A stretch of 64,000 nt of DNA. Source: Deuterostichococcus epilithicus (taxonomy: Eukaryota; Chlorophyta; Trebouxiophyceae; Prasiolales; Stichococcaceae). Numbering within the stretch: position 1 is the first letter of the stretch; each line of letters opens with the position of its first letter. A program made the translations under genes and the position numbers. Shown in pieces: positions 1 to 64,000 of the stretch. The DNA is taken from contig JAVTLE010000015.1 in the NCBI GenBank assembly GCA_033439295.1, forward strand, positions 1 to 64,000, in the 5' to 3' direction. The notes under the pieces are model-generated. The model was not told the DNA's origin. It saw nothing but the letters and a program-made list of their open reading frames with translations, and ran no database searches.

Positions 1-284
1 TAACTGGGTCTTTTAATGGCGCATAGCCTGGGCGGGGACACGCACGCCTCGGGTGGTTTGGTGCGTGCTTTTGGGGGGGTCGGAGGGATGTTCGGGAGTC
101 GGGCCGGCTGCTCATTGAGCGGACACATGTTGTGCTTCCCCATGGCACGGGAATGGCCATAGCTCGAGCGTCTGACCTCGGATCTGGACGTGGCGACCGG
201 CAGCGGCACCGCAGAGGCCTCAGCTAGGCGCCTGGCCAAGTTTCCTTCCGAATACACCCCGTTTGCGCACAGCAACCTCATCAA
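1..284. repeat. Left arm of a long inverted repeat
   Basis: Seen in sequence: read in reverse complement, 1453-1735 matches 1-284 nearly end to end with scattered mismatches and small indels. Shared blocks include the opening TTTTAATGG, GGGACACGCA, the G-run followed by TCGGAGG, GAGCGGACACATGTTG, and GAATACACCCCGTTTGCGCA near the inner end. The outer end is cut by the window edge, so the arm may be longer. Arms this long with a ~1.2 kb centre fit a foldback or TIR element; the identity is an inference. Confidence 0.75.
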
Positions 285-324
285 GGCGCACAATGGGCAA
301 GTGCTCTTCATGCACCCACCCTAA
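275..324. repeat. Dispersed ~45 bp repeat, copy 1 (next to telomere-like motif)
   Basis: The block starting GGCGCACAATGGGCAAGTGC and ending in CACCCACCCTAAA recurs almost exactly at 2612-2656, again directly followed by CCCTAAA heptamers. The link of the same flank with telomere-like DNA at two sites suggests that both were copied as one unit. Confidence 0.8.
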
Positions 325-593
325 ACCCTAACCTGAACCTTAAACCCTAAACCCAAGTGTTTGGGTGCAAGCCATGCACATGCAAAGCCCCCAAGCAAGG
401 CCTCAAGTGTGTGGGTGCTTCATTGCATAGGGAGACAAGGAGGCACTACCCCTTTTCTTTGACCCAATCACAAGCGTGGGCTTCACGAGCAAGCAATGGA
501 GGGTGATGTTTGGGGATCTATGTGAGAAGATATGTGGCAAGAGGATGGCTCCCAACCTTGCAAGGTGGGCTCTCAATGTAGGGGTGCAAATCC

Positions 594-627
594 CCATGCA
601 ATGCAATGCAATGCAATGCAATGCAAT
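594..627. repeat. ATGCA pentanucleotide microsatellite
   Basis: About six perfect copies of ATGCA. It interrupts the weak reading frames of the element centre; five-base steps change frame, so expansion here alone would break a coding sequence. Confidence 0.95.
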
Positions 628-701
628 GTTGATGACACCCCACGCATGCCCACCAAGCTCTTCATAGGTAGAGGCTCACCTTCTTTTCGTTTGTGTGGTG
701 A

Positions 702-986
702 AGGCACATCACCATTGGTGTGGTGCATGGGGCAATTCGCCCAATTGAGGGAGCACCCACCAAGGATCAGCTTGCCACGGCCATGGGGCATGCCCCCTCC
801 ACGGCCACGAAGCATTATGATCGGACCAAGCCCCAACGGGATGCCCAAAGGGCCGTGGATGGCATGAAAGCATTGAGGGGTGCCATGAGAGGCAATGTGG
901 CGGGAGTTGGTGTGGGTGGAGAGGAGGTGGAGGGGGGTGGTGAGGATGTGGAGCATGACATCGAGATCGACCTTGATAGTGACTGA
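702..986 (+). pseudogene. Tyrosine-recombinase-like C-terminal fragment
   Basis: The frame starting after the stop at 699 is open to 986 (about 94 codons). It contains AMGHAPSTATKHYDRTK at about 768-818. A Met/Leu-Gly-His-x-x-x-T-A-x-x-H-Y pattern is how the end of the catalytic domain of tyrosine recombinases (Crypton, DIRS, integrase type) reads, with the His of GH and the final Tyr as active-site residues. The rest of the domain (the R..HxxR part) is not in the same frame: upstream reading shifts between three frames around the ATGCA repeat. The tail is acidic (EIDLDSD). I infer a decayed fragment; chance similarity is possible since the motif is short. Confidence 0.33.
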
Positions 987-1452
987 TGGTGGGACACCAG
1001 GTGTGCCTCAGCCCATTGGCAAGCCACCACATGTGGGGTTCTAGGGTGGTGAGCCACCCTCCATCAAGACATTGTGTGTCACGGACCCCCTTGCCTTCGG
1101 CGGCCGACAGCTCAAAATGCAGAGCAGTTGTGGTTCAAAGCTCAGGCGGTGGCTGCCTCCGTCATGTCACGACGAGCATCTGGAGCTAATCAGATCTGGA
1201 TTCCGCCCATGGAATCGGGAGCTATGATTTTCTGACTCGAAGTAGCCATGTGTGCCTATATATTACCAATATAAAAATGAAATCATGCACTGTAGCGACC
1301 AGGAACACCATGTAACGGCCTCCCGCGTGGCTGACGGCCATGTCACGTGGCCCCCACATGGTGGCGGACCTCCCGTGCGTGGCTGGGTCAAGGGTTTAGG
1401 GTTTAGGGGGGTGGTCGATTGAGGTTGGCACCCCTTGGGCCCCTTGGACTTT

Positions 1453-1738
1453 GAGATGAGGTTGCTGTGCGCAAACGGGGTGTATTCGGAAGAAGAACTT
1501 GGCCAGGCGCCTAGCTGAGGCCTCTGCGGTGCCGCTGCCGGTCGCCACGTCCAGATCCGAGGTCAGACGCTCGAGCTATGGCCATTCCCGTGCCATGGGG
1601 AAGCCCAACATGTGTCCGCTCATTGAGCCGCCGGCCCGACTCCCGACCATGCCTCCGACCCCCCCAAATGCACGCACCACACCAGCCGTGCGTTGCGTGT
1701 CCCCTCCCACGCTCTGCTCCATTAAAACTCACTTTTCA
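1453..1738. repeat. Right arm of the inverted repeat
   Basis: Inverted partner of 1-284. The inner boundary lies at the GATGAGGTTGCTGTGCGCAAAC block and the similarity fades after about 1738. Divergence between the arms shows that they are not a fresh duplication. Confidence 0.75.
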
Positions 1739-2611
1739 AGAGCCACGGCCGCATTGTGTGGCATTGAGGTGGGCTTTCGGTTCACGTGGCACACAAGGGG
1801 AAGATCTGACGTGCACCTACGCCGTGCGGGCGGCGGCGTGCCGGACGACCTCAAGGTGGGCCTCTCATGCACACAGGAGACGTTTGACAAAGCTCCCGCG
1901 CCATGCGTGCCGGTTTGAGGTACTTGGCTCCCGGGATGTGTTACGATCGTGGGGGGGTAAGTCGCGCAAGCTGGCGCGTGGGCGACGAGACCTGTCGCGT
2001 GGCCTTTCCAACGCATAGAAACTGTGTTTGATGGTGGTCAGACCGCCCCACGGCGCGTGGCGCGGCCCACGATGGGGTGGAGACGTGTGCATGCATGTTG
2101 GGGAGTTGGCTTGAGTGCGCCGCACGAGGTGGGGGGCCCAACCATGTGCTTGCCACACCTTTGGGTGCATGCATGGCCCCCCACCCCTCCCGTGCGCGCG
2201 CCGTGTGTTGCACGCCGTGTGCCATCACACCCCCCGGCACCTCAATACTTAAGCCCTTTTATGTACCCAGAAACACTCGATTTCCTGGAAAATCCGGCGG
2301 GGGAGTGCCCCCCCTTTGGTGCCCTTGCATGCGCCCACGGCGGTGGCAAGGCCGGCCCTCTTACACACGGCATGCCCACGACCTACTGAGGTGCCACGAG
2401 GGTGGCGGCGCCCTAGGTGGGGCCACAACGCCTCCCACCTCACTACTTCGATGAGGGGGCCACTAGCACAACCACCACACCCTCTTGCAAGTGCCACCAT
2501 GGCAAGGGGTGGGGCGCGACACCACGAGCGCCACTCCAGACGTGTACCCTGAGTGTGCACCTTCGTTTTGCCACCCCACCCCCCGCCATCCACGCTCTAC
2601 AAGCCGAGCTA
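1739..2611. other. No gene seen; GC-rich repeat-like DNA
   Basis: Six-frame ORFs of up to ~146 codons overlap on both strands without domain, codon or splice support. Composition is rich in GTGGGG/CCCCAC and GCATGC words like the flanking element. It ends in the second copy of the 45 bp dispersed repeat. Confidence 0.5.
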
Positions 2612-2672
2612 TGAGGCGCACAATGGGCAAGTGCTCTTCATGCACCCACCCTAAATCCTAAACCCTAAACCC
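2612..2672. repeat. Dispersed ~45 bp repeat, copy 2, plus telomere-like heptamers
   Basis: Second copy of the 275-324 block, followed at 2650-2670 by CCTAAATCCTAAACCCTAAAC. It forms the left border of the 171 bp tandem array. Confidence 0.8.
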
Positions 2673-3215
2673 CAGCTCCTGCAGGGTATCAGGAAGCAGC
2701 CACCCACAGCAGGTGCTCATGCCATTGCTCTGCGCCGCCGCGAAAGAAACAGCGTGGCCCCAGCTCTAATTTTGCGGCGCCGGCCGCCGCCATTGGCACT
2801 GCCGGAAGGCGTCAACGCCCCGGCTGCGGCGGCGCCCAGCCCCCAACTCCTGCAGGGTATCAGGAAGCAGCCACCCACAGCAGGCAGCCCTGGCATCGTG
2901 CTTCAGAACCGCGAAAGAAACAGCGTGGCCCCAGCTCTAATTTGGCAGCAACAGCCGCCGCCATTGGCGCCGCAAAAAGGCGTCGACGCCCCGGCTGCGG
3001 CGTCGCTGAGCCCCCAGCTCCTGCAGGGTATCAGGAAGCAGCCACCCACAGCAGGTGCTCATGCCATTGCTCTGCGCCGCCGCGAAAGAAATAGCGTGGC
3101 CCCAACTCTAAATCTGCGGCGCCGGCCGCCGCCGTTGGCGTGCCAACAGGCGTCAACGCCCCATTTGCGGCGGCGCTCAGCCCCAGCTCCTGGACAGGTA
3201 TCAAAGTGTGGTCAC
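2673..3215 (+). repeat. 171 bp (57-codon) tandem array, 3 units plus partial
   Basis: The landmark GCAGGGTATC falls at 2681, 2852 and 3023, exact 171 bp steps, with a diverged fourth start at about 3193. As 171 is divisible by three, the frame stays open across all units (open from before 2682 to 3251). Each unit reads LLQGIRKQPPTAG, then a basic stretch, RNSVAP, a Pro-rich block and an Ala-rich block. There is no good ATG context and no splice evidence, so coding is possible but unproven. Telomere-type heptamers bracket both ends (2650-2670 and 3239-3260). Confidence 0.85.
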
Positions 3216-3240
3216 TTCAGCAGGTGCTCATGCCACCGCC

Positions 3241-3938
3241 CTAAACCATAAACCCTAAAAACAGGCGTACTGTTTGCTGCAGCTCTGACGCGAGCGCCAG
3301 CGCCGCTTTTGCCTCCGTGCAGCCAACCGACGCCGCCGCCTCTTCCTCCTGCCGCGCCTCCTGCTCGTCCTGCAGCTGACTGGCGGCGCTGTCCCGCTGC
3401 GCCTTCAGCCGCTTGATTAGCTTCTCAGCTGCCTCGGCGTCGGCGGCCGTGGCGCGATCCACTGCTGCCTGCTGCTGCGCTGAGCGAGGCCAGACTGTGC
3501 CGCCTTCGCCTCCTCAACGGTGCTGTTACGCTGCCCCTCCAGCTGCTTCGCCAGTAGCTCGGCCGCCTCGGCCTGATGCTGCGCCCCAGCCAGGCTGGCT
3601 GTTGCCGCCTTCGCCTCCTCAACGGTGCCGTTACGCTGCGCCTCCAGCTGCTTTGCCAGTAGCTCGGCCGCCTCGGCCTGATGCTGCGCCCCAGCCAGGC
3701 TGGCTGTCCCCGCCTTCGCCTCGTCCGCACCGTCGTTACGCTGCGCCTCCAGCTGCTTCGCCAGCTGCTCTGCCGCCTCGGCCTGCTTCTGCGCCTCAGT
3801 GAGGCTAGCTTGCGCCACCTTGGCCTCGTCAGCGGTGGCGTCACGCTGCGCTCCAGCCACTTGGCCAGCAGATCTGCCGCCGCGGCGGCGTCGGCGGCCA
3901 AAAGATGACACCTTGACATCCCGACAAGGTAACTTCAT
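3241..3938 (-). pseudogene. 35-residue coiled-coil repeat protein, frame broken
   Basis: Minus-strand translation gives repeats of exactly 105 bp: landmarks at 3502, 3607, 3712 and, diverged, 3817. Each 35-residue unit (five heptads) reads like AEAAELLAKQLEAQRN followed by an acidic-Ala linker, a strong coiled-coil pattern. Two frame breaks are visible. Near 3850 one C is missing relative to the other units, so DLLAKWLE continues in another frame; near 3470-3480 the reading frame shifts again into RATAADAEAAEKLIKRLKAQ. Downstream the frame stays open to 3241 and ends in telomere-like DNA. It may be a pseudogene, a real gene with sequence errors, or spliced. Function unknown. Confidence 0.5.
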
Positions 3939-4553
3939 GAGCAGAGTCCTTCACGAATGCTAGGACAGTGACCACCCCGGCACAGCATGAGGTTGTGATG
4001 GCGTTTCACATGCGGCGGGACCGGCAGCACTGTGTCCTCGATGGCACATCAGGCCGGCGGCTCATCGCGGATGCTGGGGTTCATCCTCGGTAGGGCTGCA
4101 AACCCGTGCAACTGCCAGCTGTGGAACGAGGAAAGGGTGGCTCAGGATCAAGCACCTCTCTTCCTATGCCGTTGTCATCGTGCCGCTGACCGGCGGGCGG
4201 CGGATGCATCCGCCTATCGGCCAGCAGCAGCAGCTGTCGACACAGCGGGTTGTATGTGCACGGCATATTCTATGTGCACACGCAATTTTGTTTGAAAGTG
4301 TCGAACAGCGATCAGCAGTGAAGGCAAGGAACCCATAGTCATGGTGACATGGCATGCACGTGCCGCGCGCTGAGCTGAAGTGACAGCCAGACGGACCTGA
4401 AATGACACCAAAACAGTCGTGGGATGCCTTGCATTTTCCAGCATGCTCATGCATGAGATGGTGCCCATCACTGACACGCTTTAGTCCTCTGGCTCATTGC
4501 TTGACGAGCAGCACCGCTCATCAGAAGACTGAGGTGCACATCCTGGTGTGGCG
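3939..4553. other. Intergenic, upstream of the AsmA-like gene
   Basis: No supported gene. Short ORFs on both strands lack domains. It would contain the promoter and 5' UTR of the 4554 gene. Confidence 0.4.
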
Positions 4554-7500
4554 ATGCTGGCCCGCCGGGCGGTACTATCAAGGGTTTCTGTAATCTGTAG
4601 ATCCACTGCAGCTGCAACACCCTGGCGCGCCGGGCCTGCTGCCGGGTCACCTCAGCTCGGTGCCGCGGCCATCAGAACAGGACCTGCCAGGACGTGCAGG
4701 TCGTACCTTGGGCCTGCAGCAGTCCGGAACGGCCGTTTTGAGCGGCAGTCTGCAGCGCAGACGCCCTGGCTGGCGCGGCATCCAGCGCAACAGCTGCATG
4801 CCCGCTTCCTTTCACGGACGAACGCCGTACGCAAGGATGCGCCAGCGACAAAGCTGCGCAGCTTCAGCTTGCCAGCTCTGCTGCTGCTCCTGCCGGGCGG
4901 TCTCCTTGCGCTGGCGCTGCTTACTGCGGCGGCAGCACCAGCACTGTTGGCGACAGTGTTTGGCACGGCGGCGGCTCTCAAACTTCTAAACGCCAGCGTT
5001 CCAGGTGGGTGCTTGTCTCGATCTCTAAACCTTTTCTCGGGGCGCATGCCGCTGCCATTGCCGAAAGCTGTTGCCTTCTGCTACAGTGTGACGCCCCATG
5101 CACTTGTTTGGGTGTGCAGTGACCGTCACGGCAGACCGGCTGCGGGTGAGCTGGCTGGGTCCAATTTCCGTGGAGGGGCTGTGGGTGGCGCCGCGTGACA
5201 AACCAGACACACCAGCCGTCACTGCGCAGCGCGTGAGCTGTGACAGCGGCCTGCTGGGCCTCCTGCTGCGAGGTGAGGCACAGTCCAGCAGGCGGCATGC
5301 ACAGTCTCCTGGGTCATACTCCAGGGCACAAGAACATGTGCAAGATCATCACGATGCAGTCATGGTCCGCCGTCAGGGCCTCAGAAGGTAGGGCTGCAGG
5401 TGGCAACAACTCAGGGGCTGCTACTCGGGTGTTTTGTGCGACACATGGACTGCCAATTCCAGAGCAGTGGCTGTGTGCGGGATGCGCCATGCAATCCTGA
5501 CCTCCGGCAGTTTTGGCAGTTGCGTGTCTGAGCAGGGCTTCTTGCGCTACAGGGCAGTCGGCAAAGGTTTCGATTGAGGGCCTGTCCATTGATGCACTGC
5601 TGGACGACAGGGGAGACTTTCGCATTCTGCAGCTGCTGCCGCCACCACCAGACCGGCCAGGTGCATGCCAGTTGGGGAGCTGCTTGTTCCGGCACCTCTG
5701 GCTGCGCTCAACCGTGAAAGCTCGAGGCTCGCTAAGCCAGCTGGCAGTAATGTTGATATTGCCGAGCGCTGCTGTGCCAGTTCGCACATGTGTCCTGATG
5801 AATCGCACCTGCGTATCAGCGCGCTCGGGAGCATGCTGCTCTGAGTTCACCGTGGCCGGCCCGCTCACGTTCTGTCGTTTTATCCTGTTCTGCAGTGAAA
5901 CGGCGGCGCCAGCTTCCGCCGGGCAGCAGCCTCAAGCGTTCCGTGAAGGTTGCCTTCACAGCAGATGCAAAGTGGCAGGGCTTTGAGGTGGCAGTCACCA
6001 ACAGCAGCATCACCATGCCTGACCCGTACAGGTACGTGGTGGCTTCATGTTTTGCATTTGCGAGACCGGCCACATGCCTGCAGCCCACGATCCGTCAGCT
6101 CCTGGCCTCGTCGCCGTGTTGACTGCCCCAGCTGCTCTGCCATATTGAAGTCGACGCCCACGCTGCCTGCCCAATGTGGCAGTGTAAGAGCACATATCAC
6201 GATGCAAATTGCACCGTACTCGTTTTCCTGCTGCCACAGGGAAATTGCGGGCGGGGCGGTGCATGTCAGCGGGTGGCTGGGCACCGCAAACGCGGGCAGC
6301 GCCAGCTGGGCCTCACAGCCGCCCGCATCTGTTCTCGCTTTAGGTTGGTCAAGACTGAGATGGGGCATGCGCTTATGTGTGTCTTGGCTGCGTCTGGTGC
6401 CTTGTAAACTGTAAATCCCCACAGATTACCCTGGTGTGTCAGCAGTCCACAGGCGGCAGGCTTGAAGCCGTGGATGCGGCAGATTCAGAGACACTGTGTG
6501 GTCGCCAATGGCATTGAGGCGCCGTTCAGACACGGCTTCTGCAGCGGCCCATGCCAGAAAGCGATCTGAGCATCCATATTCCTGCTGCAGAGCCCTTCGA
6601 GCTCAAGGTCACGGCACCGAACGCGGAGCTGGTCACAGCTGGCTGGCGGGGTACCGGCGGCGCCCTGCGGCTGCGGGAGCCCGCGGCAGCCAGCGTGGCC
6701 TACTCCCCGGCCCTCGCAGAGTGCGCTCACATGCCTTTCGTTCCTGGACGCTACAGCTCCCCTTGGGCAGCGTTTGATAAAGCCCTTGCACTTTTTGCAG
6801 AGGTGCGCATGCTAGCCAGCGTCCGGCTGCCGCAAGTGCAACAGCATGAACGGCATTGGTGAGTGGGTTATGGAGGCTGGGACCAACGAATGCTTCCGCC
6901 CAAGATGCGCATAGAAAAGGACTCGGAACACAGCTTTAGAAACGCAGCAGCTTCGCATGCCTTTACACTGCAACTGCTTGGTGCGTAGGTATGGCCTGAG
7001 TCTGCTCAACCCGCTGCTGGGCGACGCTGTGTCGCTGCAGCAGGGCGGCCGCGTGCACCTGACCTTTGCGCCGGACGGACTGGCATACCCGACTGCCAGC
7101 ACCACCGTGCGCATGGAGCCGCTGCAGCTGACGGTAGCGCGCTCGCCCCTGCTGCGGCAGCTGCTGGCCACGCTGGCGATGGCGGACAGGTGGGAAGGGT
7201 GCAGCACCTTGTGTTTCATTCAGCAGCCTGTGCCGTCATTCGTCTGATCTCTGGACGGCCGCAGTGGATCGCACTGCTTGCCTGCATCAGTATTGACATT
7301 GCCTCGGTGTCCGACGAAGGCGGTCTTTCGTTGGCTCCAACATGGCATTCCCTGCCGCTGCTGGCGCCAGACCTGCGTCAGGCAGTCCATCCTGTGCCTG
7401 TATGGCATCCTGACGCTCAGCGGCTGGCTGTGACGTGCAGGTCGATCGGCAAAATCGACGCTCTCAACATTTGGACGGCGCCGCTGGAGGCGGAGGTCAG

Positions 7501-8560
7501 TGAGGCTGGGCCAGTGCGCACCCGGCGCACGGATCTGCTGCTCTCTGGCAAGAGCGGCCAAGGTTTGCGTCCCATTCTCGGTGGTGTCGTGCACGTTCTG
7601 GGGAGATACGTAGTGAATCACGAGCGAGGTCTCGTGTATATGTACTTGTCATCAACGCCCACAGTGCTGGGAGGTCCCGATCTGACAGTGTGGTCCCTTT
7701 CCTCTGGGCGCTTGTTGTGTGCCTGGAACCCTCGAGACCCTGCAAGTATGCTCGTGCCCCATGGAGCATACCAGCAGGTTCGCAGTCTTCTCGAGCTGGC
7801 GCCAACCTCCGAGTCTTGGGTGTCAGGCGGCGTGCACCTGGTGGTGTGGGGAACGGTCGACTCCCAGATCGATGGCCCCGTCGATGTCACCCTGGGCATT
7901 CCCGCCGACACCCTCAAGCGGCTCGGGCTGGATGTGCCAGCGGACCACGTGCTGCCCATCTCTGTCGGCGGCACCTCCGACGCCTACCGCGTCGACTGGA
8001 CCAGGTCTGCAGCTTCTCTGGGTCTCGTGGACATGTTGCCGTGGAGGTCTGCGGTGAATTCCAGGGAGCGGGTGCCGAGGGAGATTCAGGTGCACTCCAT
8101 CGCGTGAGGCGCTGTGTGCAGGGGACCTGTTGGAGCAGCGTGTTGCGCTCCCAATCGCGTGTGTGCGGACAACCACCCTGGACACACCTACATCCTGACG
8201 GTCTGCTACATATCCTCTGCAGCGCGTCATCAAAGCTGGCGACGCTGCTGGCGCGGCAGCGGGCCGGCGGTGATGATCGCCCTGCAGACCTTACCTCTGC
8301 CGGCGGATGGGCAAAGGTGAGCTCACCGTGATCAAACTCGCATTGCTGTGAGTTCTTGCAATCACGCTGACTTGCCACGTGACTCGAGCAGCCCAGGCAT
8401 CTGCCGTCATATCACAACCTCTGTGTCACGGCGGCTGCATTGACAATGGCGTGCGCATGCGCAGGAGCTGTTCAAGCGCGCGCTGAAGGAAGCGGACAAG
8501 GCAGCGGTCATTACGCAGCCAGCGCCGGAGCTGCAAGAGCCGCTGCCCTGGCAGCAGTAG
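4554..8560 (+). CDS. AsmA-like membrane-anchored protein, probably organellar
   Basis: Exons by phase: 4554-5004, 5120-5272, 5553-5660, 5896-6031, (unclear exon about 6425-6510), 6545-6720, 6989-7189, 7441-7499, 7827-8004, 8223-8316, 8465-8560; about 550 aa. Exon 1 gives an Arg/Ala/Ser-rich transit-like start (MLARRAVLSRVS) and then a hydrophobic anchor, LPALLLLLPGGLLALALL, at about residues 105-125. The body has short beta-like segments such as RLRVSWLGPISVEGLWV, KVSIEGLSIDALL and VDVTLGIPADTLKRLGL, and ends VDWT..SSKLATLLARQR with a charged tail. That layout (N-terminal anchor, repetitive beta segments) resembles the AsmA/TamB-type lipid-transfer superfamily, which is my inference; I do not recognise a named ortholog. 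The join between the exons at 5896 and 6545 is unresolved. All other joins keep frame. Confidence 0.6.
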
Positions 8561-9083
8561 CCGCCTGCAACCCTACCGGTGAACAGCGGCAGCGGCACAG
8601 AGGCGGCCGGCGCGTCTGTGCGTTGGCAGCATGCAACTGGAGAATCAGACCCGAAGCATGCGGTGTCGGCCCTGCGTATTGCAGACCGCGCGACTGTTAA
8701 CTTGTTCGCGTAGTGCACAGCCTTCCGTGTGCCGCGCCGGCTCCATTCCACTTAGCCCGCCGCTCGTGTCTGACAGTCAGACAGAACCTGAACCCTAAAG
8801 ATTGGACAACTATTTGGTTGTCGCCAAGCCAATTCTGGGCCTTCAGCCGGCATTCCAGAATCGGGCTCACCTGCGCCACCTACCTCAACATCGCGCCAGC
8901 CGTTGTGTGGAGGCCCACGAAATAGAATTTGGCCATGATCGGTCAGTTGATCTCATGTTGCCTTCGTCCCTGCAGCGCTCTTGCAGCCAACTGATTCGGC
9001 CGCAATGTGGTGAAGTGGAGGCTACCGGATCATTGCACCCCTAATGCTCACGGCAATATTCAACAGCCCAGCGACGCTTTGTC
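8561..9083. other. Intergenic between two plus-strand genes
   Basis: 3' flank of the AsmA-like gene and 5' flank of the SDR gene. Nothing else supported. Confidence 0.4.
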
Positions 9084-11828
9084 ATGGACTGGGTCCGATG
9101 GACAGGCGGCCTGCTCGACGTCGCCCTGGACGTCCTGCTGCAGGTGAGTGGCGCTGAGAACTCTGAGAGACGCACGAGCTCCGGCGCATCCATCATGTTT
9201 GCGCTGCCCGCACGCGCTCTGCATCTGCTGCCGCTGCCGCTGCACTGCCGCACTGCGCCCAGGCGAGTCACACGCAGCACCATGCGGCGACAGCGCTGCA
9301 TGAGGAATTTCTCCGGCGCAGAAATGGCACACGCGGCACCTGCCGGCGCTTGACGCGCTGGAGGCAGACGTCTCGGGGCGCACCTGCATCGTGACTGGCC
9401 CCACCAGGTGTGGGGTTCAAAGTTCAAATAGCTCTGGCAGATGACTTGCCGCGAATCATGTTCTGAAACGTTCGTCGCAGTTCATCGGTCAATGCGCCCT
9501 CTGTGCCTGCTACATGCGACTCCACCCGCCCGTGTGCACAGCGGCATCCAAGGTCCACAGATGCCGCAGGGGCGCGTTTGAGGCATGCACAGCCGTGACA
9601 CGTTCACGCTGCACTGCAGCGGCATTGGACGGCAGACGGCAGCAGCCCTTGTAAAACGCAATGCCACAGGTGAGTGGAAACCTCGTGAGAACTTGCGGCC
9701 GCAGCCTCCTGTGCAGGGGGGGCCTTCGAGTTGCCGGAACGGGTGGCTATCATGTCTGCACCAAGCTGCAGCAGAGTGTTTGTAATTGTGCAATGCAGTC
9801 GTGCTGGCATGCCGCAATGCCGAGCGCGGCGCAAAGCTGCTGGCCGCATTGAAGGCGGAGGCGCAAGCGGCGGGTGTGGCATCACCGCAGCTGGAGGCAC
9901 GCTGAATAGTTTCACACATTGTCTCACCCCCTTGCGGGTCTGAATCGTCATGCGTTGAAACTTTTCATGCGGAATGCGCGCAGCTGCTTCCACCAGCTGC
10001 TGCAGCGATGCAGGCCCGCTCTCACTGGTTGCACCAGCAAGCACGCCTCACATGGCAGCGCTGTGAGGGTGAGCGCTCACGCAACCCTGCAGGTGGCGCT
10101 GCTGGATGTGGCCAGCCAGGCATCGGTGCGTGACTTTGCCGCGCGGTGGACCGCCGGCGGGCGGCCGCTGCATGTGCTCGTCAACAACGCTGGCATCTTC
10201 TCCTTCAGTGGTGCGCCGCCTTTCATGAGGTGAAAAGCGGTCACCCCGACCAGCAGCGAACCAGCCGCCCGCCCAGATTCTTCGACAGCGATATCGTCAT
10301 CATGCATCCTGCTTTGCCGCCTCGTTCCTGAGCATTCCCGGCTTGCACGCGCGTCGTCGGGCAAAAGGCCTGCTGTGTGTACGCCGCTCGGCTCATGCAC
10401 TGCCACTTCGGCACCACGCCACGGTGCTTGGCTGCGCAGAGGCGCGCAAGGAGTCGGTCGACGGCGCGGAGGTGCACCTGGCCACCAACTGCCTGGGGCC
10501 GCACCTCCTGACACTGCTGCTGCTGCCCTGCCTGCACGCCTCCGCCCAGGCGCGCCGCTGCCGCCTGCCGTCAAATCACAGACTGATGCTCTGTACGTCA
10601 GGATATCTGTGCTTCGACAAACTTTGCAGGTGGGGCCCTCGGAAGTTCAGTCGGCCGGAGCGGCAGCCTTCATTGATCGGGTCTAGTGAACTGCGCCCTT
10701 CTGACGACTCGCTGAGGCTGGCGCAGGGTCCTGAAATAGTGTGCCGGCAACACTGCACAGGTGCCCGGGGCGGCCCCGGGGCGGGTGGTGAATGTGTCTT
10801 CGCGGCTGCACCGGCTGGGACGCCTGTCGCAGGACGACCCGCAGCTGTGCCGCTGCCGCTACTCTTCGCTGGCCGCCTACGCCTCCAGCAAGCTGGCGCA
10901 GGTGGTGCTCTGCATGCTGCACACCGTCGATGTTGCTGCAGTGGGGAGCTCTTGTCGAAGAGCCTTGTGCGGCTGTGCTGCGCCTGGAGTTGCATCTGGC
11001 CCTCGTCATTAGATCCGCGCCTGGTGTGGTCAAGCTGGGGCCGAGGTCGAAGGTGGGCAGCACCCTGGATCAATGGTCCACCCATCAGCGCTTGCTCAAA
11101 GCATCTCGCCTGGCGGCAGGTGGCGCTGACACTGGAGCTGCAGCGGCAGCTGGATGATGCAAGCGTCCGCGTGCGGTGCTTTGCGGCCGACCCCGGCGAG
11201 GTGCTGACGGACATCGCCCGCACGCTGCCGGGCCCGCTGTACGCTGCCTACAAGGCGCTGCTGCCACGCATCCTGTTCACGCCCGCCCAGGGTGAGTTGG
11301 CGGTCGTGCCCCGGCTCAGGGCCTCTTGAGGCTTGCTCAGCGCTGGACGTCGACAGTTGCTGTGAATCCCCGGGATCTGAGCAGCTGGCTGGATGCAGCG
11401 GATCAGAGCACAAGCCTCAGGCCATGACGAGCTACAGCTGAGGTCATATGTGCCCTCATCCATACTGAAGCAGGCCAAAGCAGCAGTTGTGATGATTGAT
11501 TCTCCACATCGTAATTCGTCCATGGCACCTTTTTGAGTATTGCATGTCTGTGTTGCTGCCCGCTGTGACAACGCCCTCTCATTACCTTTGTTCCACAGGT
11601 GCCCGAAGCTCGGTGCATTGCGCCGGCAGCGCCGACGCGCTGCAGCAGCATGCCGCGGCTGCAGGCGGCTGCTACTTCTCGTCGGGCTGCCGACCGGTGC
11701 CGCCGGCGAAAGAGGCAGCAGACACCAGCTTGGGGCGCTGGCTGTGGCCTTGGGCCACTGAAATGCTGCACATTAGTGATGCACACTTGGCCGCCGCGCT
11801 GCCCCAGCAGCAGGCCACAAAGCAGTAG
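9084..11828 (+). CDS. Short-chain dehydrogenase/reductase (SDR)
   Basis: Nine exons with matching phases: 9084-9143, 9322-9407, 9620-9669, 9799-9896, 10093-10210, 10440-10549, 10761-10901, 11120-11291, 11599-11828; 354 aa. The Rossmann cofactor motif TGPTSGIG lies at residues 45-52, split by an intron inside Ser49. NNAG is at 129-132, NVSS at 185-188 and the catalytic YASSK (Tyr214, Lys218) follows, all in the classical SDR order. The CRN after the second strand (VVLACRN) fits NADP(H)-preferring retinol-dehydrogenase/WWOX/DHRSX-like SDRs. The N-terminus is a short hydrophobic helix that may bind membrane. Substrate unknown. Introns after exons 4 and 6 must use GC donors (GAG|GCACGC at 9897, CAG|GCGCGC at 10550) to keep frame. 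Start chosen as the first ATG giving this phase chain. Confidence 0.88.
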
Positions 11829-12204
11829 GCTGTCCACGGCGGTGGAGGAGGATGTCCGAAACACTCCAGACACGCGGAATGAAGAAAGCGACCCGTTCTG
11901 AATGACATTCGGAGGGCCAAGCAATTGCAGCTTGCAACTCCCGCAGGCTGCAATTTTGACGTGGTCAAAGGGGTTTGTGCGACTGACATCGATATCTTGC
12001 GGTCCGTATTGTGTAAGTGACCGATTGTGTGGTGCACCCACAGTCTCGTTCCGCCTTTCCAGCCTCACTCATGCTGATTAGGGTCCTTGTGCTCAGCACG
12101 TTCTCGTCCCAGGCCGCGAGCAAGGGGTCACTTGGCCTCACTCAGGAAGCGACCAGAACAAGTGCTGCCAGCGGGAAATTCGGCGGGTTATCGCACCAAG
12201 CACT
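11829..12204. other. Intergenic; candidate TGTAA poly(A) signal
   Basis: 3' flank of the SDR gene and 5' flank of the BTB gene. A TGTAA pentamer, the usual green-algal polyadenylation signal, occurs at about 12012-12016. Confidence 0.35.
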
Positions 12205-13377
12205 ATGGGTGGGTCGGGGCTTGCAGAAGAGACCACTGGCGGGCAGCAGCCCAGCTACAGCGACAGGATGCAGGACAGAAAAGCTATGCAAAGCTTCGCC
12301 GACTGCAGATTCCGTTGCTCTGACGGCACGACATTTCAGCTGCACAAAGCTAAGCTTGTTGAGCAGTCTGCTGCTGTGTTCAGGCACGACATTCCCTCCA
12401 GCTGGGCTGTAGCAGTCGCACAGCTGTAACAGCCTGTCGTGCTGAACACCCACTGATCGAAGGCACATAAGTTTGAAATGCCTCGGGATGCCCCGTCTTG
12501 CATGCATGACGTCTTCTCTGCTTGATTCAGGCCTACGTATGCTCACAGACAACAGCATCAAGGAGCTGCCGTTGGATGAGGATGCGGACACTGTGCAGCT
12601 GCTGATTGACGGCATGTACAACGCCAACATGACGGTGTGTGAGGCCAACATCGACAAGTGCCTGGAGTTGGCTCGCAAGTACGACATCGCCGATATGCAC
12701 GACAACTGCGCTGCGCTGGCTTCTTGGAAGCGGTGCCGCTCACGCCGCACAACCTGCCGCGCTGGCTGACGCTGGCAACCACCTACGACTATGATGCGGC
12801 TGTCCAGAGATGCCACGCCTTAATTGCAGCAGGCGACACTTTCGGTGCCATTCAAAGGCAAGTCTCGGGTGTTGCACTGTCCGTCATGACGCTGCAAGTC
12901 TTGTTACATGTTTATTGGCATATTTGATTGGATTATGGGTCGATAATGCTGGTAACGAAGATCCTGTTCCCTGCGCTGAAATATTGCTTGAATGTCTGCA
13001 GCATCCATGGCGACTTCTGGTACAAAGATCTGCCGGCTGCCGCGATCATACAGATGCTGGCGCACCAGCTCAGCTCACTGAAAGCGGCGCATGCGGCGGA
13101 AAGATCATCTGCAGAAACCTACTGTGCAGCGTGCGACTTGTACAGGAGCTGCTTCGAGGACGCTGCCAAGAATGCAGTTGTCCCTGAGAAGTTACTTTAC
13201 CCAACCATCTCGGCATCCGCACCCGCCAAGATCAAATACGCTGCAACCGGCTATCCTCAATCCGGTGGAGATCGACAGTACTTGGAGGAGGGAACAGTTC
13301 GCCGCATGCGCAACCTCCTGAAAAACTGGGCAGAGTCGTTTCCAAATGCTGATGTTCGTCGCCTCATCATGATGTGA
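12205..13377 (+). CDS. BTB/POZ domain protein (possible frameshifts)
   Basis: Exons 12205-12383, 12531-12857 and 13002-13377. Exon 1 has the BTB core start (FADCRFRCSDGTTFQLHKAKL, ending SAAVFR); exon 2 continues with IKELPLDEDADTVQLLIDGM and KCLELARKYDIADMHDNC, then the back-helix region FLEAVPLTPHNLPRWLTLA; exon 3 ends NADVRRLIMM. BTB proteins usually dimerise and act as CUL3 ubiquitin-ligase adaptors. The exon 2-3 intron has a textbook GC donor (AAAG|GCAAGT). Two oddities: joining exon 1 to exon 2 at CAG|GCACGA shifts frame by one base relative to the BTB frame, and the frame changes back at about 12715-12724 without room for an intron. The shifts compensate each other. It may be sequence error, an inactive copy, or a missed short exon. 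Confidence 0.7.
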
Positions 13378-13553
13378 AACTCCATGCAAGATCGTTGAAG
13401 TACTGAGTGCGTGTCTCTGCCATCCTTGCGGGCATCATCTGAGTATTTCGGCAGCATTATTGTTGTTGGGCAGGGAATGGTATGGGACTGCCGGCTGCAG
13501 CTGGCAACTGGATCTCATCTTGTTGTACTCTCGAGCGACCAGGCATAGTCCTG

Positions 13554-13586
13554 TGTAAAAACATGCACGCCTGAAAACATATTACA
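13554..13586. terminator. Candidate poly(A) signals of two convergent genes
   Basis: TGTAA on the plus strand at 13554-13558 would serve the BTB gene. TTACA at 13582-13586 is TGTAA on the minus strand, only ~9 nt past the stop of the NIP30-family gene. The signals are about 30 bp apart, so the two transcripts would overlap at their 3' ends. Use of TGTAA is established for green algae; assignment here is an inference. Confidence 0.4.
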
Positions 13587-13594
13587 TGCATAGC

Positions 13595-15760
13595 TCAATC
13601 GCTGTCGCTGCCGTACCCCCCTAGCAAGCCGGCCAGACCCCCGCCATCAGCATCTGGGATTGTGCTTCCCCCGCCTGCATCTGCGGCATCACCTTCTGCT
13701 CCTTGCACGACCCGCTCTGCCGCAGACGCTGCACCACCGACCTGGGTCGCGCCGCTGCCGCCGCCTGTATGTTGCCGCTTGGCGACCGGCTCTGCTGCTG
13801 TCGCGCTGCCGGCAGGCTTTTTCCGCACGATGTGCACCAGGGGCCGCCTGGGTGCCGCCTTCTGCTGCTGTTCCACCTGCAGCATGAAAAGAAGCTTTCC
13901 TCTGGCTTGTCATCATTTCAAAGTGGCTACTCGTCATGGAGTGCACACAGATGTCGACCCTTTGTTCGCACGTGGTTCATCACGCCTCATGGGCTGCGTC
14001 CTCTGCACCGATGATGCAGAACCGTCACCTCACCTTGCTGGGCTGCTGCTTCTGCGACGCGAGCGAAGAGGCGCTTCCCGTTCCTCGCGCCTCGGCTGCT
14101 TCTGCCCGCGCCCGCACCGCCTGCGCAATGAATCCCCCTACCACATTATGGCCCCGCTGGCACATCTGCTGCTGCTCAAGATGGTCCCAGCTTCGGTCTC
14201 AAGTCAGCTTGTCAAGGGTTTCATGATTCCGACATCGTGCGTGCCCAGGTTCATCTGCTCAGCGTCTAGACCGCATTGTGCGACGGCAACCGACACGGCC
14301 AGCCCACCTGTCCTGCTAGCTGCAGCTACACAGCCGGGACAACCCTCAAAGGACGCAGAACGGCTGCACGACTGCTTCCGGCGTCGGGAGATCTACAGGG
14401 GCCATGCATCTTTATGCTGGTACGCCGGTCGGCGCCCAAGCCTCGTTTGCCAGCGCCCCAGCCGCGCCTGCTGGAGCGGGCTGCCACTTCACAGTTGCAC
14501 TGGCAGGTTGAACTAAGGATCACCTCGTTTCAGGGCCCGCACCTGCTGGTAGGCGTCCAGCTCGCGGGCCTGCTCGGCGCGCCAGTCCGAGTCCGCCCGC
14601 GCCGCCTGCTGCTGCAGCACGTCCAGAAACTGCAGCTCCTCCTCGTCCAGCGGCCGGTTCTTGCCTGCGAGCAAGCAGGAAAGACACCTGCCAGATCTCG
14701 ACCCCGTTCCGCTGTAGCAATGTTGCAATCAGAAGCCTGAGTGCCACTGCAGCGCATCCAAGGGTTGCGGCCCCTCCTCGTCCACAGCCGCACCCTGCCT
14801 GCGCATGACACACAAAAGCTTGCTCCTCCTCCTGAACACCTCAGTGCGAGGCATAGCGCCGCCGAAGGTCCAGAGCTTCGTGCAGCATTGCCCAGAGCAC
14901 TGCTCGACTTGCGGCGCCGCGCTCCCGTCTGCTTCCGCATCGACTGCATTGGAAGGCGTCCCTCCTCTGCATACTCAGCCCCTGCCAGCATTGCATCGTG
15001 TGTGCAGAGCCTCACTGGACCGGACACCTGTTGTGCCCCGATTTCACATTCCACGACCTACAGCGCGGCGCACCCGTCTTCATCTGCTTCCACTGCGCCT
15101 GGAATGCGTCCTCCTTGGCCTGCTTCGCCTCCGCCAACACCTCCGCAAGCGGCTTGTCCGGCACAACCGCTTCCGCTGCCGGGCCGCCCTGCTCCACTCG
15201 CAGCTCCTCGAGCTGCACACAGCCGCAGGCACATGGTGCCCGACATGCCTCGGAGCCATGTGCATCATGTGCATGCCACACTGCCATCCCTTCCTCTGGT
15301 AGTGAGACAGAACCCTGCTCAGTGGCGTCGAGGTGGTCAGCTGCCAATTACGCGTCAGGCGCCCACCTCTTTTTCTGTGATGAAGTTGCGGCCGCCGAGC
15401 GCGTCTGCGGCGGTCCGCCGCTCCTCCGCCGCGCGCTTGGCGACCTCCGTTGGGAAGACACTCTTGGTGTCGCGCCCCAGCACCGCCTCCACGGCCTCCC
15501 TGTCGAACAGGCGCTCCTTCCTGCACGACCGACTGACAAGATCATGCCAGCACACATACTGCAAGTTGACGGCCAGCACAGGCACATGTCGCGTGTTGTG
15601 AGGTGCGGCACCACTGGTGCGCTACATGCGACATCTCGCGTTGCGAGCATGAGGCAGTGCCTGAAGGCTCAGCATGACATCGCAGTGTTTCAAAGATGGA
15701 GAACACTCACGGTTCCTCTCGCACAAGGTCCACGCTCCCGTGCATTCCGGTACTCATCAT
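13595..15760 (-). CDS. NIP30/FAM192A (PSME3IP1)-family nuclear protein
   Basis: Five exons with perfect phase: 15711-15760, 15367-15520, 15074-15212, 14543-14664, 13595-13876; 248 aa, close to the ~254 aa of human FAM192A. Features in order: RLFDREAV, NFITEKE (the family's F-V/I-T/S-E start), then LEELRVEQ, KPLAEVLAEAKQAKEDAFQA, then the family hallmark KNRPLDEEELQFLDVLQ (R-x-L-D-E-D/E-E-x-x-F-L-D), a charged helix, and a low-complexity tail with KKPAG and KRQH that could be a nuclear signal. In animals the family binds the proteasome activator PA28-gamma (PSME3); whether that partner applies in algae is unknown. Two adjacent ATGs (15760, 15757) are in frame; the upstream one is taken. Confidence 0.8.
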
Positions 15761-16243
15761 GTCGGACCAAGTGCCTGCCGAGGCCCGCAGCGCCGGTACT
15801 TAAGCCTGGCAGCAAACAATCTTTCGCCGATTCAATGTCAGAGATCAGCGCCGCACGCTAACATAGCTGATGCGCTGGCTGAAGATGAAAGTGCGTTCTG
15901 CCATCTGATTAGCACGGTCGAAAGGCACAGCCTGTACTGCGGTCGACCAGGCGGAGGCCCAGTCCCCGATCAAAGATGGCCCAATCGACGATCACGCCAT
16001 TGCCCGACTTGGCGCAGCGTAGCCTCAATTCACGGTTTGCAACGAGGTCATCCAAAACACGAAATTGCAGACTTGCCTTGACGGGATCCTCACGGCCCAT
16101 CAATCTGACAAGCTGATGCACTGGGCGCTCACTGCACCTCTTCGCAGTTGCTTACTAAGCTCCGCTACCCTGGTTTCAGAGGCATCGTCAGCAGCTTTGC
16201 GGTGATTGACCCTCGGTAAAGCATCGGGGCAATAGTCGCAGCA
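15761..16243. promoter_or_regulatory. Shared upstream region of two divergent genes
   Basis: The 483 bp separates the starts of the NIP30-family gene (-) and the F-box/LRR gene (+), so it must hold both promoters. No clear TATA or other motif is claimed. Confidence 0.4.
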
Positions 16244-19200
16244 ATGGCCACCATCGACGCTGTGATTGAGGTGCCATCCGGCTGTGCAGTCGAGCTCAAC
16301 GACTTGCCCATCGACTTGCTGGTACGCGCCAATCGCCCCGGGGACGCCTGCATGCGACCGCGTGTGGTCACCTCCAAGCATCCATGCCCTACGCTTCCCA
16401 CCCCTCGCTAAACTTGAGCACATACGCGCTCAACACATTGCATGTGCAGCAGCAGCACTGATATCCTGAACCCTCTTCAATACATCAGTCACCATCTTCT
16501 CAAAACACAGGCGCTGGTGCTGGACCAGCTTCAGGACGTGGCGGACCTGGCGCGCTGTGCCGCCGTGGCGGTCACCTGGCGCGACACGGTGCGCTCCGGG
16601 GCGTGGCCCCATGCGCGGCGCCTGGAGGTGCGCAACTACGACGACGGCACGACGGCAGCCATATCCTGGGCGGCCCGCCGCTGCAGGAACCTGACGCAGG
16701 TGAGCAGCGAGCCCTGCAACCTCGACGCACAGCTGCATGGCTGTTGCACCGTGTCGGCCTGCCGGGGCAGCTCGCCCGGTGTGCACAGCACAGGCTGCGC
16801 TGGCTCTGTTGATAAGTGCCCGCCCATGAAGAGAACAAATCCGGCAGTCGTTGTCCTGGCGGCGGACAGCTTGCGACTGCGCAGCTCTGCGCTGCATCAG
16901 CCATGCTGCAGTAAGGCTGAGCTGCGGCGTCCCATCTGCCTGCAGGTGTGCGCCGCCGACTGCGCCGCGCTGTCGGACGAAGAGCTGGCGCCGCTGGCTG
17001 CGCTGCCGCTGGAGGCGCTGTCACTCGCGCGCTGCTGGAGCTTCGAGGTGGGCTGCGTAGGCAGGGGCTGACCCGCATCAATTTCGTCGTGAAATACTCT
17101 GTGGTGTGCCGTCAGCCCCTTTGCCAAGTGTGAAGGAACCATCTGGCCGAAGGCTCAGTCTCGACAGGGCGCACACCCGCAGCACGGACCTGCATTGCTG
17201 ATGCTCAGGACCTGCAACAACGACATCATTGGTTCAGGGCGTTGCCGGCCTGCGCTGTCTAGGTCTGAAGACCGAGTTTAATTTGTGTGATAGTGTCGTC
17301 CACAGAACTACGAGCTGCTGGCGGCATTGGCGAAGCGTAGCACGCTGCGGGAAGTGGACTTGTCGGACACCGGCATCCAGATCGACCTTCTTGCGGGGGC
17401 GCTGGCGCCTGCGGTTCGAGCTTCGTCATGGAATGGCGCAGACAACAGCGGCAGAAACAGCGGTAGCAGCGCTGATGAGGCGCCGGCGCCAACGCAGGGT
17501 GTCACCAGCCTCATCCTGTCCCATATCGGGTTGGTCCTGCTGCTCTTGCGCCTTTCACGGGCATTGCCTCGAGGACTGCGTCCAGTGCTGCGATCAGGGG
17601 TGCTGCCGCAGCGCTGACAGGCAAGACAAGGAGGTGAACGGGGCGGACTTGCGTTCTTGCCTCCCGCCTTGCTGCCTGGTGGGCTGTCTCGCCAGCAAGC
17701 CACTGCCAACTGCGCTACTCCAATGACGAGCATGGGGTGTGCATCGTGGATCTGCAGGCACCCTGCGGCAGGATCCTCACTTTAGCGCTGGAGTCAGAGC
17801 CTGCTCACTCAACTTTCATGCTGTGCTGACCCGCAGCAGCGGCATGACGAATGAGCTGCTGGAGCTGCGCTGGGGCCGCTGGACCTCTCTGACGCCATGT
17901 TGCACCTTTCCAGCGATGCAAACCTCGATTGACCGTCTGTCTGGTTGCGCCCCGCAGCATTGAGAACGAGTACGGGCTGCGGGAGCTGCCGTGGGTGGGC
18001 CCCGCGACGGCGTCCCTGGACCTGTCGCGAAACGCCTGGCTGGCGACGCACCACGCGTATGGCCTGCTGGGCGGCGCCGCCGCGCGCATCCACAGCCTGA
18101 CGTCGCTGAACCTGGCGGACTGCCCCCGCCTGCAGGTGAGACGTGAAGCATCGTGAGGGTTTGGCACAGTGACGCTCCCCGGGTTTTGTGCGCAGGCTTG
18201 TCGCGCGCTGGGTTGCGGCGATGCTTTCCGCAGGAACATCGTCATTACAGCATCTGTCGCATGACACACGATCATGACAGCGTCTGCTGCGTCAAGTCTG
18301 GACTGAATGGCAAGTGCTCGGTCGTCTCCAAGGCTGCGGTGTGCTGGTTTCGCAGAGTCTACCATGCGTGGACGCGCTTACAACGTTGACGGAGCTGGAC
18401 GTCAGCCGAACCGCCATCTCTGGGGGCTGCCTCGTCTCAGTCGCCAAGCGCTGCCGCCGCCTGACGTGCGTGCCGCTGCAGTGCACACTCGTATGCATGT
18501 CTTCTCCAGGAAAACTTCATGGGCCCTCGGCCTGATCTAGGGATCGAGTCCAACCGCAATACCGCTTGTCGTCCCAGCGTTTCGTCTCGTGGCAGGCAGT
18601 GCTCCTCAATCCCATCTGTCCAACATCAATTGCATATGCAGGAGCCTCGCGGTGAGCGGCTGCCACAACCTGACAGCCGCGGGGCTGGAGACGGCCGCCT
18701 ACAGCCTGCGCCTCACGAGGTTGGCGGCGGACGACCTGCCGGGCGCCGGCGATGGCGTCGCTGCCATCGTTGCCAACATGCCGCTCAGCTCCGCCGGCGA
18801 CCCTGACGCCTCCGGGTGGGGTCCCTTCCAGCTGGATGCTGACGCACGACGCAAGACTTCCCGAGGACCCGCTGCTGCAGTAGGCACCAGAGCGGGGGCT
18901 GCCGCTCAGATCAGCATTTTTGCAGATAACCGTAGATGATTCCACAGCATGTTGAAGATCATGCCCTTTGCCGGTGGCAGGGCATCTCAGCACGAAGCGA
19001 TGATGCGCGTCGCAGCGTGAAGCACTGCGCATCCAGGGCTGCGCAGTGGATGCGCATTGAATCAAGCTGAACTGCACATCACTGCTTCTGCGTGAAGTTG
19101 TAGCTAGCTGCTTCTTGCCCTCGCCGTGGGGCTTCAGAAAGGCAAAACAGCTTGCGCCGGTTCTGGAGCTGCTGGCCGTTTAAGACCTGGTCGCAGCGGA

Positions 19201-22200
19201 CGCCACCCTTTCTGAACAACCTCGTGCCTCGGCTGCGCGCAGCGAGACGCGCCTGTTTGAGGTCAGCGCCTGCTGCGGCGGCCTGACGGACGCGACGCTT
19301 GCGGAGGTCGCCCAGTACCTGCGCCTGCTGGCGTCCATGGCGCCTGGGGCGCCGACCAGCATGGATCCGGCGGTGCCGGCGCACGACGGAGACGACGCCG
19401 CGACCGATGACCAGCTGCTGGCGGTGGCGCCGCCGGCGCACCGCCTGCCGGCCGAGGAGCTGCCGACGGGTCCGTGTGCAGCGTGCTGTCGAGTACTGCA
19501 TGCGCAACTGACCTGACCTGGTGCTTGCGACAGGCACCAGCAGTGGCGGCAGCGGTCTGCTGCGCCATCAAAGAGATGCTGTCTGTGAGAAGCGTAGCAT
19601 CCTCCAGGGGGCTGCCGCTCGGATGAGGCACAGTGTACATGTTGTTGTTGTTTATTCGCGTGCGCTCCCCACAGTCTGGCAGTGTGCGGTCCAATCATCC
19701 ATCCCTGTGCCCACGCTAAGGCATCGGCCGTCGGTGGCCGCGCCACTGCTGGTCTTGTCGCAGACACCGATATGCAGTCCTGCTGATCAGCACCATCTTT
19801 CTTTGCCTGCGCAGCCGGCTTTGGCGTGCTGCGGGTGGCGGGCTGCGCCCGCCTGGGCCGCCCTGGCTTGGCGGCGCTGTCTGCGGTCGGCGCCTTTGCC
19901 CGCCTGCGCGAGCTGGACGTCTCTCACCTCGACGGCCTGTGGGCCAAGCCGGTGAGCCGCTGTCGTGCGTCAGATGACGTGTGCCACGACCCTGCTGCCG
20001 TGCTAGCCAACTTCCAATAGGGATCACACGGTGGTGCGGTCATCGTCTTCGGTTGCATCTTGTCTGGTCCTGTAAAGCACAAGGCCGCCTGCAGGCTGTG
20101 CTGTGTCTCACCATGGCAGGCCTGTGTGCGCGTGTCAGGAACAACTGCAGCGTGTTGTTCCTGGGCATGCTCACATGACTTGTTGACCGGCACACCGCGC
20201 ACCACGCAGGCGGGCGTCCTGTGCGAGATTGCGGCATCGGCGGGGCGCCACCTGACCAGCCTGCGCGCTGACGGCTGCTCCGTCAGCGACGCGGTGCTGG
20301 GCGCCCTGGCGGGGCACTGCCCCAACCTGGCTACCCTCAGCCTCGTCGGGTGCCGCGGCGTCACGGACGCCGGGCTCGCCGCCATCGCTGCTGGCTGCCC
20401 CAGGTGCCGTTGTCGACACTTCCTGTACCAATCAAACAATGCAGCACGTGGTGCCCAATAGCGTCCAGGTCTTCGCAAGGTTCTCGCATCTGGAGTTCGC
20501 GAACATGGGAAAGGGCAATTGGCAGCAGGACTCGTCAACTTGGGAGGGCCTTCGTGAGACTATGGCACCCCAGTGCACAATGTGTGGCATGCGGACGGCT
20601 CTACCGGAGCTGGCGTGGTCTGATGATGCAATCCTCGTGGACCCAGCAGGCATTACACCGCCATCTGTTTGAAACTTGAACGAGTGTTCACTGGAAGCAT
20701 TGGGCAACCTGCGCTGTGTCTGCGCACCTGGTTGCTCACTGTGTTCAGCTAGCACTCGGGGAGTCTGGCCCATCAGTTGGCCTGCATTGACCATGGCACC
20801 TCAAACGGTCGCCCTAGTTGCGGTTGCGGCCCCATTTTGCGTCCCCGCACTGCCACGAGCTGCATCAAGGCACCAGCTCTGTCTCTCTATCATGGTACCC
20901 GCAAGCGTGTTGGTGACCGGTCCATCAGCAGAAATGCCACCGGGACACAAGGTTTGCCAGCAAGCGAACTATAAGCTGGACCAGAAAGCAGCGGCCCTCG
21001 CCTCCTCGATGCAGTGGCCTGGCCAACGTTGAACACGTTTGCTCTGTTTGAACCACTGAGAGATGGCATCCACTTTTCTCCTTGTAACGTGTGTCAGGAA
21101 TGGGCAGCTGTGAACTGGTGCTTCTCTGGCGCGGAGAGGTCATCCTGGCTAACGGACTGGGTCGACAGCCGAAATTCCAGTTGATCACGTTCTGACTCAG
21201 GAGAGCTAGACGCTGGCCTGACCACTTCGTCATGGCTGCAGGCTGAGCGAGCTGGCGGTTGGCGGCGGCTCGGCACTGCTGTGGCGCGAGGATGCGTCAC
21301 TGCCGGGCTTCACCGCCGTCACCTCGCTGCGCCTCGCACGCCGCAACCACCTGCAGGTATGGTTACCAATACCTGGGGAATGATGAAATATAAACTCGGT
21401 GTTTGGATGCGACAGATATGCCTGAAGGAGTACAGCAGATGTGCGAAGCTGTACCGAGGCCGTTCGCTGATACGGATCGCGTGCGCCAGTTGCGCTGGGT
21501 GTCAGTCGGCCGCTCTGTACCGATGTGGCTCAGGACCTGAGGACTTCGGACCAGTTGAAGTGAGTGTCTAGGTGTTCGCACTTCTCTGAAGTGGCGACAG
21601 CCTGCAGCCAGCAGCCGCTCTGCTGCCACCACCCTGCATAGGCAAGGTGTTGGCATCATGGCCGCCCTGCCGCATCCGATCGTCCGGCCCCCACAAGTAC
21701 GAAGCAAGCAAGCAAATGTGCTGAACAGGACGCGCGGCTGGTGGCGGCGCTGGAGGCGCTGCCGCAGCTCAGCTCCCTCACGCTGGCCGCCTGCGCAGAC
21801 ATCACTGACCGCACCCTACAGGTATCAATAATATTGTCCTGGTCGTTGCTTTACCCTGCAACCTGCGACATTGACACCGCTGTCTTGATTCTTCAGCCCT
21901 TCTGCTAGAGATGCCGCGTTCAGCCGGTTTGAACCCTTGCCTCTGGGCTTGGTGTGTGGGCGCGCGTTTTGTTCACCAGCCGCTGCCATTCGGACGGATG
22001 AACACCGCATGCATCCTTGCTGCCCGCAGGCGCTGCCGCTGGGGCTGTCGCACTTGCACCTGTCTGCCTGCGAGCGCCTGTGCGGCGATGGCCTGTCGCG
22101 CCTGTCCGGCCTGCGCAGCCTGCGCCTGTCTGGCTGCCCCGCCGTTACTGAGCCGGCAGTCCAGGTACAGTCGAGATTGCTGGCCTCGCCAATGCGTGGT

Positions 22201-22912
22201 TGTTCCTCCTGCCGAAGCACGCCTCCGACGGGCTGCTTGGGATGTGCCCGCCGGATCGCTGGGCAGGCCCTGCCGTCGGAGCCTGAGGCTGCCTTCACCA
22301 GTTTGGCTGCTGCCATGCACAACATCGGGCACGGGCCCGACACATGTCAGGGCTGCGCCAGCCAACTGCCCAGCAGCCGGCATGTCATCTGCCGGGCCCG
22401 CCTTCGGCTCAGGGGGTTTCATGTCCGGGTCTCACACTCGACGGGAATGTTCCTCTGCTTGCCCACAGGCGGTAGCGGCGGCGTGCCGCCAGCTGCAGGT
22501 GCTGGAACTGCCGTCGGACATGAGCGTCGACTGCCTGCCATCCCAGAGCCCTGGCTGCCCCGGTGCGGCGCAATCATGCCGTCTCCCTTGCTGCAGCGGC
22601 TGCGGTCGCCACATGTTTTGCCAAGGCCCATGCGGCCTATCGAGGTCACTCTGCTCCTGCTCCCATGCTCGCCCGCTTGCCAGCCGCTGCCTGCTGCTCA
22701 CGCCAGTCCTGCTGATCGGAGCATCTCCGTGCCGCATTGCGAGCCCCAGTGCAATGCGCTGGACCTGGGGCTTCTCGCAGCCAGGTGTTCGAGCTGCCGT
22801 CTCAATGCGCACAGGCCACCTCCGGGGCGTCAGGGTGGAAGGCGGGCGCCAGCGCAACACGCACTGGCTGCGGCGGCGCCATCCCGCCCGCGCCGCTGGC
22901 GCTGCGGCCTGA
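16244..22912 (+). CDS. F-box protein with cysteine-containing LRRs
   Basis: Exons: 16244-16321, 16511-16699, 16946-17047, 17306-17529, 17837-about 17890 (end unclear), 17958-18135, 18356-18465, 18642-18815, 19243-19469, 19815-19951, 20210-20403, 21242-21356, 21729-21821, 22030-22164, 22469-22562, 22785-22912; about 740 aa. Exons 1-2 together read VELNDLPIDLL/ALVLDQLQDVADLARCAAV with WRDTV, a complete F-box (SKP1-binding) split by an intron. The rest is LRRs of the AMN1/FBXL type, for example LATLSLVGCRGVTDAGLAAI and LRSLRLSGCPAVTEPAV. This suggests an SCF ubiquitin-ligase substrate receptor; target unknown. Many exons hold one or two LRRs and most later joins are phase 0. The C-terminus is basic (RRRHPARAAG). 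Confidence 0.85.
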
Positions 22913-23772
22913 CCGGCAGCCACATGGAGAGGGGCGAGTGCACGTGTGCCGTGAGCCCCGTCGAGAGATACGAGGGCGGTTGCAGCGCCTCTCACTGTGT
23001 ATATCTGATTCGAGATGGAGAGTGCGTGTTATGAGGGACGCTAGAGCAGGACATGAGTGTTGCTGTGTCCGGATGACGATTCATTGACATGGAACAGTGT
23101 AGAGTGCCTCGGATTCACGGTCCGCGCCTATGGCTGCTTGATCGTGCAGCAACCCACAATTCACAGCACATGTTCCTGCCCATGCAAGTTGTCTAAAGGT
23201 AAGATACCTCTTCTCTGTCGATATGGCACTGTGGCTTGCTTCAGGCGCAGCAATGCAACCAAAATGTGCTGTGCTTGCTTTGTGGGGAGCAGCAGCCCTG
23301 ACGAGCGAGTAGCGACGACCAGCAAACGTGAACGGCCCTGCAAGGCATGTACGTCTAGGTCTGCTGATCACTCCCTGTCGCCCCCAGGCACAGCCAGTTG
23401 TGCTTTGAACAAGGGTAGTTGATCACGTTGTTCAAACAGTATTGGTTGTGACTCGAGCCGAGGTATGAATATGAAACAAGTGGTCTGCCCAAACAGCAGT
23501 GCGTTGCATCAAAGACCTGATCAAGATATGAACTGTCGAGCTGCCGCCAGTGCCAACGCAGCCGCAGCCTGCGCACTTGCTGATTGTCCAAATGAGGTCA
23601 CCGACTACTGAACGTGGTGACAAGGATTATTCAGAGTCGGGAGCTCTAAGGCGTTCACCACATCTTCTCTCCGGCGCTGCCGGCCGGCCCGGCCTCAGCC
23701 CGCACCGCGGCAAGCTCGGCCGCGCACGGCGTTCCAAACAGGCATTGATGTACTTGCGGCGCCACGGCGGCC
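22913..23772. other. Convergent intergenic region
   Basis: Between the ends of the F-box/LRR gene (+) and a small minus-strand gene. Composition is less GC-rich than the exons. No supported gene or motif. Confidence 0.4.
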
Positions 23773-24797
23773 TCACAGCGTCCAAGTCATGGAGTTTGCG
23801 GAGATCAGGACGTCCAGTTCGCGCTCCGCCGCCGCTTCAGCTGCATCAAGCGCCTGCCGTCGCTGCTTACCCTTGAGCTGCACAGGCTCTGGCACCTGTA
23901 TGGCGCAGTAGGGGCGGACGCTAATCAGGGTTTGGTTAGGGGCAGAGGGCACCTCCTGCTGCTGGCAGCGCCTCCGCGCAACCGCGATCCGGAACCGAAG
24001 CTGCGGTGAAACTTGCACGCGTAGCAGCTCAGTTCAGGTCGCACCAGATGCAGGAGATGTGCTCCAGCACGCTGCGGCGACTTTCTGCAGCGCTTGTTAG
24101 CCATGCGGTGACAGTGGACTGCCTCCGACATCGAGCAGGACCGCAGCTCTCTAAGTCCACTCTGATCAACCCTGCTCGACAGTGCGACCCTCTCGGTACA
24201 TGTGACTGCTCCTGCACACGTGCAGCTGCGCTCACCCGCGCACGAGCGCGCGGCACGGCCCGCGGCGAGTCGCCGTCAGAGTCCTCCTCGCCGGCGGCGG
24301 CATCGGCCGCCAACTTCATGGAGGCCTGCCGTCCGCCAGAGCGCAGCACGCCTCGACGCATGCCTGTCTTGCGGCCGCGCCTGCGGTGTCGGCACGAAGG
24401 CAGTCAATCACTGCTTCAAACTCGTACTGTACACCGCATGCTGCAATGCGACGCGATGCAATGCGACCACGGTGCTTTACGGAGGGATGCGCCAGCAGCT
24501 CTTGCGATGACAGGTGTGCCATCGCGCAGACGACATAGCGCAGCCGACTCACTTCACGTTGTCGGCGGAGGTGGACTTGCTCTGCGCCGCGGCAGTGGCC
24601 GCGGCCAGGGCGGCTCCGGACACTGGCGCTGGCGCCGAGGAGATGCGATCGCTGATGGCATCCTGCATGACCGCCTCCAGTCGCTCTGCGCTGCTGCTGG
24701 AGAAAGGGCTGAGCAGCATGCCTATACCTGCAGCAAAGACCATGTTTAGCACATCAGCCAGCTTTACAGCCGAACGAGGGGAGGGAACACGCGTCAT
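23773..24797 (-). CDS. Hypothetical 205 aa protein
   Basis: Three exons with perfect phase: 24553-24797, 24236-24380, 23773-24000. Not recognised. Visible parts: a mildly hydrophobic N-terminal stretch LADVLNMVFAAGIGMLLSPF (about residues 12-31), an Ala/Ser-rich linker, a basic region KRGRKTGMRRG that could be nuclear or organellar, an acidic patch GEEDSDGDS, and a C-terminal helix AAEAAAERELDVLISANSM. The start is the only ATG giving this chain. The stop at 23773 is natural, not at a splice site. I infer a real gene from the three consistent joins (AA|GTGAGT, CGG|GTGAGC). Confidence 0.5.
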
Positions 24798-25008
24798 GAC
24801 TGTCTCGCCGCTTCATTCAGGTGCTGTAACGCGCAGTCGTTGTCAGGGTATGAAGCGGCACAACGTATCCGGTATCTAGCGGCTGATGATGTGCGTCACA
24901 GCGTGTGCTTCAGTTTGGGAGCGCCCCGTTGCCAAGGTTCTGCCTTGGCACAGCGTGCCTGGAACACAACCCCCCCCCCTNTTCCCGGGGCATGCAGAAT
25001 GTCACTGA
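24798..25008. other. Intergenic with an assembly ambiguity
   Basis: Short spacer with an N at 24981 next to a C10 run. The kinase gene's 3' end and the small gene's promoter lie here. The N suggests a patched or hard-to-read position, so the exact 3' end of the kinase gene is uncertain. Confidence 0.4.
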
Positions 25009-28000
25009 TCAACTAGTCTGCGCTGCTTCGGCATTGCCACAGGCGAGCTCCATCTCAGGAGGTGTCTCACCTTGGGCCGGTAGGCCCTTGCGCCGCTCGT
25101 CGCCGCCTGCCAAGCCCAGGCTACGCCTCGAATCCGGCACTGGTGCGGTGTTGTAGATGGAGTAGGGGTTGTCTGCGAAGTCTTCCACCTCCACATCGGC
25201 TGCCCGGCCCGCCGATGGCGGCAGAGCAGCGATTGCCTCGGGGGTGCGGAACATCGCGTAGATGTCTGAGCCAGAGGAGGCTGCCTCGCTGGCCGGCACA
25301 GCGGCTGCGCTGCGGCTGCTGTGCCCGCGGCCGGGGGGCCGAGGTATGGCGGCCGCGGCACCGGGAGCAGGCTGCGAGAACTGCTCGTAGATACTGGCGG
25401 AGGCCGCCTTTGTGCGAGCGGAGGGGGCGCCACCAGCGGCCGGGCCTGAGAACGCGGCATACAGGTTCGGCACTGACGCCGCCTTCGAGGATCCTCCACT
25501 GTCTGCCGCCGCTGCGGCGGCCNCCGCAGCGCCCGCGGGCAACGGCAGCGCAAACGCCTCGTAGGGGTTGCTGCTGGAGGGCGGTGCCGCTGCCGGCGCT
25601 GCTGCCGGTCCGTTCGAAGGGGCCAGGCCAGGCGCCGGCGTCAAGGCGGCGGCAAAGAGGCTGTACGGGTTGTCTGCGGGGGCTGCGCTGACGCTGGCGC
25701 CAATGCCTGCCCCTGCGGCCGCTGTGAAGGCCTCGTAGGGGTTATCAATCGGTGGTGCGCTGCGGGAGTGGCCTGAGCTGAGGATGGGGCGGCGGCTGCC
25801 GCCGCGGCCGCTGGCCAGGCGGCCCGGCGCACTGCTGGAGAGGCCCTCCTGCTCGATGCTGATGCGCGGGCGCAGCTCGAAGCCGGCCTCGCGGCTCTCG
25901 GCATCGGCGCTGCAGAAGGACACGTGATCTGTCAGCAGCTGCAGGACATGCCTCGAAGAGGCAGCGGCCACGAGCGGCAGCAGCGCCTGCACCACTCTGA
26001 TGCGCATGCAGCATCTGCATCCGCTGGGTCTGCGCCGTGTGCAGCGTGCATCATGCTGTGCATGTTGGCTGCGCCGTTGCCACTGGCGCATGCAGCCTGA
26101 GCACGACAGCGCGTATCAGGCGCGGGCGGCATACAGCAGCACCAGGTGAGGCTTCTGACGATGCGGGTCCTTGCGCTGCACCAAAGACCAGAGGCGCAAG
26201 TGGCCACCTGGCAGCCAGGAGCTCGCCGTCTCACCTGGTTGGGCCGTCGGCCTCGGCGGAGGCGGCCGCCGGCAGCGCAAACATGGCGTAAGGGCTCATG
26301 CCCTCGTCTGCCCGCCGCCACAGCGCTGCCGTGCGCGGCCGCTGCGACAGCTCCGCGCTGCGCGCCTTGGTGCTGCTGAAGGGCGCCTTCAGGGCTTCCT
26401 GGGCGACCGGGCTGCGTGGCGGTCGCAGCAGCAAGTCGGCGCTGCGCGACTTGGTCCTGCCCGCCTTTGACAGCGGGCTGCTGCCCTTGGCCGCAGCGGC
26501 ATCGTCGGTGGTGGCGGCGCCAGCAACGCTGACGGGGGCACGCGCAGCTTCCGCGGGCGGTTTCGGGCTGGCACCGGCGCTGGCGGCGGCAAACGCGGCC
26601 GCAGAGCGGAGGTACAGCTCCGCCGCATTGATGGAGCGGCGGGCGCCAATGGTGACTGCCGCGGCCACCTCCTCTTCCGGGATGCCGCCGCCGCCGCCGT
26701 ACATGGCCTCGGCGATGCCGCCGCTGCCGAGCGACAGCACTCCCGGGATGCCGCTGCCGTTGCGGCTGCCGATCCCGGAGCGGCCGCCCGAGCCGGCACG
26801 CAGGGGCGTCTCGCCTGCCGCAATGGCGGCGTCCGACAGCCGCACGAACGGGTTGCCGTCGGGCACCGAGGCGGCCTTGAGGGGGCTGCTTGCGGCAGAG
26901 CCGGGGCGCGAGGGCCTTGCGTCTTCCCGCGGGCTGCCCTCAGGGCTGCCGCCGGCCGCGACTGCGTCGCCCGCAAGGCTGCCGCGGCTGCCGCGCCGCG
27001 GCGGCAGTCCCTGCCCCTGCTGCCTCTGCTGCCGGCGCCGCCGCTCGGCTGCGGCCGCGCCGCCGCTGGTGGAGAAGCGCGCGAGTGGCTGCGGTCCCGG
27101 GCGCAGGGCGAACAGCGCGTACGGGTTTGCCGCGTCGCCGGCGGGGCTGCCACTGCTGCCGGCACTGCCGGCGCGCACGCCATTGCTGCCGGCGCTGCTG
27201 GCGCGCAGCTCCTCGTCCGCAGCGGCGGCGGCCTCTGACGCCTCGGCACCGGACAGCGTCACCGCCGAGCGCAGCGCGAACAAAGACGGCAGCTGCCCCT
27301 TTGGCAGCTCGTCAATCGTCACGTCCGGCCGCGACACGCTGCGCAGCGGCAGCTGCTGCTGCTGCTGCTGCTGCTGCTGAGGCGGCGGCCGGTGCGGCGG
27401 CGCCTGCTCCTGCGGCGGTGGCCGCTGCACCTTTCCGTCCATGCTCGCGCGCAGCACCGCCGCGGCCGCAAAGGGCGTCTGTGGCACCCACCTGCCGCCT
27501 GACGGCCCGCCTGAGGGCCCGACCTGCGAGGCGAAGGGCTGCCTTGCGGCGGCCGCGGGAGCCGCCCCGCCGGCTGCTGGCCGCCCTGGGCCGCCCGCCG
27601 CTGCCTCAGCCACCCGCTCCACCGCCAGCTCGTTGGCGGCCTGCAGCCGCCCGCCTGCTGCCAGGGCGCCGGTCGCTGCACGGCTGNGCGCCNCGCCTGC
27701 TGCCGCACTGCCTGCTGAAAGGGCTGCGGCCGGGGCGCCGCCGCTCTGGGCGGAGGACGCATGCTGCGCCGCATGTTCCCGCGTCGCCGCCAGGAACAGT
27801 GTGTAGGGGTTGCTCGAGGCGGGCAAGCTGAGAGACGCCACGCTGGCGGTCACGTCACCGGCGTGGCTGCCGCCGCCACGATCGGCAGGGGCCAGACTGG
27901 CGCCCAGGGCAGCGCGCCCTGCCGGCGGCGGCTCAGCATCCTCCGACTGATGGTGGAACGGCTCGCTGAAGCCAGCAAAGGGGGAGGGCGGCTGCGGCGC

Positions 28001-28323
28001 CGGCTGGGGCGCCGCCGCGGGCTGACTGCCCACGCNGCGGGCGCCCGAGCCGCCGGCCGCGCCGCCGCCGTGCTGCCGCTGCGCCTCTGAAGGCGGGCGC
28101 CGCGGCTGGCCAGACGGGCTGGNGGCGGCGCCATGGGTCTGGCGCAGTGTGGCGCTGGGTGATGGCGGGGCGGGCGGGGAGGCGCTCCCGTCCGGCTGCA
28201 GCCCGGAGCCATCGCGGGTGTCAGCGGCGGCCTGCGCCTGGACGTGCCCCTCACGCATGCCGGCCAGGCCGTCGGAGGCGGCCAGCAGCGCGAGGTAGGG
28301 GTTGCCGCCCGCGGCGTCGCCGC
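25009..28323 (-). other. NPYxxF-type short-motif array in the kinase tail
   Basis: The two last large exons encode about twelve spaced copies of a short motif: GNPYLALLA, SNPYTLFLA, ANPYALFAL, GNPFVRLSD, MSPYAMFAL, DNPYEAFTA, DNPYSLFAA, SNPYEAFAL, PNLYAAFSG, ASIYEQFSQ, SDIYAMFRT and DNPYSIYNT. The consensus is [N/D/S]-P-Y-x-[A/L/M/I]-[F/L]-x-x, separated by 40-200 residues of low-complexity sequence. Regular conservation of a short aromatic motif inside otherwise drifting sequence points to a binding site for a partner, or to kinase substrate tyrosines; that is inference. Confidence 0.8.
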
Positions 28324-31300
28324 CTGCGCGCGTTTCAGAGCGCAGTGGGCTCGGGCCCCATAGTCGACCAGGCGGTGCTCGGGCCTGGCGAATGCGGCGG
28401 CGGCTGCGGCGAGCATGCCGCATGAACAAACGGACACTGGCCCAGGCGCCCCAGCATGCACGGACTGGAAGCAGCAACAGCAGCATTGCAAGCCCTGAGG
28501 TTGCAGGCACAGCAGCATTCCAACTCACTTGAGGCTGCGCGCAGGCTCGCCAGGTGGCCGGCAAGCGCCTCGCTTGGCACCAGCGGCTTGCCGGACAGGA
28601 TCGGCTGCAGCGGCAGCAGCATGCCGCCGGGATTGGGCCCCAGGTTGCTCAAACGGCGCACGGTCTCGCGGCTGCTGTGGCGGCTGAGCGGCGGGCCGCC
28701 CGAGCGGCGGGGCGCAGGGGATGCTGCGGCCGGCGGGGCGGAGGCCACCGGCTGCCGCAGCAGCGGCGGCGCAGCGTTCGGGTCGCCAAGGCTGCGCCGC
28801 GCAACGGTGCGCCGTCCGTCCATCGCCTCCAGCTGGTTGATGTCCAGCGGTGTCTCCAGGCTGCGAGGGTGGACAGAGCGGGGTCACAGCTGCAGCGGTT
28901 TCCATTTGCATACCGCTCTGAATGCACGGTGTTGCAGAGACTGTCCTCTTGGGTTGGATGCTGCCACTCAGCAGTCTGCTGGAGAGCCCTGACTTCAGGC
29001 GTGTGTGGTGTGCGCCAAGGTGGCCCCAGCAGGCCACCGATGCCTGGGTCTTCGCCTCCGTGAAGCCTCCATGAAGCTGCAGCAACAGGTCTCGAGCCTG
29101 CCTGCACGGGAAGGGCAGTGCAGACCTCACTGCCCTCACCTGCGGCTGACGCGGCGCACGGGCGCGCTGATGCGTCGGCGGCTGCCGCCTGCTGGCTGGC
29201 TGGCTCGNCGCACGNNCCCCCGCGGCGGCAGGCGCGCACCAGAGTCGCCGCCGCCGCCGCCGCTGTTGCCGGCTGGCGTCGCTATTGGCGTGCCGTCGGC
29301 TGACAAGCGCACGGTGCCAGAGCGCCTCGCCACCGAGAATGCGGCGACCGCGGGGTTCACGCCGCCTGCCCAAGCCAGCACGGTAGCGATTGATGCCCGC
29401 ATCCGGTGGGTTGCAGACCAGCCAGCTCATGAGGAGAGCAGGTGGATGTGATGACAGAGCCTTCATCGTGCAGACGTCCTGGTGCCGAACTGCCACAGAT
29501 GGCGAGAAGCGCGCTGAGGAGTCTGCACGGCCAACTGGCATTTGCTCCGCAAGCGGCACACCAGTGTTACACTCTATGCGTGCAGAGCATCATTCGCCAT
29601 GTTTAATGCTGCCAGAGGAGCATGCAGTCCGGGTCGGCATCATCCTCGTTACTAAGATTCTCAAAGCCACGCTACAACAGGTCGACCGCACAACGACACT
29701 CATACAGAGCACCAACGAGACGATGCTGCACTGCTCACCCATTGCAGCCCAAGCTGCGGGCGCGCTGCCCCGGCGGGAGCCACTGTGCCTCACCCCCACT
29801 TCCTGCGCCCGCCAGCTGCCAGGTGCCGCATTCCAGCTGGACTGTCGGCTGCCACCTCCGCCCGCTGCAGGGGGGCTGCTGGGGCTGGACGTCTGTGAGA
29901 AGCCGCTCAACGAGCGGTCGAGAGGTTCTTCGCCGCCGCCGCCGCCGCAGCCGCCGCCGCCGCCGCCGCCGCCAGCCGCGTCTGCGCATGTACGCACTAC
30001 TTCGCTGAGAAAGGGGTGGCGAGGACAGGCTTCCGGGTGCCGGCGTGGCCGGAGGGCGCTGCTGCAGACGGGCTGGCAGACTGCCCACATTGGATCAAGG
30101 CATGCACACAAGGCCAGCGTCGTGTTTGAAGGGCCGCCCTTGTCCGCATCACGCAGCAGGCGGCTTTGCAGATTGTGACCGATTCACCGCCACTGGTTGA
30201 ATCAACTGGCACACACAGTGATGAGGCCTGGACGTGCCTGTGGGACCAGGCCAAGTGGATGTTGCAGGTGAGTCGTTTTTCTTCCTCTCACGAGGTTCAT
30301 GGCACCTCACCTCCCGAGCCGCCGGGGGAGTTGGTGCCGGAGTTGTGTGAAAACACGCTCGGCGGCGGCGAGGGCGCCGACAGGCTCGAATGCGCCCGCC
30401 GCAGCAGCATCTCGCTGATGTTGGGCTCCGCGGGGCTCGCCGCGGCGGCCAGGGGCAGCGCGGCGGGGGCCGTCGCCGCGGCCAGGCCCGGCAGCCCCGC
30501 AAGCGGCAGGTCGGGCATCGCCGGCGCCAGCGCCAGCATTGGCGCAGCCTCGGCCTGCAGGGGGCAGGAGGCTGAGATGTTGCACAGCCAGCGATTGACT
30601 CGCCAGCAGAGCAGCTCGTGAGGCTGTGACAGCAGTGCAGGCGGGGCCGGATCGCAGGCCGTGAGTCGGCACCTGCATGCGGTCAAAGATCTCCTTGGCA
30701 GTGGGCCGCTCCGCGGGCGTCGGCCGCATGCACTCCTTGATGAGCGCCGCGATGCTCGTCGGGCACTGCTCCGGCACCTGCGCGCGACCGGTCACGGGTC
30801 GGCAGACCACCCCCATGTGCACTGCCTGCGCTGCAGTTCCCATGCCGATGCCAGGAAATGGGGGAGAGTGCACGGCTCCGGCACAGACTCGAGCTCGTTG
30901 CACCTGCCGAGGCTGCTGCAACCCCATGATGCTCGGCACACAGGCTGTGCTATGAGAAACGCTCGAGTCAGAGTCAGAGCTTCACTGCAGCAGCCAGGGC
31001 AAGACGCGCGCCTTGGGAGCCCACAGCCGGCCCCGGTTTGGCGCCTCGCCCGTGCAGATCTCCCAAAGCACCACGCCAAAGCTGTAGATGTCCGCCTGTG
31101 CAGGGAGGAGAGGTGAGGGATCTGCCTGCCATGCTCGGCTTTGGCAGCAGAGGTGATGTCGATGCTGGGACTAAGCAACAGCAAACTGCTTGTGACATGC
31201 GCGAGGAGCTGATACAATGGCTGAGCATGGTGGGGCACTGGGGAAGAACTCGCCTTTGTGTCCCAGTCAGCGCCGAGCAGCATCTCGGGCGCGGCATACG

Positions 31301-34300
31301 CAAACGTCCCCACTGTGCGGGCGCACATGCGGGCGTCTCAATCGGCCGACCCACAGTGGCATGCGCGGGACCCTGGAGCCGGTGCCACCAGCAGGGTGCG
31401 GCGCTGCATCCCTCGCAATGCGGCACAGCGCAGCGGGCAGGGCAGGGCTGGGCCGGCTCAGTCCAAGGCGTGCAGCCGACAGCATCAGGGCTGGGAGAGC
31501 AACCAAGGGTTTGGGGTTTAGAGCCGCAAGTACGCACGCGTGACGACGGCGTTGCTGTGCTCGGGGGCCGCCAAGACGCGCGCCACGCCCACATCGGTGA
31601 TCTTGGCCCAGCGCCCGGTGATGAGCACGTTCTGCGCCTTCATGTCGCCATGCGTCACCTGTGGCGGGCGTCAGCGGGAGGGCGGCTCAGTCAGGCACCG
31701 CCGCAGGGTGTACTCGTGTCCTTCTCACCGCGTACCAGGTCTGCAAGGCCGAGACTGTCCTGGCGAGGAGCACGGCAAGCCTGCATCGTCAAGGCTCCCC
31801 AGCTGCTGGGGGAGGTCGACTCAAACACCCCGCTCTGCCGCCACCCTGATGGCCTTGCACAAGATGTGGACGGACTCCTGTCCACTTCGGTCCCTCTTTT
31901 GAGTGCGCATGGAGGGGGACCTCACCCCCGACTTGTGCAGGAAGTGCAGGCCGCGGGCGACGTCCAGCGCGATGTGCTGCCCGGCAGCGTACCAGCCCAG
32001 CCGGCGCTCAACGCGCGTGGCCTCCGACATCTCCCGGTCCGCCGTCAGCGCGCGCCTGCGGCGTCATGTGTTCAGGGTCAGCGTGTTTCGGAAGATGCCT
32101 GCTTGGACGCCTCAGGGGCGGAGCCCGGCACCTGCTGCCGCGTGGCAGCTGTGCGGCTGCTGGCTGGCGATCAGGCTGTCAGCAGGGTACGGGGCAGTCA
32201 GCATCAGACTGCGGGCAGGCTGTCCACTGACCTCCTCATCCATTTCATGCCACACTCTGCTGTCTACTGTCTGATCTGCTGGTGTCCCAGCCCATCCCAC
32301 AAGTCAGCCTCACCGCACGTCGCCGCCCTCGCAGTACTCCAGCAGCAGCATGGGCTCATTGGTGGCGGACTTGAGGCATGCGCCATAGAACTGCACAATG
32401 TTGCGGTCGTAGCTGATGGACTTGAGGATGCCGATCTCCTGCAGCAGTTTGGCAGCGGTGACAGCGTCTCAGCATATGTCACCCTTCCCAAGACAGCGTC
32501 AGTGGGCAGGTGGATGAGCAACTGGCCCTGTTGGTGCTGCTGATTCTCGAGCAGGCACCGCTGAGAGGCGCGGGGATGGCGTCATCGACGGCCGGTGCTG
32601 ACTGACGAACGAGTCGTCTGCGCACCTTTTGAAAGGCGGTCAGCTGGTCCTCGTCGGTGCACAGCAGCACCTTGACCGCCACCTCCTGCACGCCCCCGCG
32701 CAGCGCCTTGTACACCTGTAGCAGTCGGAGAAGAGAGGTCATGGGACCTGTCCGACAGAGCACTGACCCAGGCCTGGTCGCAGGCGGCAGCTGGCGGCGC
32801 CGCCGGGTCGCTGCGCAGTGCGCTTGGGTTTGGGGCAGATGGGTGCACGGAACTACAGCTGGGACCCATGTGGTCGTGGCGCTGCGGGTACGCCCCGCCG
32901 CCTCCCTCGCGGCGCCGCATTGCAGGGCCTCTGGGCTCAGGGCACAGGCTGGGGCTGCAGCACTGGCCCATGTGAACTTCGTCGCCCCATTCCAGCACTG
33001 CTGAGTGGGAGCGCCCCGCACCTTGCCGTAGCTGCCCTCGCCAAGGAGCCAGTCAGTGCCGTCGGGGCGACGGCAGAACTCCACCTCCGATGGGTCCACA
33101 AACCAGGACTGGATCTCCAGGTCTATGCCCTCCATGACTGCCATATGCGGTCCCGTCTCCCGCACTGCAAGAGGGATCACCATCGACAGCACATCAGAAG
33201 GTGGGCCCGAGATGGGAACGTGGAGTTTCGAGCATCGGGGCATCATGAAAATGCCCTCCATGACCGCCACGTGAGGTCCGGTCCGCCGCACTGCAGGAGG
33301 GAAACACGGGCAGCTCAATGCATCGGTGCATCGTCTGAGCAATCGGTTTGTTGTCCTTCTTAGTACCTACTCGTGCCCAAAGACTGCAGGAGGTGGCGCA
33401 TATCTAGGTGACGAAGTTTCAGGCTCGCATGTCAGGGACATCCGCGGCTGTTGGGCGGGGTGACAGGTTGCTGGAGCTTCGTAAGCAACACGGACGCTTG
33501 CCTGAGGAGTGAGCGCGCTATGCACAGCCAAGATGACGATTGCGGACCTGACTGTGACGAGAAGCGGGCCGTTGCAGCGACCGCCTGGTCGATCGCGGCG
33601 TCCGCCGCAGCCGGCGCAGCGCTGTTGACATGCCCATTGCAGTTGATGCAGCGGCCGCCCAAGGCACCATCGCCATTCATCGCTGCGCTTTGGATCTTGC
33701 AAGGCCCGTTGCTGCTGCTGCACCCGTTGCTTGCCGCAACCTGTCCCGCTGGCGAGACCTCCGCCGGCCGCCACTGAGTGAAACTCGCGAGCATGCCGGT
33801 GGGGCTCAGGCGGCGCTTGGCAGCCTCCGCCGGCACCGCCATGGCATCAGCCTTGAGCAGACCCACCTGCAGTATCGCATGGATACTTGAGCACTTGCAG
33901 CTTGCCTGACGAGGGGCGAGCTTGCCTGGGATGTGGGGACGACAGAGGACATCCGTACAGACCCCGAAAGCAGCGCAGCAGGGGAAGCCTGCCCGGCGAG
34001 GTCACGGCCTCGACAGGCTCAGCTTTCCGGGAGTGCCTCACCTCAACGTCGCCTCCGCCATCGTTGGCGGCTGCTGCAGCGGCCGCGGCAGACCGCCGTC
34101 CAAGCCAGAAACAGATGAAGCCAACCACCGCGGCCAGAACCGCCATGCCAACCACCAGGCCTGTAACCACATGGCTGAGCCGCTGAGCGGTAGCGGAGGC
34201 CTTCCTTTGGATGGAAGCTGGTTTGGCTGAGCAGGCGCGGGGCCATGACAAGCATGGCATGTCAAAGCGCAACCTCACCCGCAATCCCGCCGCCGTCCAC

Positions 34301-34465
34301 GCTGCCAGATGTCAGCAGGCGCCGGAGCGGCCGCCCATGTCTCCCGTCGGCGGGGGCGTGCAGTGGCAGACTCGCTGCTGCTGACACGTCCACAGCCACG
34401 ACGAGGAGCAGGACCAGGGGCGCGCATGCGGCCGCAAGGCCACCTCGCTCAGAGGGGCTCGGCAT
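25009..34465 (-). CDS. Receptor-like protein kinase (TKL type) with long NPY-motif tail
   Basis: Exons: 34274-34465, 34042-34182, 33548-33866, 33022-33164, 32626-32715, 32314-32438, 31926-32055, 31538-31658, 31254-31312, 31012-31095, 30673-30777, 30311-30554, 29794-29981, 29140-29365, 28529-28860, 26235-28323, 25009-25909; about 1,830 aa. Order: signal peptide (LAAACAPLVLLLVVAVDVSA), short ectodomain, transmembrane helix (VVTGLVVGMAVLAAVVGFICFWLG), juxtamembrane region, kinase domain, then ~1,000 residues of Ala/Ser/Pro/Gly-rich tail. Kinase motifs: GEGSYGKV, VAVKVL (Lys), HGDMKAQN, TDVGVA in place of DFG, APEMLL, DIYSFGVVLWEI and RPTAKEIFDRM, typical of tyrosine-kinase-like/RAF-like kinases. 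Introns after 31254 and 31012 use GC donors. The join between 29794 and 29365 is unresolved, so a gene split there is possible, but phases agree on both sides. Eight N bases sit in GC-rich tail exons. Confidence 0.75.
27351..27379 (-). repeat. CTG/CAG trinucleotide run encoding poly-Gln
   Basis: About nine to ten CTG triplets on the plus strand, read as a run of glutamines flanked by Pro-rich sequence in the kinase tail. Confidence 0.9.
33127..33300 (-). repeat. Duplicated splice acceptor and exon start in the kinase gene
   Basis: About 48 bp at 33127-33174 (acceptor of exon 4 plus its first codons, V-R-E-T-G-P-H-M-A-V-M-E-G-I) is repeated at 33253-33300 (V-R-R-T-G-P-H-V-A-V-M-E-G-I). The two acceptors are 126 bp apart, exactly 42 codons, with an open frame between them. 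The upstream acceptor would therefore give a 42-residue longer protein in frame. Confidence 0.85.
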
Positions 34466-35682
34466 TGCTCAGCGCGCGACAAAGTCAGCGCCGCTGCAAG
34501 TGCGTGTGCTCAGCCATGCTGGGTCTCTCGCCGGCGGAACGCTGTGCCTCTTCCGTGTGCACGCGTCGCCTGCAGCTGGTGCCAGGCGCAAAGCCTGATG
34601 CCCAAGCCGAAGCTCCTGCAGTCATGGGTGTGTCGATCTTCAGAGGCACGCCGGATGCGTTCCCCCACCGAGACGCACGCTTTGTAGCAAGTGAGCTGAA
34701 AATTCACTTTGCGCCTTGCATCAGCGCTGCAGCAGCAGCCCTGCGTTCAGCTTGTCGACCCAGGAGTAGAAAACATCCCGTGCGAAGACGCACGCCGGAC
34801 GGAGAGGGGGGTGCCGGTCGCTTGTACACAAACACGCAGACACACTCTTTCAATCGTAGTCAGCAGGGACACACGGGCCGATGCACCAGACATGCCGAAC
34901 CTGAAATGTACCACCACTTTGTCAACGACTACGACAGCACCCACGTTCGGGTCGAAGGAGTGGAAGCCCCTGGCCAGCGGGGCACACCCACTGCAGACAC
35001 AACTTGTATCTCAGGATTTGGAAACACGCCTTCGAGGCGTGGCACAGGCCTTCGCCAAGCCGCAAGTGTGCAATACGACGCCGTACTCGTGGCTCCCCGT
35101 TGGCGCGCTGAGTGTGACTCGCGCAAGAAAGGCGGGGTTGATTCGGCGTTGGGAGGAGTGCGTCATGCATGAACTCGGTGCACAACCGGGCGATCGCCAG
35201 ACGCCGTGCCGGGCGAGGAAGACAGTCCAGCAGGGAATACGTCATCCCCCCTGCTGGCTGACGAAGGGAGACGGAGGAGATGGTACAAGTGTACAACTCT
35301 GCCATCCGAGCCAAGCCAGAGAAACCCTGGCTCCCCTCCTCACAAGAGGAACTGGGCCCGTGCAAGACAGTAACTGGGCGTTGAGGTTGACTGGTCATGA
35401 AGCTAATGACGAACAAGTCCTTGCAACATGGGATCCTGCTGCTGCTCGACCGAACAGTTGGCAATGCCTGACAGGCAATGATGAACCAGACATGAATAAC
35501 GTCCAGCAACAATCTGCGAAGTGCTCTGATGACCCTCCTCAAAGCCTGATGGTGTTCCATCGCAGTACGCAGCTGCCCATCATGGGTAAGCAGTGTCCTC
35601 GCAACCACCATGGGCAAGCATCGTGCGCCGCCATCACGTCTTGGCGCATCAGTATGCCCGTTAGGGAGACTGCACGATGCGC
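34466..35682. other. Kinase 5' flank and CP12 3' flank
   Basis: Both neighbours are on the minus strand. A 364-codon plus-strand frame (34709-35803) crosses this stretch but runs antisense into the last CP12 exon and has no domain; see rejected items. The true content should be the kinase promoter and CP12 3' UTR. Confidence 0.4.
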
Positions 35683-36778
35683 TCAGTCCTCGTACACCCT
35701 GCAGAGTGAATTGTGCTGCTCATGCACTGCCAAGAAGGTATCATACAGATTTGGTGAGAATGACGACGTGCGCCAACATCATGGCAGCCCTCACCCACTC
35801 TGAAACAGGAGGCGCACAAGGTATATGTGGCTACATTTCGGGGTAAGAGTTTCCAGAATGCATTTTCGACCAGAGAATTCGATCCCACGTACCGGCATTC
35901 GTCTGCATCCGGGTTGTCCTCGCAGTATTCTTCCAGGACGTCCTTCTTGTTGGACTGGGCGGTGGTGCGCTTGTCGGACAGCGCTGCACTGATCTCCTCG
36001 ACGTCGTCCCACGCGTTGGCGCACTCGCCCGTGGAGCCGCCCTCGCACGTCTCGCGCGCGTTGTCGATGGCTGTCTCCACTGCGCTCTTGTCCTGCGGCC
36101 CGGGAGGGTGCAGCGCTATGAAGCTGCAGGACTTGATGGCAGCACACGGCTGGAACATGTGCTCGACGAGCCCACTGCCCCTCGACGAGCACACTGCTCC
36201 ACCTCCCACTGAACTGGCAGTGCGCAACATCTAAATGCTGCACGGCCTATCAAGTGCAGGGAGTCAAGGGCCGCGATCTAGATGAGTCTTAGTCTGATGC
36301 TCGACTGCAGGAGCCGGTGTGTGGGTCCGAGCATGAGACGGGTTGATGATACTGGCCTGTGATGCAGCAGGGAAGGGTATGAGATGCTGCCATAGCACAG
36401 CCCGAACCCCCCAGCTGAGACCATCGATCAGGATGCAGGGTCCCCGGAGATCACCGCAACCCTCAAGAGCTGCAGCGCGGCTGGCCCGTGACTGCGAAGG
36501 ACATCTGCCAGCAACTGCATGAGCAAATCTGAAAGCTGCCGCACGCCAGGCGCCTCCGCTCTTGCGAGCCGCGCGCGACTTCACAAAGCTCATGATGAGA
36601 GTTCCATGCTTCTGCCAGGCCAGCTGCCACGCTCGAGGAGCCTCACCGGCGTGGCCCGGACTGTGTGGATGCGTCGGGCCTGCACGGCCACACGGCCCGC
36701 TGGCTGGGGCGCGGCCGTCCGCTGCACGCGCACGGCGCGCAGGCTCATCACTGGTGCGGTGGTCGCCATGGCTGCCAT
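35683..36778 (-). CDS. CP12: Calvin cycle regulatory protein CP12, plastid precursor
   Basis: Three exons, exact phases: 36647-36778, 35893-36092, 35683-35698; 115 aa. Exon 1 is a plastid transit peptide (MSLRAVRVQRTAAPQPAGRV). The mature part has both redox cysteine pairs, Cys60-x7-Cys68 (TCEGGSTGEC) and Cys101-x8-Cys110 (YCEDNPDADEC), the AWDDVEE core motif and the short C-terminal tail VYED, which comes from a 16 nt last exon. CP12 is a disordered linker that, when oxidised in the dark, joins GAPDH (via the C-terminal tail) and phosphoribulokinase into an inactive complex in the stroma; thioredoxin reduction releases them. Nothing is missing. The start is the first in-frame ATG; a second Met at residue 4 is possible. 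Confidence 0.95.
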
Positions 36779-37276
36779 TGCTGCTGGTTGCTGGGGTGCT
36801 GTGAACGCTCTTAGATAATGCTGGCTGCAGAACGCGAGGCAGTGAGCGCAATGAGCCGAGCGTCACCAGCACTGACGACTGTCAGGGGGTATGGCCTAAT
36901 GCCAGCTGGGGGTTGCTAATCGAGCACCCAATGGCGCGTTGGAAACGCAGTAGTCTCGGGTTGAATTGTGTTCCCGCAGCCCAGATGGCCGCAGAGAGCG
37001 ACCTAAGCTGCGCACTTCGACGCACAACCGCACGATCGGGCGTATCGCACATCGCTACTGAGCTCAGCGCGCCAGCCCACCCAGCAGTAACGGCCTCTCG
37101 CGTCGGCTGCACCTCCTTTGCCACTTCCTGCGACGTGAACAACTAGGCTGTCGCAGACATGCAGCCGCTTGCGGCACACAGCTCGAGCTGCCGCATAGGC
37201 GTCACGGCCGCTTCGGTCGCGAGCACCAGTGGGCGACCTGCAAGCAGCGGTGCAGCCCCGCACCACCGGCAATGGC
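36779..37276. promoter_or_regulatory. Divergent promoter region of CP12 and the S1-domain gene
   Basis: 498 bp between the start of CP12 (-) and of a plastid-type S1 gene (+). Both products carry transit peptides, so the head-to-head pair could share control. No specific element is claimed. Confidence 0.4.
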
Positions 37277-40200
37277 ATGCGGGTGCGCGCTGGTTTTGCT
37301 GCTCTGCAGCTGACACTGCCAGCAGCAATCTTCTTTGCAAATCCCAAGCTGGGTAGCTTATCCCACAGCGCCTGCTCTACCCTCGCGGGGCATCGAAGCA
37401 GTCGTTGTGCCCTCACAGCAGGTGCGCAGCAGCAGGCACGGCTGCGGCGGGACTGCAGCGTGGGCATCACAAATACGCAGGCGGAGCTGATCGCAGCCGG
37501 CCTGCACGATGCTGCGGACGACGAATACCTGGAGATCAACCGCATCCAGGTGAGCACGGTGCACAGTAGCAGGAGCCGTTGGGGTGCGTCGAGTGCCACA
37601 GCGACTACAAAGAACAGGGTTTGCTGGAGTTGCCCGCCCGTCTGGCAAACCCATCAACGTACAAGCAATAGGCGAGCCTCAGACTTCGGCTGGAGCCAAG
37701 GTGTCACAGCCGATCCAAGGATTGAAGAGCTGTTGCTGGCTCAAGCCGCCGCGGCTCATGGGTCTGGCAGCAACTGGCGGCGCTGCAGCGCTGCAACAAC
37801 AGTCTGCGGTGGCACCGCAGATGGTCCCAGGGGCCGCTGGCAGAGGTGGCAATGAAGTTGGTAATGACGTGCTCCTCTATCGATGAGGATGCAATGGATC
37901 TTGCGCTCGACAAAATCCTGCAGGTGCCAAACCCGGAACTGGGACCGTTGGAGCAGCGGGTCGAGGCGACATATGAGGAGGCCATGTTCACGGAGGAGAT
38001 CAGCCCAACGGACACTCAGTACTGGTTCACCGCGCCCGAAGGTGGGTCTGGAGAAAGGCACATTGCATGGCGCGGCCGAGGGTGAAGGCGGAGACATCAG
38101 GGCAACACTGGAAGATTTCAGCTTCCGCCACTGGAAGCCCTGAGCCATGCTGCACCGCGGCATCTGTATCGAGATGCATGGCGCAAAGATGCCAACAGAA
38201 GCGCAAGCACCATCAGAAGCTGGCCACCTGGGCGAGCAGCACATCCCGAAGCTGAACCCCTGAACCGGGTGCAGAGGGCTGGAACACGGAGCCGGAGCGC
38301 GTGCCAAAGGCGCCGCTTCTGGCGAACGTCATGCCAACGCCGCTCAACCCTGGCGAGGGCAGGGTGCGTGCTTCCAAATGCAGGGCTCCATACAGCTGTA
38401 TTGTGATACTCGAAGCTGATTGTACAGGGGGCAGAGCCTGCCCTGCGCCACCAGGGCCCCTGGTGCCGTAAACACCTCAGCGAAACGCTGTTCTAGGGGT
38501 GTAGGGGCTTAGGGCCCAGCTGTGTCCTGGCCAGCGACAGGCACGTGCACCATGAACCTGGTTCCTCACCAGTGTGTGGCATGGAACATTGCATGGGAGG
38601 TGACGGACGATGCGGATGTCTCTGATGGCAAGGCAGCAGCTGACGCTGCTCAGCGTGATGCTGCTCCGCATGTTTCGTGTCTCACCGCGTCCCGCTCCTC
38701 AGGCGACCCGGCCCTTGCGATTCTGTCGTCAACTGTCTGGTGTCTGCCTGACCTGTGACCTGTCGTGCAGACGCCGCTGGACGGCTTGAAGGAGGGGGCC
38801 GAGATGACGGGCGTTGTGACCCGCCTCATGCTGCACCACGGCGCGCAGGTCGACCTGGGGGCGGAGTACGACGGGTGCGCTTGACCTCCCTTTGTTTGTA
38901 AAACAAAATAAGAAAGAAAGCACAAAACCCTGTGACCGCTCTCTGCGGGTCCACACCAGCCGGTGTGCACTGGGACATGCTGGGATTCCGCATCCTGGTA
39001 GCAGTGCACCTCATACGCATGGGGGCTGGAGCTCCGACGTCAAGAGGGGAGGGGAATGGGAGTTGCAACGGGCCCCGTCGCTGCGGTGCCTGCAATGATC
39101 TGTGTCGCGGGCTTGCGAGCCGCGCACTTGTCAAACATGCTGTAGGCGCCTCTGCTGACACGCCTGCTGCTGCAGCAGCCATGCGCATTGGACCCCGCAG
39201 GCTGCTGGGGCGCCGTGACGGGCTCGCGGTCTAGGGGTCGCCCGCTGCGTTGCTTCCTGGGGCCAACGGCGAGACCACAATGCAACGATCCTGCTGTGCA
39301 GCCTGATACCCATCCTGCTGGAGGAGTGGGTGGACGAGGTGCAGGAGGCGGTGTTCATCGACACGGAAGTCCGCGTGCGCATCCACAAGGTGGGGCGCCG
39401 CCGGACGTTGGCAGCCCTGCGCACTGCGACCAAGTCTGTGGCGGGCTTGGGCGCAGCATAGCGCCTGCCTGCCTGGCCATTTCGTCCCGCAACAGGGCAG
39501 GCGGCTGCCCGGGCTAGGGCCACTACAGGGTGAGCTCTGAAACCCGACCAACTGCAAATGCACAACTAAGCCTCGTGACCATTCAGCTGTGGCGCCGCCG
39601 CAGATCCGGGACACATCGCTGTACCGGTGGCCTGTGCAGCTGGAGCTGCTGTCGCCTGCCCACGCAGCAGACCTCCTGTGCGTCACTATACCCCCTTCGC
39701 CACATTCTGCCGCAACCTGCAGGTGTTGCCTGCAGGTGTTGCATGACATGCATTTTGTGTCCCATCTTGACGTCAGCCGGCTGCAGCAGCAGAGCCGACG
39801 GCAGCAGCAGAGCAGCCGAATTGAAGGCGTTGCACTAGCAGCAAAGCGTCGGGCAGGCCGTGACCTGGCGGCCCCAATGACCAGGCCAGGGCCGTCTGCT
39901 CTGGTGCCGCCTGGTGGCCTTCCAAGGCCTCTGATGACGTCTGAAGGAGACCTGATTACGTGATCGTGAGTCGCAGGCCGCCGCCAGAGGCGCACCGGCC
40001 GACGCTGGACCTGCGGGGGCGCGACAACATCGAGTCGCTGGTGGAGGAGACCGGGCGGCCGTACCACGTGCGCCGCTACTGGACCGAGATGGGTGACCAG
40101 GGTTTCGATGTGCGCCTTCCTGCCTCCCTCCTGCCTTCCGTGTTCCCTCGTCCGTCTCCCTCCGGCTGCTCCTGGTTCCTGTGGGTGCCCTCTGCAGCGC

Positions 40201-40590
40201 ATCACTGTCCTTGTTTGGCTTCACGTCACGCGCCCGCTGGGCAGGAAGGTGGCTTGAGCGGCCGCTGTCAAAGTGACCCGCACCTGCCGCTGTCGGCCTC
40301 AAGGCCCCCGCTGCTGTCATTCCGTACTCGTGGAACCTTGCTTGCTGTCCGCATCCGAGTGCGGTGAGGAGGCGGGGAGGAGGTCGTGACGTTGCAGGAG
40401 CTGCGCGCTGATGCTGAGCGCCTGTCGTCAGCCCCTGCCGCTCAGCCCGCAAATCATTCCACAAATCGCGTCCGTCAAAACCTAAACCCTGCAGTGCGAC
40501 GAGGAGGCTGAGGAGGAGGGGACGACGCCGCGGGAGCTGTGGGACCCCTCAGTCCTGCACCGCATCTCCGAGCTGGGCGCGAGCTTCTGA
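37277..40590 (+). CDS. Plastid S1-domain protein, PTAC10-like
   Basis: Ten exons with consistent phases: 37277-37549, 37888-38041, 38275-38363, 38771-38874, 39302-39389, 39604-39677, 39977-40109, 40198-40248, 40398-40469, 40495-40590; 377 aa. The N-terminus is transit-like (MRVRAGFAALQLTLPAAIFF). The middle has an S1 fold: LKEGAEMTGVVTRLMLHHGA, VDLGAEYDGLIPI, then DTEVRVRIHKIRDTSLYRWP and VQLELLSP. The last part resembles the RDPYRFRFPLELRFVHP region I recall from Arabidopsis PTAC10, a subunit associated with the plastid-encoded RNA polymerase, so a role in plastid transcription or RNA handling is inferred. It is shorter than plant PTAC10 (about 670 aa), lacking most of its C-terminal region. 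The second exon's acceptor and the N-terminal start are the least certain points. Confidence 0.65.
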
Positions 40591-41302
40591 GCCCGCTGAC
40601 GCCGGCGGCATGGCGTGCGCCGGAAGTGCGGCGGCGCCTGCGCCGGGCTGTGGCAGCGCCGGCAGGTGCTCGCAGGGACGTCAGCCCGTGGCTGCAGGCG
40701 CAGGTTGCCGCATGGCCGCACCAGGCCGGTTGGATCCTAGCCGAGGAGCTTTGTGGGGCATGCTGTGCAGCTCGCATGTGGGCCGCATTGTACAATAGGT
40801 AGGTATGCAGTGAGGCGCTGGGCCAGCAGCTGGGCGGGTATGCATATCTGACTGGGCCATCGGCTTAGAATTCCTGGTGTTTGTGATGATAAAGTCGCTG
40901 GACGTCCGTCACATGTGAGTCCATGCTTTTGCAAGACTCTCGCACCGACTGCAGCACTCCATGGAGGCGGCAGCGGTGCCGCAGGCACGCCATCATGCCA
41001 CCTCAGATCATCTCAGTCAGGACCAACACCCAGGCAGGCTTCTAAAACGCCATTGGCGCATGCAGTGGGCGGGGGAGATGGTGTTGTCAGGTCCAGAGGG
41101 CAGGGTTTGTTCGGCTCCGCGCACATGGCAGATTGGTGCTGCTGCTCAACAAGACAACAACCACGTCACAATTGGTCCTTCAGTGTTGTCAGCCGGCATA
41201 TTTGCTGCTGCAGACCTCCAGAGTCGTGCTGACTGAGGTTCCCGACCTCCAAGGGCCTGTGCACGGAGTAAAGTCTCCTCTGGTGGTGGCAGATTCTCAG
41301 GC
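40591..41302. other. Intergenic between two plus-strand genes
   Basis: No supported gene. It would hold the S1 gene's 3' UTR and the next gene's promoter. Confidence 0.4.
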
Positions 41303-42709
41303 ATGACCCTGCTGGTCGCCAGCTGCCGGTCAGCGTACAGCCTGCAGCGCCACCGAGTTTCGGCTTCCACAGCATCAGCAACACCCTTCGTGAACGTCAG
41401 GCGCAGCTGCGCGTCTCGCGTCGATCACAGGCGTCGAAAGAGCTGCGTGCAGGAGCGTGCTGAGCGCCAAGCGACCATCCACATTTTCGCCGGCGAGGTG
41501 CGCTGCTCCGAGTTGCAATGCTCGCTCTGCCAGCACCTGCTACAGTCTATGGCCAAGGCGACATGCACACTTCATGTCAGGCGCCGCTCAAGGTGGCGCC
41601 GGCACTGCTCACGCAGGCGGGTAGGGAGGCGCAGCCGTCAAGCGCAGCTGCAGAGCCACAGCAGGCGGCATCAGGCAAGGCGTGCACGCGATGTGGCGCG
41701 ACGTACCCGCTGTTCTACTTCCCGCGCATTGCCTCGCAACCGGATGGGCACTGGGTGCACTGCTTCGCATGCCGGCTGGAGCTGCGGCACATTGCCAAGC
41801 CGCCCCGCCGGTGCGCCCGCCTGACTGCGACGTTCGCAACCGGCCTGCAGTCGCTTTGTAATGATCGAGAGGGTGTGGGGTTTTGGATATGACAGTCCGG
41901 GTGCTGCTCAGCACTGGAGACGGCAGTGGCTGCACCTCACAGCACCCCTGCTTCGGTCTGGTGTTTTCCCCACAGACTGAACCCGCGAACCCAACCTGTG
42001 TTGCAGGGTTGAGGACGACGAGCACGCGCCAACGGACGAGCCTCGGACCTGCAACAAATGCGGACAGCTGCTGCGCGCGGCCTTCTTCCCGCTGTACTTC
42101 AAGCTGCTCGGCGGCCGACACCGCACATGCCTGGCATGCGAAGCCAAGAAACGGCGTGCGTACGGAAGGCGGGTTGTAGTGATTCCGGAGGTCAAGCGGT
42201 GCAGCCGCTGCGGGGAGGCGCGGTCTGCGGCGCAGTTCAAGCATGACCGGCGGTCGCCTGATGGCCTGGGCGCCATTTGCCTCTCGTGCCATCGCGCGTA
42301 CAACCGGGGCCGCAAGCAGCCTCTCGTCAGCGTGCCTGTGGCCGAAAAGACGTGCGGGATGTGCAAGCGCAGCCTGCCAGCCGCCGAGTTTCACGCCGAT
42401 GCAAGGTGTGCCTCGGGGGCTTGCCCCTGGAGCGCATCTTGTGGTGGCTTCGTGGCGGGTGGCGCCACTTGCATGACGGCCCAGAGTTTCGAGCCCGTGA
42501 GTGCACTCCTACACAGCACAGACTCTGTCTGTTGGCATGCTTCCGGGAGAGCTGGGGTGTGGCCATCGGCCCACACTGCTGAGTTCGCTGCTGGTTGTGG
42601 TTTCAGGAAGGTGGATGGCCTCCGTGAACAGTGCAAAGCGTGCTCATCGGACTACAGTGCGAGGTTGAGGCGACGGCAGGCGGGAGCTGGCCCCGGACAG
42701 GAGCCGTGA
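41303..42709 (+). CDS. Protein with four tandem zinc-ribbon (CxxC...CxxC) units
   Basis: Exons 41303-41497, 41617-41810, 42007-42405, 42607-42709; 296 aa, all phases agree. Exon 1 is a Ser/Arg-rich presequence-like segment. Then come four similar units, each a CxxC, an aromatic/FP stretch, and a second CxxC ~22-35 residues later: CTRC..CFAC, CNKC..CLAC, CSRC..CLSC, CGMC..CKAC. In units 3-4 the linker contains the DGL before the second pair, as seen in small zinc ribbons of HNH-endonuclease and other nucleic-acid-binding proteins. All sixteen cysteines are present, so four zinc sites are likely. DNA or RNA binding is inferred; I do not recognise the family. Unit 4 is split by an intron. Confidence 0.7.
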
Positions 42710-44173
42710 TGCAGTGCCGTGATGCCCAACCGTCCGCAACTGCAAAGCAGGGTGACTGTGCTCCGGAAAATGTGTTGCACGTGACTGCAGATGGCCTGTT
42801 ATCTGTTCAGCTGCCTGGATGTGTGCTTTGAGGTGACAGCTTCATCTGCAGGGCACCCTGGCGGAGCCGCCCGGCAGTGGATGTGGCAACCTGCCATGAG
42901 TGCGCATGTTCCTCCTGGCTCAGCAGCGGCGCTGTACAGGTGGGTGCATCACCTGCTGTGCCTGCACATGCGAGTGCCATCCCAGACACCACCACGGCAT
43001 GCGAGCTGGCGCTTGATGCGGGCACATTTGCGGCAGTGCTGCGCTCATTCCGCTGTTGTCTTGGGCACCGGTGCATCCGAGGCCTCAGGCCGTGCGTCTT
43101 ACGCACCTACGTCACGTGAATGCAGGTGCAATGCACGCCACTGCATGCGCTGCAGGATGCAAGCGAGTCAGTGGCGAGCTGACGGTGCCGCTGCTGGACC
43201 GCTTGGGGTGGGGCCAAAAGCCATGAACGTACAACAGCCAGCATTCGGTGCCGAGCAGGAATCTGAGTGATGCTTGGTCGACTTCCATGGCAGTCATTAG
43301 GGTTGGACTGGGCAAAGTGTAGAGGGCTTTATTGCGCAGCTCCAAGGTGAGAGCTCGTGAAGCGTGATGTGGCGAGAGTGCAAGAGAATCACCTGCCACT
43401 CAGGCTGAAGCTGGGATGAAAACAGCGTCATCAATACTTATTGAAACACAACATTCTGGTAGTGATGTGAGGTTGGAAACAGGCATCTACCAACTCTTCA
43501 TTCCGTTCCTTCGAGAACCTTTACTGTTGCGCACCATGAACCCTCCAGATGCTGCATATGTCCGGCACACGCCAAGTTCACAAGTCACAGAGCAGCGGCA
43601 CCAAGGCTGCCGCAGCAGGCATCGGTCACGCAAGCCTGTCGGCTGTCAATCCAGGTCGTTAGCTTTGCCTGGTTGGCATGAGGATGCATTCAAAGTGTGA
43701 TGTCTGGCTATGTGCCTGGAGTGCGCTTTCCACCCCCCCCCGGCTGCTGCAACTGAAATTCTGAATGGCTGCCGCCGCGGCTGCTGCCGCAGCTGTTGGC
43801 GCTGCCGGTCCTGCTGCTGCCTGCAAGCAGGGCCCTCCCTGACGGGCCGTGCAGGTGCACTGCTTCAACGGCCTCGATAATTGCCTAAAAGCCGCAACAT
43901 GCGCCGGACCCATGCGCCTGGCGTCCCTGGCACGGCCGCCAAACACTAGGTGAAACGGCGACATTCATGGGCGCCTGGCCGTTGCTTTGCTGCTGAGGCG
44001 ACCTGCCGGTCTCGCGCAAGTGCGCCACTGGCACGATACGGCAGCCCTGGTGCAGCTGCTGCCCCGGCTGCAGCATGGCAACTTTGCCGCGCCGCGCCTT
44101 CGGCCAAGCTCCTGTCGGGCAGCAGCATTCTGAGGCACCCGCATAGTAGTTGCCGCCATCGCCAGGAGCAGCC
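42710..44173. other. Convergent intergenic region
   Basis: Between the zinc-ribbon gene (+) and the glycosyltransferase gene (-). A plus ORF of 159 codons (42791-43270) has no domain or splice support. A C-run sits at about 43733-43741. Nothing else recognised. Confidence 0.4.
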
Positions 44174-47100
44174 TCACACGCCCGGATGCCACTGGCCGAT
44201 ACCGACGCCATCGCCCAGTGCCGCGAGGCCTTTGATGCTGTCCCAGGCTTGCGCTGCAGACAGCACGAGAGTCACTCTGCTGCAGGTGCGATGCATCTCA
44301 AGGCGGGGGAAACAGATGATCTGTCAGCTACCAGGGTGTTGGTCGGGTTCAAACGTGCGCCGCTGCTCCGTGTGGCGCAGCTGCAAACCCATGACGCTGG
44401 CGCCAGCGGCGCTGTGCAGCGCTGCGAGCCAGCAGCCCAACGTGTGCCCGCGGGCTTGCCAGAAGGGCTGCCCCTCTGCACGTGCAGCTGAGGACGTAAT
44501 GATGTTCACAAGTGTGACAGCACCAGCACCTGAGCAGTCACGCTCTGTCGGCGAGTGGTTGTGGAGCGTGTAGATGCCGTGCCACTTCTTGCTGCGGAAG
44601 CCTCCTGTCCGCCCGTAGCCGCTGTAGCGGCTGATGACCTGCGGCGGGGAGTGCAGGAAGGCAAGTGAGGCGGGTGGTGGACAAGTGACTATGTCTGCGG
44701 CAGGTCAGATCGTCGTTAAAGGCGTGTGGCCGCGATGCCGCGCCTGCACATGCAGCCTGCGCCTGCCTGCTGCCAGCCTTCTGCGCGACCCGCAGACATA
44801 CCCCATGCCTGACCGCATCGCTGCTGGGGGTCACCCTGAGTGGCTCAGAATGTCAGCTGCCCGCATTGAGGCATCAGTTATACTGCCCGGGCAAAGATGC
44901 ACAGGGCCTCCAGCGACTGGATCCCGCCAATGTCGGAATTTGGCGCTCCCTCCAGCCTGGACAGCAAATCGAAGCGACGACGCTCACATGGAAGTCGGCA
45001 AGGCCGAACAGCCAGTGGTCCATGGCAGCCGCCCGCAGCGACGGCGTGTTGCCGTTCTCGTTCAGGAAGTGGCCGACGCTGATGTTGGGGTTTGCCGTGA
45101 GGAGCTTGCTCCCGTACGCCTCGAATGCCTGCGAAACACGCCGTGCCATCGCCCCTGACTGGAGGTGTATCACAAGCATGCGAATGTGCGTCATGTGAGC
45201 TGCGAGGCGCTCGGCTTGGTGGGGATATGACCTGTTTGCGGACCCTTTTCGTGCGCAATGTCGTGGCATTGCTCGTTGACAAAGGCGGCGTCAATGTGAT
45301 GCCGTCAGTCGTCAAGCAGGGGATTGTGCACCAAGCGTGCACGCAGCACCGGGGAGATCGGGCAGGGGGTGGCGCACCTGCTGCCGGATCTGCATGCTGT
45401 CAGTGATGAGGAACCAAATGACCTCCTGCCCCGCCAGCCTGTAGTCGCCCTGCAAGATGCAAAACACCTGGCGGTGCTGCGGCCTGGCTGTTGCGACTGG
45501 TGCCGGTGTTACTGACACTTGTCGATTGCACCGGGTTCCACTGCAATGACTCGCACCAGACAGTGGGACTCGCAAATGCATGGGTGCTTGTCTCCAGACT
45601 GGACTGTGATGCGCGGCAGCTGGGCCCAGGCACTACAGCAGGGTGCAGTATGGAGCACTTTGCAGCAGTGCGGCGCCAAGGCGTGCGGCTGCCCATTGGG
45701 GGCCGGGGACGTACGACATGCCGCGCTACTGCGCCAGTGGCCGACATGCGGCTCTCGCAGATGCCGCAGCGCCTCTGGTCAAACTTGCTGTGGCACAGGT
45801 GAGTTGCCTGCCAGACACAGAACAACGAACCTCCAGCTGATTGGCGCAGTTGAAGAAGGGCCGGTAGGTGTCCAGGTTGATAGGCATGTCGCCCAGGAGG
45901 CCATCGCCGGCGCGGATCTGGATGCCGATCTTCAGCGGCCCGGGCCGCGACAGCGCCTCGTACTCGTGTGCGTGCTCCTCAAACAGCTGCGGGAATGAGG
46001 ATTTAGCCAGGGCTCAAGAGCTGCTGCAGGTTTGCGAGGAGAGTTGTCAGTTGGCCCGGTGTGCGACAGTGCCTGCTACTCGTGCGAGTGCTCGCCAAAC
46101 AGCTGCATTTGTGATATTTAGGGTTTCAATGATGCTGGTATCCAGCGAGACGAGCAGGATGTTGTGTGGAACATCTCCGAACAGCAGCTGTGGCAGCGGC
46201 ATCTTTTCACATGACCAGCGACATCGGTGCCCCATGACAGTGAGGACAGCACAGCTGCGCTCTGCCACTCTCAAGGCCGCACTGTGCACCACGGCGCTGG
46301 CAACAGATAATGCAACACCAATCTCAAGCCGCAGACAGGTTCACCCTAGATGCGACTCAGCGTGTGAGGCCGTGCGGCGGGCACGCACCTGCGGCTGTGG
46401 GTAGACGAGGAAGTCATAACCGCAGCCATAGGCGGTCTCGGGGCGCAGCCCCAGCTCAAACAGCTGCTCACGGTAGAACGGGTTGTCGAACAGCCCCACC
46501 GAGTACCTGGCTTGTCACCAGGCAGGGCAGTCAGCAATGATGCAGCCAGATTTTGGCGCACATTTCCCGCCTCGCAATCCGATTCCTGCGCAATTCCAGG
46601 CCCCACAACAGCCAATCCAGTGGCACACCGGTCGAAGGAGCCGCCGCCGGTTTTTAATGGCTCGCCCCGCGGTACTGCCGCCCTGCCAGGCGTTTGCACC
46701 GTGCTGCTGGCATATGCAGTGTTGGCCGCAGTTGCACGTTGCATGTCGGCCAGCTGAAGCTTCACTGGGCAGTAGGAGACCTGAAGTGAGCCAAGGGCCC
46801 GCACCCAAGATTTGTGACGACCTTGACCGTTCGCACTTCCTCACCAATCGCGGTGAGGTTACCGCACTTGAGGCGGTCCTGCCACTGCCACTCCTGCATG
46901 CGCACATGCGGATGGTGTGGGTGTTGCACATACGAAACGCTTCCACCTGCCGTTTGATACCTCGCAGAACAATTTCAGGCGAAGGAGGAGAATGCCTACC
47001 GCCCAGTGCAGTGGGCTTGCTAGATGCCCAAGGCAGCGCACTTGCATCATCTGGTCAAAGTGTACTCGAGATCTGGATCCGGCTATGGGTGTCGCATGCC

Positions 47101-48987
47101 CAGCCGGCGGCGCCCAGCCTGGTCGACTGCATTCCCTAGGGCGCGGCGAACTGCCAGCCAGGCAGACTCCTGCCAGTTACCCGCCAGCAGGGGCAGCCAC
47201 ATCATCCATAAGAACACGCATCACGCGGCTGCCCAGCTGGCCGAGGATGCCCTCCTGAATGGCGACTGTGGCGCTGGACAGAAGCTAGAATGTGAGGAGG
47301 CTCAAAGGTTACACTCTGACAGCGCCACACCTGAAAGTTGTTTGGGTCCAGCTGGAAGCTGACGCTGTCCGGGTCGTCCACCTCCGTCGGCGACCAGTTG
47401 ATGAACGGCTGATCGTACATCCACTCGTACCTGCCGCAGTTGCCGGGTGTACATGTCAGTGGTCTTGTGCAACCATGATCGATGCGCAGGGTGTGGCCAT
47501 CCTTGCAGCAGAGGCGGTGAGAGTCATCAGGGACAAGAAATTCCAGCTGCTCCCCAGGTAGGGTGTGTGCCCCGCAGGGTGACTGGCGCCGCCATCTGCG
47601 GCTCCTCAAGCAGCCGCGCAGACTGCTGTGTGCATACAGCAGAAGCTTGGCACGGCCGGGAGCAGGTAACACAAGCTGCAGGGGTGGGTCGATCGCAAGT
47701 CACGCACTCGACAGAGTTGCCACGCCAGTTGGTGGGCGTCATCTGGAAGGCGCGGTTGGTCAGCAGCGAAAAGTAGAATATCGTCACGGCGCCCACAATG
47801 GAATCCGCCAACCCCTCCCATCCCTGCACGGGCAGGCACGGCACTGCGGCGCTGGCCGGGACTCTGGCAGCGGTGCACAAGTGCAGCACGCACAGCCACC
47901 TCCAATCGATTTGGCGTGCATACATGTCAGCCGGCGCGTTCCCTCCCAGGCCTCGCCCGCTCTGCCAGCAGGCACAGCGGTGGCCCTCGCCACACCGCTT
48001 GCAGTGGCGGATCCACCATCAGCCAGCGCCCTCGGCGTGTTGCGCCGCCTGCGAGTCCCCCCAAGCCTTGGCTCGAGGCGTACCCCAAGCACCCGAGAGT
48101 CCACAAGGGGAGCAGGTCCGCTGCCCGCCAGCAAGCGGGACACGGGGAGACTTGCCTGCGCGACAGCATAGCGCTGCGGCGCCTCGCCCGCCAGGATGCG
48201 CCGGTGCAGCTCAGCGTACTTGAGGTGCCAGCCGTTGGGGCCGATGGATCCGCAGCGCACTGGGTCGAACGCTCCTGTCACAACGAGGTGTCGGGGTGTA
48301 AGGCCGGACCAGGCGGGGAGATGCGAGGTGGAGAGGTGGAGCGGTGTGAGGGAGAGGCAGATGCGGCCGACGGCCAGAGCCGAGGCTGTGGCGCATGGCG
48401 CATGCGGCGCTGGGATGCTGCCGGACGCGTGCAGGTGCGGGTGCAGGTGCTGCAGTCACAGTTCCATTGCTTGCCGACGCCGCTGCCGCCGCCGCACGCC
48501 TGATCTGCGCTTTCCTGGCGGCGACGGCGGCGCCTGGTCGCGACGCAGCTGCTGCCTGAGCAGCGCAGCGCGGCAGCCGGCGCCGCCAAGACCAAGCTGT
48601 GTTAGCATCTCTGCCAATACACCAACTGAGCACCCGGCTGGCTTGGCAAGTTTAAACGGCTCTGGGCTGGACAGTGTGACCGCAAGGCGTGATGCACCGC
48701 TGAAGGGCCCCAGAACACAGCGACGTCACCCAGGTGATCTGCGGCGCGGCCTCACCTCCCCTCGACGCCATCTCCGTCTGGTTAAACTGCGGCGGCGCCG
48801 CCGGCGGCGCCGCGGACCCAGCATTGCCAAGCAGCCCGGCTGCCCACAGCAGCACCACTGTCAGCGCTGTGCTCGCGAGGACGTACACCAGAGGCCGCTG
48901 CTCCCGCTCTGCGTGCCGCGCCTGCTTGGCAGGAACCGGAAGTATGTCAGGGCAAAGCGATGCAGGCGGGGTCTGTCGCCCAGTCAT
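44174..48987 (-). CDS. Fucosyltransferase-like type II membrane glycosyltransferase
   Basis: Exons: 48730-48987, 48156-48274, 47708-47823, 47331-47430, 46805-46839, 46389-46506, 45831-45986, 45378-45449, 44988-45128, 44530-44638, 44174-44253; about 434 aa. Residues ~33-55 (LVYVLASTALTVVLLWAAGLLG) form one signal anchor after a basic tail, as in Golgi type II enzymes. The catalytic part has GLADSIVGAVTIFYFSLLTN, TVKVVTNLG, LFDNPFYREQLFELGLRPE, the nucleotide-binding IGIQIRAGDG, WFLITDSMQIR and LFGLADFHVISRYSGYGR. This order and the Q-I-R motif match GDP-fucose-type transferases (GT37/GT23-like). Sugar and acceptor are inferred only. Exon 2 ends in a GC donor (CAG|GCAAGT). The exon 1-2 join is one base off, so a short exon or other splice site is missed. 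Confidence 0.7.
45937..46106 (-). repeat. Dead partial copy of exon start in the glycosyltransferase gene
   Basis: The acceptor and first ~50 nt of the IGIQIRAGDG exon (45937-45990) recur, diverged, at 46053-46106 in the upstream intron. The copy has its own CAG acceptor but an early TAG stop in the matching frame and sits 116 bp away, not a multiple of three. Confidence 0.75.
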
Positions 48988-50135
48988 GCAGCGTTACACC
49001 TGCAAAGCGGGGCTAGCCATTTACTGCCCGAGCCGGACGACCGCCAGGGTTCAACCGATTCCCCGAAACGGGTTGCACAATCTAAGTGAGCTTGCATGGG
49101 TGTTAGTCGAGCGCAATACCCGATACAGGATGCGGCGCAGGGTGCCCATGCCGTGCTGACGCTGGAAACTGTCACGCTGCTGCTCGTGGCAGTGATCCAG
49201 TGGCCACGACTGCTACGATCGCCCGTGTTGTATGTATGTCTGGGCCGCGACTCCGCTCTGCAGACGCCTCTCGGTGCGTTGCGCCACGCATTAGCAGGGG
49301 CTGATGCTGCGGGGCATCTGCAGCCACACTATGGCCTCGTCTGCACCTTTCCACATGTTGAGATTAGCTAGATAAGATGATAGACCTTCTGGCCTCGCTG
49401 CAGTGCTGCAAGAGAGCCGCAAAAGGTGCTGTTGCCCCTTGATCGAAGACGATGCAGCAAAGGTGGTGTGCGATCTGAGACTGCCCACAGCACGTCCCAG
49501 TCAGAGGCTGCAGCTCATGTATACCCGCTGAATCAAAAAAACTTGTGCGTTTGCAATCAATGGCATGCACCAGGTGCAGGATTGACTCAGTCCCAGCTGC
49601 GAGATGCACCGCCAAAACCAAGGCAAGGTGTCCAGCAGCGTATCTGGACTTCTGGCAGACCGCTACTGTTCAGTGTCACAACGTCTCTGTCGTGGGACCG
49701 GCAGGACGCGGTGCCAGCGCAACGCAGTGCGGCTAAACCCTATACTGCCCGTACGATGTACCAGATTGTACACACACACATGCTCCCCAACAATGTCCAC
49801 TGCGGAAGCGGATACACGAGTCGCTCGACGATGTTTCACCGTTGTCACTGCCACTTGCAACGCGACTGCTGTACCGAGCCTTGGATTGATTATCTTGTCC
49901 AGGCCTACTGCGGCACAATCTCATCTCGGAAGCAGTTGTTCGCACGCATCCCGCGCGTTTCTTGTGGAATATCCCCACGCATCCTGCAAATCATCCTGCA
50001 CACGATTGCAAGCGCAGCAGCTGGGCCGGCCGCACATGATCGTATCGACAGCCTACGAGAGCCCCGCACACACCAGCACGCAGAGCAGCAGCCCCCGACA
50101 ACTCGCGGCCAGTGTGCCCCTGTCCCACCCCTCTC
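48988..50135. other. Glycosyltransferase 5' flank and DUF4336-gene 3' flank
   Basis: Both neighbours are minus-strand. A telo-box-like CTAAACCCTATA lies at 49733-49744. A long plus ORF here (49426-50454) overlaps the last DUF4336 exon antisense and is discounted. Confidence 0.4.
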
Positions 50136-53100
50136 TCAGGGGTCGTCTATAGTGACGCCAGCCTTGCGCAGCGCCCCAGACAGCGCCTGCAGCGCCTTCA
50201 GGTCCTCCGCATCAAACAGATCCTCCGGCTGCGTCTCGGTGGCAGCGCTTCCGCCGCCCCTGCCGCCGTCCGCCGCCGCGCCCGCCATCGGCGCCCCGCC
50301 AGCAGTGGGCTTCACCGCGCGGCCGGCCGCAAGCAGGTTCGTCAGGCGGCTCCACAGCGCGGGCGCAGGCGGTCTCCGCCCAATCGCCTCGTACGCCCAC
50401 GAAAACGCCGTCCTGCAGCGGGAGCAAAGACTTCATGCACGGGAGCTGCGCTGAGGGTGAAAAGAAACATCAGCGGTAGCACAGGGTTTGCCCACAGGGC
50501 GCAGGTCCTTGGCGCTCGCCAACTTCGCGTGCCGTGAACCTGTCTGCCACAGTGTGGCCAGCTTCAGCGCCCAAGTCGCAAGTGCAGCCCAAACTCCCGC
50601 CAGGCCACACACCAGCATGGCAGCCAACGAACATGGCTGCACGACAGCAAGCGGTGTACCTGAGGTCAGCAGGCCCCGCGGCGATGGGCGCATCAAAGTG
50701 GCAGGGGATGATCTGGCGGAAGCGCCAGCTGGAGGCGATGTCGTCGATCCAGTCCACCACCTCGCCGGGGTTCTGCGCGGAAACAGGCACCAGGGTGCTG
50801 AGCGTCGGCGGGATAGGCCACATCTTCGCAGGGCACGACTGCGGCGCTTGCACTGCATCAGTCCTGGCCAAGCTCTTTTCGACCAAAAGCAGTGGCAGCA
50901 AGGCCGTTTCAGGAGGTCTGATGGTTGTCAAGATCTGAGGACGCCAGAGTGGGTTGGCAGTGGCGACTTGGCAAGCACATGGCGGCGCAACAAATGACTC
51001 CTGCAATGGCCAAGCATGGACGCGGGGTGACACCAGAGAGACGACGCCACCCGGGAGCGAGTGTTTCAGCGCACCTTCGAGAAGACCAGCACCCTGACGA
51101 CTGGGGACACGATGAGGCGGCCGGCAAAGCGGCGGAAGGAGGCTTCCGGCTCTAGCAGGTTGACTGGCGCAAAGAACAGCACCTGGAGGCACATGCGCAT
51201 CCAGCCTGCAGCACAGCAGAGCGGCCAAAGCCACGCATCAGCAGACGTTGCATATGTTGGCTTGCTGTTTGGGACGACTCCCAGCCCGTTGCAGGCGCCG
51301 TGCGGGGGGTGCGTCCCCAGATGCGACGCGGCTCCCTCGCCTCGCGGCATTCGGTGCGTTTGTGGAAGGGACCAGGCCGCTGATCAGGGCTCTTCGGCTG
51401 TCTCAGGATGCATGACAGCCACGGTGTACACACGCAGCTGGCCAAGCCCCCGTACCGATGTTCATGCGCCGGGCTTCTGCCACTGCCTGCCCCTCATCCG
51501 CCGCACTCTCCTGCTCCTGCCGCTGCAGCAAGCAAGGGAAGCAATTTTGTGAGCAGACCTGCCACGCAATAAAGAGCACAGCATCGTGCAGACCCATGCT
51601 CCGATTTGTAGAGTTGCATTGCAGCAGAGACTGCGCTGCATGGCGGTGCATGGCAGGGTTAGCCTCCAGTCACACCCTGGCTCGTCTCGAAGTCCAAACC
51701 CTAGGTAGATGCTGTGCAAGTCGCCCAACTGCACTCGCCTCCTGGCTGGCGTCGCCGTAGAGCAGCCTGACGAAGAAGTTGCTGCTGTCACCGGCATCAG
51801 TGAGTGACCACTGCGGGATGACCGGCGGCGGCTTTGCCGGGACACACACGGCAGCGTCAACCAACAGCAGGGTTTTGCTACTCCTGTGGAACATTGCCAC
51901 CTCCGAGTACGGCCCGACACCTGCGCATTGACGTCGAAGAGGTGAACCGAGTGGAGGACTGTCAAAACCAGACATTGGAGCTGTTGCCGCTCCCATGTCT
52001 TCGCAGTGCTTTCCGTTGCATGGCAGGCGGTGGCTGTCTCCGTTGCAGCGACATAAGACCGATCCACCCTCAGCGCAGTGTGCCTCGAAAGGCCTTGCTC
52101 TGGGCCAGATGCTGTTCTGCCTTACGGACTCCCCATGTCCTAGGTTCTAAACTTGACTTGGGGCTCAACTCATGCCGCTTGCCTGCAGAGCGATTGCGAC
52201 TGCACCCCAGCCAGCTCATGCTTCTGAGGAATCAATATCAGATACTCAGGACTGGTCCTCCTCATCATGCTCTTCCACCTACCTTTTGAGATGTTGATGG
52301 TCAGGATGCGGTGGTCGAACTCGTCCGACCAGGGATATCGCTCCCCGTCCTGCATGCTGGTGGCGCGGAAGATGCCGAAGAACGCCGACGGCAGGCGCAG
52401 CGGGAAGGACCACTGCTCTGGCGCCACGTACAGCTGCGCGAACAGGACCAGACCGGGTTCGAACAGGCTGTGAAACCTGCGGTGTTAGATGCAAGCTACC
52501 GAAAGGGGGATGCAACAACAGCGGTAGCGATAGCAGTGCAGCTGCTGCTGCACCGCCTGGCTCTCTGGCTCATTTTGAGTCAGCAGCAGTTTTGACATCT
52601 GCAGCTGTGGCTCAGGCAGCGGCAGGTGAGGGCCAAAAGTGGTGGAAGAAAGAAGGACCTGGGCAGCCGGGAAGCGCCGGCTGAAGGGACCCACGAACAC
52701 CTTGTGCTCGTACGCAAAGGTCGGCAGCAGTATGTGCTCCACGGGCGCATCAAGCTCCTTCAGCAGCCTTATGCACTCCCTGAATGCCGAGCAGAAACAT
52801 CTTGACACAAACGCTATGAGGACATCTGACAAGGGGGCTTTGGAGCCGGTCACATTGGCCTGCCTGCTAGCCTGGCGCCCCCGCCGCCGCTGCGCTGCGC
52901 GCTGACACATGCCTACATTGACGAGCCCTGCGCCAGGCCCTACAGTCCAGGCCTTCTAAGCCGCTGCTGCCTCATGTCATATGCTGGCTTGCCTGGTAGG
53001 CGCAATGGGCGAGTAGACCAGCAGCCCGCCCGTACGCAGCTTGACGACCGTCATGCGGATGTTGGTGTGCACGTTCGAGCCCGCCAGGTTCTGCGGCTGC

Positions 53101-53523
53101 TCGAAGGTCCAAATCTGCCCCTTCACTGCCTGCATGAGATGCCTCAAGACTGCAGCAAGGACCACACAGCACACTGTCCACGTGCATGCGACTGGCGATA
53201 CATGAAGCACACGTGCGGGGACATGCACGTGCGTCCACATGGGCATCCAGTGGACATCTAGCGAGCGCCTCCCGCAAAAGGGCGTCACAAGCTTCCCGAG
53301 ATGAGCATACCTCTGTCCGCAGCGTCTTCCGCTCAAAGAATGGTCCCAGCGGAAATGGAAACCCTGTGACGAGGCTGTACCTCCGCCCCTTGCCGGTGTC
53401 GGGCGCTGCATGCTGCTCGTCACTGCCTGCCGCCTGCATTCCGTTGCCTGCCGCCTGGTTACGGGCCGCTTGTCGGATCTTGACGGTCTTTGCAGGGCCG
53501 CCCGCGCCGCCACCGCTGTCACC

Positions 53524-53568
<45 letters not shown>

Positions 53569-53823
53569 GTGACGTAGGCCTGCCTGCGCAGCCACGCAAC
53601 GTGCCTGCCGCTGCGGGTGTGCTTCTGCTGGTGGACTTGACCACATTGCGGGAGAAAACTGCGCGGCATGGCAGCACGGCGCAGGTCTGACTGCCAGTGG
53701 GTTTGCTGTGTGCGCGATGCTCTGGTGAGCCTCATGAAACGCTGAAGGTTGGCTAAAAGGCAGGGCCATCGGTCTGCATGCCACCAAGTGTGCGCCAAGG
53801 GCCTGGCGCTGCCCGCACGCCAT
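50136..53823 (-). CDS. DUF4336-family protein, plastid precursor
   Basis: Nine exons, exact phase throughout: 53311-53823, 52993-53129, 52659-52779, 52283-52433, 51739-51920, 51456-51516, 51075-51205, 50660-50772, 50136-50412; 561 aa. An N-terminal transit-like region with a poly-Ser run leads into the domain: FPFPLGPFFERKTLRTE, NVHTNIRMTVVKLRTGGLLV, SPIAPT/RECIRLLKEL, HILLPTFAYEHKVFVGPFSR, APEQWSFPLRLP, YPWSDEFDHRIL, FHRSSKTLLLVDAAV, and near the end WRFRQIIPCHFDAPI. These are the conserved blocks of DUF4336, a plant/algal/cyanobacterial family with a metallo-beta-lactamase-like layout but without the usual metal-binding His cluster; its activity is unknown. Introns after 52993 (CAG|GCAAGC) and 51739 (GAG|GCGAGT) use GC donors. 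The start at 53823 is the first ATG followed by transit-like sequence. Confidence 0.88.
53525..53567 (-). repeat. CTG/CAG triplet run encoding poly-Ser
   Basis: About fourteen CTG triplets on the plus strand, read as AGC (Ser) on the minus strand, located between the transit region and the DUF4336 domain. A likely length-variable site. Confidence 0.95.
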
Positions 53824-54751
53824 CGACTTGTTTCTGAATGTCGCGTGTGGACGTGATTCGACTGGAGTGCGATCAACGGTAAGATCGCAACAGCATGACC
53901 GGTGCAGGTGCAGATTTGAAGCTGGGCAATCTGCACAACTGACTGCTGGTTGCAAAGTGATCTGACGAGGATACCCCAAACGGCGTTGCTGCAGCGATGC
54001 AAACAATACACTACAAGTGCTTCATACGTAATGCTAGTGCGGTCGAATCATCACAGTGCGCTTGCAATGTTGCATTGCACTGCCAGCGCAGCAGGAGCTA
54101 TCGTGGCCACTCCAGAATGCAGCTGCGGTACAGCTCGCTTCCTAAATTGTGTACGTGTAGGGTTCAGCATCTCTGCCTAGATGCGTGCTGCACCATACCC
54201 GTTGCAGCCTTATCAGATGGATTCACAGCCTGCAGCCGCAAGTTTGTCTACAAACTGAGTTGCAGATGTTGAGACAGGCATGAACGGCATACGCGGCTGG
54301 TTTGCAGGGCGGCAAATAAAGCTGCTACTGAACCGCAACGCTGATGGCACGTGGGGTGTACAAAGATGTGCAATGAACAATCTGGATGCACAGATGGATT
54401 TTGCTGACAGAGAATTAAAATATGCTATCACGAATGGGCGCGGTTGCATGATGGCCCGCCATTATATCCCGCCGTCACTCAACAAGTCAACAGTGGTCAC
54501 TCGACAGCCCAGAACCAACTTACTGCCGATGCTGCCACGCGTGCTGTCAACCGCGGTCCCTCACGGGTCCCTGCTCAAAGCCAAGCATCATTATCCGGAT
54601 GCCATCGCTGATGACCTTCCGTGCTGCGGACGCCTGCCGAGGCTATTTTCAATGTTGCAGAGACGCTGGTGCAGCTGCAAGCAGCCGCGTTCAGCAGCGG
54701 AGCTATATGTCAAATTACATTTTCAACAAATTGGAGCATCAATGCTGCAGA
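53824..54751. other. Intergenic, upstream of the DUF4336 gene
   Basis: A plus ORF of 159 codons (54280-54759) has no domain support. The region is relatively AT-rich for the window. It should contain the DUF4336 promoter and the 3' flank of the uncertain gene to its right. Confidence 0.4.
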
Positions 54752-56005
54752 CTAGCTAACAAAAATCTGTCCTCCCCTGCTGCATGGATCGAACAGCATA
54801 GTGAGGAGTTGAGCTGGAGCAGCTGGGCTCACCTGCAGCGGCAGGTACAATCCAAAGTTCATGCGTGCCTCCTTTCGTCTGTGGGGCTGCATGTACTGCT
54901 GCGGCAGCGACTCGATCATTGACATCAGCACCGCCACGTCAGCCAGGACCCTGTGCGCCTTGTAGGACACGTCGACATGGCGTTTTGACAATGCCGACGC
55001 GCTGCCACAGTCAGGCACCGGGCCGAGGGCGACTCCTTAGCTAGAAAAGGGAATCGCACAGTTGCAGCGATGGCGCGACCTCGACCCACAGCACGCTGGC
55101 ACCGCCGCGGTTGCATTCTGACGCAGCTTGTCCATGGTCGATTGCCAGCGGGTGCAGCCGGTCAAAGCATAGCAGCACCTGTTGGAGGAAGCAGATTAGT
55201 GAATTGCCATTGGCCCCTCGGCAGCCGTCGCACGGTGATGAACCGCGGCGCCTCCCTGAGAGCAGGCGTGAGCGCTGCCAATGACTCGTGCGCTTTCGGG
55301 CGATGTGCCACAGGACCCTGCCTCGATGCAAACCGCTGGCTTCAGAACACATGGGCAGCAGTCTGGGCCCGGCTGACCACCTTCGACGCAGTTCCTGAGG
55401 ATGAATCAGCAAACACCTTGCTGGGGCTGAGGAGAGCGTGCATGCGCGGCGCGCAGGCCTCGGAATCTGAGGCCGATGCGCTCACGGCGCTCCGCCCGCC
55501 GCTCAAGGATGGGGCCCCACGGCGTCTAGAAGTCGACGACCAGGGCGGCCACGGCGGCGGCGGACCCGGTGATGGGGTTCTACCCGAGGCAGCTGCAGTC
55601 GGAGCTGGAGGTGGCCATACAGGGCGCACGTGCGCCCGCAGGTCATGGACGAGGTGAATGAGGCCTCGGCAACCGGCGCCGGCGGGACACCAAGAGTGGT
55701 GGACCGGTAACTTATTCGAGGGCGGCTACACTCGGTGCATCCTCTTTCCAGCTGTGACGAGGGCTGTGCTGCGACAGGCCTCAAGGCCGCATGGCATGTC
55801 CAAGCGCCGCAAGGCTGAGGTGCACCAGTGCGGGGAGGATGGCAAATACACTTTATCTATGACACCTGATGCGAAAGATGGGAGGTGTATGTCCCATATC
55901 GGGCGTGGCACCGGCACCCTTGCCAGGCGCCGCTGGGAAGTGCACCAGGTCAACGTCGAAAGCCAATCCCATGCCGAACCCTTCGTCGCGTGCCAAAATC
56001 TTCGT
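54752..56005 (-). CDS. Unassigned minus-strand gene, only some exons seen
   Basis: Two stretches look like real exons. 55918-56005 follows a CAG acceptor and reads T-K-I-L-A-R-D-E-G-F-G-M-G-L-A-F then DVDLVHFPAAPGK (29 codons plus one base, GT donor). About 54833-54980 reads YKAHRVLADVAVLMSMIESL, PQQYMQPHRRKEARMNFGLY and LPLQ, ending CAG|GTGAGC; alternatively it runs on to a stop at 54752. The middle (55050-55800) is open in several frames and I could not settle the joins. Family not recognised. The two parts could belong to different genes. Confidence 0.35.
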
Positions 56006-56169
56006 CTGTACACGGGTTCTCTCCATGTATCTCGTCTTACTGAGCAGCCAGAGCTATCTGCTGCGCAGTCTCTGTTGCTCATTTGCTTTGCTGATGCAGC
56101 TGGCGTGGGTTCTCGGCAGCTGCTCGAGCGTCGGGCAGTTCGTCAGCAGCGGAATACAGCCAACTTGAC

Positions 56170-56593
56170 GCTCTTATGATCGCCTAAGCCTACTGAAAGA
56201 AACCAGCAGCAGCACCACCACCATCCGCTCACTAAATCAGGTGCGCTAAGGGCGGGTGGGGGTTGTGCGTCTGGGCTGCATCTCGGCTGACCCTGTCGTT
56301 TGCACATACTCAAAAATCTCGTGAGATTGTACAGTTCCTATCACAGCGATCATTGCAACCAGTACCTCGTAGCATGTGTCACAGTTGCTGCGGTCGCGGA
56401 TGGGGTGAGACTCTGGTGCCGTGCGCAGAGGCGCCGGAGCAGCGCCCGAGACTTGACAGGAAGCCTCGACAGAGCCGATAGATCCACGCCCGGCTGAAGG
56501 CTTCGATCAGACCAACCACCGCTTCTACTCTCAAAACGAGCTGCCGCCGCCCGCTCCAGCGCTATTGCAGCCTGCCAGCAGGAGCTGCCAGCC
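56170..56593. other. 5' flank of the DUF3754 gene
   Basis: No supported coding sequence; it should carry the promoter and 5' UTR of the gene starting at 56594. Confidence 0.4.
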
Positions 56594-59500
56594 ATGGCAG
56601 CGGCGGTGGAGAGCCATGTGCAGCAGTTTGTGGAGCTGCCGTCTGACCCGGGCCTGCAGAAGGTAGTGTGCCCGCCGGAGCACTTTATCGCGGTGTCCGC
56701 GCACGACCTCAGTCGCGTGCTTGCTGGTGCGCCCAGCTCATCATGACCTCCGCTGCTGATCACTTGGCGTACGTGTTGCGCTCGACAACCCGGGTCATGA
56801 GCTCCTACATCCTCAGGCCGGCGGGCGTGAGCTCTGTAGCTGTCCACTACATCTTGGCATGCCCAATCCTGCTCCAACATACTTTCCTGCAGGCAACCTG
56901 TCGCCGGACCAGCACACGGCGTTCGTGGCGTTTCACCGCCTCGTCGAGTCCACCTGCCAGTTCGAGTATCTGGATGTCCGCAAGTGAGACCCCTGCATTC
57001 GGAGATGAGGGTTACCTAAAGCTACCGGCCGCCAGCAGTGCGTCATGTGCAACCTGCTGCGTGCCTGATGGAGCCGGACTCAGGGGGATAGCAACCTTGC
57101 TGTGCCCTTGCACTCTGCAGCCGGCTGAAGAAGGACTTTCAGCCGTTTGCATATGCCGCTGCGCGGCAGCCGCTGCCGCTCGCCAGGCGGGAAGGTGCGG
57201 CGGCTCTGCCTTTCGCATGGCGGCCAAACTGTTGCTCTCCTGTCAAACGTGAAACCATTCCGTTCACATATGCAGCGTCAAGAAGCAGGACCAGCCGACC
57301 TGCTTCCTGCAGTGTCTTGTGCATGCTGGACAGCCCGCCAAAGTTCCTGCTCTGGATTGCTTCAGGGATTAGGGTTGAGGCATCGCGGCAAGCTGACACT
57401 GAACTCCTGACGCCACGGCTCTTTCTCTCCCACCCTGCAGCGCCGCCCAGCGACGAGTACCTGGACCAGGAGGAGCTGGACTTTGTGTGCGGCTTCGATG
57501 CACTCATGGAGGCGGCACACTACAGCCGCCTCAGCCAGGCGGAGTGGGAGACCGCCGATCGGGAAGAGTTCACGGTGGGTGCGCCCTTATCCATGCTTCA
57601 TGCGCAGCTGTTGTGCTGAAGGATCGGACGCGGCGCTGCTGGCGAATCTGGCGCCCGACTGAGCTGGGCGGCGTGGCAGGGTCGGCTGCGGAGCGAAGCT
57701 CCGAGGAAGCAGTAGGAAATCCAGCCTCGCTGAAGTGTTCTGCATTGCTGCCGGGCGTGCCTGCGGACGGCGTGCACGCGTATTGGTTCCTCCTGGTAGC
57801 GCATGCCTCACCGGCAACGCCCCGCATGGAGCCTGACAGGCCTCCGCAGCAGCCGTGGCCGCTCACCGCGTTGCCCCTCATACCCGCAGTTCACGATGCC
57901 AGTGGAGGTGGACTGGAGCAAGAACGACACCTCACTTATGGGCCGCTTCTGGGCAGCGCACCCTGGGCAGCAGGCGGAAGCCGCCGAGATCTCCGACCGC
58001 ATCCTCGTCTTCCACCGCGGCATCGACACAGTGAGTCGCTGTCCCTGTGCCTTTCGAGTGCTCGTGCTCACCCCTCTGTCTTCTCTGCAAGGTGTTGTGG
58101 ACCGATACCAGCTCTCGTCTGACGCTTGCAGGGTCGCTCTGCTTATCACCCTGTGACTGTATGACGGGACGTGAGTACAACGAGCCACTGCCGCGCAGCG
58201 GCTGCCTGGGCAGCCACTCAACCAAGATGGCCACGTTTCGGAGCCAGCAGAAATGAACGGCAAAAGCCCTTGCAACCTCAAGGAGACATCGTTTACTGCC
58301 TGCACAGGCGACGGCCAGCGGGCTGTATATTGCGGAGAAGATAGACCTGCTCGTGTCCTACCTCATCGCGCAGCCGCTCGGCAGCCTCCTCGTCAAGTAC
58401 TTCCCCAAGGTGGGTCTGCAGCCGCCGGCTGTGTGCTCGGCACGGCGCCTAGACTCTGGTGCCCGGGACGCATCGTCGGAGGGCGGACAAGAGGCAGGCG
58501 CGGCATACAAGGTCCTGTGCCCGACGCGGGACAGACGGGCGGCGCCTCGCCACTGACTGCGACCCTGGCCTGTGCCCCGCAGCTGGGAGACACGAGCTTG
58601 ATGCAGGCGGTGCTGAAGCTGGGCGACGGCGTCCAGTCCACTGTGGACAAGCCCATCCCGCAGGAGCTGCGCCACAAGCACTCGAAGGTGGGCGCCTCGC
58701 AGTGATAAGGTGGCAGCCGCCTCGCATCATGAGGCGCTGCGCACGCCGGGGGGTTCGCACTGCACTGGCCGCTGCTCGAACCAGCTGCACTGTCGTGCAC
58801 GGCGACCTGCTGCCGTGCACGGCGACATGCTGCCGTGCTACAGCTGTGGCGGCTGCAGCGGCCTCCCGTGTCACGTGTTTGGTTCCTGTGGATGCTCCCG
58901 GGTGCAGATTTTCGCAGGGTTGTTCCACTTTCAACCTGCCCACATCGCAGGTGATCTACCGCTCCAGCCTGGAGCGCCAGATGCCAGACACCAAGAGTGT
59001 CCTCGCCAACCTGTTCAGCACGCTGCAGCTGTCGGAGCCGCAGTTCAAGTCCGTAGTGGTGCTGTTCCGCAACAAGGTGGGCGGCTGCCGTGGCACTCCC
59101 GTGCACTGCAGCACTGGTGGCTGCAGTGCTGGAGCTGGGCCCCTGTCCTCCCCCGGGTTGTGCACCTCCTGCACTGGTGGTGGCAGAGATGCCAGACAGA
59201 CCGCATGGCATCGTCCAGCCCTTGCGACTGTGAGCCGAAGCACCCGATAAGAAATTCAGGAGATTCAATAAAAATTCTATCTTGCATCAGGCTGACGCAA
59301 GTCCTGTGCCGCCTGCGCAGGTCGACGAGACCCCTGCCAAGCCGCCGCCGGCGCCAGCCGGACAGCTGAAGGCTGCGCCTGCGCCGCCGCCGCACGCGGA
59401 CTTCAACAAGGCGAGCTGTCGCCCGCCCTCTGGGCTTGCTGCTGCACGTGTGACGGTTCATCATTAAAAACACATTTTGCCCTGCTGCCAGTCCAGCTGA

Positions 59501-62500
59501 CCGGGGCCTCTTGCCAGCAGAGTCTCGTGCGAGATGAGCGCCAGCTGGCGGATTGGAGCTTGCGGTGCTCCAGTGTGCCGCAAGCACATTGCCATACCTC
59601 CATGTACACTGGATCCTGCAGCGCTGCAGATGATCGTGTGCATCGAGCTCTTCTTTTGGACTTCTACCCGAGACTCGTGTTGTGGTCGTAACAGGCGCTG
59701 GAGCGGCGCAACATCCACATCAAGCGCTTCGAGGAGGTGCCCATCGCCGACACAGAGCTCATCTTCCCGGAGAAGCGCATCTTCCTGAAGCCGCTGACCA
59801 TCCTGCAGCTGGCGGTCACGCTGATCGGTGGCCTGGTGGCCGCGATCGTAACGCTCTGGGGGGTGCGTGCCCAGCCCCTTGTCCGTCGGGTGCATGGCAG
59901 TGTCGACCCCCTGGCGCTGCACCCTCCGACATGTACTGCAAGGTGTCTGTTCTCATCGGCATCGAGCTCAGCATCGAGCTGGAGGTTTCTCGCACTGTGC
60001 ACACGCCGCCATGCTGCGCGCGGTTGCGCACAGCACACCGCAAGCGTCTGACACACAGCCTCTGCAAGCCCAGCACGACGCTGGTTGCTGGCAAGTTGCC
60101 GACCTGCTGCTTCAATGCCGCAGAGCAAGGTCAGCATGAGCCTGCTGGGCTCCATCGTCGTGCTGCTGGCGGGCCGCGCGTCGCAGGTGTGCGCTCTTTG
60201 GCTGCTCTCCTTGGGCCCAGCCATCCCTCTCGACATGCCCTCTCATTTGACTCTGGGGCTGTGCCGCCCCCGCGCACGACTACCAAGCGGGCGTGCAGGC
60301 GAGCCTGCCGCCTATGTAGCCCCCGTGTCGACCTGTCTGCGCCCTCAGAGGCGCCCGCACCTCCCCGCCCAGGTGTACTTCAGCGCCAACATGCAGCGGC
60401 AGGCGATCAGCGACGCCATGACAAAGGGGCTGTACGAGAAGACCCGCGACAGCCAGGAGGGCGTGCTCTTCAGGCGCGCACCTGCTGCCTTCCTTTCCAG
60501 GGCACCTCAGTGCGTTCAGCGCGCCCTGGCGACAGTGTCATCGCCGTTGATGCCTGCTCGCATCAATTCCAGGACCCTCACTCTGCTGACACAGGGGCAC
60601 ACCCAGGACTGGCAGCACAGGCACGGCGCTGTGGTGTCGTTCTAGGGCTGTTCGAGGCCTGCAGTGTCTGCAGCCTCATGCAGGGCGGCAGCCGAACTGC
60701 CGCTGCAGGGATCTGCGCCGGCTCGGGGCTCGGGGCGCCAGGAGTTACCTCGACCTGACGGCCGCTGTGCTGTCGTGTTGCAGGCTGCTGGAGGAGATGA
60801 CAGACCAGCACATCAAGGAGGTGCTGCTGGCGTACATCATCCTGCTCACCAGCAGCACCGGTGCGTCTGCCACCTGTCGCAAGTTTGGGAGGACTTGTGT
60901 CTTCCGCTCCACCCGTTCAGAGGGTCCCAAGCACGGTGTCCCCAAGCGGCAGCCTGCCACCCAGCAGCTGTCACCGCCTCCTCTGCAGCCAGTGCCTGGA
61001 CCCACAATCTGCTTCGCAGCAATGACCGCCGTGCTGTCGCGTACCCCGACCTCCCTGTTGCCGCAGGCCGCGCCATCTCCGAGGCGGAACTCGACACGCA
61101 GTGCGAGGCGTACCTCAAGCAGCGCTTCAGCGAGGAGCTGGACTTCGACATCAGTGGCAGCCTCGTGACGCTCAAGGCCGACGGCATCGTGCGCGTCCAC
61201 GGCCAGGTGGGTTCAGGGTGTAGGGTTCAGGGCAGCACGCCGCCTGGCTCTCCGAAAGCATGTCCTGCTAGCCATTGAAGCTGGCCGTCCAGGCTGCCGA
61301 CGCGTGGAGAGACGCTTGAGTGCTTTGCACGGCATGTAAAGCTGTTGTCACACAGGGTCGATAGTATTGCGTGCGTGGGAGGCCAGGTGAGCGCAGGGTC
61401 ACGCAGTAGAGCCAGTAAGCCGAGGGTGGCGCGGCAGGTCCTGCGTCAGTCAGTCGCTGAACTCCGGGGCGAGATGAGGGTGCCAAAGACAGGCCAGCGG
61501 GCATGACGCCCCAGCGGGTGCCGTGAGGCGCAATAGCTAGGTGGACATGTTGCGACTGGCGCGACTGGCGGTGCGACCTGCGAGCTCACGAACCAACACC
61601 CCTCTCACCTGCAGGGCCTGCTGACGGCGGTGCCGCTGGAGGAGGCGATCGAGCGGCTGCGCGCCAAGTGGGCCGGCTTCTTCAGCCCGGGCGACTCGGC
61701 TAAGTCCGCCCGCAACCCGCGCCTGGCGCGCATCACTGAGCGCCGCTCCTCCCTGGGCCCTATCCCTGAGGCGGAGGTGCGCTGAGTGCTGCCGAGCAAA
61801 CTGTCCTGCAAGCCGGTCGCTAGGCAGAGCAGGGCGTGTACATCTGCCGCTGTCCCTGCTCGAAAGTGAGTGACGTTGCCAGCCGATTACGTCCTGCACA
61901 GAGCGCCATTCCGCCGCCCTGCCAGCCCTGCCGCATCAGCGAAACAACATTCGAGCACATCGCGTGGTGCAGTCCTGCTGGTGGCCCTGCGCGCGCCTGC
62001 ATCGCCACCACAGCGATGCCACCCCTTCGCTGTCAGAACCGCAGTAGGCCAGCGTGGTGATGCTGCTGTTCAGACTGTGCCCCATCAGCATGGATTCCCC
62101 ATGCTTGGCTTGAAGCTCGATTCATCGGAATATCAGGTGGACCAGGCTCAGCTGGACAAGCTGTTTGGCGCCGGCGAGGGACCGCGCAGCCGCTTCGCGT
62201 CTCCAGGCTCTGAAAACTCGTCCGCCTCCACATTCGACCGGCCGTCCGCCATCCTGCCCATCAACGTGAACACGGGCGCAGTCGGCCCGCCGCCGTCGGC
62301 GGTGAGCAGCTCTGGGGCTCTGGGCTGTCACATGTGCATTCGGGCAGGCTCCTGCTCATGCTGATTTCACCCTTTTAAGTCGGCAAGGTTTGGCATTCGG
62401 CAAAGGAATGTACAGCATGGTCCAAAGCGCCTAACATATTATGTCTGGGTTCGCTGCAGAGCTCGGGCAGCGGATCCCCCGGCAGCCCCGGCCGCAAGCA

Positions 62501-62740
62501 CCGCCTGAGCTCCATGCTGAAGTCGGTGCGCGGCAGATGTTGCTATCACTCTGCGCGCTTCGACTGGTGCCCCTGATCACAACTGCCCATAGTCACAGCT
62601 AGCCCGGCTCGACGTGCACAGCGTTACCTGCGCTGTGCGTTTGCATGCTGCAGCACAACAGCACAAGCAGGTGACCGTCGCTCCTGCTGCGCCGTCTGCA
62701 GGTTGGGGCCAGCATGACGGGCAAGAGCCACGACACCTGA
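56594..62740 (+). CDS. DUF3754 (TMEM143-like) membrane protein
   Basis: Eighteen exons, every phase consistent: 56594-56726, 56893-56983, 57121-57194, 57441-57574, 57890-58030, 58308-58409, 58583-58687, 58951-59076, 59321-59410, 59695-59862, 60124-60186, 60373-60473, 60784-60860, 61067-61206, 61615-61776, 62137-62301, 62460-62525, 62702-62740; 658 aa. Conserved blocks: HTAFVAFHRLVESTCQFEYL, VEVDWSKND, NIHIKRFEEVPIADTELIFP and KRIFLKPLTI, then helices LQLAVTLIGGLVAAIVTLWG and MSLLGSIVVLLAGRASQ, then AISDAMTKGLYEKTRDSQEG and EVLLAYIILL. These match DUF3754, whose human member is mitochondrial TMEM143. Function unknown; membrane location in an organelle is likely. There is a Pro/Ala linker exon (59321). 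Introns after 59410 (AAG|GCGAGC) and 60473 (CAG|GCGCGC) need GC donors. The tail is Ser/Gly-rich. Confidence 0.9.
58794..58833 (+). repeat. 20 bp tandem repeat in an intron
   Basis: CGTGCACGGCGACNTGCTGC occurs twice in a row with one mismatch, followed by a partial third copy, inside the intron between the exons ending 58687 and starting 58951. Confidence 0.85.
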
Positions 62741-63183
62741 TGATGCGGAGGCGTTGGTGGACGGATAGGTAGTCATATATTGTTGGGTATTGACAACTGC
62801 ACGTGATACCAGCTAGGCGTCAGCATCCAGGATGCTACTGCGCAGATTTTAAGTGCTTGGTCCGTTGGGCACATGGTTGACAGTTGGTCATCACCACAAA
62901 TCAACGGAATCTTTACGTGATTGGCTATCATGTATATGGCGTCACATGCAAACGGAGCAACGGTTACCAGGTCGCATGCGTTTCCATGCGCGACTCGTTG
63001 GCAAAGCTGGCTTCGTGCGCGACTTGTTGGCAAAGCTGGCTTCGTGCACAAATACAAGCTGCAATGGTGGCTCGCCACCAATAATGACAATGATATGCAA
63101 TTGCTTTGCGTGCCATCTTATTGACATGTGCTGCTGCTGCTGATTCGTCGTCTGCTAACCCCTTCAAGTCAGGTGTAAGCCTA
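62741..63183. other. Convergent intergenic region with 29 bp repeat
   Basis: Between the DUF3754 gene (+) and a minus-strand gene. It contains two copies of a 29 bp unit (CGACTCGTTGGCAAAGCTGG, then CTTCGTGCG; copies start at 62991 and 63020). A TGTAA at 63174-63178 could be a poly(A) signal for the DUF3754 gene, though 430 nt past its stop. Confidence 0.6.
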
Positions 63184-64000
63184 CTACAGCTTCTTCTGCA
63201 GCATCCACCACGCGGCGCTGCCGGTGGCCAGGCCGCTTGAGTGCCGCCACTGCCTGATGTGCTCCTTTGACTGCTTATTGACAGTGCAGCGCTTGCCGCT
63301 GAAAGTTCTTCCAATAAGTTTGGCGTCGCTGATGTGCATATACACTAAGCTTCTTGACGAAGGCCGCATCGAACATGCCCAGCACCACTTCCAGTGACTT
63401 GCACTGTTCCGTCAGACATTGTCTCGATGCTGAGTCGACCAAGAAACTCCATGTGCTCCACCCTGCGTGCCGATGATCATTACAGTCGCCCGTTTGCATT
63501 GACTGGGTATTCGTATTCCTGTGGTTTTGCGCTCGCGTGCGTCATGCCGCCAGTAAATGCGTCATGGCGGCCTGGCGCGTGTACCAAACGATGCCTGGCG
63601 CGCAGAGCATCCATGTAAGCGAGCAGTCAGTACGCAACGAGACAATCCGCTTAGGTACTGCAATGAAAACCTGCGGACGATGACTTGCCGGTGGCCATCA
63701 TGCACACCTGGCCGTTTTGTCGAGGTTTGCGGCTATCTGAACGATGATCTTGCAGCAGCCGGGCTCAACTTTGTACACGTCCGCGCCGAGCGTGAAGAGC
63801 CAGAGCAGGGCATCCATGCTGTGCAGTTCTCTCATGCTGTAAAATTTCTCTTTTGTTGAGGTAGCATAGCACGGTAGACGGAAGGAAGGGCACACCTGGT
63901 GAGCACTGGAGAGCATGCGCCAGCGCTGCACGGCTGCAGGGCAGACCCTCGCCTCCCATCGAGACGAGCGAAGACTCCAAGGTACAGTCGGCAATTGGCT
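63184..64000 (-). CDS. Partial unknown gene, 5' end off the window
   Basis: Minus-strand exon-like pieces: a first piece near 63895-64000 ending at a GTGTGC donor (63889-63894); one of about 63713-63831 reading MRELHSMDALLWLFTLGADV and YKVEPGCCKIIVQIAANLDK; one near 63370-63470 (MEFLGRLSIETMSDGTVQV in one frame); and a C-terminal piece ending at 63184, KLIGRTFSGKRCTVNKQSKE then IRQWRHSSGL and WWMLQKKL. The final piece looks like a genuine C-terminus. Frames between pieces were not fully reconciled. Family not recognised. Confidence 0.45.

Follow-up and report, generated by a model that had tools for sequence, protein, structure and literature searches.

Divergent tails of three transmembrane TKL kinases of the green alga Deuterostichococcus epilithicus retain what looks like a multivalent [N/S]-P-Y-x-x-F docking array

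The genome of the green alga Deuterostichococcus epilithicus encodes three transmembrane TKL kinases whose tails look like a conserved multivalent docking array, the conservation being that among paralogs of one genome. In each tail, a short tyrosine motif with the consensus [N/S]-P-Y-x-x-F is repeated about 9 to 13 times. Our main reading, to which we assign a probability of roughly 0.4, is that the tails would act as a multivalent trafficking or endocytosis signal read by the medium (mu) subunit of a clathrin adaptor through YxxΦ recognition. One of the three genes lies in the window, as we call the whole stretch of 64,000 nucleotides that was analyzed (contig JAVTLE010000015.1, positions 1 to 64,000); the two others are referred to as paralogs A and B. 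The array offers a clear example from nature of a short linear motif that has persisted in many copies amid changing disordered sequence, here joined to a membrane kinase from a lineage whose receptor-kinase signaling is little studied.

Eighteen exons on the minus strand, between window positions 34174 and 23773, join into a single open frame of 1,826 residues that is closed by a final stop only (Table 1). The other two frames of the join hold 21 stops each, and those of the six-exon tail taken alone 14 and 12; the exon ends were chosen with the open frame in view, so the support that the frame lends to the model is partly circular. Every one of the 18 acceptors ends in AG, and the donors are GT in 15 of 17 cases and GC in two (after K6 and K7), those of the five exons before the last (T0 to T4) reading GTGAG. 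The encoded order is a hydrophobic segment, a TKL-type kinase and a tail about 1,390 residues long. The gene begins at about 34.2 kb or further upstream, the 5' end of the first modelled exon not being settled, and its 3' end is most likely at 23773, beyond position 25009, where the first-pass annotation had let the tail end. Of the stretch delimited there (25009..28323), 28323 is the exact start of exon T1, an intron occupies 26234-25910, and the stop at 25009 is intronic in the 18-exon model. TGTAA, the algal polyadenylation word, occurs on the minus strand between 38000 and 22001 only at 29571 and 24768, both intronic in the model, and none lies behind the inferred 3' end in that range; in paralog A it is found once behind the tail (C12:1503949). 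The last exon, T5, contains an ELDxLM-like block common to both paralogs. A separate tail gene behind the kinase was considered and is unlikely, because the kinase-tail order recurs at three loci and an open spliced frame joins the two parts.

Table 1. Exons of the window gene, motif copies in its tail and clusters of NPYxxF matches in the genome (positions are those of the window unless a contig is named).
Feature	Position	Strand	Basis
Exon with transmembrane segment (HVVTGLVVGMAVLAAVVGFICFWLG)	34042..34174	-	open frame; hydrophobicity by eye
Putative juxtamembrane exon	33548..33866	-	open, in frame
Kinase domain, eight exons	30673..33164	-	PK_Tyr_Ser-Thr 3.5e-45; two GC donors
Kinase exons	33164-33022, 32715-32626, 32438-32314, 32055-31926, 31658-31538, 31312-31254, 31095-31012, 30777-30673	-	
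Linker exon L1, Ala/Pro/Ser-rich, behind kinase	30311..30554	-	open frame
Linker exon M2, in-phase bridge from L1 to T0	29140..29365	-	open frame; ambiguous bases inside
Tail exon T0 (LETPLDINQLEAMDGRRTV...)	28529..28860	-	open frame
Tail exon T1, six motif copies	26235..28323	-	open frame and motif count
Motif copies in T1 (first base)	NPYLAL 28303, SPFAGF 27985, NPYTLF 27811, NPYALF 27127, NPFVRL 26854, SPYAMF 26296	-	
Tail exon T2, seven motif copies	25071..25909	-	open frame and motif count
Motif copies in T2 (first base)	NPYEAF 25743, NPYSLF 25671, NPYEAF 25569, NLYAAF 25467, SIYEQF 25395, DIYAMF 25266, NPYSIY 25170	-	
Tail exon T3 (GIGMLLSPFSSSSAERLEAVMQDA...)	24553..24727	-	open frame
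Tail exon T4	24236..24380	-	open frame
Last exon T5, ends AAEAAAERELDVLISANSMTWTL-stop	23773..23895	-	open frame
NPYxxF cluster, window gene, 5 matches		-	genome pattern search
NPYxxF cluster, paralog A, 6 matches	C12:1500443-1502989		genome pattern search
NPYxxF cluster, paralog B, 4 matches	C12:4318612-4321397		genome pattern search

Several other features of the locus were recorded. Two near-identical exon heads stand in tandem on the minus strand, at 33290-33243 (VRRTGPHVAVMEGIFM) and 33164-33117 (VRETGPHMAVMEGIDL), the second of which opens kinase exon K1; the pair may represent an exon duplication or alternative exons. The window contains nine ambiguous bases, all of which (24981, 25523, 27687, 27693, 28036, 28123, 29208 and 29215-29216) are in the G+C-rich tail region. 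A CP12 gene (PF02672, E 2.1e-20) is located directly upstream of the kinase gene, on the minus strand at 35661-36230, and a neighboring gene on the plus strand (20021-20461) gives a weak leucine-rich-repeat match (PF13516, 17.6 bits, below the cut-off).

The joined kinase exons (33164-30673) match PF07714 at 3.5e-45, with 154.8 bits against a Pfam cut-off of 23.1, and score about the same with PF00069 (2.5e-45, 155.4 bits); in a single-exon scan, two of ten pieces gave a kinase match. By eye, the domain contains the glycine loop (GEGSYGKV), the lysine (VAVKV), the catalytic Asp and Asn (HGDMKAQN) and the metal-binding Asp (DVG), with HGD and DVG in place of the usual HRD and DFG. The hydrophobic segment lies upstream in the same frame, and similar segments precede both paralog kinases, all as seen by eye. 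Among solved kinases, sequence similarity is highest to MAPKKKs (MLT, MLK), one tyrosine kinase, CTR1 and plant receptor kinases, BRI1 among them. Across the genome, a Pkinase scan gave 146 exon matches.

Motif copies were counted in the 995 residues of tail encoded between 28323 and 25009 after removal of the intron, and compared with 4,000 shuffles. NPYxxF occurs five times against a shuffle mean of 0.00025, [NDS]PYxx[FLMI] seven times against 0.024, and [NDS][PIL][YF]xx[FLMIY] 13 times against 0.14, the shuffle maximum being three; Yxx[FLMIV] occurs 10 times in the window tail, with a shuffle mean of 1.9. The full 1,390 residues behind the kinase hold the same 13 copies and the same 14 tyrosines, 11 of which stand at the tyrosine position of the motif. 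Two window copies have Phe for Tyr (SPFAGF and NPFVRL), and three have Leu or Ile for Pro. At the level of sequence, the array is thus far beyond chance and shares one open spliced frame with the kinase. The first-pass annotation had described about twelve copies of a short motif persisting in the drifting, disordered tail of a transmembrane TKL kinase; the 13 copies bear out the number, and the 18-exon frame and the two paralogs bear out the rest.

Recent DNA duplication was rejected as the source of the window array, because none of the three small repeats reported by Tandem Repeats Finder in 24900-28400 covers a motif copy and the codons of the copies differ synonymously. Copy starts are 24 to 228 residues apart. 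Aromatic residues dispersed in this way through a low-complexity tail would also suit stickers, motifs by which an Ala/Ser/Gly/Pro-rich tail condenses or self-associates without a specific reader. The fixed N-P before the tyrosine and the Phe at +3 exceed what stickers need, however, and we consider this explanation highly improbable.

In the 46.8-Mb genome, the DNA pattern of NPYxxF gives 51 matches, as compared with 48 for a reversed control. This is hardly an enrichment, and only clusters matter: all 51 matches were examined, and 15 of them fall in three clusters (Table 1), of which those of paralogs A and B are each preceded, on the same strand, by a kinase with a hydrophobic segment. A looser pattern gives 442 matches versus 1,121 in the control and proved uninformative. 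NPFxxF gives 72 versus 61, one of them in paralog B, and forms no cluster, no pair among the 72 lying within 3 kb. When a kinase piece of paralog B was used as a genome query, at least 24 matches were obtained, grouped by hand into 20 places, and among the matches listed the top three are paralog B, paralog A and the window gene. Within 10 kb downstream of the 17 other kinase places among the matches listed, no exact NPYxxF is present; looser arrays were excluded for six of these 17, where none was seen in 5.5-6.5 kb of downstream sequence (ORFs of at least 100 residues). A region of 90 kb (C10:505000-593200) holds eight related kinase matches at seven places, with no exact NPYxxF nearby.

In the three tails (window, A and B), the latter two trimmed by eye, YxxF occurs nine, eight and six times, against shuffle means of 0.30, 0.43 and 0.24, respectively. 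In paralog B, a tandem unit of 60-66 bases covers some of the copies (L012:2932-3110), and the array there may still be growing by local duplication.

The three kinases are 63.5% (window-A), 66.4% (window-B) and 70.8% (A-B) identical. With the motif masked, shuffles align as well as the tails in 43 of 60 cases for window-B, in 14 of 60 for A-B and in one of 60 for window-A, which places the last alignment at the edge of the shuffle range. With the motif kept, window-A scores above all 60 shuffles and A-B above all but two, and for window-B 26 of 60 shuffles are as good. Since the masked tails barely align while the kinases are 63-71% identical, the tails appear to have largely diverged with their motif copies kept. 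The conservation proposed as a check on the first-pass annotation is therewith found among paralogs of the same genome, as the array is present in A and B though the tails barely align. Among 32 copies from the three tails, position -2 is Asn in 22 and Asn, Ser or Asp in 31, position -1 is Pro in 27, position 0 is Tyr in 28 and Phe in the other four, and position +3 is Phe in 25. These frequencies describe the motif rather than test it: the pattern itself guided part of the choice of copies, one of them (DDMYTRF) was chosen by eye, and the limits of the A and B tails were likewise set by eye. The persistence of the motif in a drifting tail and its recurrence in two paralogs make a docking role the natural reading.

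As regards candidate readers, the genome contains one EH exon (PF12763, 42.1 bits). A P-loop stretch adjoining it looks EHD-like by eye; the EHD label is unconfirmed, because a Pfam scan of this putative GTPase piece, which was wrongly joined, gave no family. The adaptor mu domain (PF00928) is represented by ten exon matches at four places, one of them below the family cut-off. These EH and mu matches prove only that such exons are detectable in the genome. SH2 (PF00017) and PTB (PF00640) domains, at E 0.001, and the I-BAR (IMD) domain gave no match in the genome, in searches whose controls were prokaryotic and none of them positive.

The preference for tyrosine might reflect a phosphotyrosine array, in which the kinase or a partner would phosphorylate the tyrosines of the copies and effectors would be recruited, as in animal receptor tyrosine kinases. 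The tyrosine of each copy had indeed been proposed as a phosphosite, which agrees with the Tyr of 28 of 32 copies, and with the gathering of most window tail tyrosines (11 of 14) in copies, but not with the Phe of the other four; phosphotyrosine is thus not needed by every copy. One tyrosine kinase is among the closest solved kinases, but most of the best matches are Ser/Thr kinases (MAPKKKs, CTR1 and plant receptor kinases), and the SH2/PTB search, a weak one, as no control was positive, gave no match. We regard a phosphotyrosine array as quite improbable. Little credence, likewise, is given to a layout resembling receptor tyrosine kinases in which about ten near-identical, phospho-switched tyrosine sites on the kinase would be read by an undescribed domain specific for N-P-Y-x-x-F. 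If the reader were a phosphotyrosine reader, the array would amount to an independent invention of tyrosine docking. Docking to a PTB-type domain, as had also been proposed, is not supported: the motif is NPYxxF, not NPxY, none of the N-P-x-Y cores of PTB ligands was seen by eye in the 1,826-residue model protein, the core of the array being N-P-Y, and the same weak search, with its prokaryotic controls, found no PTB domain.

The Asn-Pro-aromatic core, together with the EH exon, suggests in turn that the copies could be NPF relatives that an EH domain, or some other receptor of NPF, reads in vesicle transport. According to an excerpt of PMC12808100 (2025), EH domains can also bind DPF, GPF and NPY, and SEC23/24 binds NPF; excerpts of two further sources describe multivalent binding of Phe motifs of disordered Dab2 to Eps15 EH domains (PMC12370899) and a double NPF that controls internalization of SCAMP5 in Arabidopsis (PMC8144573). 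The earlier proposal of EH-type docking is sustained by these points to the extent that one EH exon exists and NPY can be bound. It fits less well with an array that prefers Tyr: EH domains chiefly bind NPF, whose core occurs once in the window tail as compared with seven NPY, and the Tyr in 28 of 32 copies was counted against a plain NPF reader. NPFxxF, moreover, forms no cluster, the Phe at +3 lies outside the NPF core, and the EHD label is unconfirmed. EH-type docking is therefore judged unlikely.

A somewhat better case, still a doubtful one, can be made for a dedicated scaffold or effector, as opposed to a trafficking adaptor, that would bind [N/S/D]-P-Y-x-x-F as a short N-capped helix or turn, so that the kinase gathers a signaling partner in many copies. 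Asn, Ser or Asp at -2 (31 of 32) and Pro at -1 (27 of 32) would suit a helix N-cap or an Asx turn. Single-sequence AlphaFold models of 299 residues of the window tail and 290 residues of the paralog A tail are disordered, with mean pLDDT of 44.1 and 49.5, respectively. In the window model, helix is limited to residues 57-64 and 216-218, which, mapped by hand, coincide with the first NPYEAF and with DIYAMF, respectively. This helix over the motif is suggestive, but it is confined to two of seven copies at very low pLDDT and is not repeated in the A model, where none of six copies is helical. Nor does the scaffold have a candidate reader domain. Outside the copies, the paralog A tail (L010:203-1072) is predicted to form a long helix at model residues 224-265, at moderate confidence (block means up to 85), and visual inspection shows Ala-rich stretches somewhat like it in the window gene (INAAELYLRSAAAFAAASAGAS) and in B.

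With modest confidence, we prefer a YxxΦ-like array that serves sorting or clustering to phosphotyrosine docking. The three transmembrane TKL kinases carry a long disordered tail, presumably cytosolic, behind the kinase domain, and each motif copy in it would dock the same partner weakly. Many copies would provide avidity, by which the receptor could be captured, clustered or sorted as a unit. An adaptor mu subunit would be the likeliest reader, a specialized reader being possible given the Asn-Pro before the tyrosine. Four points favor the mu subunit: Tyr is preferred, position +3 holds a bulky hydrophobic residue, the protein is anchored in the membrane, and the genome contains mu-domain exons. 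Y-x-x-[LIMFV] is present in the window tail, on what the kinase suggests is the cytosolic side of a membrane protein. Several points count against it. To our knowledge, YxxΦ readers do not demand Asn-Pro before the tyrosine, and the Asn in 22 and Pro in 27 of 32 copies are left unexplained by a mu reader. Hundreds of residues separate the copies from the membrane, Phe replaces Tyr in four of 32, and the window and B tails align no better than shuffles even with the motif kept (26 of 60). In plants, an excerpt of PMC7253699 describes the YxxΦ motif as important for internalization of several plasma-membrane proteins and the association of BOR1 with AP-2 as independent of its YxxΦ motifs, the latter being counted against the YxxΦ reading. 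The motif is specific enough for direct peptide fishing of the reader, and if that reader is an adaptor, the array would represent multivalent sorting control of an algal receptor.

"NPYxxF" was not found as a word in the open-licence literature, and titles and abstract openings in that literature contained no description of a kinase tail with such an array. The window gene resembles plant receptor-like kinases (BRI1, FERONIA) and CTR1/MLK-type TKL kinases in the sequence of its kinase, and differs from them in the motif array and the length (about 1,390 residues) of its tail; we know of no comparable tail in either group. Animal receptor tyrosine kinases, which have docking tyrosines in their C-terminal tail, share with it the transmembrane kinase and a tail of repeated Tyr sites, whereas here the kinase is TKL-type, a single motif is repeated and a weak search gave no SH2/PTB match. 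The I-BAR domain of IRSp53/IRTKS likewise recognizes an Asn-Pro-Tyr tripeptide, the NPY motif (ELM LIG_IBAR_NPY_1; PMC7145657), although the motif as described lacks the +3 Phe of the array. With NPF/EH systems (Dab2-Eps15, SCAMP5-AtEH1/Pan1), the array has in common an Asn-Pro-aromatic core, disorder and multivalency, but it has Tyr for Phe and an extra Phe at +3 and sits on the receptor kinase itself. Finally, like the YxxΦ signals of clathrin-adaptor mu subunits, it has Tyr at 0, a bulky hydrophobic +3 residue and a place on the cytosolic side of a membrane protein; unlike them, it comprises about ten copies, mostly with Phe at +3 and Asn-Pro before the tyrosine, attached to a kinase and distant from the membrane.
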